From contig JAFGNA010000007.1 of the NCBI GenBank assembly GCA_016927245.1, positions 1 to 41,170 of the forward strand: a DNA stretch of 41,170 bases. The letters run 5' to 3'. Positions 1 through 41,170 of the stretch are shown here, piece after piece. The position numbers and the translations under genes are program-made. The notes under the pieces are model-generated. The model did not search any database. It was not told the DNA's origin and worked only from the letters and a program-made list of their open reading frames with translations. Source of the DNA: Candidatus Woesearchaeota archaeon. Its GTDB lineage: Archaea; Nanobdellota; Nanobdellia; Woesearchaeales; WJKR01. Positions within the stretch are counted from its first letter, which is position 1. Each line of letters starts with the position of its first letter.

Positions 1-175
1 AGCTCTTGAACTGGTTGATGAAAATCTGGAGAGGGGTGATGCCATGCTCTTGCTTGAGCTCGTTCGGGCCGTATCGTCCAAGACGCCGCTTCGCCTCCTG
101 CGAGCTGATACCCTCCTCGCTCGTCCCCAGCGATGATAAGGAGTCCTTCACGCCCATGCCCGCATACTCAATCAC
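1..175 (-). CDS. P-type cation-transporting ATPase, N-terminal fragment (runs off the window)
   Basis: The reverse strand from about 175 down to 1 reads as an open frame containing SSQEAKRRLGRYGPNEL followed by TPLQIFINQF. This matches the cation-ATPase N-terminal domain (pattern 'LxxYGPNEL ... PLxxFxxQF') that precedes the first membrane helices of P-type ATPases that pump Ca2+, Mg2+ or other ions. Only about 50 residues are present; the transmembrane and catalytic DKTGT parts lie outside. The start could be GTG at 175 or ATG at 157. A TATA-like box (227-236, read on the minus strand) lies upstream, back to back with the promoter of the HIT genes. Substrate ion cannot be told. Confidence 0.75.
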   Translation of the reverse strand, partial: MIEYAGMGVKDSLSSLGTSEEGISSQEAKRRLGRYGPNELKQEHGITPLQIFINQFKS

Positions 176-226
176 CTCTTCAGGAATAACACCCCACCTC
201 TTCTGCCGGTCCTGACGACGAGGACT

Positions 227-284
227 ATTTAAATGTATGTCATCACTAGCCACTAATAAAGCAAGGACACACAATATTTATATA
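227..284. promoter_or_regulatory. Divergent TATA boxes between the ATPase and HIT genes
   Basis: Two AT-rich boxes stand out here. The one at 227-236 (ctatttaaatg) would serve the minus-strand ATPase. The one at 274-284 (atatttatata) would serve the HIT operon, with its centre about 28 nt before ATG 307. This spacing recurs at many genes in the window and fits archaeal TBP/TFB promoters with leaderless or near-leaderless transcripts. Confidence 0.6.
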
Positions 285-306
285 ATCGCCGATGTTGAGA
301 AAGCGC

Positions 307-1077
307 ATGGACGACGCGGCCGCGCTGGAGCAGCAGAAGCAACAGTGCATCTTCTGCAAAATCGTCAAGGGCGACGTGCCCGCGAAGAAAGTGTACGAGG
401 ATGACGTCATGCTCGCCATCATGGACATCAACCCCGCAGCGAAAGGGCACGTACTCCTCCTTCCCAAGGAGCACTACCCTATACTGCCATTAGTCCCGTT
501 CGAGCACATGCAGCACTTGTTCGAGAAGACGAGAGCTATCGCCAAGGCGCTCAAAGAAGCGATGCTATGCCAAGGAGTCACCGTCTTCATCGCGAACGGC
601 GCAGCCGCAGGGCAGCAGAGCCCGCACTTCCTCTACCACCTCATCCCAAGAGAGCATAACGACGCGCTCACCTGCTTTGACCTCCCAGCGACCGGTGACA
701 AGGAGGCGAACGGCGCCCTCGAGCAAGCGCTGCGGCGACGCGTCGGCGCGTTCATGAACGCCTACCTGCCGCAAACCGAGAGGGACGACTTGCGCCTCGA
801 ACCCGCGCCTGAGGAGCGACCGCGGCGGCAAGAACAAGTCTCAGGGGACCAGCTCGACAAGCTTATCACGCTCATCAACGAGAACGACGACCTCAAGGAC
901 GCGCTCATCAACCGCGCCGACGAGGTCAAGGAAGCGGTCAGGACCAACAAGAAGTGGCAGGCATTGTTCAAAGGCGTTGATGTCGACAAGCTCAGCCAGA
1001 ACCTCCAAGTCATGGCCGCGGCGCAAGCGAAGAAGCAAGACCCGAATCCTGACACCAACGAGGAACAGCAAGAATGA
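307..1077 (+). CDS. HIT-family protein with an altered histidine triad and C-terminal extension
   Basis: The first ~140 residues are a histidine-triad (HIT) nucleotide-binding domain: a zinc-type CIFC pair near the N terminus, the substrate-entry segment DINPAAKGHVLLLPKEHYP, and the motif region PHFLYHLIPR. Active HIT hydrolases have His-x-His-x-His there, and the middle His is the nucleophile. Here the order is H-F-L-Y-H, so the middle His is replaced by Leu and hydrolase activity is doubtful; a nucleotide-binding role remains possible. The last ~110 residues are charged and helical with no family I recognise. The start at 307 is chosen because a TATA box is centred 28 nt upstream; an in-frame ATG at 292 is the alternative. 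The stop overlaps the next gene by ATGA, so the two are probably translated together. Confidence 0.8.
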   Translation: MDDAAALEQQKQQCIFCKIVKGDVPAKKVYEDDVMLAIMDINPAAKGHVLLLPKEHYPILPLVPFEHMQHLFEKTRAIAKALKEAMLCQGVTVFIANGAAAGQQSPHFLYHLIPREHNDALTCFDLPATGDKEANGALEQALRRRVGAFMNAYLPQTERDDLRLEPAPEERPRRQEQVSGDQLDKLITLINENDDLKDALINRADEVKEAVRTNKKWQALFKGVDVDKLSQNLQVMAAAQAKKQDPNPDTNEEQQE

Positions 1078-1544
1078 TCATCTACGAAGACAAGCTCGTC
1101 ACCGCGACCCTGCCAGAGAAGCCGGCAACGAAAGGGCACGTACACGCCCTCGCGGCCAAGACAAGCATTGAAGCATTGTCAGAACAGGAATGCGCCCACC
1201 TCCTCTCCCTCGCCTCGTTCACCGCGAACGCGCTGTTCGAACAGGTAGGCGCGAGCGGCACGAACATCATCCTCACCGACTTGGAAGGCGTACGCGCGAG
1301 CATCCTGGCCCGCACCGATGACGACGGCCTCTCCCTGCAATGGCAGCCGCAGCAGCTCAGCCAGGAAGAGATGGACAGCATCGCCGCGCGCATCAAGGAC
1401 CGCTGCGACTATATAGGCCACGAGGAAGAATCACAGACGCAACCAGCACCAAAGCCCCAGCGACAAGAACGAGCAGAGGAGAAGGAAGAAGAGAAGAAGC
1501 CGGTGAAGAACTACCTCTTGAAACAACTGGACCGCACCCCTTAG
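1074..1544 (+). CDS. Degenerate HIT-like protein
   Basis: This 156-residue protein starts inside the stop codon of the preceding HIT gene (ATGA overlap). Its N-terminal 70 residues follow the HIT fold pattern: YEDKLVTATLPEKPATKGHVHAL resembles the domain start, and ALFEQVGASGTNIIL the helix-strand before the triad. At the triad position it reads VRASILAR, with no histidines. The segment LQWQPQQLSQEEMDSIAARI resembles the C-terminal tail of some archaeal HIT proteins. The final 35 residues are Lys/Glu/Gln rich. It may form a heterodimer with its upstream neighbour, since HIT proteins normally dimerise. That is inference. The gene converges with the A24 peptidase, and the two stop codons overlap by 4 nt. 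Confidence 0.7.
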   Translation: MIIYEDKLVTATLPEKPATKGHVHALAAKTSIEALSEQECAHLLSLASFTANALFEQVGASGTNIILTDLEGVRASILARTDDDGLSLQWQPQQLSQEEMDSIAARIKDRCDYIGHEEESQTQPAPKPQRQERAEEKEEEKKPVKNYLLKQLDRTP

Positions 1545-2743
1545 AAGAGCAAGGACAGCCAGTTCCCGAACAGGACAGTGACGACGTACGCGAGGAGGAA
1601 GCTCGGCACGAACGGGATGCCTTCCTTGACCAAGACCTCCTTGACGCCGTGCCGCTTCGCCAAGGCTATCTGCTCATGCGTGATACCGAGCTCCTTCGGT
1701 CCGGTGAGGTACTTCTCATCAGGATCGTAACGGAAACGAGTCCTCAGCTCCTCGAGCAACGGCTTCCCCTCCTTCCGCGACTCCCTGTCAGCGGCGAGCA
1801 ACAATGCCTTGCTGCCTCGCAACGCCTCGGCCACCACGATGCGGAGCCTTCCAGAGAACCCTTTGCACGCCAACCGCAACAACTCCTCGTCAGGCTTGAC
1901 GTGGCGATGACTGAGCCGCCGCTCCCTCGCAGCAGCGCATCGCCCCCAGCCCAACTGGCGGTACAGGGAGAGCCAGGCGTCGTGCTCGCACGCCAAGGCA
2001 AGCCTCGCTTCTTGTCGCCGGCGAAGGTGTACGAGCACGCTGACGAACCGCTTCCTCGGCACCCAGACATCATCCGCCACCCAGTCACCCTCGGTCAGCC
2101 TCCCGACGGGCAGCCGCTTGAGCATGCACGCCTGCTCCAAAGCCTTGCCGAGCACCCAGAGGTGGAAGGTGAAGAAGATGATGAACGCGAACGCGACGAA
2201 CGTGACGCGGAACACCAATCCCTTGACGAGGAAGGCAAGGAGCAAGGAAAGGACGCTGGCGGCGATGACAGCGGCGCGGTAAGCGACGAGCCGCCGTTGC
2301 CGGAGTATCCTCATGTACGCCTGTCGGAGCAGTCGTCCCTGGCGGAAGCCCATGATGACCGCCCAGGCCACGCCGTACAACGCGCCGATGATGACGACGT
2401 TGACGATGAAGACGATGAAGGACGGCAGTCCTTCGAAGGAGAGCGGTCTCGCCACTGAGAGGCCGAACAACGCGCCGAGGCCCATGATCATCTTGGCGTC
2501 GCCGCCGCCCCATTGGCCCGCGTAGAACATGAGGTAGCCGATGATGACCCCTAGGACGAGTCCGAACACGCTACTGATGAAGGGCTGCCACGTCCAGGAA
2601 AGGAGGGAGAAGAGGGTGCCAAGACCGAGACCCGCGCCGATGAGACCGAAGTTCAACCAGTCAGGTACCTCGCGCGTGCGCAGGTCAGTGTACGTGCCTA
2701 TCACCAACCCCAGAACGATGACGAGCTGCGCGACCAGGTCCAT
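1541..2743 (-). CDS. A24-family prepilin/preflagellin peptidase with C-terminal domain
   Basis: This is an integral membrane aspartate protease that removes the class III signal peptide of archaellins or pilins. The two catalytic aspartates are visible in YTDLRTREVPDWLN near the N terminus and in GGGDAKM after about 80 residues. Several hydrophobic helices follow. The C-terminal part, about 200 residues, contains LTEGDWVADDVWV, a stretch about GITHEQIALAKRHGVKEVL and a final hydrophobic segment after EGIPFVPSF. That layout is seen in archaeal A24 peptidases with an extra C-terminal domain. Start ATG 2743 is chosen because a TATA box (2769-2778) lies about 30 nt upstream; a GTG at 2767 would sit in the promoter. 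No pilin or archaellin gene is present in the window. Confidence 0.88.
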   Translation of the reverse strand: MDLVAQLVIVLGLVIGTYTDLRTREVPDWLNFGLIGAGLGLGTLFSLLSWTWQPFISSVFGLVLGVIIGYLMFYAGQWGGGDAKMIMGLGALFGLSVARPLSFEGLPSFIVFIVNVVIIGALYGVAWAVIMGFRQGRLLRQAYMRILRQRRLVAYRAAVIAASVLSLLLAFLVKGLVFRVTFVAFAFIIFFTFHLWVLGKALEQACMLKRLPVGRLTEGDWVADDVWVPRKRFVSVLVHLRRRQEARLALACEHDAWLSLYRQLGWGRCAAARERRLSHRHVKPDEELLRLACKGFSGRLRIVVAEALRGSKALLLAADRESRKEGKPLLEELRTRFRYDPDEKYLTGPKELGITHEQIALAKRHGVKEVLVKEGIPFVPSFLLAYVVTVLFGNWLSLLF

Positions 2744-2821
2744 GCACTGGCCCCCACCACCCCTCACTATATAAATATTTGGTTAACTTTATTAGATTAT
2801 AGATTAGGGGCAGGCAGCTAA

Positions 2822-3200
2822 TCAAGGCGATAAGGACGCCAGCACGCCATACCCTACATCAAAGTATCCCATCACCTCACAAGTCTTCGAACACGTGTTG
2901 CAGCCATCACCAAAGGACTTGCAGCCACTAGGAAAGATAGCCTTCTGGCAGTCCGCATCAGCAACATACACCCACCTCCTAGCAGGCCCCTGACGATCTG
3001 GAACGGCTCGTTCACCCACCCCGCGCCCAGCAAGGTAATCTCTCAGCACGGTTCGACGCCCCGTCACACTCGAAGCCATGATTGGCCCGCTTGCAAAGGC
3101 CTTCCGTCCCGAACCGCTCCAAGCACGGACCGATAACCCCGGAACGGCCCGCGAGGGCCACGAGCACGCCGACGAGGAACAAGGCCGCGAACCACCGCAT
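2822..3200 (-). pseudogene. Secreted Cys-rich protein, apparently frameshifted
   Basis: Starting at ATG 3200 the minus strand encodes a clear signal peptide (MRWFAALFLVGVLVALAG) followed by Cys-containing residues, ending at 3012. The neighbouring frame then carries a Cys-rich tail (CQKAIFPSGC, GDGCNTC, CSKTC) that runs to a stop at 2822 but lacks a good start of its own. The two halves together would make a small exported Cys-rich protein, so a single frameshift near 3030-3060 is the simplest reading. The promoter would be the palindromic TATA at 3258-3269. It could also be two unrelated short frames; I do not recognise a family. Confidence 0.4.
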
Positions 3201-3257
3201 CGAGCCTCGTGACCGAGAAGCGAGTAAAAACACCCATCGGTCACGAACAAACAGCAA

Positions 3258-3269
3258 TGTTTATAAACA
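3258..3269. promoter_or_regulatory. Palindromic TATA box between secreted gene and L7Ae operon
   Basis: TGTTTATAAACA is a perfect palindrome. It lies between the minus-strand secreted gene (start 3200) and the plus-strand L7Ae operon (start 3378), so one box could direct transcription both ways. On the plus side, initiation about 26 nt downstream would leave a leader of roughly 85 nt before L7Ae, long for this window. Confidence 0.45.
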
Positions 3270-3377
3270 GGCCGTCGTTCCGCCACCCTACCGATGATTG
3301 ATGAAGCGCCCCTTCAGGGACGCCGAGAGAGGTAAGCAGTTCTGCTACCACCTCATCACCGACGGAGGCACACGACC

Positions 3378-3707
3378 ATGAGCGAAAAACTCTACGAGGC
3401 TGTCGAGCTCGCCAGGAAGACTGGCAAGATCAAGAAAGGCATCAACGAAGTCACCAAGGCTGTCGAAAGAGGAAAGGCGAAACACGTCATCTACGCCGAG
3501 GACGTCTCCCCAAAGGAGATCACCATGCACCTCCCTCTCCTGTGCAAGGAGAAAGGTATCGCTTGCTCAGCGGTGCCGAGCAAGGAAGAGCTAGGAGCGT
3601 CCGCAGGCCTCCCCGTCGGCACCGGCGCCGTCGCCATCACCGCTGAAGGAGAGGCTAAGGATGTCCTCGCCGACGCCAAGAAGGCGGAATCGCAAGAGGC
3701 TGAGTGA
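3378..3707 (+). CDS. rpl7ae: Ribosomal protein L7Ae
   Basis: This 109-residue protein has the L7Ae/L30e/S12e fold: helix 1 with [15 protein letters not shown], the RNA-contacting strand region [10 protein letters not shown], and the loop region [20 protein letters not shown]. It binds kink-turns in 23S rRNA and is also the core protein of box C/D and H/ACA RNPs and RNase P in archaea. It leads an operon with S28e, L24e, NDK and EF-2. A GGAGG-like site (3363-3368) precedes the ATG by about 10 nt. The long leader may allow regulation by L7Ae itself, but the sequence gives only weak support. Confidence 0.96.
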
Positions 3708-3718
3708 GGCGAACGAGC

Positions 3719-3964
3719 ATGGCTGACGACACCAAGGGAGGCGTACAATTCTCCTACGCGGTGCCCGCGACGGTCGAGGAAATCGTAGGGAGGACCGGCA
3801 CCCGAGGAGAAGCCATACAGGTCCGGTGCCGCATCCTCGACGGCAGGGACAAGAACAAGATCATCAGGCGCAACGTGCGAGGACCAATCCAGCTGGGCGA
3901 CACGCTCATGCTGCGCGAGACTGAGATAGAAGCAAGGCCGCTGAACAGGTCGGGCAGAGGGTGA
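3719..3964 (+). CDS. rps28e: Ribosomal protein S28e
   Basis: The start at 3719 gives the protein [20 protein letters not shown]..., whose middle reads [22 protein letters not shown] and whose end reads [11 protein letters not shown]. This is the S28e OB-fold with its conserved 'GxxGEVxQVR' and C-terminal 'LRETEREARR' type motifs. It is a small-subunit protein near the mRNA exit site. The frame extends five codons upstream to 3704, but homology begins at 3719. The gene sits 11 nt after L7Ae and 6 nt before L24e, the usual archaeal order. Confidence 0.95.
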
Positions 3965-3970
3965 GACAAG

Positions 3971-4162
3971 ATGGCATCGTGCAACTTCTGTGGCAAGCCC
4001 ATACCAACAGGCACGGGCAAGCTCTACGTCCAGAAAGATGGCAAGCTGCTCCACTTCTGCTCGAACAAGTGCGAGAAGAACCTGCTCGTCCTGAAGCGCA
4101 AGCCGCGACAGACGCGCTGGACCGAGGAGCACCACCAGGTCAAGAAAGGGGTGAAGCAATGA
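3971..4162 (+). CDS. rpl24e: Ribosomal protein L24e
   Basis: This 63-residue zinc-ribbon protein has C-x2-C near the start (CNFCGKPIPTGTG) and C-x3-C in CSNKCEKN, followed by a basic tail. Its length and motifs are those of archaeal L24e, a large-subunit protein near L3 and L14. Its stop overlaps the start of ndk by ATGA, which suggests translational coupling. Confidence 0.96.
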   Translation: MASCNFCGKPIPTGTGKLYVQKDGKLLHFCSNKCEKNLLVLKRKPRQTRWTEEHHQVKKGVKQ

Positions 4163-4737
4163 GCGCCAAGGAACGCACCCTCGTACTCATCAAGCCGGAC
4201 GGCGTGCAGCGGGGGCTCATCGGCGATATACTCTCGCGATTCGAGCGGTGCGGCCTCAAGGTCATCGGGATGAAGATGGCGTACGCCGATGAGAAGCTCG
4301 CCGGCGACCATTACATCGCGGACGAGGACTGGCTGGACACGGTCGGCGAGAAGGCCAGGAAGGCGTACGAGCAGCGAGGCGCAAAGGTGGAGAGGAAGAA
4401 CCGCGAGATAGGGCTTGAGATCAGGGAGCAACTCATCAAATACCTCGTCATGAGCCCGGTCGTGGCCTTCGTGCTCGAAGGGCACAACGCGGTCAAGCAC
4501 GTCCGCAAGATCGTCGGCGCGACGAGCCCTGGCGACGCAGCCCCGGGCACTATCAGAGGCGACTACAGCTTCGACAGCTACGCGCTGGCCGACAAGAGCA
4601 AGCGGCCCATCCAGAACCTCATCCACGCCTCTGGAGAGGTTGATGAGGCGGAGCGCGAGATTAATCTCTGGTTCACGGACAAGGAACTGCACAGCTGGCA
4701 GCGCACCGATGAGGCGTTGCTGTACAGGAAAGGATAA
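4159..4737 (+). CDS. ndk: Nucleoside diphosphate kinase (long archaeal form)
   Basis: NDK transfers a gamma phosphate between nucleoside triphosphates and diphosphates through a phosphohistidine. The start RTLVLIKPDGVQRGLIG is the family signature. The catalytic His is in NLIHASGEVDEAEREI near the C terminus. The protein has about 193 residues against roughly 150 in the usual family; the extra residues lie mainly after HYIADEDW, in a helix-rich Lys/Arg/Glu segment, and near HVRKIVGATSPGDAAPG. Longer NDKs of this shape occur in archaea. It is the fourth gene of the L7Ae operon and starts within the L24e stop; an in-frame extension upstream to 3961 overlaps L24e and is not credible. Confidence 0.94.
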   Translation: MSAKERTLVLIKPDGVQRGLIGDILSRFERCGLKVIGMKMAYADEKLAGDHYIADEDWLDTVGEKARKAYEQRGAKVERKNREIGLEIREQLIKYLVMSPVVAFVLEGHNAVKHVRKIVGATSPGDAAPGTIRGDYSFDSYALADKSKRPIQNLIHASGEVDEAEREINLWFTDKELHSWQRTDEALLYRKG

Positions 4738-4760
4738 TCACGCAGCGAGGAAAGAAGAAC

Positions 4761-6956
4761 ATGGCAAAGATGGTAGACAGGGTCACGGCGTTGTACAAGC
4801 AACCCATGAACATCAGGAACATCGCTATCTGCGCGCACATCGATCACGGCAAGACGACATTCTCGGACAACCTCCTGGCAGGAGCAGGCATGATGTCAGA
4901 GGAGCTCGCCGGAAAGGCCTGCGCGTTGGACTTCCATGAGGATGAGGCGGCGAGGGGCATCACGATCGACTCCGCAGCGGTGTCCATGGTGCACAAGGTA
5001 GGCGAGGAAGACTTCCTCATCAACCTTATCGACACGCCAGGGCACGTCGACTTCGGCGGCGACGTCACCAGGGCTATGCGAGCGGTCGACGGCGCCGTCG
5101 TGCTGTGCTGCGCGGTCGAGGGCATCATGCCGCAGACGGAGACCGTGCTGCGACAGGCGTTGCGCGAACGGGTCAAGCCCATCCTGTTCATCAACAAGGT
5201 TGACCGGCTCATCAAGGAGCTCAAGCTCACCCCTGAGGCGATGCAGGAACGATTCGTCAAGATCATCACCAGCGTGAACAAGCTCATCAAACAAATAGCG
5301 GAGAAGGAGTACGGCGAGCAATGGCAGGTGAACGTGAACGACGGTAGCGTGTGCTTCGGCAGCGCGTTCCACAACTGGGCGCTCTCACTCCCTTACATGC
5401 AGAAGAAAGGCATCACGTTCAAGGACGTCATTGACGCGTACGAGTCAGATGATGAGGAGAAGCGCAAGGAAATCGCGAGGCAGGCGCCGCTGCACGAGGT
5501 CATCCTCAACGCAGTCATCAAGCACCACCCCAACCCCGTCGATGCACAGGCATACAGGATTCCCAAGATATGGCACGGCGACCCGGAGAGCCCGTTCGGC
5601 AAGTCGCTCATCAACGCTGACCCGGGCGGCGAGATGGCGTTCGTGGCCATCAAGGTCGTCGTGGACCCCCAAGCGGGCGAGATTACCATGGGGCGACTGT
5701 ACTCTGGGACTGCGAGGAAGGGAACCCAGGTGCACATGGCCAAGGCCAAGGCTGACGTGCGCGTCCAGCAAATCTATATTTATAACGGTGCGAAGCGCGA
5801 GATCGTGGACAACGTGCCCGCGGGGAACATCATCGGCATCGGCGGCCTCAAGAACGCGTATCCAGGCGAGACCGTGACTGAGGGCGAGCAGGAGCCGTTC
5901 GAGGCCATCACGCACATCTTTGAACCGGTGATAACGAAGGCCATTGAGGCGAAGAAAGCCGCGGACCTCCCTAAGCTCATCGACGTCCTCGTCCAGGTAG
6001 GCAAGGAGGACCCGAGCATTGTCATCGAGATTAACCAGGAGACGGGCGAGAACCTCATGCACGGCATGGGAGAACTGCACTTGGAGATCATCGAGAACCG
6101 CATCAAGACCGAGAAGCACATGGAAGTCGTGACGTCACCGCCCATCGTGGTGTTCCGTGAGACCATCAGCGGGAGGAATCCTGCACCTGCGGAGGGCAAG
6201 TCGCCGAACAAGCATAACAAGCTGTACTTCACGGTAGAGCCTGTCAACCCAAGCCTCATGGCTGCCATGAAGGAAGGGAAGATTCCTGAGGGACGAGTGA
6301 AGAAGAAGGACCAATCCTTATGGGAAGCGCTCGAGGCGGCAGGCATGGATTCCAAGTCGTCGAGGAACGTTCGCGACGTGTACAAGCACAACATCTTCAT
6401 CGACGCCACGAGAGGCATCGTGCACATCGGCGAGATCATCGAGATGGTGCTCGACATGTTCGAGGACGTCATGAACCAAGGACCTTTGGCGAGGGAGCCG
6501 TGCGTCGGCGTCAAGGTCGTCCTTAACGACGTCAAGCTGCACGAGGACGCCATCCACCGCGGCCCGGCGCAGCTGTACCCCGCGGTGCGGGATGGCATCC
6601 GCCTGGCGATGATGCAGGCCAAGCCCCTGCTCTTCGAGCCGGTGCAGACCATGCAGTTCGACGCCCCTGAAGAGTACATGGGCGAGATCAGCAAGCTCAT
6701 CCAGAACAAGCGAGGACAGCTCCTGGACATGCAGCAGGAAGGCGCCTTGGTGAGCGTGAAGGGGAAGCTGCCCGTCGCTGAGATGTTCGGGATGGCCTCG
6801 GATCTTCGTTCGGCGACCGGCGGCCGCGGCAGCAGCTTCTTGGTGGACCAGAACTTCGAACGGCTCCCTGACGAGCTGCAGCAGAAGTTCCTGTCACAGA
6901 TCAAGGAGCGCAAGGGGCTCAAGTCCGACGAGAACGGCATCGCCCAGCCCGCCTAG
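4761..6956 (+). CDS. fusA: Elongation factor 2 (aEF-2)
   Basis: This translocation GTPase has 731 residues. G1 is AHIDHGKTT, the switch region GITIDSAAV, G3 DTPGHVDF and G4 NKVD, all in the first 170 residues. Domains II to V follow in normal order. The domain IV tip carries LHEDAIHRGPAQ, where the His before RG is the diphthamide site; the motif is intact although the Dph2 gene in this window is truncated. It is the last gene of the L7Ae-S28e-L24e-NDK operon, 23 nt after ndk. A following AT-rich box begins the EF-1alpha promoter. Confidence 0.97.
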   Translation: MAKMVDRVTALYKQPMNIRNIAICAHIDHGKTTFSDNLLAGAGMMSEELAGKACALDFHEDEAARGITIDSAAVSMVHKVGEEDFLINLIDTPGHVDFGGDVTRAMRAVDGAVVLCCAVEGIMPQTETVLRQALRERVKPILFINKVDRLIKELKLTPEAMQERFVKIITSVNKLIKQIAEKEYGEQWQVNVNDGSVCFGSAFHNWALSLPYMQKKGITFKDVIDAYESDDEEKRKEIARQAPLHEVILNAVIKHHPNPVDAQAYRIPKIWHGDPESPFGKSLINADPGGEMAFVAIKVVVDPQAGEITMGRLYSGTARKGTQVHMAKAKADVRVQQIYIYNGAKREIVDNVPAGNIIGIGGLKNAYPGETVTEGEQEPFEAITHIFEPVITKAIEAKKAADLPKLIDVLVQVGKEDPSIVIEINQETGENLMHGMGELHLEIIENRIKTEKHMEVVTSPPIVVFRETISGRNPAPAEGKSPNKHNKLYFTVEPVNPSLMAAMKEGKIPEGRVKKKDQSLWEALEAAGMDSKSSRNVRDVYKHNIFIDATRGIVHIGEIIEMVLDMFEDVMNQGPLAREPCVGVKVVLNDVKLHEDAIHRGPAQLYPAVRDGIRLAMMQAKPLLFEPVQTMQFDAPEEYMGEISKLIQNKRGQLLDMQQEGALVSVKGKLPVAEMFGMASDLRSATGGRGSSFLVDQNFERLPDELQQKFLSQIKERKGLKSDENGIAQPA

Positions 6957-6988
6957 GGAGAGGGGAAGGGCGCGGGGAAAACAAGCAA

Positions 6989-7002
6989 AAGCTTTATAAA
7001 GG
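6989..7002 (+). promoter_or_regulatory. TATA box of the EF-1alpha gene
   Basis: The sequence agctttataaagg forms a strong TATA box about 65 nt before ATG 7060. Expected initiation near 7020 leaves a leader of about 40 nt with a purine-rich GGAGG (7044-7049) suited to ribosome binding. This separates the EF-1alpha unit from the EF-2 operon. Confidence 0.6.
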
Positions 7003-7059
7003 CCCCTTTGTTTCCCCAAACCACAGTCCTAGAACAACACATGGGAGGAGTGTAGAAGA

Positions 7060-8349
7060 ATGGCAAGCGAAAAACCACACATCAACCTGGTCTTCATCGG
7101 CCACGTCGACCACGGAAAGTCGACTACAGTAGGGCGATTGCTCTTCGACTCAGGCAACATCGAGGAGCAGGCGTTGCGAAAGCTCAAGGAAAGGGCGCAG
7201 GAGCTCGGCAAAGCAGGCTTCGAGTTCGCGTTCGTCATGGACAACCTGAAAGAGGAGCAGGAGCGAGGCGTCACCATCGACCTCGCACACAAGCGCTTCG
7301 ACACGGACAAGTACTACTTCACCATCATCGACGCGCCGGGCCACCGTGATTTCATCAAGAACATGATCACGGGCGCTAGCCAAGCGGACGCGGCCGTGCT
7401 CGTCGTCGCCGCCAATGACGGCGTGAACGCGCAGACCAAGGAGCACGTGTTCCTTTCCCGCACGTTGGGCGTCGGCCAGCTCATCGTCGCCGTGAATAAG
7501 ATGGACATCAGCGGCGTCGATTACAAGGAGGATCGCTTCAACAAGGTCAAGGACGAAGTGTCGCAACTGCTCAAAACGGTCGGTTACAAGCCTGAAAACG
7601 TGCAGTTCCTCGCGATAGCCTCGCTGAAGGGCGACAACGTCGTGAAGAAGAGCGAGAACATGCCGTGGTACAAGGGCCCGACGCTCCTCGAGGCCATCAA
7701 CAACCTCCAACCGCCTGAGAAGCCCACCCAGCTGCCGCTGCGCGTGGCCATCCAGGACGTGTACAACATCACCGGCATCGGTGTCGTGCCCGTCGGGCGC
7801 GTCGAGACCGGCGTGATGAAGGTAGGGGATAAGGTCATCGCTATGCCCGGACGAGAGGGCAAGGGCGTGCCAGGCGAGGTCAAGACCATCGAGATGCACC
7901 ACGAGCAACTCCAGAAGGCCGAGCCAGGGGACAACATCGGCTTCAGCGTGCGCGGCTTCGGCAAGAAGGACATCACCCGGGGCGACGTCGTGAGCCACCA
8001 GGACAACCCTGCGAGCGTCGCCTCAGAATTCACGGCGCAAATCGTCGTGCTGAACCACCCCTCCGTGATAACCGTGGGGTATACGCCGGTGTTCCACATC
8101 CACACCGCGCAAGTGGCCTGCCAGGTCACGGCCATCGAGAAGAAGCTCAACCCCGCCACGGGAGAGGTGCTCGCGGAGAACCCTGACTTCATCAAGAACG
8201 GTGATGCCGCTATCGTGAAGATCAAGCCGGTGCAGCCGCTCGTAATCGAGAAGCAGAAGGACATCCCGCAGATGAGCCGGTTCGCCATCCGCGACTCGGG
8301 ATTGACCGTCGCTGCCGGCATGTGCATCGACCTGGTCAAGAAGGCGTAA
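7060..8349 (+). CDS. tuf: Elongation factor 1-alpha
   Basis: This 429-residue GTPase delivers aminoacyl-tRNA to the ribosome. G1 is [10 protein letters not shown]3 DAPGHRDF, G4 NKMD, and the second domain begins near [13 protein letters not shown]. Its length matches archaeal aEF-1alpha. The extended switch I helices ([20 protein letters not shown]) are archaeal/eukaryote-like rather than EF-Tu-like. A T-rich stretch after the stop (8359-8375) may end the transcript before S10, or S10 may be reached by read-through. Confidence 0.97.
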
Positions 8350-8358
8350 GCGACCATC

Positions 8359-8375
8359 TTTTGTTTTTTTATTAT
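8359..8375 (+). terminator. T-rich terminator after EF-1alpha
   Basis: A run of ttttgtttttttattatt follows the EF-1alpha stop by about 10 nt. Archaeal transcription often stops at such oligo-T tracts without a hairpin. Confidence 0.45.
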
Positions 8376-8428
8376 TCCATGGTGAGCCCAGATATGCCTC
8401 ATCATGACAGGCAAAGAGGAGAACAGCA

Positions 8429-8740
8429 ATGCAGAAAGCGCGTATCAAGCTCGCAAGCACGGACATCAGCAAGATCAACCAGACGTGCGACTATATCAAG
8501 GGCATCGTCGAGAAGACGGGCGTGGTGATGCGCGGCCCCATCCCCTTGCCGACGAAGAAGCTCAAGCTCACCACTCGTAAGAGTCCTTGCGGCGACGGCA
8601 CGGCCACGTGGGAGCGGTACGAGATGCGCGTGCACAAACGGTTGATAGACGTCGGGCTTGACGAGCGCACCCTGCGCCTAATCATGCGCGTGCCCATCCC
8701 CGAGGGCCTGAACATCGAGATCGAGATGATCGACGCGTAA
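8429..8740 (+). CDS. rps10: Ribosomal protein S10
   Basis: This 103-residue protein starts [25 protein letters not shown] and contains the S10 loop [23 protein letters not shown] and the end [18 protein letters not shown]. These are the archaeal S10 motifs (small subunit head, uS10). The gene follows EF-1alpha, as in most archaea. A purine-rich AGAGGAG site lies 8-14 nt before the start. Confidence 0.97.
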
Positions 8741-8796
8741 ATCCCTTTTCTTCTTAGAAACTTATTTAAACTTGTTGTGTCCTTTCGCCTATTGGA

Positions 8797-9912
8797 ATGG
8801 CAGTTCTCGGCCACATACGTAGGCGTGGCGCGCAACTCGGCGATGACGCTTTGGGCAACGTGAAGAAGTCCTTGAGGAGGATGAGCGGCGGCATCTCCGC
8901 TCGGAGAGCGTACCAGACAGCGATCAGCAACGCGAAGAGCGGTCACTTGCACGTGGTCCACGACAAGAAAGGGGTCCGCAGGGCGCTACACATGATTCAT
9001 GTGAGCCTCAAGCACGCGGACGCCATCAGTGATGGGAAGCAGCTCGGGCGTTTGCAAGAACGATATCGTGATGATGAGAAGCGGCTCAGGAGGCGTATTG
9101 ACACCCTCATCAGGCCATTCCCTGGTTATTTGAGAGACTTCGCTGACGGGCTTCACCTGTTCGTGATGAGCATCAATGACCTGCTGGTGAACACGAACAA
9201 GGAGCTGGGCGTCGACAACGAGCTCGTGCTGGGATTGCTCGCGGACTACAAGAACGTGCTCGAGAAGACCGGCGTACGTGTCTTGCCGGAGACGCTGAAA
9301 GGGGTCTTGAAAGAGCTCGTCGCTCTCGAGCGCAAGGAGAAGAAGTACGCGAAGAAAGAGGAGAAATTAGACAAGAGATTCCTGAAAGAGGATGAGCGAG
9401 GACGGGCGCATCACGGGCATATCGGTGTCGGCAAGGTCTTCCGCCTGGGACTGAAGGCTGAGAAGGCGTTCCTCGATGACGCGAGAAGGAACCTGGATGA
9501 GATGCAACAAAGCCTGACACGCGGGCACGCGGACCAGGCGTTCCTCGCGAGCTATCTCAAGCACCTGAAGAACTTCAAGAAGCTTGCGAAGATACACAAG
9601 AAGATCGCGCTCGACATCCTGGAGCTCCTCGGCATGGCGGATGATTACTTCAAGCAGATAGAGGACGTCGTGGCTTCTTTCGAAACCTTCTTCAAGACCT
9701 ATACGGATACGGAGAAGACGACTCGCGAACTTGAGGACATCAAGAAGAGGCATGAAGAGCTCGTCACCACCGTCAAGAACGATATCGAGTCCCAGAAGGA
9801 AGAATACTATTTGGCGAGGAAGACCCTCGCACGGTCGAAAGACCTCCTCCAGGAGATAGCGGCCGTCTCTGAGAAGAGCCTGCGGGCGGAGCAGGAGCGC
9901 ATCGCAGCATAA
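8797..9912 (+). CDS. Coiled-coil protein of unknown function
   Basis: This 371-residue protein is almost entirely helical and highly charged, with long heptad-like stretches in the middle (around EKKYAKKEEKLDKRFLKE) and at the end (ELEDIKKRHEELVTTVKND). No signal peptide, membrane segment or catalytic motif is visible. A TATA box (8762-8770) lies about 30 nt before the ATG, so the transcript is probably leaderless and separate from S10. I do not recognise a family; a structural or scaffold role is only a guess. Confidence 0.7.
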   Translation: MAVLGHIRRRGAQLGDDALGNVKKSLRRMSGGISARRAYQTAISNAKSGHLHVVHDKKGVRRALHMIHVSLKHADAISDGKQLGRLQERYRDDEKRLRRRIDTLIRPFPGYLRDFADGLHLFVMSINDLLVNTNKELGVDNELVLGLLADYKNVLEKTGVRVLPETLKGVLKELVALERKEKKYAKKEEKLDKRFLKEDERGRAHHGHIGVGKVFRLGLKAEKAFLDDARRNLDEMQQSLTRGHADQAFLASYLKHLKNFKKLAKIHKKIALDILELLGMADDYFKQIEDVVASFETFFKTYTDTEKTTRELEDIKKRHEELVTTVKNDIESQKEEYYLARKTLARSKDLLQEIAAVSEKSLRAEQERIAA

Positions 9913-9997
9913 CCTTTAAAAAAGAATCTCTTTCTTGTCTTACCAAGCCAACGTCGCATAGCTCACGTCAACCCACTGGTCATGCGCCACCAAGAAC

Positions 9998-10006
9998 GTT
10001 ATAAGA
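9998..10006 (+). promoter_or_regulatory. TATA box of the LAGLIDADG endonuclease gene
   Basis: The sequence gttataaga is centred about 26 nt before ATG 10028, the leaderless spacing seen elsewhere here. The endonuclease gene therefore appears to have its own promoter and is not simply embedded in an intron. Confidence 0.45.
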
Positions 10007-10027
10007 GAGGTTCTCTTTCTTCACCTC

Positions 10028-10708
10028 ATGGGATTCTCAGAAATTAATAGGTATGTGAGCGTCTCTCGTTGGCAAAAAGTATTGGAGAATGAGAAATCAA
10101 GAATAAAGGATACGCACGAATCATTATTCTGGAAAGCCACCATATGTGGACTGCTCGCGGGAGATGGCTCTGTTCACGAGAGAAGGATGAAGAATGGGAT
10201 GCATCGAGAAGTGAGGCTCTACGCAGACGATCCGGTCATGGTAGCAACATACAATGAAGCGATGCAAAAAGTGTATGGTAAACATCCTTCGACACGCATT
10301 CGTGATAATGTTTGCCACGTCAGATTGACATCCAAAACAGTTGTACAAGACTTATTACGGGTCGGCAGGTTCGGCACAAAAGAGTGGCGAGTCCCCTTTC
10401 AATTGCTTGAACCCCAAGAAAGAAAAATCGCGTGGCTGAAAGGGTTTTTCTCTGGAGAAGCGTGTGTGGGCGAGAAGAATATCAGGGTACAAACCATCAA
10501 TAATGCGGGCATGAAAGACGTCTCCGCTCTGTTGAATCATATAGGAATCACGCATAGAACCTATTCATATAATCCAAGACCCTTGAATCATCATGAGGTA
10601 CACATAATATCCATCAACAGAAGACAGGCAAGAAAAAGGTATTGTGAAAGAATCGGTTTCTGGCATGGGAAAAAGACGGAAAAGCTGAAGAAAACAGTAC
10701 GTTTATAA
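10028..10708 (+). CDS. LAGLIDADG homing endonuclease-like protein
   Basis: This 226-residue protein has two LAGLIDADG-type helices: ICGLLAGDGSV near residue 37, and WLKGFFSGEACVG near residue 140. In the first, the acidic metal ligand is the Asp of GDG. In the second, Glu of SGEA takes that place. Two motifs in one chain fit a monomeric endonuclease (or maturase) that cuts a long asymmetric site. The gene is visibly more A/T rich than its neighbours, with many AGA, ATA and AAA codons, a sign of lateral acquisition. Its stop codon lies inside the TATA box of the tRNA-Ser(GGA) gene 28 nt further on. That tRNA has two introns, so a link with intron mobility is attractive but unproven. Confidence 0.85.
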   Translation: MGFSEINRYVSVSRWQKVLENEKSRIKDTHESLFWKATICGLLAGDGSVHERRMKNGMHREVRLYADDPVMVATYNEAMQKVYGKHPSTRIRDNVCHVRLTSKTVVQDLLRVGRFGTKEWRVPFQLLEPQERKIAWLKGFFSGEACVGEKNIRVQTINNAGMKDVSALLNHIGITHRTYSYNPRPLNHHEVHIISINRRQARKRYCERIGFWHGKKTEKLKKTVRL

Positions 10709-10712
10709 ATAA
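10700..10712 (+). promoter_or_regulatory. TATA box of tRNA-Ser(GGA)
   Basis: The sequence gtttataaataaa is centred about 31 nt before the first base of the tRNA and overlaps the last codons and stop of the endonuclease gene. Confidence 0.55.
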
Positions 10713-10736
10713 AACCCTTCTTCACACAGCGTGTTT

Positions 10737-10875
10737 GCCGTGATCGCATAGCCTGGTATTGCGCGAATTCTCATGTAGGAGCAATCCTGAGGGAAGCGTA
10801 GGCCTGGAACAGGTTATGACGCTCTAGTGAGCTCGTCCCGTTAAGGGATCCCCGGTTCGAATCCGGGTCACGGCG
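10737..10875 (+). tRNA. tRNA-Ser(GGA) with two introns
   Basis: The 7-bp acceptor stem GCCGTGA/TCACGGC with G73, a D-arm almost identical to the tRNA-Ser(CGA) gene downstream, a serine-type long variable arm (TCCC/GGGA) and a perfect T-arm frame a 139-nt gene. A sensible anticodon arm appears only if two segments are removed: 10767-10801 (35 nt, between positions 29 and 30) and 10810-10829 (20 nt, at 37/38). The mature arm is then CGAGC CTGGAAA GCTCG, giving anticodon GGA and an 84-nt tRNA. Intron edges may shift by one base. The bulge-helix-bulge motifs were not fully resolved by eye. Confidence 0.8.
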
Positions 10876-10881
10876 TCTACC

Positions 10882-11742
10882 TCAATCAGCGATGCCGATG
10901 AACGCCAGGGTGTTCTTGCCTACCTCAAGCAGTTCCAAAGGCAGCTCGACGCGCTCGCCCCTCCTCGAAGGCTCGCCCGCGTACACCTGGTGGCCGTTGA
11001 GGAGGATGACGAGCTCGCCCTCCTGCTCCCTCGCTTCCAACTCGAGATAGAGGTCCTCAGCCACGTCCTCCTCATCGAGGGTGAAGGTCCGCTCTATGGT
11101 GTTCGTGAGAAGGACGCTGTCAAGGGTGCGGAGCGCCCGTTCGTCCTTGTCGTCCGAGGCTCGGAAGAAGAAGTCCTCTGCCGGTAACGGCTCGGACGTG
11201 CCGTCATCATAGGAGAGGGTGAGGATGGTGTCGGTGAGAACGAATATCTTGTCGACCTTGGCGTGCAGCGCGATGACGTTCTGGCCCTCGAGGAACAGGC
11301 CCGTGTCGATGGGGAAGCTCATGTCCTCGTAGCAGTCCATGTCGCCGTTGTGGACGAGCTTATCATTCACGGTGATGAGCATGCGCACGTCCTCGTCGCA
11401 CTCGGGATTGAAGGCGAGCGTCGCCGCCTCGAGGGAACCGTGCTGCTCTGCTGACATGATCATGCGGAGCTCGTACACCTCGTCATCGCCGTACGCGACC
11501 TGGTAGAGGATGAGATTCCTGAGCTCGAGCAGGAGGGTGTCGATGCTTACGGGCGCGGGAAGAGGCTCCTCTTCTTTCTGCTCCTTGGGCAGCGCCGTCT
11601 CTTCCGGGGTCGTTTCGTTCGCCGCTACGGGTGGCGCCGCTGTCTCGTTGGTCTCGTTAATTCCTGCTTGGTCCTCGCCGCATCCTGTGAGGAGCGCGAG
11701 AATAATGAATGCCAGAAGGATGGAGAGTGGCGTGTTCCGCAT
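10882..11742 (-). CDS. Predicted lipoprotein with beta-rich domain
   Basis: This 286-residue protein begins with a lipoprotein signal peptide (LLAFIILALLTGCGE, lipobox Cys at about residue 21). A Thr/Glu/Pro-rich linker and a beta-rich body of about 200 residues follow, with no catalytic motif I recognise. Repeated patterns such as DTGLFLEGQNVIALHAKV and LLEVGKNTLAFIGI suggest two beta-sandwich units, perhaps binding modules. The start at 11742 has an AGGTGG site 6 nt upstream and a TATA box at 11782-11791. The protein is probably anchored to the outer face of the membrane. The Lgt gene at 39587 could lipidate it. Confidence 0.8.
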   Translation of the reverse strand: MRNTPLSILLAFIILALLTGCGEDQAGINETNETAAPPVAANETTPEETALPKEQKEEEPLPAPVSIDTLLLELRNLILYQVAYGDDEVYELRMIMSAEQHGSLEAATLAFNPECDEDVRMLITVNDKLVHNGDMDCYEDMSFPIDTGLFLEGQNVIALHAKVDKIFVLTDTILTLSYDDGTSEPLPAEDFFFRASDDKDERALRTLDSVLLTNTIERTFTLDEEDVAEDLYLELEAREQEGELVILLNGHQVYAGEPSRRGERVELPLELLEVGKNTLAFIGIAD

Positions 11743-11850
11743 GCGTGACCACCTGGTTGGTTATACTTCCTTTCGAGGGAGTGCTATATAATGGTTGCGG
11801 TAATGCCCAAAGAAAACGTTTTTAAAGGAACCTTGTATTCTTGGCGTGAT

Positions 11851-11955
11851 GGGCTCGTAGCTCAGCTGGTAGAGGGGCTTAAGCAATCGTTTTCGCCCAC
11901 CATAAGCATCCGGCTCTTAACCGGAAGGTCGCGGGTTCGAACCCCGTCGAGCCCA
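11851..11955 (+). tRNA. tRNA-Lys(CTT) with a D-arm intron
   Basis: Acceptor stem GGGCTCG/CGAGCCC, A73, anticodon arm TCCGG CTCTTAA CCGGA and T-arm GCGGG TTCGAAC CCCGT are all clear. The D-arm is interrupted after TAGAG by a 32-nt segment (11875-11906), between positions 24 and 25. Removal gives GCTCAGCTGGTAGAGC and a normal 73-nt tRNA. A TATA box (11818-11828) precedes it. No promoter is visible before the tRNA-Glu(CTC) gene 54 nt downstream, so the two are probably cotranscribed. Confidence 0.85.
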
Positions 11956-12000
11956 GAGGGTAAGACGATCCGAACGCAAGTGAGGATGCCGTCGAGCCCA
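11944..12000 (+). repeat. Direct repeat of the tRNA-Lys 3' end
   Basis: The 12 bases CCGTCGAGCCCA, which end the tRNA-Lys gene (11944-11955), occur again at 11989-12000. The 33 nt between them contain GACGATCC, which can pair with GGATGCCGTC reaching into the second copy. This may be a scar of insertion at the tRNA end, a partial duplication, or an unrecognised terminal intron. Confidence 0.75.
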
Positions 12001-12009
12001 ATAACACAC

Positions 12010-12130
12010 GCCCCGTTAGTGTAGTCCGGCCAATCATATCGCCCTCTCGAGGCAGCGGAAACCAGGGTTTCCTGGCCATTGCCGCCGCCGCAGCAAGGCG
12101 ATGACTCGGGTTCAAATCCCGGACGGGGCA
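12010..12130 (+). tRNA. tRNA-Glu(CTC) with a canonical 37/38 intron
   Basis: Acceptor stem GCCCCGT/ACGGGGC with A73 and a D-arm and T-arm nearly identical to the intron-free tRNA-Glu(TTC) gene at 30071. The anticodon arm TCGCC CTCTCGA GGCGA is interrupted by a 46-nt intron (12050-12095) between positions 37 and 38. The intron folds into CCAGG GTTT CCTGG. The tetranucleotide AGGC stands at both boundaries, so the edges are ambiguous by a few bases. Confidence 0.9.
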
Positions 12131-12145
12131 GTTATTTTCTCATAA

Positions 12146-12157
12146 CTTTTTTAAAGA
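12146..12157 (+). promoter_or_regulatory. TATA-like box of tRNA-Ser(CGA)
   Basis: The sequence cttttttaaaga is centred about 28 nt before the tRNA start. Confidence 0.4.
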
Positions 12158-12179
12158 GACTCTGCTTGCTACGCCTTAC

Positions 12180-12339
12180 GCCGTGGTCGCATAACCTGGT
12201 ATTGCGCCGGTCTCGAAAACCGGTTCCTTACGGAATTCCCGGTTCGAAAGCACGTGGTGAGCAAGGCACACAGGACCACTCCGGTCCGAGCACAGGCTCC
12301 GGCCTGGCCTTGACGCGCTCGAAAGTCCGGGCCACGGCG
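12180..12339 (+). tRNA. tRNA-Ser(CGA) with a T-loop intron
   Basis: Acceptor GCCGTGG/CCACGGC with G73, anticodon arm CCGGT CTCGAAA ACCGG (anticodon CGA) and variable arm TTCC/GGAA are uninterrupted. The T-arm starts CCCGG TTCGAA and its 3' strand T-CCGGG resumes only at 12326. Removing 12249-12325 (77 nt, between positions 59 and 60) restores the T-loop TTCGAAT and an 83-nt tRNA. The intron contains hairpins GGACC/GGTCC and AGGC/GCCT, plus a longer helix GAGCAAGG with CCTT...GCTC. TCGAAAG stands at both ends of the insertion. Confidence 0.85.
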
Positions 12340-12340
12340 T

Positions 12341-12350
12341 CTTTTTTCTT
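12341..12350 (+). terminator. Oligo-T after tRNA-Ser(CGA)
   Basis: cttttttctt follows the tRNA directly and overlaps the stop of the convergent deacetylase gene. Confidence 0.4.
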
Positions 12351-13179
12351 AGGAGCAGGAGCGGCTTTCGTCGAGCGGTTCACAGACAACGATTGGCCTG
12401 CAACCCTCATCGCACCCTCGGAAGACGGCCTGCTCCCCGCACGCGCACACGGTCCTCTTGAACTCGCACGTCCCTTCCAAGCAACACTGCTGGTCCATCT
12501 CTACGCATCGTGAAGCGACAGGCGCTCCCAACACCCCGAACGCATACCCTTGCTCCCGAGCGCAACTAATAATAGCAGGCAAGGATGCAATGGTCGCGCC
12601 CCGCTCATAAGGCCCGTCGTGCAGGTCGATGATGGCGCCGTCGTGCAGCCGTGCACACACGTGACTAATGATATCCTCTGATGAACGGCGATAATCTCTC
12701 GGGAACACCGACCAGGTCACCACGACCAATCCTTCACGAGCGGCGACGCGATGCGTCTTCCAGGTTCTGAACCCGTACGGCGGCCGGAACAACGTGACTT
12801 CCTGCCCGGTGATAATCTCCACAGCCTCCTTTCCGCGTACGATCTCTTCCTCATTCCGCGTGAGCAACAACCAGTGGGACCAAGAGTGCGTTCCTATGGC
12901 ATGCCCTTCCTTGACGAGGAGTTCGACGATTTCTGGATGCTTGGCCGCTTGTGTCCCGACGAGGAAGAACGTCGCCTTGACTCCCTCCTCGCGCAGGACG
13001 CTGACAACACTTTCCGTGTCGGGTCCGGGGCCGTCATCGAACGTGAGATACACCGAGCCAGGCTCGCCACGGCTCATGATTGGTCCGGACAGCGTCGCTC
13101 GAGGATGCCAAGCGCCGTACGCCAGCGCGAGCAGCAGGAGCAAGAAGATGCCGATGATGAGCATGAGGAATCGTTTCAC
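12349..13179 (-). CDS. Membrane-anchored polysaccharide deacetylase (CE4/NodB family) with Cys-rich tail
   Basis: After an N-terminal hydrophobic helix (FLMLIIGIFLLLLLALAYG), a NodB domain carries the family motifs in order: TFDDGPGPD (metal and base aspartates), HSWSH (metal histidines), RPPYG, and DLHDG near its end. These enzymes remove acetyl groups from N-acetylated sugars of cell-surface or foreign polysaccharides. The last ~55 residues contain about ten cysteines (CCLEGTC, CACG, CDEGC) and look like a disulfide-rich extracellular module, which is odd for this family. The start at GTG 13179 fits a TATA box at 13202-13211; a TTG at 13188 is in frame. The catalytic site should face outward. 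Confidence 0.88.
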   Translation of the reverse strand: MKRFLMLIIGIFLLLLLALAYGAWHPRATLSGPIMSRGEPGSVYLTFDDGPGPDTESVVSVLREEGVKATFFLVGTQAAKHPEIVELLVKEGHAIGTHSWSHWLLLTRNEEEIVRGKEAVEIITGQEVTLFRPPYGFRTWKTHRVAAREGLVVVTWSVFPRDYRRSSEDIISHVCARLHDGAIIDLHDGPYERGATIASLPAIISCAREQGYAFGVLGAPVASRCVEMDQQCCLEGTCEFKRTVCACGEQAVFRGCDEGCRPIVVCEPLDESRSCS

Positions 13180-13231
13180 GAGCGGCAAGAAGGATAACCT
13201 TCATATAATACTTTCTCAAATGCTGAAAGAC

Positions 13232-13359
13232 TGCGAGTGGAGGGAATTGAACCCTCGACCTCCACGGTGCACCACAAGTGAATGCCAATCATCGACCACG
13301 CGGTCTCATCGCTCATTGTGCTTATGAGCGTGGCGCTCTAACCGCTGAGCTACACTCGC
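13232..13359 (-). tRNA. tRNA-Met(CAT), elongator type, with intron
   Basis: On the minus strand the acceptor GCGAGTG/CACTCGC with A73, the D-arm GCTCAGCGGTTAGAGC and the T-arm GAGGG TTCAATT CCCTC are clear. The anticodon arm CCACG CTCATAA CGTGG is split by about 55 nt at position 37/38. The mature length is 73 nt. With anticodon CAT it could be elongator Met or an Ile2 whose C34 is modified; the tRNA-Ile(UAU) gene at 29858 makes Met more likely. The gene lies 7 nt after the HAD hydrolase stop with no clear promoter between. Confidence 0.85.
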
Positions 13360-13366
13360 ATGTCCT

Positions 13367-14008
13367 TCACTCCTCAATGAACGCCCTCAAGCCCTTCAAC
13401 GAGGAGACCTTGCGTTCCTCATCAGACCAGCCACGACGGTCGATGAGCACGGCGGGCACGTCAGCAGCCTCGGCAGAGATGATATCGCTCTGCGGGGAGT
13501 CACCTACCATGAGGCAGTCCTCGGGCTGAGCGTCGAAGTCACTGAGTATCTGCTTGTAACTCTCCGTGTCGCTCTTCAGCCTGCCAGTCTCACAGCTCAA
13601 GTAGACCTTGTCGAAGTATTTCTCCAAGTCATACTTGTCCATGACCTGGCGGAGGGAGAAGTTGTCCGTGTTCGACAGGATGACCAGTTTGTAGTCTTTC
13701 TTCAAGTCCTCCAACGCCTCGATGGTGTCATCGAACGGCTTGGACAAGATGGTGAACTTGTTCCACATCCCCACTAGCTTGTCATACACGAAGTCAGGGA
13801 TGCGCTTGCCGAACGCCTCGACCACCGCCTCGAACCCTTCCCTGAGCGTCTCGAACTGCTTGGTCATGAACGCGTGCTCGAACGTGGTGATGAATTCCGA
13901 GAACGGCTCCTTGACGCGCAAGAAATACCTGACTTGTTTGCTCGGGCTGGGGCGCACGCCATTCTCAACTAGGGTGCCCCAAAAGTCGAAGATGATGATT
14001 TTCGTCAT
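13367..14008 (-). CDS. HAD-superfamily hydrolase
   Basis: This 213-residue protein has HAD motif I IIFDFWGTL (nucleophile Asp; the usual second Asp is Trp), motif II LSNTDN, motif III Lys in GRLKSD and motif IV GDSPQSD. The helical cap between motifs I and II is of the C1 type. Such proteins are mostly small-molecule phosphatases or dehalogenases, and the substrate cannot be inferred. A TATA-like box (14041-14050) lies upstream. The tRNA-Met gene follows at once on the same strand, which suggests a shared transcript. Confidence 0.88.
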   Translation of the reverse strand: MTKIIIFDFWGTLVENGVRPSPSKQVRYFLRVKEPFSEFITTFEHAFMTKQFETLREGFEAVVEAFGKRIPDFVYDKLVGMWNKFTILSKPFDDTIEALEDLKKDYKLVILSNTDNFSLRQVMDKYDLEKYFDKVYLSCETGRLKSDTESYKQILSDFDAQPEDCLMVGDSPQSDIISAEAADVPAVLIDRRGWSDEERKVSSLKGLRAFIEE

Positions 14009-14228
14009 GTGCTCGCACCTAGGGAGGCGACCGAGAAGTCATTTTTAAATGTTTGGTTTGCTGAGGGTTTGTAGAAACTGTCTGAGCATGAGCATTGAGT
14101 TGATGAGGGGGCGGTGCCACAAAACAATTCACTTATAAATGAGGCGTGTCTTTTCAATCAAGCAAAAAGGAGCTGAGCTGCCAAGGTCGCGACCAGAAAA
14201 AGACTTTCTACAAACCCATTTGCCGAAG

Positions 14229-14237
14229 ATATTTAAA
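14229..14237 (+). promoter_or_regulatory. TATA box that decides the Elp3 start
   Basis: gatatttaaaa is centred about 27 nt before ATG 14260. A second box (14132-14140) lies further upstream, but the frame it would open reads poorly compared with Elp3 homologues. Confidence 0.5.
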
Positions 14238-14259
14238 AAACGCGGCGTTCCTGGCCGAG

Positions 14260-15948
14260 ATGGGCTACTACGAGGCAGTACTGGACTGGATAAAAGAGGA
14301 GCGGCCGAGCAAGGAAGCACTCGCAAAGAAGAAGGTGCTGCTCTGCAAGGAGCACGGCACCAAGCGCATCCCCACAGACATCGAAATACTTCTCCACGCA
14401 GACAAGGAAGACCTCGAAACGGTCAAGCCCTACCTCAAGACCAAACCGGTACGAGCGGCGAGCGGCGTCGCCGTCGTCGCAACGATGACCAAGCCCATCG
14501 CTTGCCCGCACGGAACGTGCACGTACTGCCCTGGCGGGCCTAGCAGCGCGTTCGGAGACACCCCAAAGAGCTACACGGGCAAGGAACCGAGCACGATGCG
14601 CGGCGCTCGCCACGGGTACGACCCGTACCGCATCATCTTCAACCGCCTCGAGCAATACCTTGCCATGGGGCAACACCCCGACAAGGCCGAGCAGATCGTC
14701 ATGGGCGGCACGTTCACCGCGTTCCCGAAAGACTACCAGGAAGAGTACATCAAGGGCTCCTTCAAGGCGTACAACGACTTCTCAGAATACTTCTTCAAGG
14801 AAGGAAAGCTTGACCTAGAACGATTCAAAGAGTTCTTCGAGCTGCCCGGCAAGAAGGATGATGAGGAGCGAGCGGCGCGCATCACGAAGAGGACACTCTT
14901 AATGAAAAGAAAAGGGGAACGATCACTGAGAGAAGAGCAGGAACGGAACGAGAAAGCAGCCATCAGATGCGTCGGGCTCACCATCGAGACCAGGCCTGAC
15001 ATGGCAGGCAAAGAGCAAGGCATCGAGCTCCTCCGGCTCGGCGCGACCAGGATAGAACTAGGGGTGCAGACCACGCACGACGACGTCCTCCAAGCAGTGC
15101 ACCGAGGCCACACCACAGAGGACACAAAAAAGAGCATGGCAGATCTCCGCGACCTCGGCTTCAAGCTGAACGCGCACATGATGCCAGGCCTGCCCGGGCC
15201 TGACGGGAATCGCATCAGCAAGGAGCGAGACCTCGCATCGCTGCGAGAAGTGTTCAAGAACCCCTCATACAAGCCTGACATGCTCAAAATCTACCCCTGC
15301 CTCGTCATGCCCGGCACCGCCCTGGAGCAGGAGTACGAGCGAGGAGTCTTCAAACCGCTATCAGCGGCGGAAGCAGCAGACATCATCGTCGAAGCGAAAA
15401 GACACATTCCTGAATGGTGCCGCATCATGCGCATCCAGCGTGACATCCCCACCAACATCACGACCGCAGGCGTGGAGCACACCAACCTCCGCCAAGACGT
15501 CACGGAACTCGCAGAGCAGCGAGGCGTGCGGTGCAGGTGCATCCGCTGCCGGGAGATAGGACTAGGAACCTATAAGAACGATCCGGAACTCGTCGTGCGC
15601 TCATACGAGGCGAGCGGAGGAGAAGAGCACTTCATCAGCGCAGAAGCCGACGACAAGGTGTTGGGATTCGTCCGGCTCCGCCTCCCGCCGAGATGCCTGC
15701 ACCCCGCAATCACCCCTACCACGGCGCTCATCAGGGAGCTGCACGTGTACGGCAAGGCAGCACCCATCGGCGGCCAAGGGGAGGTGCAGCACCGAGGCCT
15801 CGGCAAGCAACTCATGGCAGCGGCGGAAGCCTTGGCGAAGAAGCGCGGCAAGAGCAAGGTCGTCGTCATCAGCGGCGTCGGGGTGAGGGAGTACTATCGG
15901 CGGCTCGGCTACCGACAGGAAGGACCGTACATGACTAAGCAGTTGTAA
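14260..15948 (+). CDS. elp3: Elp3 tRNA uridine(34) acetyltransferase (radical SAM/GNAT)
   Basis: Elp3 adds a carboxymethyl-type group to C5 of wobble uridine in tRNA, using S-adenosylmethionine and acetyl-CoA. The protein has an N-terminal tRNA-binding helical region, the radical SAM cysteines in CPHGTCTYCPGG, a TIM-barrel-like core (IETRPDM, LGVQTTHDDVL, HMMPGLPG), a Cys-rich linker RCRCIRCREIG, and a C-terminal acetyltransferase domain with GEVQHRGLGKQLM, the acetyl-CoA loop. About 562 residues is a normal archaeal length. ATG 14260 is preferred because of its TATA spacing and because homology begins there; the frame is open back to 14146. Confidence 0.93.
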   Translation: MGYYEAVLDWIKEERPSKEALAKKKVLLCKEHGTKRIPTDIEILLHADKEDLETVKPYLKTKPVRAASGVAVVATMTKPIACPHGTCTYCPGGPSSAFGDTPKSYTGKEPSTMRGARHGYDPYRIIFNRLEQYLAMGQHPDKAEQIVMGGTFTAFPKDYQEEYIKGSFKAYNDFSEYFFKEGKLDLERFKEFFELPGKKDDEERAARITKRTLLMKRKGERSLREEQERNEKAAIRCVGLTIETRPDMAGKEQGIELLRLGATRIELGVQTTHDDVLQAVHRGHTTEDTKKSMADLRDLGFKLNAHMMPGLPGPDGNRISKERDLASLREVFKNPSYKPDMLKIYPCLVMPGTALEQEYERGVFKPLSAAEAADIIVEAKRHIPEWCRIMRIQRDIPTNITTAGVEHTNLRQDVTELAEQRGVRCRCIRCREIGLGTYKNDPELVVRSYEASGGEEHFISAEADDKVLGFVRLRLPPRCLHPAITPTTALIRELHVYGKAAPIGGQGEVQHRGLGKQLMAAAEALAKKRGKSKVVVISGVGVREYYRRLGYRQEGPYMTKQL

Positions 15949-15955
15949 AACGAAA

Positions 15956-15966
15956 GGTTTAAATAG
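15956..15966 (+). promoter_or_regulatory. TATA box of sepF
   Basis: aggtttaaata lies about 55 nt before the SepF start; a GGAGGG site (16003-16008) precedes the ATG. Confidence 0.45.
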
Positions 15967-16015
15967 GACGCTACGAACGCCTCATACACATCATTTTCAC
16001 GGAGGGAAGTGTGGG

Positions 16016-16414
16016 ATGAAACGATTGTTTTCGCTGCGCAAATTCAGGAAGACCAGCTTCGATGACGACGACAACCTGGAAGCGGAGGATGAGTACGTCG
16101 AGCTCAACACGGACACTGACGAGACGGGCTCCTCCAAGGTCGTGGTGCGACCGTTCGTCATGGAAGACTTCTCCGACATCAAGCCTGTGTTGGACGTGCT
16201 GCGAGAGGGCTATACCATCTGCCTCGTCAACATCAAGCCCCTCAAGGACAAAGACCTCGTCGAGTTGAAACGGGCGATCAACAAGCTCAAGAAGACGTGC
16301 GACGCGGTCGAGGGCGACATCGCAGGGTTCGGCGACGACTACATCGTCGTGACCCCAAGCTTCGCGACCATCTATCGTGCCGGCGGCGCCGCGCACAAGC
16401 TGGAAGAGCAATAA
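16016..16414 (+). CDS. sepF: SepF, FtsZ membrane anchor
   Basis: The 132-residue protein has a short basic/aromatic N-terminal segment (MKRLFSLRKF), likely the membrane-targeting helix, and an acidic linker. The SepF core follows: VVVRPFVMEDFSDIKPVLD, GYTICLVNIKPL, LKRAINKLKKTCDAVEGDI and FGDDYIVVTPSF. In archaea that divide with FtsZ, SepF dimers tether the FtsZ ring to the membrane. No ftsZ gene is in the window. It stands alone between Elp3 and a convergent hydrolase. Confidence 0.92.
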   Translation: MKRLFSLRKFRKTSFDDDDNLEAEDEYVELNTDTDETGSSKVVVRPFVMEDFSDIKPVLDVLREGYTICLVNIKPLKDKDLVELKRAINKLKKTCDAVEGDIAGFGDDYIVVTPSFATIYRAGGAAHKLEEQ

Positions 16415-16426
16415 CTCCTTATCTTT

Positions 16427-17188
16427 TTATTCCTCCTTCTCGAGCAGCCACCTCCCGAAGAACGAGACCGTAGCGTCGATGAGCTGCGCGTCGTGCCCGG
16501 TGAAGCAATGATCAGCGCCTTCTATCATCTTGATGCTCTTCGGCAGCCTGGAAACGAGGAAGAGCTGCTTGGACTCATCGAGGCTGACACGGCCATCAGC
16601 GGTGCCATGGATGAAGAGCACCGGCGCATCAAGACCCCTGACGGCATCCAAAGGATTCGTCGACACACCATCCCTGAAGAACTCCTCATCGAACAAGAAC
16701 GTCCTTCCCCGTGACTCGAGGACGTACGTGCCACCAGGCCGACCGGCCAACTCTTCCCGCTTCTTCTCGACCGACCCGCCAGGATACGCGACCGCCGCGA
16801 AGGCGACCACCGCTCCGACCCGCCCGTCCCGCGCAGCAGCCATGATGGCGCTCGTGCCACCCATGCTATGGCCACAGACACCGATACCAGTCACTCGCTC
16901 CTGCTTCTCGAGAAAATCCATCGCTGCGAGGACGTCACTGACCATGGTCTTGTACGTCGGGTGGAAGCGCCCTTCGGACTTCCCGCAATGCCGGCAATCG
17001 AACCGCAACGCCGCGAAGCCCGCCGCCGTCAACGCCCGCGAAAGCAAGGGATAAAAATACAAGTCCTTGCCGCCCGTGAAGCCGTGGCAGATGACGATGC
17101 CAGGGCAAGGCTCCCTCCCTTCAGGATAAGCGAGCGTGCCGACGAGCTTGTGCTGCTCCTCGTTGCGAAAGACGACGTCGAGCTCCAT
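16427..17188 (-). CDS. Alpha/beta hydrolase
   Basis: This 253-residue serine hydrolase shows ICHGFTGGKD (oxyanion region), the nucleophile elbow GHSMGG, an Asp in HGTADGRV and a His in GADHCF, all in standard order. It resembles esterases and dienelactone hydrolase-like proteins. The cap is small. Substrate unknown. No signal peptide is seen. A TATA-like run (17221-17231) lies about 35 nt upstream of ATG 17188. Confidence 0.9.
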   Translation of the reverse strand: MELDVVFRNEEQHKLVGTLAYPEGREPCPGIVICHGFTGGKDLYFYPLLSRALTAAGFAALRFDCRHCGKSEGRFHPTYKTMVSDVLAAMDFLEKQERVTGIGVCGHSMGGTSAIMAAARDGRVGAVVAFAAVAYPGGSVEKKREELAGRPGGTYVLESRGRTFLFDEEFFRDGVSTNPLDAVRGLDAPVLFIHGTADGRVSLDESKQLFLVSRLPKSIKMIEGADHCFTGHDAQLIDATVSFFGRWLLEKEE

Positions 17189-17268
17189 GAGATACCACCC
17201 TTCATCCTTTGAGGAGCAGTCACATATATATGTTGCGGAGAAAAACTAAAAAACAACTCATCATGTGA

Positions 17269-17342
17269 TGGACTCTGCGGGATTTGAACCCGCGGCCTCC
17301 CGATTGCCAACCGAGCGCTCTACCAGGCTGAGCTAAGAGCCC
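17269..17342 (-). tRNA. tRNA-Ala(GGC), no intron
   Basis: Acceptor GGGCTCT/AGAGTCC contains the alanine identity pair G3:U70, with A73. The anticodon loop is TTGGCAA (GGC) in the stem CTCGG/TCGGG. D-arm and T-arm are normal. Length 74 nt. No interruption is present. Confidence 0.95.
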
Positions 17343-17437
17343 TTACTCCTCTTGAGGATACCACAAGCCATTTAAAAAGCTTATGTCTGTGGATGAAAGA
17401 GAAACCTTTAAAGCATCGTGTGTCTTCGACCAAGGCC

Positions 17438-19147
17438 ATGGAAGCAACCATCCGCAGGCTCGCACTCGCCAACGCGGTCAAGTACGGAGGAGAAGCGAAC
17501 CCCAAAGCCGTGATCGGCAACGTCGTCAAGGAATACCCAGAAGCGAAGAAAGACCTCTCCCGGACGACCAGGATCATCAACGCCATCGTAGAAGAAGTGA
17601 ACGGTCTCCCCCTGGAACGGCAAGAGGAAGAACTCCTCAAGCTAGACCCAGACCACAAGGAAAAACAACAGGCAAAGCGGCTCGAGCGAAAAGAACAAGC
17701 CAACGAGCTACCGCCATTACAGAACGCGGAGCAGGGAAAGGTCGTCACGCGCATGCCCCCAGAACCCTCGAAGTACGCGCACCTCGGCCACGCCATGAGC
17801 TTCCTCATCAACTACCTCTACGCCAAGATGTACGACGGCAAAGTCATCCTGCGATTGGACGACACCAACCCAGAGAAGGCGTCACAGGAATACGTCGACG
17901 CCATGCAGGAAGACATCATCGGCTACCTCGGCGCGACGCCCGACCGTACCGTGTTCGCCTCGGACCACATGGACCAGTATTACGAGTACGCAGAAAGGCT
18001 CATCGAAGCAGGATACGCGTACGCGTGCACCTGCCCACAAGAAGAGATACGACGGCAAAGAAGGGAACAAGCAGCGTGCCCGCACCGAGACCAAACACGG
18101 GAAGAGACGAGCAGGACGTGGGAACGGATGAAAGCCGGCGAGCCCGTCGCAGGCAGCGTGGTCCTCCGCCTCAAAGTCGACATGCACCACAAGAACGCGG
18201 TGATGCGCGACCCCGTCATCTACCGCTGCTCCTACACGCCGCACTACAGGACCGGCACGGCGTACAAGGTATGGCCGATGTACGACTTCGAATCAGCCGT
18301 GGAGGAAGAGCTATGCGGGGTCACACACGTCATGCGCGGCAACGAGTTCGACACGCGCATCGAGCTCCAACGACACATCGGCGAGCTGCTAGGATTCAAG
18401 GAAGTCCACTACAAGCACTACGGACGATTCACGGTCAAAGACGCCACCACGAAAGGAAGGGAGATCAGGGAACTCATCGCTAACGGCGATTACATCGGAT
18501 GGGACGACCCACGCCTCGTCACCCTGCGAGCGCTCAAAAGAAGAGGTATCGTCAAGGAAGCGTACTACGAACTCGCGAAGAAGGTCGGGATGAGCAAGCA
18601 GCTCACCACGCTCGACTTCAGCGTCATCGCCGCCATCAACCGCAACCTCCTGGACAAGCGGGCGAAGCGGTTCTTCTGCGTCAAGCAACCAGTCACCATC
18701 AAGGTCACAGGCCTGCCCGAAGACCTCAAGCGGTTCACGCTCAGCTACCATCCTGACGAGGAGAAAGGGAAGCGCATCCTGCCAGCGACAAAGGAATACT
18801 ACGTGGAGCGACGAGACCACGAAGCCATCAAGCCAGGCATCATCATCCGCTTCATGGACGCGATGAACCTCAAGAAAACCGATGATGGGACGTACGCGTA
18901 CGTCAGCCAAGACTACGAGGACTACACCTCGCTCCCGAGCAAAGGACCACTCATCCACTTCATCCCAAAGGACGGCAACGAGCGGCGCATCACCATATTC
19001 CTCCCTGACACCAAGACCATCGAAGCAGTAGCGGAGGCGAACATTAACACGCTCGCAGAAGGAGACATCATCCAGTTCGAGCGCTACGCGTTCTGCCGGC
19101 TCGACCGCGGCGGCGAACGACCAGTGTTCTGGTACACGCACCCATGA
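17438..19147 (+). CDS. gltX: Glutamyl-tRNA synthetase, archaeal type
   Basis: This enzyme charges tRNA with glutamate and, in archaea without GlnRS, also mischarges tRNA-Gln. After an archaeal N-terminal helical segment (ATIRRLALANAVKYGGEANP), the class I HIGH motif appears as HLGHAMSF, with LRLDDTNPEKA after it. The KMSKS site is degenerate: the equivalent is DATTKGREIREL, with the Lys kept, before GWDDPRL. The C-terminal beta-barrel anticodon-binding region follows, as in archaeal and eukaryotic GluRS/GlnRS. Start ATG 17438 is chosen from homology and a nearby TATA-like box (17402-17411); an in-frame ATG lies at 17393. Confidence 0.93.
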   Translation: MEATIRRLALANAVKYGGEANPKAVIGNVVKEYPEAKKDLSRTTRIINAIVEEVNGLPLERQEEELLKLDPDHKEKQQAKRLERKEQANELPPLQNAEQGKVVTRMPPEPSKYAHLGHAMSFLINYLYAKMYDGKVILRLDDTNPEKASQEYVDAMQEDIIGYLGATPDRTVFASDHMDQYYEYAERLIEAGYAYACTCPQEEIRRQRREQAACPHRDQTREETSRTWERMKAGEPVAGSVVLRLKVDMHHKNAVMRDPVIYRCSYTPHYRTGTAYKVWPMYDFESAVEEELCGVTHVMRGNEFDTRIELQRHIGELLGFKEVHYKHYGRFTVKDATTKGREIRELIANGDYIGWDDPRLVTLRALKRRGIVKEAYYELAKKVGMSKQLTTLDFSVIAAINRNLLDKRAKRFFCVKQPVTIKVTGLPEDLKRFTLSYHPDEEKGKRILPATKEYYVERRDHEAIKPGIIIRFMDAMNLKKTDDGTYAYVSQDYEDYTSLPSKGPLIHFIPKDGNERRITIFLPDTKTIEAVAEANINTLAEGDIIQFERYAFCRLDRGGERPVFWYTHP

Positions 19148-19239
19148 CGATTCAAGGGTTTAGGACGTCTGGAAGCGCAAATTTTATAAATGAGCCCCTT
19201 GTTGCGAATAGGAGAAACCAATTATGAGGTGTACAGAAC

Positions 19240-19410
19240 ATGAGTGACTCAGTTGTGGTAAAAGCGAAGATCAAGGACCTTGCAGGAAACTATAATGTTG
19301 CTGGAGATTTCGCGGAGGCGCTTGACGCGAAGGTCAAGGCGCTCGTCGCCGACGCGCTCAAGAGGGCCGAGGCGAACAACCGGCGAACCGTCATGGCGAA
19401 GGACCTGTAA
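19240..19410 (+). CDS. Short histone-fold protein
   Basis: A 56-residue protein starting MSDSVVVKAKIKDLAGNYNV, with helix-loop-helix content and the ending RRTVMAKDL. This matches short archaeal histone-fold proteins (DUF1931-like), where the ending RRTVxAxDL is the histone C-terminal helix entry. It likely binds or shapes DNA. A TATA box (19179-19190) lies about 55 nt upstream, and an oligo-T tract (19420-19436) follows the stop. The end overlaps the convergent coiled-coil gene by 20 nt. Confidence 0.75.
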   Translation: MSDSVVVKAKIKDLAGNYNVAGDFAEALDAKVKALVADALKRAEANNRRTVMAKDL

Positions 19411-19648
19411 GTCCCGCCCTTTTTCTTTTTTCTTCTATTGCTTCTCGGAGACGCCACACTTGGTGCTGGAACGAGACGTACTCTTCAGGCGTGATGGACC
19501 CTCGGCTTCGGCACGACTCGAGCAAGTCATGCAACTCACTCACATCGCCACTGATGGCCTCTAGCTGCGCCCGATGGGCGCCGATCTCCTGCGGAACCGC
19601 AGCGGTGGCGAGGCTGGAGACGAGCAGCCTGGCGAGGCGGACGCTCAT
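19391..19648 (-). CDS. Small coiled-coil protein
   Basis: This 85-residue frame begins within the stop of the upstream gene (ATGA overlap at 19645-19648), which supports it being real. It is helical, with a coiled-coil-like part around AQLEAISGDVSELHDLLE and SFQHQVWRLREAIEEK. No family recognised. Its last 20 nt overlap the histone-fold gene on the other strand. Confidence 0.55.
   Translation of the reverse strand: MSVRLARLLVSSLATAAVPQEIGAHRAQLEAISGDVSELHDLLESCRSRGSITPEEYVSFQHQVWRLREAIEEKRKRAGLTGPSP
19420..19436 (+). terminator. Oligo-T terminator after the histone-fold gene
   Basis: ttttctttttttcttct follows the stop by 10 nt, inside the convergent gene. Confidence 0.4.
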
Positions 19649-20400
19649 TTGAACAACCCGAACTTCTTCTTCTCAGGAGGAGGGGGAGGCACGCCGAGCG
19701 AGTCGTCAGGCGTGACGGGCTGCTGAGGAGGAGCAGGAGCGGCCCCTGGCTGCGGAGCTGGCGACGGCGCACCAGGAACAGGTGGTGATTGTTGCGGCTG
19801 CCAAGGGTCGACCGGGAGCGGCCGCGGCTCGCCAGCAGCGAACCTGTCCTGCGGTGGAGGCAGAGGGGGCGCGTCCATCTCCCCGAGAGAAAGGTCTGCG
19901 GAGCCTTCATCGGGCAACGTGGAGAACGCCGACGAAGGAGGAGGCTGAGCAGGAGGAGGCTCATCAGGAGCAGCAGAGGATGACTGCTCAACTGACGGTT
20001 GCCGGGCAAGAGAATCCTCACCTACAGGCAGATCAGGCGCTGAGAACTCGCCCGCAGCCTCGCCGGGCGGCTCATCATGAGAGGCGCTTTCGCTCTCACG
20101 GAGCATCTGCGCCAAGGCGATGATGCCGGATGCTATCTTCTTGTTCTGATCCTGAAGGTCTGCGAACTGCTCATCGACCGTCTTGACCTTGTCATACTCC
20201 CGAGCCATCTCAGTCTCGGCATCAGAGAACACCTTGATGAGCCGGTTGATCGTGCCGTTGAGCTGCTCGACAGACTCGAGCAACGTCTTACCATGCTCAG
20301 AATCGCCGAACGGGTTCGCCTTGAGGATATCTATCTCCTTGCGGAGATGCGCGAGCTCGTCAGCAGGAATGAGTTCGTACTCGTCCGTCAACCACCACAC
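19645..20400 (-). CDS. Coiled-coil protein with proline-rich tail
   Basis: The N-terminal ~120 residues are helical (YELIPADELAHLRKEIDILK, then a long amphipathic region to LAQMLRESES). A ~125-residue Pro/Ala/Ser-rich disordered tail follows and ends in the basic KKKFGLFK. The TATA box is at 20432-20443. GAGGTG lies 6 nt before an in-frame TTG (20391), which may be the true start instead of GTG 20400. The gene is coupled to the small coiled-coil gene and lies just downstream of the thermosome gene on the same strand. The disordered tail with a basic end suggests an adaptor, but no function is known to me. Confidence 0.65.
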   Translation of the reverse strand: MWWLTDEYELIPADELAHLRKEIDILKANPFGDSEHGKTLLESVEQLNGTINRLIKVFSDAETEMAREYDKVKTVDEQFADLQDQNKKIASGIIALAQMLRESESASHDEPPGEAAGEFSAPDLPVGEDSLARQPSVEQSSSAAPDEPPPAQPPPSSAFSTLPDEGSADLSLGEMDAPPLPPPQDRFAAGEPRPLPVDPWQPQQSPPVPGAPSPAPQPGAAPAPPQQPVTPDDSLGVPPPPPEKKKFGLFK

Positions 20401-20484
20401 CTCTTTTTTACAAGCCTACAAAGCAACCACTCATATATAAATCTTTAGGGTTGCAGGCAGGGAGGGGGTGCGCCTGGCGGATGA

Positions 20485-22125
20485 CTACATCTCCGGCATG
20501 CCAGGATACTGCCCCTGTGGCGGTTGCTGCTTGGACTGGTCCTCGCTGAGGATGACGTCATCGATGCGTAGGATCATCACCGCCACCTCGGCAGCGCTGC
20601 TGACCGCCTGCGTCTTAATCTTCAACGGCTCGATCACGCCCTCCTTCCACGCATCCATGACCTTGCCCGTGAAGACGTTGATGCCAGCCCACTTCCTCCC
20701 CTTGTCATGCGCCGCCTTGAGCTCGGTGAGGACGTCAATAGGGTCCAACCCCGCATTCTCCGCTAAGGTGCGCGGGATGATCTCCATGGCCTCGGCGAAC
20801 GCCTTGACCGCCAACTGCTCCCGGCCAGAAAGCCCCTCGGCGAAGTGGCGCAGGTCGCGCGCCAATTCTATCTCAGGGGCACCGGCGCCGGCCACCACCT
20901 TCTGCAAGCGCAGAGAAGCGGCGATGTCGCCAAGGGCGTCGTCCAAGGCGCGCTTGACCTCATCAATGACGTGCTCCGTGCCGCCCCTGATAAGGATGGT
21001 GACGCTCCTCGGATTCTTGCACCCGCGCACGTACGTCATGCCCTCATCGCCGACCCTGACTTCCTCCACGACGCCAGCGGCGCCGAGGTCCTTTGATGAG
21101 AGATCCTTGAGATCTGAAACAATGGTAGCGCCCGTGGCCTTAGCGAGCTTTTCCATATCACTCTTCTTCACGCGGCGCACGACATAGATGCCTCGCTTGG
21201 CGAAGAAGTGCTGCGCCAGGTCATCGACGCCCTTCTGGCAGAACACGACGTTCACCTCCTTCTCAGCGATGACCTCGACCATCTTCCTGAGCATGCCCTC
21301 CTCCATGTCCAGGAACGCCTGCATCTTCTCAGGGTCGGTGATGCTAATCTTCGCATCAACCTCGGTATTCCTTATCTCCAACGCGGAGTCGATGAGGGCT
21401 ATCCTCGCTGCCTTGACCTCGGTAGGCATGCTCGCGTGTACGCGCTCCTTGTCCATGACGACGCCAGGGATGAGCTCCGTCTCTTCGACGCTGCTGCCAA
21501 CCTTCTTCTCGAGCTTGACATCATCGAGGTCAACTAAGTACTTGCCGTCGACCAACCGGGTGACCTGCCGGACGGCCTTGATGGCGATGTCGGAGAGCAA
21601 TCCCTTCGTGTTCTCGGCGCCCTTACCCGTCATCGCGGTGGACGCTATCTTGCCGAGGAGGGGGGTGTCCTTTGGGCTGACGGGCTGCGCGAGGCTGTTG
21701 AGGATGACTTGGGCCTTCTCCGCGGCGATGCGGTAGCCCTTGGCGATGACCGTTGGGTGGATGTCCTGCTCGAGCAAGGACTCCGCGCGCTTGAGGAGCT
21801 CTCCCGCCAACACCACAGCGGTGGTGGTGCCGTCGCCGACCTCGTCCTCCTGCGTCTTTGCCACCTCGACTATCATCTTCGCCGACGGGTGCTCGATGTT
21901 CATCTCCTTGAGGATGGTGACGCCGTCGTTCGTGACAGTCACCTCTCCTAAAGAGTCGACGAGCATCTTGTCCATGCCCTTGGGGCCGAGGGTGGTGCGG
22001 ACGGTCTCGGCGACGATCTTGGCCGCGTTGATGTTCATGCGCTGCGCGTCCTTGCCAGTGTTGCGCTGGCTGCCTTCCGGCAGGATGAAGATGGGTTGGT
22101 AGTTGCCATGTGGATTGCTGCTCAT
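20485..22125 (-). CDS. thsA: Thermosome (group II chaperonin) subunit
   Basis: The 546-residue protein has the CCT/thermosome signatures: [42 protein letters not shown] with the catalytic Asp, and a C-terminal nucleotide-binding stretch with [12 protein letters not shown]. It forms a double-ring folding cage driven by ATP, closed by helical protrusions instead of GroES. It ends with a Gln/Pro/Met-rich tail rather than the common GGM repeats. Transcribed alone; a TATA-like ttcttaaacg lies near 22167-22176. No second subunit gene is in the window. Confidence 0.96.
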
Positions 22126-22239
22126 AAAGGTTCACCTATCAGTTCCTCAGGAGGAACAAAACGCACTTCTTAAACGTTTCTGACGGGAATGGCCAGTGAG
22201 AGGAAAAAGCTTTTAAACCAATGGCGGGGGAGGGATACT

Positions 22240-22797
22240 ATGATCATCTCCATCTCCGGCCCGCCCGGCAGCGGGAAGAGCACCGCCGCCCAGCTCATCG
22301 CGAAGCGGCTCGGGTACAAGCGCTACTACATGGGCGGCCTCCGCCGGGAAGCGGCGAGGAAGCGCGGCATGACCATCGAGGAGTACAACAAGCTCGGCGA
22401 GACAGACCCGTCCACCGACCTCGAGGTCGATGAGTACCAGGAACGGCTCGGGCGGGAAGAAGACGACTTCGTCATCGAAGGCCGCACCTCTTTCCGCTGC
22501 ATCCCGCACTCGTTCAAGGTGTACATCGATGTCAGGCCGGAAGTGGGGGCTCGGCGACTCCTTGATGACCCGTCCAAGGGCGAGCAGCGGAACCAGCAGT
22601 CGCCGTCCACGCTGCGAGAAGCGATGGAGAACGTCAAGAGCATCATGGCATCGGACAAGAAGCGCTACCAGCAGTACTACGGGACTGATTGCTATGACCA
22701 CGGGCACTACGACTACGTCATCGACTCGTCAGGCCTGACGCCAGGCCAGGTCGCCGACCGCATCATCGAGGCTGCCAAGCGACACGAGAATATTTAA
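22240..22797 (+). CDS. cmk: Cytidylate kinase, archaeal type
   Basis: The P-loop ISGPPGSGKST opens the protein. IAKRLGYKRYYMGGLRREAA and DFVIEGRTSFRC follow, as in archaeal Cmk, which phosphorylates CMP/dCMP. Length 185 residues. The start at 22240 has a TATA box (22209-22217) centred 27 nt upstream, a leaderless arrangement; the frame is open further to 22189, but homology begins at the P-loop strand. The longer relatives in eukaryotes and bacteria have an extra CMP-binding insert that is absent here. Confidence 0.9.
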   Translation: MIISISGPPGSGKSTAAQLIAKRLGYKRYYMGGLRREAARKRGMTIEEYNKLGETDPSTDLEVDEYQERLGREEDDFVIEGRTSFRCIPHSFKVYIDVRPEVGARRLLDDPSKGEQRNQQSPSTLREAMENVKSIMASDKKRYQQYYGTDCYDHGHYDYVIDSSGLTPGQVADRIIEAAKRHENI

Positions 22798-22835
22798 ATA
22801 AATGAGGAGGTTCCCCTCCAGAGGTGAAACGACGC

Positions 22836-23507
22836 ATGACCGACTATTCCTCCTACGAAGCGGTACAGGAGCTCGGCGACAAGCCAAGAGGCATCAGGGA
22901 CAAGACAGCGACCGTGCTCGGGCTCGGCGCCCTAGGCAGCGCGGCGGCAGAGCTGCTCGTACGAGCAGGGATCAACCTCCGCATCATCGACAAGGACAGG
23001 GTGTACGAGCAAGACCTCCCCCTCCTCTCGCTCTACGCGTCGGAGCACGTCTCCAAGTTCAAGGCGAAAGAGGCGAAGAAACTCCTGGAGGCCATCAACC
23101 CTGACGTGAAGATCAAGGCGTTCCACGAGGAGCTCATGAAGAACAACGCCTACCTCATCGAGTCTGATGTCATCATTGACTGCTCGAATAGCATGAGCAC
23201 CGCGCTGCTCGCGAACGAGGCGAGGAAGAAGACGCCCTTGGTCTATGCGCGCGCCGCGGGGGTCGAAGGCTACGTCCTCACCGCTAATGACATCAGCATC
23301 AAGGACATCCAAGGGTTCCTTGAGAAGCACACGCCAACGAGCGGGGAGCGAGGCGTGCTGAACACCACGGTCAAATGGACCGCCGCGTTGGCCGTGAACA
23401 AGGCGCTGAAACTGCTGACAGGACAACGGCACGAGAAGAACCTCCTCATCATCAATGGATGGAAGTTCACCGTGGAGAAGGTGCCGGTGCGGAAGGACAA
23501 GCGGTAA
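22836..23507 (+). CDS. ThiF/MoeB/E1-like adenylating protein
   Basis: The Rossmann motif TVLGLGALGSAAAELLVRAG near the N terminus, IDKDRVYEQDL and DVIIDCSNSM identify the E1-like superfamily, which adenylates the C terminus of ubiquitin-like or sulfur-carrier proteins. No zinc-binding Cys pairs and no clear Arg finger (RxxxQ) are visible after the 'DL' segment, so the catalytic role is uncertain. About 223 residues, near the short end of the family. ATG 22836 has GAGGTG 8 nt upstream; a GTG at 22824 is possible. No ubiquitin-like gene is nearby. Confidence 0.82.
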   Translation: MTDYSSYEAVQELGDKPRGIRDKTATVLGLGALGSAAAELLVRAGINLRIIDKDRVYEQDLPLLSLYASEHVSKFKAKEAKKLLEAINPDVKIKAFHEELMKNNAYLIESDVIIDCSNSMSTALLANEARKKTPLVYARAAGVEGYVLTANDISIKDIQGFLEKHTPTSGERGVLNTTVKWTAALAVNKALKLLTGQRHEKNLLIINGWKFTVEKVPVRKDKR

Positions 23508-23552
23508 GCCACAACAACCTTTTTAAACACATTCTTATCCCCCACTACTTAA

Positions 23553-24623
23553 ATGGCCATCCCGGAAGACCGGCTGCACGCATTCAGGAAAGCCCTCGAC
23601 GAAGCAGCCAGGCCCCTCTTCTTTTTCGATGGCGACGCCGACGGCCTCACCTCCTACGCGCTCCTCTACCGGTACAAGAAGGAAGGCAAGGGCGTCATGA
23701 TATCAGGCCGCCCCCAATTAAACAGCGACTTCTCGCGCAAAGTGGACGAGTACGCCCCTGACGCAGTCTTCATACTGGACACCGCGCAGCTCACCCAAGA
23801 GTTCGTCGACCACATCGCCTGCCCGATGCACTGGCTGGACCACCACGACCCAAAACACCCCGAGCTCAGGCTCCCGAAAAGGATGCACTATTACAACCCG
23901 CGATTATGGGACGACGACGACGGCAGGCCGACCGCTTACTGGGCGTACAGAATCGTGCAGCAAGACCTTTGGATAGCCATGGCCGGCATCATCGGCGACT
24001 ACCACTACGACGCCTCGTTGGCGGAAGAGCTCAGGAAGTTCTTCCCGGAACTCCTCCCGAAGACTATCACGCACCAGGGAGAAGCGTTGTTCGACTCGCC
24101 GCTAGGAACGCTCATCCGCATCCTCAACTTCAACCTGAAAGGACCGGTGAGCAGCTGCCTCACCAGCGTGAAAATACTGACGAGGATAGACCACCCCGAC
24201 GAGATCCTCAAGCAAGAAACAGCCAGGGGCCGCTACCTGTACAAGCGGTATGAGCGCGTCCTCAAGCACTACCGGAAGCTCCTCGACGAGGCCATGGAGG
24301 AAGCCAAGAAGGACGAGGACTACGTCATCTTCACGTACGAGGACGACACCTACTCGCTCTCAGGCGAGCTGGCGAACGAGGTCAAGTACCGCAACAAAGA
24401 CAAGGCAGTCATCATCGGGCGCAAGCACGACGGCAAGGTCATCATGAGCCTCAGGGGAGAACACCACGAAGTCCTTGGGCCTCTGCGAGCAGCCCTCACA
24501 GTCACTGAAGGCTACGGCGGCGGCCACCCCAAGGCGTGCGGCGCGGTCGTGCCGGAGGAGCGCTTCGGCGAGTTCGTCGAGGAGTTCAAGAAGAAGTACC
24601 AGGAGCTGAGAAAGGATGTATAA
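23553..24623 (+). CDS. DHH-family phosphoesterase (RecJ-like)
   Basis: This 356-residue protein has motif I FFDGDADGLTS, an Asp in ILDTAQ, the DHH signature in LDHHDPKHPE and the C-terminal DHHA1 motif GYGGGHPKACGAVV. The family hydrolyses single-stranded nucleic acids or oligonucleotides using two metal ions. In archaea some members support replication as GAN/RecJ proteins in the CMG complex. The gene is preceded by a TATA box (23517-23527) and is coupled to the Nudix gene by an 8-nt overlap. Exact substrate not decidable here. Confidence 0.88.
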   Translation: MAIPEDRLHAFRKALDEAARPLFFFDGDADGLTSYALLYRYKKEGKGVMISGRPQLNSDFSRKVDEYAPDAVFILDTAQLTQEFVDHIACPMHWLDHHDPKHPELRLPKRMHYYNPRLWDDDDGRPTAYWAYRIVQQDLWIAMAGIIGDYHYDASLAEELRKFFPELLPKTITHQGEALFDSPLGTLIRILNFNLKGPVSSCLTSVKILTRIDHPDEILKQETARGRYLYKRYERVLKHYRKLLDEAMEEAKKDEDYVIFTYEDDTYSLSGELANEVKYRNKDKAVIIGRKHDGKVIMSLRGEHHEVLGPLRAALTVTEGYGGGHPKACGAVVPEERFGEFVEEFKKKYQELRKDV

Positions 24624-25035
24624 CGACACGAGACCCAAGCCGACGGTGGTGTGCAGCGCGTTCATCGAGAAGGACGGCAAGTACTTGTTCGTGTACGACC
24701 CGCGCTTCCGGGTGTGGCGCGTGCCCGGCGGCCGCGTGGAGTACGGCGAGAAATTGGAGGACACGCTGCGGCGCGAGATGAAAGAGGAGTTGCAGCTCGA
24801 CATCACCGAGCCGACATTCATGGGGTTCGGCCAAGACATGCAGTACAAGCACTCCAAAGGGCACGAGACGTGCCGCTTGTTGATGTTCTTCCACGCTTCC
24901 ATCACCGGCGAGCCGGTGCTCGACCCGCACGAAGCGTCACAGAGCAGATGGGTCACCTTGGAGGAGATGCGACAGGAAGAGGAGAAGGAAGGCGCGCTCG
25001 CCGACTTCTTCGAACGGCGACCTGACGCGCAGTGA
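24616..25035 (+). CDS. Nudix hydrolase
   Basis: 139 residues with the Nudix box GGRVEYGEKLEDTLRREMKEE, followed by LQLDI where most members have a Gly. The fold is of the small ADP-ribose/dNTP pyrophosphatase size. WVTLEEM near the C terminus is also typical. It starts within the last codons of the DHH gene (ATGTATAA overlap), so the two form an operon. A link in nucleotide cleanup is plausible. Confidence 0.9.
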   Translation: MYNDTRPKPTVVCSAFIEKDGKYLFVYDPRFRVWRVPGGRVEYGEKLEDTLRREMKEELQLDITEPTFMGFGQDMQYKHSKGHETCRLLMFFHASITGEPVLDPHEASQSRWVTLEEMRQEEEKEGALADFFERRPDAQ

Positions 25036-25190
25036 ACCCTGCCAGGAGGGTTACGCCCTGCAAGAATCGTCCAAGGCGGCAACCGCGACCGCCATGAATG
25101 AGAAGATTGGCATCAGGGACAGACCAAGATACGAGCGTTCGTGGGAAAGGTCGAAGACCTAACCGCGTGACTACCATCCTCTCCCTCGCT
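25036..25190. other. Short gap with no convincing gene
   Basis: The convergent genes at 24616-25035 and 25191-26231 leave 155 nt. A 22-codon frame starting MNEKIGIRDR (25095-25163, plus strand) is present but has no RBS or promoter support. No RNA gene recognised. Confidence 0.4.
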
Positions 25191-26231
25191 TCACAGACCC
25201 TTCTTCCTGTTGCTCCTCTTCGTGTTCTTGTGGCGGAAACGGGTTACCTCCTTCCACAGGCCGCTGTGCTCGTTCCTCCGCAAGCGGAGGTGCGGCGTCT
25301 CTCCCGCGTCGAAGACGACGAGGTCATTCCTCGTGTGCACCACCTTGCCGGTGAACGCCACGCCTCGACGATTGATGAGATCGTGCTGGAGGAACAAGTG
25401 GTCAGTCATTCGCTCCATGTCACTCCTCGACTCCCTGAACGAGAAGTAGAACGGCACCACGCCGTACTCGAGGAGCGCCTCGTGGAGGGGGATGATGTTC
25501 TTGTGCAGGACGGGGACATCCTTCTTCACGTGCGAGAAGAGCTTCCTGCCATTGGCGAAGAGCACGTAATGCAGTTGCGCGTCGGGGAAGAGCTGCCTCA
25601 AGGGCTCGAAGAGCCGCCGTTCGAGGTCATCAGGCATCAGCTTGAAGCTCTCTGACTTGCTCTCGAGGACGATGAGGTGCCGCTTCATAAAGTACTGGTA
25701 GTCGAAGAGACCGTCGAGTTCCTTGAGGTTCTGGTAGCCGAGCTTCCCTTCCTTGTCCTTCTTGAGCAGGACCATGTTCGGGTAGTGGAGTATCTTGAGG
25801 ACGTAGGTGTCATTGTTGGCTATGAGGAACCCGTCACGATCACCACTGGTGGCGCCGGAGAACGAGTCGCCCACATGCCCGTGCTTGCTGAAGCGCCGCA
25901 AGAAGTATTTCATGTTCCTCCTCGCGATGCGTTCGCGCAGGTCGCCGGTGATGTTGGAGCGGTCGATGGTGTCGAACGAGTACATGCTATTGAAGTAGTC
26001 CTTGACTGTGAAGAGGTCGTGGGTCTCGCCGTTGACTGAGTAGGCGATGAGGCATTTCTCCAGGTCTCCCTTGTCATCGTTCAGCTCGTCGTTGAGGTTA
26101 TGCAAGTGGTAGGCGCCTGAGAACTCGCGGCTCCGCTTGAGGACATAGTGGTCCTGCTCCTGGTACCGCCAACGGCACGGCACGTACTCCTGGAAAGGCG
26201 ACGTAGCGACCGCTGGCGTGTCGTCACTCAT
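25191..26231 (-). CDS. Unknown protein with possible PD-(D/E)xK core
   Basis: This 346-residue protein matches no family I can name. The segment LFDYQYFMKRHLIVLESKSE has the spacing of a PD-(D/E)xK nuclease site (Asp, about a dozen residues, hydrophobic strand then E-x-K), so a nuclease is possible. The body is rich in Arg/His/Asp, and the tail is strongly basic (KNTKRSNRKKGL). Start ATG 26231 sits about 26 nt after a TATA box (26252-26262); an upstream GTG at 26288 would precede the promoter. No signal peptide. Confidence 0.65.
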   Translation of the reverse strand: MSDDTPAVATSPFQEYVPCRWRYQEQDHYVLKRSREFSGAYHLHNLNDELNDDKGDLEKCLIAYSVNGETHDLFTVKDYFNSMYSFDTIDRSNITGDLRERIARRNMKYFLRRFSKHGHVGDSFSGATSGDRDGFLIANNDTYVLKILHYPNMVLLKKDKEGKLGYQNLKELDGLFDYQYFMKRHLIVLESKSESFKLMPDDLERRLFEPLRQLFPDAQLHYVLFANGRKLFSHVKKDVPVLHKNIIPLHEALLEYGVVPFYFSFRESRSDMERMTDHLFLQHDLINRRGVAFTGKVVHTRNDLVVFDAGETPHLRLRRNEHSGLWKEVTRFRHKNTKRSNRKKGL

Positions 26232-26340
26232 GAAAGGTGTTCCCAGGCACGAGTATATAATTCTTTCTAGGAAGCGAGCGACGAGCAAAGAATAAAAGAT
26301 CCTCTTTTATTCACTTCCATCCAGCTTGCACCCATCAAGA

Positions 26341-26353
26341 AATATTTATATAA
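26341..26353 (+). promoter_or_regulatory. TATA box of the serpin gene
   Basis: aatatttatataa is centred about 21-26 nt before ATG 26368, a strong box for a leaderless transcript. Confidence 0.55.
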
Positions 26354-26367
26354 TATCATCTTCCTGA

Positions 26368-27597
26368 ATGAGGATGAAACAAGAACTCTTGTTCGGACTC
26401 CTCCTCATGGGCGTCGGCCTGCTCGTTCTCGGTTGCGGGTCGTTCGAGCCCGCTGATGACAGCCTGACCACGCAGGCGGACATCGACGCCGTGGTCGCGG
26501 CGAATAACGCGTTCGCCATCGACTTCTACCAGGCGATGAAAGCAAAAGGAGAGAACCTGTTCTTCTCCCCCTACAGCATCTCGACCGCGTTGGCCGTCAC
26601 CTATGAAGGCGCGAAGGGACAGACCGAGGAGGAGCTACAAGCAGTGTTCCACTACCCGGAAAGCAAGGAGCAGTTGCGGCGGGGCAGCGCCGGCGTGTAC
26701 AACAGCATCAATGAGCCCGGCAAGGAGTACACGCTCAGCACGGCGAACGCTTTGTGGGCGCAGGAGTCCTACCCTTTCCTCAACGATTATCTCAGCACGG
26801 CGAAGCAGTACTACGCTGCCGAGGCGAGAAACCTGGACTTCGGCGGTGACCCTGACGGGTCTGCAAAGGTCATCAATAACTGGATTGAGCGCGAGACGAA
26901 CAACAAGATCAAGGACGCAGTGGATAACATCAACACGCTGACACGGCTCATCATCACGAACGCCGTGTACTTCAAGGGTGAATGGGAGGAGACGTTCAAG
27001 AAGAAGGACACGGATGAACGGGACTTCACCAAGGACGACAATACCAAGGTCCGGGTGCCGCTCATGTCCATGACTGACGAGGACGCCGTCTTCCCGTACA
27101 TCGAGGACGATGACGTGCAAGTGCTCGAGATGCCGTACAAGGGCGATGATATGTCCATGCTCGTCATCCTCCCAAAGGAGAATGACATCGGGGCCGTGGA
27201 AAGCCTGCTGACGCAAGAACGGATCGCTGATTGGCGTGCGGGGCTGGTCGAGCAGCGCGTCGACGTCTACTTCCCCCGGTTCAGGTTCGAGGATAAATAT
27301 GAGCTGCGCGACGCGCTCACCGCCATGGGCATGCCGACGGCGTTCACCTTTGATGCGGACCTCACCGGGATGGCTGCGACAGAGGAGCTCTTCATCGAGC
27401 GCATAACGCACCTGACCTTCATCGAGGTTGACGAGAAAGGCACCGAGGCCGCGGCGGTGACCATAGTCAGAGGCATGGGCAAGGGCATGCCGATGCACCC
27501 CGTCTTCCGCGCCGACCACCCCTTCCTCTTCCTCATCCAGGAACGGGAGACCGGGCTCATCCTGTTCATGGGCAAGGTCGAGGACCCCACCACTTAA
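26368..27597 (+). CDS. Serpin (serine protease inhibitor), predicted lipoprotein
   Basis: After a lipoprotein signal peptide (LLLMGVGLLVLGCGSF, lipobox Cys at residue 23) comes a complete serpin domain: NLFFSPYSISTALAVTYEGA, LITNAVYFKGEWEETF, LEMPYKGDDMSMLVILP, FIEVDEKGTEAAAVT and HPFLFLI. The hinge of the reactive-centre loop, GTEAAAVT, has the small residues found in inhibitory serpins. The loop after it (VRGMGKGMPMHPVF) sets target specificity, probably a serine protease. Membrane anchoring on the outer face suggests protection from extracellular or host proteases. Serpins are uncommon in archaea. Confidence 0.93.
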   Translation: MRMKQELLFGLLLMGVGLLVLGCGSFEPADDSLTTQADIDAVVAANNAFAIDFYQAMKAKGENLFFSPYSISTALAVTYEGAKGQTEEELQAVFHYPESKEQLRRGSAGVYNSINEPGKEYTLSTANALWAQESYPFLNDYLSTAKQYYAAEARNLDFGGDPDGSAKVINNWIERETNNKIKDAVDNINTLTRLIITNAVYFKGEWEETFKKKDTDERDFTKDDNTKVRVPLMSMTDEDAVFPYIEDDDVQVLEMPYKGDDMSMLVILPKENDIGAVESLLTQERIADWRAGLVEQRVDVYFPRFRFEDKYELRDALTAMGMPTAFTFDADLTGMAATEELFIERITHLTFIEVDEKGTEAAAVTIVRGMGKGMPMHPVFRADHPFLFLIQERETGLILFMGKVEDPTT

Positions 27598-27606
27598 AAA
27601 GAAATA

Positions 27607-27692
27607 TGCGGGGGGAGGGATTCGAACCCTCGGACCCACTCAGGGACAGGATCTTAAGTCCTGCGCATTTGACCAGGCTTTGCTACCCCCGC
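27607..27692 (-). tRNA. tRNA-Leu(TAA), no intron
   Basis: Acceptor GCGGGGG/CCCCCGC with A73, anticodon arm CAGGA CTTAAGA TCCTG, a long variable arm (TCCCTGAGTGGGTCC) and a normal T-arm. Length 86 nt, uninterrupted. Confidence 0.93.
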
Positions 27693-27757
27693 TTATCGTC
27701 ATGGTGAGAAAGCATCATTTAAAAAGATTTAGTGGTTATCGGCGCGTGGTTAAAGAG

Positions 27758-27849
27758 AGCCTCTGCCGAGGATTGAACTCGGGACCTCTACCTTACCAAG
27801 GTAGCGCTCTCTAGCGAGGTTCAAGGCCTAACCGCTGAGCTACAGAGGC
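27758..27849 (-). tRNA. tRNA-Thr(GGT) with a 19-nt D-arm intron
   Basis: Acceptor GCCTCTG/CAGAGGC, U73 (as in archaeal tRNA-Thr), anticodon arm CTACC TTGGTAA GGTAG and T-arm CCGAG TTCAATC CTCGG are clear. The D-arm reads GCTCAGCGGTTAG, then 19 extra nt (27807-27825), then AGC. Removing them restores GAGC and a 73-nt tRNA, which places the intron at 22/23, shiftable by one base. Confidence 0.85.
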
Positions 27850-27919
27850 ACAGTCAGGAGAGTTTTCCCGCTCTTTTTATAAGCTTTATGGAGGTTTTCC
27901 TCCACGCCGGAGTGAGCAA

Positions 27920-27931
27920 AAACATTTAAAT
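27920..27931 (+). promoter_or_regulatory. TATA box of the membrane protein gene
   Basis: aacatttaaata is centred about 28 nt before ATG 27954. Confidence 0.5.
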
Positions 27932-27953
27932 ACGCGAGGGAGGATGAGGAAGC

Positions 27954-28430
27954 ATGGCGAACGCCTACCTGAGCGGCATCCTCGAGATAGCGAACGTGTT
28001 CATCAGCTTGTTCGTGCTCATCTACGCATGGTCATTCCTCCGTCAGACCGCTGACGTCAGGGACCGGAGGCCATGGGTGTTCCTGTTCATCGCCGCCGTG
28101 GTGTTCTTCATATTCGAGGTCGTCGGCGTCCTGAACGTGATGAACCTGTCGAACATCCCAGGGCTGCACAGCTTCCTCGAATCAGCGTTCATCGCGCTCA
28201 TCCTGTTCGTGTTCATCTTCCAGTACGACCTCATCCTCAAGTCAGACCTCATCCTCATCACGCGCAAGATCGCCCGTGAGGAAGAGCTGGAAAGCAAGGA
28301 CGACCTCATCAGGCAGCAATTGTCCAAGCCACTGGCCGTGGAGCAGGCAAGCCGCGAGCCGGCGAAGCAGCGGAAGGTAACGAAGAAGCGGCCGGCGAAG
28401 AAGAAAGCCGCCAAGAAGAGACGTCACTGA
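27954..28430 (+). CDS. Small membrane protein with Lys-rich tail
   Basis: 158 residues with three hydrophobic helices (about residues 8-28, 41-62, 76-95), then a helical segment ITRKIAREEELESKDDLIRQ and a tail rich in Lys/Arg/Ala (KKRPAKKKAAKKRRH). The tail should be cytoplasmic and could contact nucleic acid or acidic lipids. No family recognised. Confidence 0.72.
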   Translation: MANAYLSGILEIANVFISLFVLIYAWSFLRQTADVRDRRPWVFLFIAAVVFFIFEVVGVLNVMNLSNIPGLHSFLESAFIALILFVFIFQYDLILKSDLILITRKIAREEELESKDDLIRQQLSKPLAVEQASREPAKQRKVTKKRPAKKKAAKKRRH

Positions 28431-28474
28431 CGCCCGCAAAGTTTTTAAAACAGGTGTTGCTCTCCAGAAGGCGT

Positions 28475-28546
28475 GCGGCAGTAGTATAGTGGTTAGTATA
28501 CGGCCTTGCCAAGGCTGTGACCCGGGTTCAAATCCCGGCTGCCGCA
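28475..28546 (+). tRNA. tRNA-Gly(GCC), no intron
   Basis: Acceptor GCGGCAG/CTGCCGC with A73, D-arm GTATAGTGGTTAGTAT, anticodon loop TTGCCAA in CGGCC/GGCTG and T-arm CCGGG TTCAAAT CCCGG. Length 72 nt. The convergent gene starting at 29761 ends 3 nt beyond. Confidence 0.93.
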
Positions 28547-28549
28547 GCC

Positions 28550-29761
28550 TCATCGCAGCCTCTCAATGACGTCAGTGACGCGACCGTCAACATAGGCAGC
28601 GACGCTGCCACGCGGCACGAACAGGACGAAGTTCTGTATCCGCTCCGCTGATTCCTCATCAATGAGCCGCAACAAGTCTGACTCTTTGAACGTATTCGCG
28701 TATAACGGGTTGTTACCCCACTTCGCCTCGAGCGTCTTGCCCCGGTCCACGATGTAGAGGTGATAGAAGTCGTGCTTGGCACCGACGCCCCTGACGCCTT
28801 TGAGAAAATCTTTGAACTCCTCACCCCTCACAGCGTCATCAAGCACGTGATAATCAGGCACGGGCCCGTCCAAGGGGATGTCATGCTCGTCGAGGTACCG
28901 CTCCCTCACCCATGAGGGTATCTGCTCGTAGGCAGGGTCGAGGTAGTGCTGGTGAATCAGGACGTTAGCGAGGATGTCCTTGTTCAGCCCTCCGCCTCTC
29001 GCGCCGTTCACGTACGACCGCTCATCTTTCGTGTCAGGGATGATGAGCACTGATTCGTAGTCCTCGCGCATGCGCATCGCGAACATCCACGCGAATCGAG
29101 GGCCTCTGTTGAGCGCGTTTCGCTCAGAGAAATAATCCTCCAGCAAAGACTCCTCACCGGTGAGGTGCACGTACTCCTCGAGGAAGTAACGCGTGCAGTC
29201 CATGGGGCGGAGGTGCGGGTGGTCACGGAGCACTGCGCGCCAATCAGGGTCGTAGCGGGCGCGGTTGTACCGCCAATGGCAGTCCTTCCACCTCGTCAGC
29301 TCCACGCCGTAATGCACGAGGTCATCAAGGAACAATCCTTCCAAGGAATCCACCTTACCCGTCCGCAACCGCAGGAGCTCGCCGTCATCGTCCACGAGGA
29401 AAGGATGGTGCACGTGCTCATCACGCTCAAGTCCGAGGTCGATTCCCGCTTCCCACTCCAAGCGCTTCAACCGATGGAGACGGACATGCCAGTGCTTCTC
29501 TACCGCTGCCCGCTCTTGTTCGAGCCGGTACCGGGCGTTGCTGACGACCTGATCGATAACTTTTCGCACATCCTCATCCACCGCTGCACGGGGAATGATG
29601 AGCGGCTCTCCCAGCCCATCGCTGAACGGGTTGACTTGGTTGTACACTTGCTGCGCGTCGTGATACGTGACGGCACGTCCAGGACTCCACAACCGCTGCT
29701 GCTCGAAGATGAGGCTGCCTGCCGCCAACCACGCTGCCCGCAAGAACTGCCGTCGCCACAT
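28550..29761 (-). CDS. Unknown protein with Tat-like signal
   Basis: 403 residues. The N terminus MWRRQFLRAAWLAAGSLIF has a twin-arginine R-R-x-F-L pattern before a hydrophobic stretch, so Tat export is possible. The rest has no recognised domain; GKTLEAKWGNNPLY contains an E-x-K after a hydrophobic strand (FYHLYIV), reminiscent of nuclease cores, but weakly. TATA at 29787-29797 is about 30 nt upstream of ATG 29761. Confidence 0.65.
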   Translation of the reverse strand: MWRRQFLRAAWLAAGSLIFEQQRLWSPGRAVTYHDAQQVYNQVNPFSDGLGEPLIIPRAAVDEDVRKVIDQVVSNARYRLEQERAAVEKHWHVRLHRLKRLEWEAGIDLGLERDEHVHHPFLVDDDGELLRLRTGKVDSLEGLFLDDLVHYGVELTRWKDCHWRYNRARYDPDWRAVLRDHPHLRPMDCTRYFLEEYVHLTGEESLLEDYFSERNALNRGPRFAWMFAMRMREDYESVLIIPDTKDERSYVNGARGGGLNKDILANVLIHQHYLDPAYEQIPSWVRERYLDEHDIPLDGPVPDYHVLDDAVRGEEFKDFLKGVRGVGAKHDFYHLYIVDRGKTLEAKWGNNPLYANTFKESDLLRLIDEESAERIQNFVLFVPRGSVAAYVDGRVTDVIERLR

Positions 29762-29857
29762 GTGCTGGAAGGGCGAAGAAAACAGTCACCTTATATATGT
29801 TTCAGTCGCCGCACGACGCAATATTTAAATAACGAGGAGCGCATCCTCCTTGGACGC

Positions 29858-29966
29858 GGGCCCGTAGCTTAGTCTGGTGGAGCGCTGGTCTTATATGACC
29901 ACCAACCGTTCATGGTTGGGACGCTTGGAAAGCCAGTGGTCACGGGTTCAAATCCCGTCGGGCCCA
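29858..29966 (+). tRNA. tRNA-Ile(TAT) with a canonical intron
   Basis: Acceptor GGGCCCG/CGGGCCC with A73, D-arm GCTTAGTCTGGTGGAGC and T-arm ACGGG TTCAAAT CCCGT. The anticodon arm CTGGT CTTATAA GCCAG is interrupted by 35 nt (29896-29930) at 37/38; the intron folds as CCAACC GTTCAT GGTTGG. The anticodon is UAU, rare in archaea, which mostly read AUA with a modified CAU tRNA. A TATA box (29820-29830) precedes it. Confidence 0.85.
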
Positions 29967-30070
29967 CGCCTATTCTCCCAAGAACAGTACCCCAACAAGT
30001 GATCGTACACCTCGCAGTGATCAGCCAGCCAGATACTTTTAAAAAGGGCGTGTGCATTCACCTCGAATAA

Positions 30071-30145
30071 GCCCCGTTGGTGTAGTCCGGCCAATCATCC
30101 AGCCCTTTCGAGGCTGGGACTCGGGTTCGAATCCCGGACGGGGCA
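30071..30145 (+). tRNA. tRNA-Glu(TTC), no intron
   Basis: Acceptor GCCCCGT/ACGGGGC with A73, anticodon arm CAGCC CTTTCGA GGCTG and T-arm TCGGG TTCGAAT CCCGG(A). Nearly identical in body to the intron-bearing tRNA-Glu(CTC) at 12010. A TATA-like cttttaaaaagg lies at 30038-30049. Confidence 0.93.
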
Positions 30146-30457
30146 TACCTCGCTTCTCGTGCAGCCCGAAGAGCTGCGCCTCATCAGGAATACGCCCTTC
30201 CCTCGTGGCGAGGACGTCCTCCCCGGCCGCGACCCCCGCCCAAGCAGCGCCTCGCATCCAAAAAGGCACGGGGCATGAACACGCAGCGGTGCGTGCGCGA
30301 CGACGGCCAAGGACCGCCATAAAATGATACGCCCAGCCATTGCGCCCCTGCACGGCGCGGACGCGCACCCCCGTGCATAACACCACCTAAAGGTTTATAA
30401 AGGGACTCTTGTTCCTCAACCCACGCCCCCTAACACCACCAAGAGTCCTGAACCACC
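30146..30457. other. Intergenic stretch of about 310 nt
   Basis: This G+C-rich stretch holds no gene I can support. The last part contains a TATA box (30392-30401, ggtttataaag) and the leader of the L41e-S3ae unit. A minus-strand frame (30039-30386) runs into tRNA-Glu, so it is probably not coding. A hairpin GCAGC/GCTGC occurs just after the tRNA. No SRP, RNase P or 5S consensus was seen. Confidence 0.4.
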
Positions 30458-30559
30458 GTGAAAAGAAGCTCGAGACGCTGGAAAAAGAAAGGCCAGATGC
30501 GCTGGAAGTGGCAACGAAAAAGGATGAAGAAGGAGAAGCGCAAGCGGCTGAAGAAGTGA
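30458..30559 (+). CDS. rpl41e: Ribosomal protein L41e
   Basis: A 33-residue frame starting at GTG 30458 reads MKRSSRRWKKKGQMRWKWQR and ends KKEKRKRLKK. The very small size, Trp/Arg/Lys make-up and M-R-x-K-W-x-x-K-R-M pattern match L41e, the smallest ribosomal protein, which bridges the subunits. The stop lies 4 nt before the S3ae start, so they form an operon. It could start at ATG 30497 instead, giving a 20-residue peptide closer to the classical 25-residue form. Confidence 0.7.
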   Translation: MKRSSRRWKKKGQMRWKWQRKRMKKEKRKRLKK

Positions 30560-30563
30560 GAGC

Positions 30564-31316
30564 ATGGCACCGGCGAAGAAGAAACAAGTCCTCAAGCAGA
30601 AGACGAAGAAGAAATGGTACCCTGTGTACGCGCCCGCCGTGTTCGGCAACCAACTCATCGGGGAGAGCCACGTCGGAGCGGCAGAACAGCTGAGAGGCAA
30701 GTTCATCAACGCCAACCTCGCCGCCATCACCAACGACATGAAGAAGCAGAACATCGCCGTCAAGCTCCGCGTCAACAAAGTCATAGAAGGCAAAGGACAG
30801 ACAGAAGTGATAGGGATACACCTCGTCCAAGGATTCGTGAAGCGGCTCGTACGCCGAGGCAGGACGAAAGTGGACGACTCCTTCACTGCGAAGACCAAGG
30901 ACGGCCAGCTCACCAGGATCAAACCGCTCATCCTCACCACCACGACGTGCGTCGCCAGCACGGCATCGCAGCTCAGGCTCGAGGCGCGCAAAGCCCTTGC
31001 TGAGCGCGCGAGCAAGACCGGGTTCATCAACCTCGTCCAGGACATCCTCAACCTCACCATACAGAAAAACCTCAAGGAACAGCTGAACAAGATACACCCC
31101 ATCCGATCAGTGGACATCCGCTCGCTCTCACGAGAGACCGTGCGCGGACAAGTGCCCGAAGCGGACCTCGAGATCATCCCTGAAGAGGAAACCCTTAAGG
31201 AAGAGGCAGCGACGGCCGAGGAGACACCGGAAGAGCAGCCGGAAAAGGAAGAAGAGGCCGCAGAGGAACCCGAAGAAGACGCCCCGACCGACAAGGACGA
31301 GGAGAAGAAGGAGTAA
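30564..31316 (+). CDS. rps3ae: Ribosomal protein S3ae (eS1)
   Basis: The N-terminal KKKWYPVYAPAVFGNQLIGES and the core up to LSRETVRGQVP match S3ae, a small-subunit platform protein. The final ~50 residues form a long acidic tail (repeats of Glu, Ala, Pro) not seen in shorter homologues. Coupled to L41e. Confidence 0.95.
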   Translation: MAPAKKKQVLKQKTKKKWYPVYAPAVFGNQLIGESHVGAAEQLRGKFINANLAAITNDMKKQNIAVKLRVNKVIEGKGQTEVIGIHLVQGFVKRLVRRGRTKVDDSFTAKTKDGQLTRIKPLILTTTTCVASTASQLRLEARKALAERASKTGFINLVQDILNLTIQKNLKEQLNKIHPIRSVDIRSLSRETVRGQVPEADLEIIPEEETLKEEAATAEETPEEQPEKEEEAAEEPEEDAPTDKDEEKKE

Positions 31317-31348
31317 GCTTTTTATTCTTGCCAAGATTATTCTCCCCC

Positions 31349-31600
31349 ATGTACACCATCGATTACGATGCGATGATAACCACCATCAAAGAATCAGGCG
31401 CGAAGCGCGTCATGCTGCAACTCCCAGACGGGCTGAAACCGAAAGCCCTTGATATCCAGCGACAACTCGCGTCAAGGACCGATGCGGAACTGCTCTTCTG
31501 GGCGGGCAGCAACCACGGCGCGTGCGACCTCCCCGTCGGCCTAGAAAAGCTCGGCGTCGACCTCCTCATCCACCTCGGCCACACCGAGTGGGTGTACTGA
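31349..31600 (+). pseudogene. Dph2 (diphthamide synthase) truncated after its first domain
   Basis: The 83-residue product shows the start of archaeal Dph2: KRVMLQLPDGLKPKALDI, then GSNHGACDL with the first of the three iron-sulfur cysteines, and GVDLLIHLGH. It stops just after HTEWVY. Normal Dph2 is about 320-340 residues and needs two more cysteines from domains 2 and 3. No further Dph2 sequence follows in any frame; the topA promoter begins at once. Dph2 starts diphthamide synthesis on EF-2 with a radical SAM-like reaction. This is either a pseudogene or a reduced domain protein. ATG 31349 is chosen from homology. Confidence 0.75.
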
Positions 31601-31607
31601 ACGCAAA

Positions 31608-31618
31608 CCTTTTTAAAA
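31608..31618 (+). promoter_or_regulatory. TATA box of topA
   Basis: cctttttaaaa is centred about 28 nt before ATG 31641 and begins right after the Dph2 stop. Confidence 0.5.
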
Positions 31619-31640
31619 CATCCCCGAACCTTCCCTGCTC

Positions 31641-33878
31641 ATGCCCCACGAACTCATCATTTCTGAGAAGCCGAGCGCCGCTAAGAAACTGGCGGAAGCC
31701 TTGGCGGACGGCAAGCCCCTGAAAGAAGGCGACAAAGGCGTGACCACCTGGAACCTAACGCACAACGGCAAGGACATCAAGGTGGCGTGCGCGGTCGGCC
31801 ACCTGTACGGCGTGGCCGAGAAGGAGAAGTCATTCAAGTACCCCTCCTACGACATCGAATGGGCGCCCGCGGCGGAGATGGACAAGTCAGCGGCGCACAC
31901 CAAGAAGTACCTCAATGCCATCAAGAAGGCCGCGAAAGGCGCGGACGCCTTCACGATCGCGTGCGACTACGACATCGAAGGAGAAGTGATAGGCCTGAAC
32001 ATCATCCGGTACGTGTGCAAGCAAGAAGACGCGAACAGGATGAAATTCAGCACGCTCACCAAGGAAGACCTCGTCAAGGCCTTCGAGAACAAGCAAGCAC
32101 ACCTGGATTGGGGACAAGCAAAGGCGGGCGAGACCAGGCACTTCCTCGACTGGCTGTACGGCATCAACCTCTCCCGAGCATTGATGACCGCGGTGAAAGC
32201 GGCGGGCAGCTTCAAAGTATTGTCGTCAGGCCGAGTGCAAGGACCAGCCCTCAAGATCATCGTGGACAAGGAACGAGAGATACAAGCGTTCGTGCCCGAA
32301 CCGTTCTGGCAGCTGGAACTGCACACCGAGAAGGACGGGCAAAGCATCGTCGCCCTGCACGAGCAGGACAAGTTCGCCGATGAGAAGAGAGCGCAAGCGG
32401 CGTTCGACACGTGCCAGGGCAAGGAACCAGTCGTGGAGAGCATTGAGGAGAAGGAGTTCCAGCAAGCGCCGCCAACACCGTTCAGCCTCGGCGACCTGCA
32501 AGCAGAGGCGTACAAACAGTTCGGCATCTCACCCAAGCAAACCCTGCAAATAGCGCAGTCACTCTACCTGGCAGGCGCCACTTCCTACCCGCGCACCAGC
32601 TCGCAGAAGCTGCCGAGAGAGCTAGGGTACGAGAAGATCCTGGAGCAACTGGCGCAGCAGAAGGCGTATGAAGAGCTAGCGAGCATCCTCCTCAGCCAAG
32701 CGTCGCTACGGCCCAACGAGGGCAAGAAGCAAGACCCCGCGCACCCCGCCATCTATCCCACCGGCCACCGGCCCGGTAAGCTCGGGGAACGAGACCATAA
32801 AGTGTACGACCTCATCGTCAAGCGGTTCCTCGCCACGTTCGGCGAGCCAGCCACGAGGAAGACGGTCACGGCCGCGCTCGCCATCGAGGACGAGCGATTC
32901 ATCGCGAAGGGCACGACGACCACGTCACCAGGGTGGCACGTGCTGTACGCGCCGTACGTCAAGCTCAAGGAGCAACAACTCCCATCGCTCTCGCAAGGAG
33001 AAGTCCTGGAGCAGAAAGACCTCGCGCTCCTCGCCAAGGAGACCACGCCGCCAAAAAGGTACACCCCCGCAGGCATCATCTCAGAATTGGAGAAGCGAGG
33101 GCTGGGCACCAAGGCGACGCGCGCGGACATCATCGAGGCATTGTACAAGCGAGGCTACATCGACGAGAAATCCATCCAGGCGACCGAATTAGGCATCAAG
33201 ACCATCGCCACCTTGGAAAAATACTGCCCTGAGATCATCGACGAGGAATTGACGAGGAGCATCGAGGACGAGATGGAGCAGATCCGCGAGGACAAGACCA
33301 CGCCCGAACACGTACTGGCACACGCCAAGAACGAGCTGACCAAGACCCTGGACAAGTTCAAGCAGCACGAACAGGCCATCGGCGAGGAGCTCATCGCGGC
33401 GGAGCGCGAGACCAAGGACCAACAGTCAGCCCTGGGATCATGCCCGAAGTGCAAGGACGGCACCGTGCACATCACGCAATCTCGCAAGACGAGGAAGCGC
33501 TTCGCCGGGTGCAGCAACTATCCTGATTGCGACTTCACCGCGTCGCTCCCGCAAACAGGCATTATCAAAGCTACTGGGAAGCTGTGCCCGCACGACGAGT
33601 ACCCCCTCATCAGCATCAAGGCCAGAGGGAGGGCGCCGCAAGAGCTCTGCCTCAACCTGCACTGCCCGGGCAAGCAGGTCGAGGGCGCAAAGGAAGCCAT
33701 CCTCGAAGCTGAGGAGTCTGCGCATGTGAAGAAGTGCCCGAAGTGCGGCAAGGACATGAAGCTCCGCAAAAGCATCTACGGCGAGTTCTGGGGCTGCTCA
33801 GGGTATCCCAAGTGCAAGCACACAGAGTCATTGGACGGGAACAGGAAGAAGAACGGACAGGAAGAGCAGAAGGATTGA
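31641..33878 (+). CDS. topA: DNA topoisomerase I (type IA)
   Basis: The 745-residue enzyme relaxes DNA by a 5'-phosphotyrosine strand passage. It begins with the Toprim domain (LIISEKPSAAKKLA, CDYDIEGEVIG with its acidic metal site). The nucleophile Tyr is in ATSYPRTSS, and the region GRVQGPALK is typical. Three C-terminal zinc ribbons are visible (CPKC...C...C near residue 603; CPHDEYP...C; CPKCGKDM...CSGYPKC). This is the archaeal topo I/III type rather than reverse gyrase, since no helicase part is present. Confidence 0.95.
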   Translation: MPHELIISEKPSAAKKLAEALADGKPLKEGDKGVTTWNLTHNGKDIKVACAVGHLYGVAEKEKSFKYPSYDIEWAPAAEMDKSAAHTKKYLNAIKKAAKGADAFTIACDYDIEGEVIGLNIIRYVCKQEDANRMKFSTLTKEDLVKAFENKQAHLDWGQAKAGETRHFLDWLYGINLSRALMTAVKAAGSFKVLSSGRVQGPALKIIVDKEREIQAFVPEPFWQLELHTEKDGQSIVALHEQDKFADEKRAQAAFDTCQGKEPVVESIEEKEFQQAPPTPFSLGDLQAEAYKQFGISPKQTLQIAQSLYLAGATSYPRTSSQKLPRELGYEKILEQLAQQKAYEELASILLSQASLRPNEGKKQDPAHPAIYPTGHRPGKLGERDHKVYDLIVKRFLATFGEPATRKTVTAALAIEDERFIAKGTTTTSPGWHVLYAPYVKLKEQQLPSLSQGEVLEQKDLALLAKETTPPKRYTPAGIISELEKRGLGTKATRADIIEALYKRGYIDEKSIQATELGIKTIATLEKYCPEIIDEELTRSIEDEMEQIREDKTTPEHVLAHAKNELTKTLDKFKQHEQAIGEELIAAERETKDQQSALGSCPKCKDGTVHITQSRKTRKRFAGCSNYPDCDFTASLPQTGIIKATGKLCPHDEYPLISIKARGRAPQELCLNLHCPGKQVEGAKEAILEAEESAHVKKCPKCGKDMKLRKSIYGEFWGCSGYPKCKHTESLDGNRKKNGQEEQKD

Positions 33879-33906
33879 TACCGCCTCGCAACAAGCCTCG
33901 CCCGGG

Positions 33907-34407
33907 TCACGCCCGCAACGGCCGTCCCAAGAACGATTCCAAGTGAGCGATCCTCTGCTTAATCTTCTCAGCATCGTTGTTGTGAGGACAAGCCTTCGCT
34001 AAGGAATAGATTAGTTCAAGGCTTTTGAGGGAGACGAGGGGGAGCGCCAAGCCGTACGCATGGACGGTGCTCTTCTCAAGCGCGGCGGCGAGCTCCTGAT
34101 TGCCGAGCCCCCACTCATCGACCTCGATGAGCGATTCGCCGTCCCGGATAAACAACCCATCACCGGAAGCCTCGAAAGGAACGCCCTTCTCTCGCAACGA
34201 CGACACGAGCCGAGGACGGGCGGCCACAGGAACCATCACGTCGATGTCATTCACGGACAACGAAGCATCCTTGGTATAATAGAAAAGGGCAAAGCTCCCA
34301 TACACAACGAAATCGATACCGTTAGCCTCGAAGAGCGCGAATACCTTCTTCGCGAAAGCCAGTAATCCATAGAAGTGCTCAGCATTGGCGGGCGACAGGC
34401 CAGGCAT
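33907..34407 (-). CDS. Nucleotidyltransferase-fold protein
   Basis: 166 residues. The motif YGSFALFYYTKDASLSVNDID has the Gly-Ser and paired acidic (D-x-D) residues of the minimal nucleotidyltransferase fold, as in AbiEii-like and MNT proteins. A helix-rich C-terminal part follows. Start 34407 fits a TATA box at 34430-34437, the leaderless spacing; a longer frame to 34554 covers the L11 promoter. Role unknown; no partner HEPN or AbiEi gene lies beside it. Confidence 0.72.
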   Translation of the reverse strand: MPGLSPANAEHFYGLLAFAKKVFALFEANGIDFVVYGSFALFYYTKDASLSVNDIDVMVPVAARPRLVSSLREKGVPFEASGDGLFIRDGESLIEVDEWGLGNQELAAALEKSTVHAYGLALPLVSLKSLELIYSLAKACPHNNDAEKIKQRIAHLESFLGRPLRA

Positions 34408-34455
34408 GGGAGAGCCCACCGCAAAAGAAGTATATAAGCCTTCTTGCGCCAAGAC

Positions 34456-34468
34456 CACAACCCTTTTA
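34456..34468 (+). promoter_or_regulatory. TATA-like box of the L11 gene
   Basis: cccttttaaaaag lies about 86 nt before ATG 34548 and leaves a leader of about 60 nt. Confidence 0.45.
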
Positions 34469-34547
34469 AAAAGAGCTGTGTTCTCAACCGCTAAATCACG
34501 GGGTCGCTCCAAGAAGAGCATCCTCTCTAAACAACAGGTGATAACCA

Positions 34548-35264
34548 ATGGCAAAGCAAAGCGTAGAAGCGCTCATCAACGGCGGCAAAGCATCTGCAGC
34601 CCCGCCACTAGGACCAGCCCTCGGCCCCTTAGGCGTGAACATAGGCCAGGTCGTCGCGGAGATCAACAAGAAGACCGAAGCGTTCAAGGGCATGCAGGTC
34701 CCCGTCACGGTCGAGGTGGACACGGACACCAAGGCGTTCTCCATCACGGTCGGCACCCCTCCCGCCTCCGCCCTGATCAAGCAAGAAGCAGGCATCCAGA
34801 AGGGGAGCGGCAAGCCGCAGGAGGATCTCATCGCCGACCTCAAGGTCGAGCAGCTCATCAAGATCGCGAAGATGAAGGAGGACGCGCTGTCAGGCACCAC
34901 GCTCAAGGAGAAAGTCAAGGAGATAGCGGGCACGTGCCAGAGCATGGGCGTCAAGATAGAAGGCGCCAAGGCGCAAGAGTTCTTCAAGGACCTCGACGCT
35001 GGCAAGTACGACAAGGAGATCAAGGCCGAGAAGACAGAGCTCTCCGCCGAGGAACAGAAAGAACTGGAAGAGGAGCGCAAGGAGCTCCAGGCAGAAGTGG
35101 CGGAGAAGCACGCCGAGGAGGAGAAACTGGCCAAGCAAGTCCTCGACGAGATGGCTGGCAAGGACAAGGGAGCCGTCAAGGCGAGGATGGCCGAAGCGGG
35201 CATCAGCGCCGAGGTCATCGAGAAACTAGTGCCCTCTGAGCAGAAGGCGGAAGAAGCGCCCTGA
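34548..35264 (+). CDS. rpl11: Ribosomal protein L11 with long C-terminal extension
   Basis: The N-terminal GKASAAPPLGPALGPLGVNI is the L11 signature, and the RNA-binding domain follows to KEIAGTCQSMGVKIEG. L11 forms the GTPase-associated centre with 23S rRNA. Normal archaeal L11 has about 160 residues; this one has 238, with a charged, probably coiled-coil tail (EEERKELQAEVAEKHAEEE) ending in a UBA-like MAEAGISAEVIEKL segment. The tail is unusual. Confidence 0.94.
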   Translation: MAKQSVEALINGGKASAAPPLGPALGPLGVNIGQVVAEINKKTEAFKGMQVPVTVEVDTDTKAFSITVGTPPASALIKQEAGIQKGSGKPQEDLIADLKVEQLIKIAKMKEDALSGTTLKEKVKEIAGTCQSMGVKIEGAKAQEFFKDLDAGKYDKEIKAEKTELSAEEQKELEEERKELQAEVAEKHAEEEKLAKQVLDEMAGKDKGAVKARMAEAGISAEVIEKLVPSEQKAEEAP

Positions 35265-35309
35265 GCACAAGCGCGATCCTCCGTTCCTCAGCTTTGCCAG
35301 CGTCGTGCT

Positions 35310-35414
35310 TCAGATGTCAGCCCCGCACTTCGGGCACACCACGTCATCAGGTGCTATCTTCGCTCCGCAGTGCGGGCACCTCGTGGCGACCTTGACGGCG
35401 TCCAGTTCTTCCAT
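35310..35414 (-). CDS. Tiny zinc-ribbon protein
   Basis: The 34-residue frame reads MEELDAVKVATRCPHCGAKI then APDDVVCPKCGADI: two C-x2-C knuckles, a complete zinc ribbon. A TATA box (35459-35468) lies upstream. Small zinc ribbons of this type are often nucleic-acid or protein binding. It converges with L11. Confidence 0.7.
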   Translation of the reverse strand: MEELDAVKVATRCPHCGAKIAPDDVVCPKCGADI

Positions 35415-35492
35415 GACCCTTCCCGCAAGAATTGCTACCCCTTACCAAGACACCAGTCCTATAAATACTTTGCCCTCGAAGGACCAGCAGAA

Positions 35493-35503
35493 AGCTTTAT
35501 AAA
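35493..35503 (+). promoter_or_regulatory. TATA box of the L21e-RpoF operon
   Basis: gctttataaaa is centred about 30 nt before ATG 35528. Confidence 0.55.
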
Positions 35504-35527
35504 AAGGCTTGCGCTTCTCGAAAAGAC

Positions 35528-35815
35528 ATGGCACGCATCGGCGGCAGCAGGCGGAAACGGCTCGGCGTCTTCACCAAATCCAGCAGGGACAAAGGGAAGA
35601 TTTCGCAACGAGCATACCTACAATCATTCCAGCCGGGCGACAAGGTCATCCTGCAGCTCGAGCCAGGCATACAACACGCCACGTACCCGCCCCGGCTCCA
35701 CGGCAAGACAGGCATCGTCAAGAAGCGGCAAGGCGAGTGCTACGCGGTCGCAGTCAAGGACGGCGCGAAGACCAAAGAGGCCGTCGTGCACCCGGTGCAC
35801 CTCCGTAAAGCATGA
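35528..35815 (+). CDS. rpl21e: Ribosomal protein L21e
   Basis: 95 residues with GGSRRKRLGVFTKSSRDKGK at the start and the SH3-like barrel FQPGDKVILQLEPG...LHGKTGIVKKRQG. It is a large-subunit protein. L21e followed by RNA polymerase subunit F and a DUF655 gene is a conserved archaeal arrangement. Confidence 0.95.
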   Translation: MARIGGSRRKRLGVFTKSSRDKGKISQRAYLQSFQPGDKVILQLEPGIQHATYPPRLHGKTGIVKKRQGECYAVAVKDGAKTKEAVVHPVHLRKA

Positions 35816-35821
35816 GGTAGA

Positions 35822-36184
35822 ATGCGCATGACCAAACCAGACATCCTCGAGAAGACGCCGTTCTCCATCGTCGCGCTCAAATCAACCCTGAACAAGCTGA
35901 AGAAGCGAGACGAGGAACTCGGCTTCCGCGCAGGCAAGACCGAGGAGTACGTCAACCAAGCCGCGCAGCTCACCCAGAAACAAGCGAACGATCTCCAGAA
36001 GAAAATACAAGAGCTGGACATCCCCCGCCTCAAGGAAGAGCAGGTCATCAAGATACTCGACACCGTGCCGAGGAGCCTAGCAGAGCTCAAGGTCATCCTG
36101 CAAGGCTACACGCTCACGGTCTCCAACGAGAACATGGGCAAGATCGTCGCGGCCATCAACGAGGTCGTCCCTGCCAGGAAATGA
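35822..36184 (+). CDS. rpoF: RNA polymerase subunit F (Rpo4/Rpb4)
   Basis: 120 residues. Its C-terminal HRDC-like part includes ILDTVPRSLAELKVILQGY, and the N-terminal helix pair fits Rpb4. Together with subunit E (Rpb7), not in the window, it forms the RNA polymerase stalk. Start 35822 or the second Met at 35828 are both possible; 6 nt separate it from L21e. Confidence 0.9.
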   Translation: MRMTKPDILEKTPFSIVALKSTLNKLKKRDEELGFRAGKTEEYVNQAAQLTQKQANDLQKKIQELDIPRLKEEQVIKILDTVPRSLAELKVILQGYTLTVSNENMGKIVAAINEVVPARK

Positions 36185-36210
36185 GGCGTTCTGACGACGG
36201 CTGAAAGGCA

Positions 36211-36222
36211 AATTATTTATAT
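36211..36222 (+). promoter_or_regulatory. TATA box of the DUF655 gene
   Basis: aattatttatat is centred about 20-25 nt before ATG 36235, so this gene can be transcribed apart from rpoF. Confidence 0.5.
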
Positions 36223-36234
36223 CAGTATAGCTCA

Positions 36235-36834
36235 ATGAGCAGAAAGAATGGCGCTAGCGGGGGGGAGCCGATGCAACACGATGACCGTAAGGAAGAGCGA
36301 GCTATCGTCCTGGACTTCTTGCCGAACGGCTACCCCTTCGACACCAGGCCCATCCACCTGAAAGACCCCATCGCCCAGGTCATCGGCACCAAGAACTTCA
36401 CCCTGCTCGAGCTCGTGCCGAAGAAAGGCATCTCTCTCCAACCAGGAGAAGAAGCCTACATCGGCGACGGCCCCAGGGACAAGGTGCACCACATCAACGG
36501 CAAGATAGGGATGCAGAAGCTCACCCAAACAGCCAAGGCAGAGCTGGTGCACGTCGTGGAACAGCTCGTCAGCGAACACCAGGAACGGTTCGTCGCGTTC
36601 TTCAACAAGGCGCAGCCGCTCAGCACGAGGATGCACGTGCTCGAGCTATTGCCGGGCGTGGGGAAGAAGCACATGTGGGAGATCGTGGAAGAGCGGCGGG
36701 GAGAGCCGTTCACGAGCTTCGACGACATGCGCAAGCGCGTCAAGCTCATGCCCGACCCGAAGAAGGCGGTCGTGCGGCGCATCCTCGAAGAGCTCGAAGG
36801 CAAGCAGAAGCATAACCTCTTCGTGGATGTCTAG
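36235..36834 (+). CDS. DUF655 family protein (OB fold plus helix-hairpin-helix)
   Basis: 199 residues. RAIVLDFLPNGYPFD opens the DUF655 domain, an OB-like strand set with VIGTKNFTLLELVPKKG. A helix-hairpin-helix region follows: LELLPGVGKKHMWEIVEERR. The family occurs in almost all archaea next to rpl21e-rpoF and is thought to bind RNA or DNA; its precise role is not established as far as I know. Confidence 0.88.
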   Translation: MSRKNGASGGEPMQHDDRKEERAIVLDFLPNGYPFDTRPIHLKDPIAQVIGTKNFTLLELVPKKGISLQPGEEAYIGDGPRDKVHHINGKIGMQKLTQTAKAELVHVVEQLVSEHQERFVAFFNKAQPLSTRMHVLELLPGVGKKHMWEIVEERRGEPFTSFDDMRKRVKLMPDPKKAVVRRILEELEGKQKHNLFVDV

Positions 36835-37024
36835 CTGCGCGTGACGCATAATCCTCGCCCTCGACGCAACAGTTAATCCTCCAGCCCGAGAGGACACTCC
36901 TTGTGAGCGAGCGACGAGCAACAGGGCGAACGACACGATGATAGCCAGCCTTACGCCGCATCACCTAAAGAACACCTTATTTCTTTTGGTTTTCGAAAAA
37001 AAAAGAGGAAGGGAAGAAAAGCGG

Positions 37025-37603
37025 TCAATCTTTGCTCTTCCGCCGCGCCGCCGCGGCCCTGCTCGGGCGCGCCTTCTCCGCGCCCTTGCCCTTGTTGCGC
37101 AGCCCGCGAGACTTCCTCCCAGCGGACGTCAAGCCACGCGCAGCCTTGTTACGAGCATCGTACGCCCAGCGAAGCCGCTCATCAGCCTTGATGACAGGGT
37201 GGTCCCTGTCGTACAGGATGATCTCGAACCACTTGTGCTGGCCGTCCTCCGCGGCGAGGTAGCTCCCAGCCACCTCGCAGTTCGGATACTTCTTGTTCGC
37301 ACGCTGCTCGGCTATCACCTGATAGCTGACTTTGAGGGCCATGCGCCGCGTGTTCGTCTTCGGGCGGCGACCGCCCTTGATGGCGGGACGGACGTGGCCG
37401 CCCTTCGAGACGCGCTGCCGCACGACGATGACGCCTTGCTTGGCCTTGTACCCCAATGAGCGGGCGCGGTCAATCCTGGTCGGTCGCTCCACGCGGACCG
37501 TGACGGGCTCCTTGCGCCACTTGATGAGCTTGTCCTGGTACGCTTTTCCCAGGTGTTTGCGAGGGTTCTTCCACGCCTCGCGGACGTACTTGAGATATCC
37601 CAT
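37025..37603 (-). CDS. rpl15e: Ribosomal protein L15e
   Basis: 192 residues starting MGYLKYVREAWKNPRK; RSLGYKAKQGVIVVRQRV and GRRPKTNTRRMALKVSYQV are typical. It is a large-subunit protein. The TATA box is at 37691-37701, leaving a leader of about 60 nt. The C-terminal ~40 residues are basic and Ala-rich. Confidence 0.95.
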   Translation of the reverse strand: MGYLKYVREAWKNPRKHLGKAYQDKLIKWRKEPVTVRVERPTRIDRARSLGYKAKQGVIVVRQRVSKGGHVRPAIKGGRRPKTNTRRMALKVSYQVIAEQRANKKYPNCEVAGSYLAAEDGQHKWFEIILYDRDHPVIKADERLRWAYDARNKAARGLTSAGRKSRGLRNKGKGAEKARPSRAAAARRKSKD

Positions 37604-37734
37604 TGTTCATCGGCCTCCATTGTTCTCTTGTCAGTAACCAGTTCAGGCAAGCCGTCGCCCACATCCCGGCAAGGAAGGGAAAACCCCAGGCCGTTTATAA
37701 AGATTGTGGGTGGTGGGCGGAGAGCCGGCAACAA

Positions 37735-37746
37735 AGAATATTTATA
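37735..37746 (+). promoter_or_regulatory. TATA box of the HPF-like gene
   Basis: gaatatttatag is centred about 42 nt before ATG 37783 and lies back to back with the L15e promoter. Confidence 0.45.
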
Positions 37747-37782
37747 GCAGGGACGCCAGTAATGATGACAGGGAGATGAAGG

Positions 37783-38076
37783 ATGATCGAGCTCGGAGGC
37801 AACATCCGCCTGCATGGCTTTGAAGAACTGGACCACGCAGAACTCCTCATCGCCAAGAAGCTCGTCGGCAGCTATATCAGGAAGGTGTGCGACCACGCAG
37901 GGAAGTGCGAACAGGCAGACATCACGATGGAACGCGTCGCGGCGGGCTTCTCACTGCAGGCAGAGGTGAAGACTGCCGAGCGGTCAGCAGAAGCAAGCGT
38001 CACAGGCGCGAACGTGTTCATGGCCATCGACGACGCCCTGAAGGCCGTGCTGAGAGAACTCGACATACGAGTATAA
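37783..38076 (+). CDS. Small conserved protein, HPF/RaiA-like layout
   Basis: 97 residues: MIELGGNIRLHGFEELDHAE, then ITMERVAAGFSLQAEVKT, then GANVFMAIDDALKAVLREL. The beta-alpha-beta-beta-beta-alpha order and the closing '(Y/F)xAIDxxLxxLxxEL' pattern resemble the ribosome hibernation factor HPF/RaiA. The location among ribosomal protein genes fits a ribosome-linked role. The similarity is by layout only, so this is a suggestion. Pcc1 of KEOPS, of similar size, was considered and fits less well. Confidence 0.6.
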   Translation: MIELGGNIRLHGFEELDHAELLIAKKLVGSYIRKVCDHAGKCEQADITMERVAAGFSLQAEVKTAERSAEASVTGANVFMAIDDALKAVLRELDIRV

Positions 38077-38084
38077 GAAGAGTA

Positions 38085-38552
38085 TCAGCCTTTCTTGGCG
38101 GTCGCTCCCGGCTCCTGAGGCTTCGGCGAGGCCTTGGCGGCCTGCTGCGCGGCAGAATCCTCCGCCGCGGGCGACCCTTGCCCTGCGGGCTGCGCCCCGT
38201 CATCCTTGGCGACGGGCGCGCCTATCTTGGAAGCGATGCGCTCCTTGAAGGATTGGGGCTCCTTCTTCTTCTGGATCTTCTTCGCCTCCTGGTACGCGAA
38301 TCCTTGGAGCTCCGCCTTGGCGACGCCGTCGGCGACGATGACGTCCACGGCCACCTTGTGCGGGGGGTTCGTGATGCCCTTTGACCAGAGCAGGTCGTTC
38401 AGCCGCGCGCCTATGCGGACCTCGTCAGCCTTGCAATGCTTGATGAGGTAGGCCTTGACCGCACGGACCGCCTTGGGCGTGCGCTTGAGCGGCGCGGCTT
38501 CATGGAAGCTCTTCCTGAGCGGGATGGTGTACGTCTTCTGTGTGGCTGCCAT
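38085..38552 (-). CDS. rpl31e: Ribosomal protein L31e with Ala/Pro-rich tail
   Basis: The first ~85 residues (TYTIPLRKSFHEAAPLKRTPKA ... GARLNDLLWSKGI) are L31e. About 60 further residues rich in Ala, Pro, Gln and Lys form a disordered extension not found in the ~90-residue standard protein. L31e lies near the nascent-chain exit tunnel. Gene order S19e-L39e-L31e is conserved in archaea; the start lies 7 nt after the L39e stop. Confidence 0.93.
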   Translation of the reverse strand: MAATQKTYTIPLRKSFHEAAPLKRTPKAVRAVKAYLIKHCKADEVRIGARLNDLLWSKGITNPPHKVAVDVIVADGVAKAELQGFAYQEAKKIQKKKEPQSFKERIASKIGAPVAKDDGAQPAGQGSPAAEDSAAQQAAKASPKPQEPGATAKKG

Positions 38553-38559
38553 GTGTTCA

Positions 38560-38733
38560 TCACACCTTGTTCTTGACGCGTCGCCAGTGACGCTTCACAT
38601 CGGTATGCCTGCCTGGGTGGACGCGCCTGCCAATACCGTAAATCTTCGGGACCGTCCAGAACGGCGCCCAGCGCGTCTGGCGAGAGAGCTTCCCCAACCG
38701 CTTCTTCCTCGAGAAATGGATGAACCGTGCCAT
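38560..38733 (-). CDS. rpl39e: Ribosomal protein L39e
   Basis: 57 residues, MARFIHFSRKKRLGKLSRQT and onward, with APFWTVPKIYG and the ending RRHWRRVKNK-like KRHWRRVKNKV. This is L39e, which lines the exit tunnel. It fills the space between S19e and L31e, 6 nt after S19e. Confidence 0.93.
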   Translation of the reverse strand: MARFIHFSRKKRLGKLSRQTRWAPFWTVPKIYGIGRRVHPGRHTDVKRHWRRVKNKV

Positions 38734-38739
38734 TGCTGA

Positions 38740-39294
38740 TCACTCCTGCTCCTCGTCAGCCACGGGCTTCTTCAGCACGGGCTTCTTCGCTGATTCCTTC
38801 TTCGCGACAGGCTTCTTCGCTGATCCCTCCTTCGCGACAGGCTTCTTCTGCACGGGCCGCTTCGAGGACTGCTTGGGCTTCGGCGAGATGCGCTTCGCAG
38901 CCGAGAACAGCAACGACGCGCCCTTCGGCGTGATGACGCGACCCTTGTGCACGCCCTGCTCTCCCTGCTTGACCAGCCCTGCCTGCTCCAACTCCTGGAA
39001 GACGCGCCTAATCACGCTGCCCGAGCCTTTAGCGAACACGCTCGGCTTCACGCCGCGATCCTTGCGGCCACCGTACTTGGCGCGGAGCTTGGACACCCCG
39101 ACTGGTCCTCGGAGGTACACCGTTCGGAGTACGGACGCGGCGCGGAGATACCACCAGTCCTCATGAGAAGGCGGTCGTTCCTTGTGCACGCCAGTCTTGG
39201 CGTACTCAGCCCAGTCCGGCTTGCCGATTAGCTTACGGAGATCCTTGGCGACCTCCTCGATGAGTGCTTGTTGCGCTACTGCGTGCATCGTCAT
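38740..39294 (-). CDS. rps19e: Ribosomal protein S19e with Lys-Pro-Val-Ala repeats at the end
   Basis: The core (LRKLIGKPDWAEYAKTGVHK, DWWYLRAASVLRTVYLRG, LEQAGLVKQ) is S19e, a small-subunit protein. The last ~45 residues consist of repeats of the form K-K-P-V-A-K and S-A-K. The unit starts the S19e-L39e-L31e operon. A TATA-like box lies at 39351-39360 on the minus strand, and GGTGA precedes ATG 39294. Confidence 0.94.
   Translation of the reverse strand: MTMHAVAQQALIEEVAKDLRKLIGKPDWAEYAKTGVHKERPPSHEDWWYLRAASVLRTVYLRGPVGVSKLRAKYGGRKDRGVKPSVFAKGSGSVIRRVFQELEQAGLVKQGEQGVHKGRVITPKGASLLFSAAKRISPKPKQSSKRPVQKKPVAKEGSAKKPVAKKESAKKPVLKKPVADEEQE
38752..38865 (-). repeat. Tandem repeat encoding the S19e tail
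   Basis: On the plus strand the sequence cgggcttcttc / acaggcttcttc recurs about five times at 18-33 nt spacing. It encodes repeated Lys-Lys-Pro-Val units in the S19e C terminus. Such a repeat can change length by slippage. Confidence 0.7.
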
Positions 39295-39385
39295 ATGTTC
39301 ACCTTCTCAATGAGAAGCTGCCTATAAACCCGGAGGAGCGAGCGCGAGGCCCTTTTTAAATGTTATGGTCCTTGCGCGAAGAACA

Positions 39386-39396
39386 AAGCTTTTAAA
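39386..39396 (+). promoter_or_regulatory. TATA box of the zinc-ribbon gene
   Basis: aaagcttttaaacg is centred about 26 nt before GTG 39418, which supports that start. Confidence 0.5.
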
Positions 39397-39417
39397 CGAA
39401 TAGTGACAAGACCCTGC

Positions 39418-39555
39418 GTGGAAGACGTCATCACAGTCCCGCACGGCTGCCCGGTGTGCAAAGGAGACGTGAAAGGCAACGACCAGGCCCTCTACTTCTG
39501 CAGCAACTGCAACCTCCTCTTCGCCAAGCACAGCCTGCGACGAGAAGAACCATAA
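39418..39555 (+). CDS. Small zinc-ribbon protein
   Basis: 45 residues from GTG 39418: C-x2-C in HGCPVCKGD and again in YFCSNCNLLF. The spacing and hydrophobic strand make a zinc ribbon. The leaderless start is placed by the TATA box. Lgt starts 31 nt further on with its own box. Confidence 0.7.
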   Translation: MEDVITVPHGCPVCKGDVKGNDQALYFCSNCNLLFAKHSLRREEP

Positions 39556-39586
39556 GGTTTTTATGCGACTGCGGCACCCGCAACGC

Positions 39587-40381
39587 ATGCTCACCCAGAC
39601 CATCAGCCCGATCATCTTCAGCATCGGCCCATTGGAGGTGCGCTGGTACGGTCTCGTGTACGTCATCGGCTTCCTCCTCGCGTACTGGTGGCTGCGCAAG
39701 CTAGCACGGGAAGGGCAGATACGCAACCTGACCGAGGAGAACGCCGAGCAGTTCCTCATACTCCTCATCATCGGCGTCGTCATCGGCGGGCGGCTCTTCG
39801 AGTTCTTGTTCTACCAATGGGATGTCCTCGTCACCACACCCTTACAAGTGCTCAGGATATGGGAAGGAGGGATGAGCTTCCACGGCGGCCTCATAGGCGT
39901 CGCCCTCGTCACGTGGTGGTTCACGCGCAAGCACGGCGTGCCCCTGCTCGAGCTCGGCGACGCCCTCGCCATCCCCGCAGCGTTCTCGCTCTTCCTCGGG
40001 CGCATCGCGAACTACATCAACTCGGAACTCGTCGGCAAGGTCACCGACGCGGCGTGGTGCGTCCGCTTCCCAGAAGCGGCGGCGCCCGGCAACAACGGGT
40101 GCAGGCACCCCTCACAACTGTACGAAGCCCTCAAGAACCTCGCCATCTTCGGCACCCTCTCCTGGGCGTGGCGGCGGCGAGCCGAGAAGCCAGGGCTGAT
40201 CATGTGGTTGTTCATCACGCTCTACGGCCTCCTCCGGTTCATCGTCAACTTCTGGCGGGACGACCCCGTCGCGCTGCTCGGCATCTCCACAGGCCAGGCG
40301 CTCAGCCTCCTCATGTTCCTCATCGGCGGCGCGGCGCTGGCATGGCGCTACCACCCCTGGAAGAGTGGAAAGAATTATTAA
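39587..40381 (+). CDS. lgt: Prolipoprotein diacylglyceryl transferase (Lgt)
   Basis: Lgt moves a diacylglyceryl group from a phospholipid to the lipobox Cys of prolipoproteins. The protein has about seven membrane helices. Signature parts are VRWYGLVYVIGFLLAYW, IGGRLFEFLFYQWD, IWEGGMSFHGGLIG with the essential His, GRIANYINSELVG and the motif RHPSQLYEA. The whole is about 264 residues, the bacterial size. The start at ATG 39587 fits the TATA-like ggttttta (39555-39562). Lgt is bacterial and rare in archaea. Two lipobox proteins (10882 and 26368) are possible substrates. Confidence 0.93.
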   Translation: MLTQTISPIIFSIGPLEVRWYGLVYVIGFLLAYWWLRKLAREGQIRNLTEENAEQFLILLIIGVVIGGRLFEFLFYQWDVLVTTPLQVLRIWEGGMSFHGGLIGVALVTWWFTRKHGVPLLELGDALAIPAAFSLFLGRIANYINSELVGKVTDAAWCVRFPEAAAPGNNGCRHPSQLYEALKNLAIFGTLSWAWRRRAEKPGLIMWLFITLYGLLRFIVNFWRDDPVALLGISTGQALSLLMFLIGGAALAWRYHPWKSGKNY

Positions 40382-40404
40382 GCAGGACGTCTTCTACACC
40401 GATC

Positions 40405-40722
40405 ATGGTGGGACCGAGGATGTGCGCAGAGCACGGCAAGGAAGCGGTGACGCACTGCGGGTGGTGCTCACGGCCCATCTGCGAAGCCTGCATCGAGGAG
40501 GCGCACGGCCACCGCCTGTGCGGGAGCTGCGCGGCCAAACTAGCCAAGGACAGGCCGCTCGAGGCGAAGCGGCGGCGGAGCGGCAGGAACGTCGATGAGA
40601 CCCTGACTGATGAGCAGCTCGCAAAGGCCAAGGAGCACCTGGCCGCCAAGCGCGAGCAGGAGGGACGCAGGCCGCGCATCAGGAACGTGCCGGATTGGCC
40701 CTTGCTGAAAGAAGACCGGTGA
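40405..40722 (+). CDS. B-box-like zinc finger protein
   Basis: 105 residues. Cys/His spacing C-x2-H...C-x2-C...C-x2-C...H-x3...C-x2-C in MCAEHG, HCGWCSRPICEACIEEAHGH and LCGSC fits a B-box-type zinc fold. A charged helical tail follows. The start at 40405 lies about 28 nt after a TATA-like attattaag (40375-40383); ATG 40420 is the alternative. Function unknown; in archaea such domains often precede membrane segments, absent here. Confidence 0.72.
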   Translation: MVGPRMCAEHGKEAVTHCGWCSRPICEACIEEAHGHRLCGSCAAKLAKDRPLEAKRRRSGRNVDETLTDEQLAKAKEHLAAKREQEGRRPRIRNVPDWPLLKEDR

Positions 40723-40741
40723 ATGGATGAGAGGCGATGAC

Positions 40742-41170
40742 ATGCTGCAGCGACCACTGCTCCTGATCAACTGCAAGAACTACGGCGACACCGGCGAGCT
40801 CGCCGAGGAAGTGGCGCGGGCGTCGGTGCGCGTGCTGGAGCGTCGAGGCGCCTCGGGGAAGCGTCGCGTCACCATCGCGCTCGCCGTGCCCGCCACTAGC
40901 CTCTACCGCGCCGCGGGGCTCGGGCTCGTCCCCGTACTGGTCGAGCACCTCGACCCGGAGCTGCCAGGGGCGACGACCGGTCACATCATCGCTGAGGACG
41001 TCATGCGCAACGGCGGCGTCGGCGCGTTGCTCAACCACTCGGAGGATCGGTACGAGGAGGAGGAGTTGCGACGAGCGGTGGCGCGCGCGCGAGAAGCAGG
41101 ATTGGTGAGCGTGGTGTGCGCCAAGGACGACGAGGCAGCGGCGCTGTACGCCTCGTTCCAGCCTGACTTC
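40742..41170 (+). CDS. tpiA: Triosephosphate isomerase, archaeal type (runs off the window)
   Basis: The fragment has LLLINCKNYGDTGEL (substrate-binding Asn and Lys), HIIAEDV, and ALLNHSEDRYEE with the catalytic His. TpiA interconverts dihydroxyacetone phosphate and glyceraldehyde 3-phosphate in glycolysis. About 143 of roughly 220 residues are present; the catalytic Glu and phosphate loop lie outside. ATG 40742 is preferred because GAGG precedes it by 7 nt; ATG 40727 is in frame. It lies 19 nt after the B-box gene, so cotranscription is possible. Confidence 0.9.
   Translation, partial: MLQRPLLLINCKNYGDTGELAEEVARASVRVLERRGASGKRRVTIALAVPATSLYRAAGLGLVPVLVEHLDPELPGATTGHIIAEDVMRNGGVGALLNHSEDRYEEEELRRAVARAREAGLVSVVCAKDDEAAALYASFQPDF

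Follow-up and report, generated by a model that had tools for sequence, protein, structure and literature searches.

The stretch of DNA analysed here (hereafter the window; 41,170 nt) belongs to an archaeon that the names of its nearest rpsJ relatives place in the Woesearchaeota. Positions 10737 to 10875 of its forward strand hold a tRNA-Ser(GGA) gene in three exons, split by two small introns and preceded by an open reading frame (ORF) of the LAGLIDADG family (Table 1). In the unspliced sequence the acceptor, D and T arms pair perfectly and no anticodon arm forms. Excision of both introns yields an 84-nt tRNA-Ser with all arms paired, an anticodon stem CGAGC/GCTCG, an anticodon loop CTGGAAA, the long variable arm of class II tRNAs and a discriminator G.

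Table 1. Features of the tRNA-Ser(GGA) locus, in window coordinates.
Feature	Position	Strand	Remarks
Apparent tRNA-Ser 5′-half remnant, GCCAACGTCGCATAGC ... CTGGTCATGCGC	9947..9987	+	Matches tRNA positions 8-28 with an insert of ~13 nt
LAGLIDADG homing-endonuclease ORF, 226 aa	10028..10708	+	28 nt upstream of tRNA-Ser(GGA); PF14528, 3e-13
tRNA-Ser(GGA) TATA box, TTTATAAA	10702..10709	+	35 nt ahead of the gene; encloses the LAGLIDADG stop codon (10706-10708)
Exon 1, positions 1-29	10737..10766	+	Identical in the sister (G001) orthologue
Intron 1, 35 nt, position 29/30	10767..10801	+	Relaxed BHB; missing from the G001 orthologue
Exon 2, positions 30-37, contains anticodon GGA	10802..10809	+	
Intron 2, 20 nt, canonical position 37/38	10810..10829	+	
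Exon 3, positions 38-73	10830..10875	+	Anticodon-stem 3′ strand, variable arm, T arm, acceptor, discriminator G

The two introns and the 84-nt product had been proposed in an earlier note on this DNA, and the same junctions came out best when re-derived with a script that scores one- and two-intron solutions for the genome's tRNAs, which were gathered by family, T-arm and D-arm searches. The combination of a 35-nt intron at 29/30 and a 20-nt intron at 37/38 scored 19.5 against 16.5 for the runner-up, and dinucleotide shuffling of the sequence between the arms, repeated 150 times, never reached that score (maximum 13.5). Two-intron alternatives for some other tRNAs, Glu, Gly and Thr among them, scored about the same as one-intron solutions and were excluded as evidence. 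The earlier note had also suspected that tRNA finders may miss the gene, rightly so: neither ARAGORN nor the Rfam tRNA model RF00005 made a call at this locus, even at a relaxed threshold. A weak match to the L31 leader (18.9 bits, cut-off 36) was put down to chance. By D-arm pattern the genome has exactly four tRNA-Ser genes, GGA, TGA, GCT and CGA, and the family, T-arm and D-arm searches found no second tRNA-Ser(GGA) in it that could make this one dispensable. With a relaxed bulge-helix-bulge (BHB) motif at each junction, all four central pairs formed in both, and no other tRNA-Ser(GGA) found, the pseudogene reading allowed for in the earlier note was not borne out, and we regard the gene as a confirmed two-intron tRNA-Ser(GGA), with introns at 29/30 and 37/38, whose transcript is predicted to be spliced.

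The two motifs differ in form. That of intron 1 consists of a 4-bp central helix (GCGC/GCGU) in which exon bases 24-27 take part, a 3-nt bulge GAA, a 5-bp intron (inner) helix and an inner hairpin with a GCAA loop, with no outer helix, and that of intron 2 of a 4-bp central helix, a weak inner helix and a 5-bp outer helix, which is the anticodon stem itself and is complete only after intron 1 has been removed. The ends of intron 1 are not fixed by folding alone, since the tRNA-Ser(GGA) orthologue of a same-genus genome (G001), 57 nt past rpsJ and with near-identical exons, lacks the 29/30 intron; it has a different intron, of 21 nt, in the anticodon loop. Across the order, 22 distinct 29/30 introns of tRNA-Ser genes, which differ in sequence, form a bulge-side helix averaging 4.7 bp, compared with 0.6 bp when shuffled (maximum 1.4 in 2000), and 12 of the 22 end in GCGTAA, which pairs with exon bases 24-27.

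These structures make it likely that the introns leave in a set order. Because the motif of intron 1 forms in the unspliced transcript, EndA would most likely excise the 29/30 intron first, whereupon the anticodon stem would close and complete the 37/38 motif, and a ligase would join the exons. The genome holds one EndA gene, of 214 aa and closest to the tRNA-splicing endonuclease chain 3iey_A, and a search of the genome for a second EndA subunit gene found none; we take 3iey_A to be the Nanoarchaeum equitans entry, with NEQ261 as partner. No group I match was found within the window; group I introns have a catalytic core and usually exceed 200 nt, against 35 and 20 nt here. A dependence of one intron on the removal of another is described for other archaea in a passage by the authors of tRNAscan-SE 2.0 (PMC8450103).

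The earlier note had considered two introns unusual for a DPANN-like genome. This holds against the published picture, in that the same passage places multi-intron tRNA genes in Thermoproteales and Thaumarchaeota (PMC8450103; Sugahara 2008 and Fujishima 2010 cited there), but not within the order, where 21 of 107 classified tRNA-Ser genes, our own included, carry the 29/30 and 37/38 pair. It occurs in tRNA-Ser of many other families of the order, and in our own genome the Ser(TGA) and Ser(GCT) genes share both intron positions; the 37/38 intron is often seen where there is no endonuclease. As described in that passage, the genes of Thermoproteales and Thaumarchaeota likewise contain BHB introns, two or three per tRNA, at both canonical and noncanonical sites, and one of them may have to be removed before the next motif can form; they differ from ours in lineage, and a linked endonuclease is not mentioned in that part of the source.

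Other tRNA introns were observed in passing. A tRNA-Ser(CGA) gene at 12180-12339 (+) of the window has a 77-nt T-loop intron at 59/60 (12249-12325) with a UUCG/CGAA central helix, and was likewise missed by ARAGORN and Rfam; T-loop introns with a GAAAG end recur in many relatives. Three tRNA-Ser genes read by eye (L319 in G011, L206 in G066 and L281 in G068) apparently have three introns, at 29/30, 37/38 and 59/60, and a tRNA-Ser(GGA) downstream of an endonuclease in G207 (L371) has introns at 29/30 and 59/60 and apparently a further short insert that separates the acceptor stem from the D arm. The tRNA-Lys at 11851-11955 (+) of the window and another of our own genome (L011, tRNA-Lys TTT) have introns within or just after the D arm, and roughly half of this genome's tRNA genes look as if they contain introns.

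The ORF just upstream, which the earlier note had not connected with the tRNA, is what tells most about this locus. By its domain, its two acidic motifs and its predicted monomeric fold it is a LAGLIDADG homing endonuclease, for which DNA cleavage is predicted. The acidic motif residues D46 and E144 are invariant in an alignment of its relatives, and a family profile run against the PDB matches PI-PfuI (8e-15) and I-DmoI (1e-7). The AF2 model of the 226-aa protein (pLDDT 92) is matched by Foldseek to the same two enzymes, with a TM-score of ~0.8 to I-DmoI (by target length), and the bI3 maturase and the bifunctional I-AniI are also among the fold matches. Only distant relatives of the endonuclease, at 25-28% identity, were found in viral contigs.

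Comparison with the same-genus genome G001 shows what separates the two alleles. There the tRNA-Ser(GGA) follows rpsJ directly and no endonuclease is present; in the window ~2 kb lie between rpsJ and the tRNA, made up of an ORF at 8797-9912, a piece resembling a tRNA-Ser 5′ half and the LAGLIDADG ORF. The 5′-half-like piece exceeds shuffled sequence in local alignment (p<=0.017) and has a TATA-like tttaaaa ahead of it at ~9915; a split-tRNA reading of this fragment is judged less likely, as a remnant fits better. The ORF at 8797-9912 (+), between rpsJ and the endonuclease, encodes 371 aa, is missing from that place in the sister genome, and found no relative in a scan of the genome contigs.

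When 145 and 353 genomes from the order, mostly draft metagenome-assembled genomes (MAGs), were searched, ~17 close relatives of the endonuclease were identified. They form one clade, and wherever the 3′ flank is readable all lie directly upstream of, or overlap, a tRNA-Ser gene on the same strand. Overlap of the endonuclease stop codon with the tRNA TATA box is found at 11 loci, and with some Ser(CGA) and Ser(TGA) types the ORF terminates inside the tRNA. Three of the Ser(TGA)-type ORFs (L422 in G011, L425 in G224 and L426 in G121) stop within the 29/30 intron, the anticodon TGA or the D loop. The motif CACTGGACA recurs shortly before the promoter of the endonuclease ORF in many loci (for example L398, L400, L408, L370 and L425); it spans clades with different tRNA partners and is possibly an operator or an element end.

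The 29/30 intron is present in ten endonuclease-linked tRNA-Ser genes (G000, G063, G103, G035, G005, G144, G017, G308, G207 and G145). Counted from the side of the tRNA, an adjacent endonuclease accompanies 3 of 19 tRNA-Ser genes with a 29/30 intron in the relatives and none of 85 without one (p=0.005), 6 of 22 and none of 86 when our own genome is included (p=3.9e-5), and p falls to 1.8e-6 when G103 and G011, read by eye, are added; these p-values are indicative, as the set is defined by an intact D-arm pattern, related genomes are partly non-independent, and 7 of the 85 genes come from named contigs screened within the locus only. Some linked tRNA-Ser genes are without the 29/30 intron, namely those of G019, G137, G101, G033, G168 and G224 and the second copy of G035. 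In these the D arm or position 26 differs from the consensus: G019 has a D-arm intron, and base changes at these sites are seen in G137, G101, G033, G168 and the second G035 copy. Such differences may serve as protection in linked tRNAs that lack the intron, but they are shared by many tRNA-Ser genes that have no endonuclease, and they are not counted as proof.

Our own genome and others show a series of decay. All three of its tRNA-Ser genes with a 29/30 intron have an endonuclease or its remains upstream: intact ahead of Ser(GGA), a degenerate LAGLIDADG ORF ahead of Ser(GCT) (PF14528, 24.2 bits, cut-off 22.5), and two frame-shifted halves ahead of Ser(TGA), which are 50-54% identical to the intact endonuclease preceding tRNA-Ser(TGA) in G011. 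The fourth gene, Ser(CGA), has neither the 29/30 intron nor an endonuclease. Elsewhere, the endonuclease gene of G017 has in-frame stops, and in G098 only the first ~18 codons remain, 41 nt ahead of the tRNA. Upstream of several 29/30-intron tRNA-Ser genes, such as those of G021, G032 and G043, no endonuclease can be detected; decay would account for this without being proved by it.

The association extends beyond serine. Other LAGLIDADG clades lie upstream of tRNA-Leu, Pro or Gly genes or beside Tyr or Phe genes, and introns are visible in most of these tRNA genes. A tree of 55 proteins recovers the Ser, Ser(TGA), Leu and Phe groups each as one well-supported clade (the Ser clade holds 14 of 14, support 100/99), and the tRNA labels require 11 changes, compared with 30.1 when shuffled, a value as low being reached in none of 200 shuffles. 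Such clustering of clades by tRNA is not what chance insertion close to tRNA genes would be expected to produce. No tRNA was found near ~20 of the 55 proteins, and linkage to a tRNA is therefore not universal in the wider family.

We propose that the pre-tRNA-Ser(GGA) contains two BHB introns of which the one at 29/30 is probably one half of a mobile pair, the adjoining LAGLIDADG gene being the other, and that the pair spreads by collaborative homing. A free-standing endonuclease gene adjoins the intron-bearing tRNA-Ser, and an allele with neither the 29/30 intron nor the endonuclease exists, in the tRNA-Ser(GGA) of G001. The endonuclease would recognise D-arm and anticodon-stem DNA of an intron-less tRNA-Ser and cut near 29/30, and when the break was repaired from the donor, the intron would be copied along with the endonuclease gene. 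The donor would be spared from cutting because the 29/30 intron splits the recognition sequence, and the essential tRNA would still function because the intron is spliced out; once the pair was fixed, the endonuclease gene would decay and the intron stay.

The debris around these loci bears on the manner of insertion. In several loci the left tRNA pieces upstream of the endonuclease end near positions 26-29, where a cut at 29/30 would be expected to leave the old 5′ half. The acceptor stems of some left remnants differ from those of the working tRNA, and insertion at 29/30 retaining only a 5′ half therefore cannot explain every locus. At three loci (L345 in G033, L391, the second G035 copy, and L370 in G308) 5′ and 3′ remnants of another tRNA-Ser, whose acceptor halves match, enclose an endonuclease and a complete tRNA-Ser. 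Resident tRNA genes may therefore also receive the endonuclease and its tRNA as one whole unit. A more speculative reading, possible in our judgement but doubtful, sees a natural cleave-and-rescue element, in which the nuclease destroys the cell's single essential tRNA-Ser gene and is fused to a working copy made resistant by its intron or by an altered D arm; G033, G308 and the second G035 copy would then be loci where the pair seems to have inserted into the resident gene and taken its place. Were this true, parallel clades would act in the same way on the tRNAs for Leu, Pro, Gly, Tyr and Phe, and would drive the gain of tRNA introns throughout the order.

Collaborative homing has to be weighed against other accounts of the same genes. 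This could be an ordinary two-intron archaeal tRNA beside an unrelated selfish gene that prefers tRNA promoters or genes as landing sites; integration into tRNA genes is frequent in archaea (PMC3293823), some linked tRNAs have no 29/30 intron, and the 37/38 intron occurs without an endonuclease. We nevertheless judge this account unlikely, given that several endonuclease clades are faithful to one tRNA identity across families, that ORFs end in the TATA box of the tRNA or run into the tRNA itself, and that adjacency tracks the 29/30 intron. We give still less weight to the idea that the intron shields the host from integrating elements or from nucleases that cut tRNA genes, with the endonuclease as an invader rather than the vehicle of the intron. 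The notion of a shield goes back to Randau and Soll, as cited in a passage of PMC3293823, and the position of the intron inside the presumed target and the altered D arms of intron-less linked genes agree with it, but a shield alone predicts no linkage, and in our own genome and about ten linked loci the endonuclease lies in cis, beside the gene it would be kept out of.

Two further accounts concern what the parts are. An RNA maturase that aids tRNA splicing, rather than a DNA endonuclease, is conceivable because some LAGLIDADG proteins are maturases, among them the fold matches bI3 maturase and I-AniI; it is nonetheless highly improbable here, since BHB introns are cut by EndA, which this genome encodes, both catalytic acids are invariant, and many such introns persist where there is no LAGLIDADG protein. 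That the tRNA is a pseudogene, or its introns an artefact of folding, would fit the silence of ARAGORN and Rfam, but is scarcely credible for the sole GGA copy found, with perfect arms, a TATA box, a sister orthologue with the same exons and a score that no shuffle equalled.

The closest precedent for the collaborative homing proposed here is F-CphI, a free-standing endonuclease encoded beside the intron-bearing psbA of cyanophage S-PM2 (PMC6083498). In both systems a free-standing endonuclease gene adjoins an intron-bearing gene; an intron-less target and a block of cleavage by the intron have been shown for F-CphI and psbA (PMC6083498) and are proposed for the tRNA-Ser locus. The phage system involves a self-splicing group I intron and a nuclease of a different family, whereas the tRNA-Ser locus combines cellular archaea, short protein-spliced BHB introns, an essential tRNA and a LAGLIDADG enzyme whose ORF is fused to the tRNA promoter. 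The LAGLIDADG endonucleases of archaeal rRNA introns (I-DmoI) and of archaeal group I introns share fold and motifs with the 226-aa protein, but those enzymes are encoded within their intron, while here the intron has 35 nt and the gene lies outside and upstream of it. The 39 archaeal group I introns of one study were found only in rRNA genes (PMC6125680). A model of tRNA-Thr disruption in Caldiarchaeum (PMC3293823) resembles ours in tying a mobile element to tRNA intron gain and to the scattering of tRNA fragments, and differs in relying on integrase-based plasmid or virus integration with no homing endonuclease. Our search of the open-access literature found no earlier report of a BHB tRNA intron coupled to an endonuclease, which is not proof of absence.

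The tRNA-Ser(GGA) by itself is of a known kind, and it is the coupling to the endonuclease that we propose as a new form of collaborative homing. Woesearchaeota tRNA sets are under-called by common tools. The locus offers an intron-plus and intron-minus pair within one genus, a predicted target of ~20 bp, and intact, broken and deleted copies of the endonuclease. The mechanism of intron transposition in archaeal tRNAs is described as still unknown in a passage of PMC4090602, and the pair described here is a candidate vehicle for the gain and movement of such introns. If this is true, collaborative homing, described for a group I intron of a phage, would also apply to introns that are spliced by proteins and lie in essential genes of cells.
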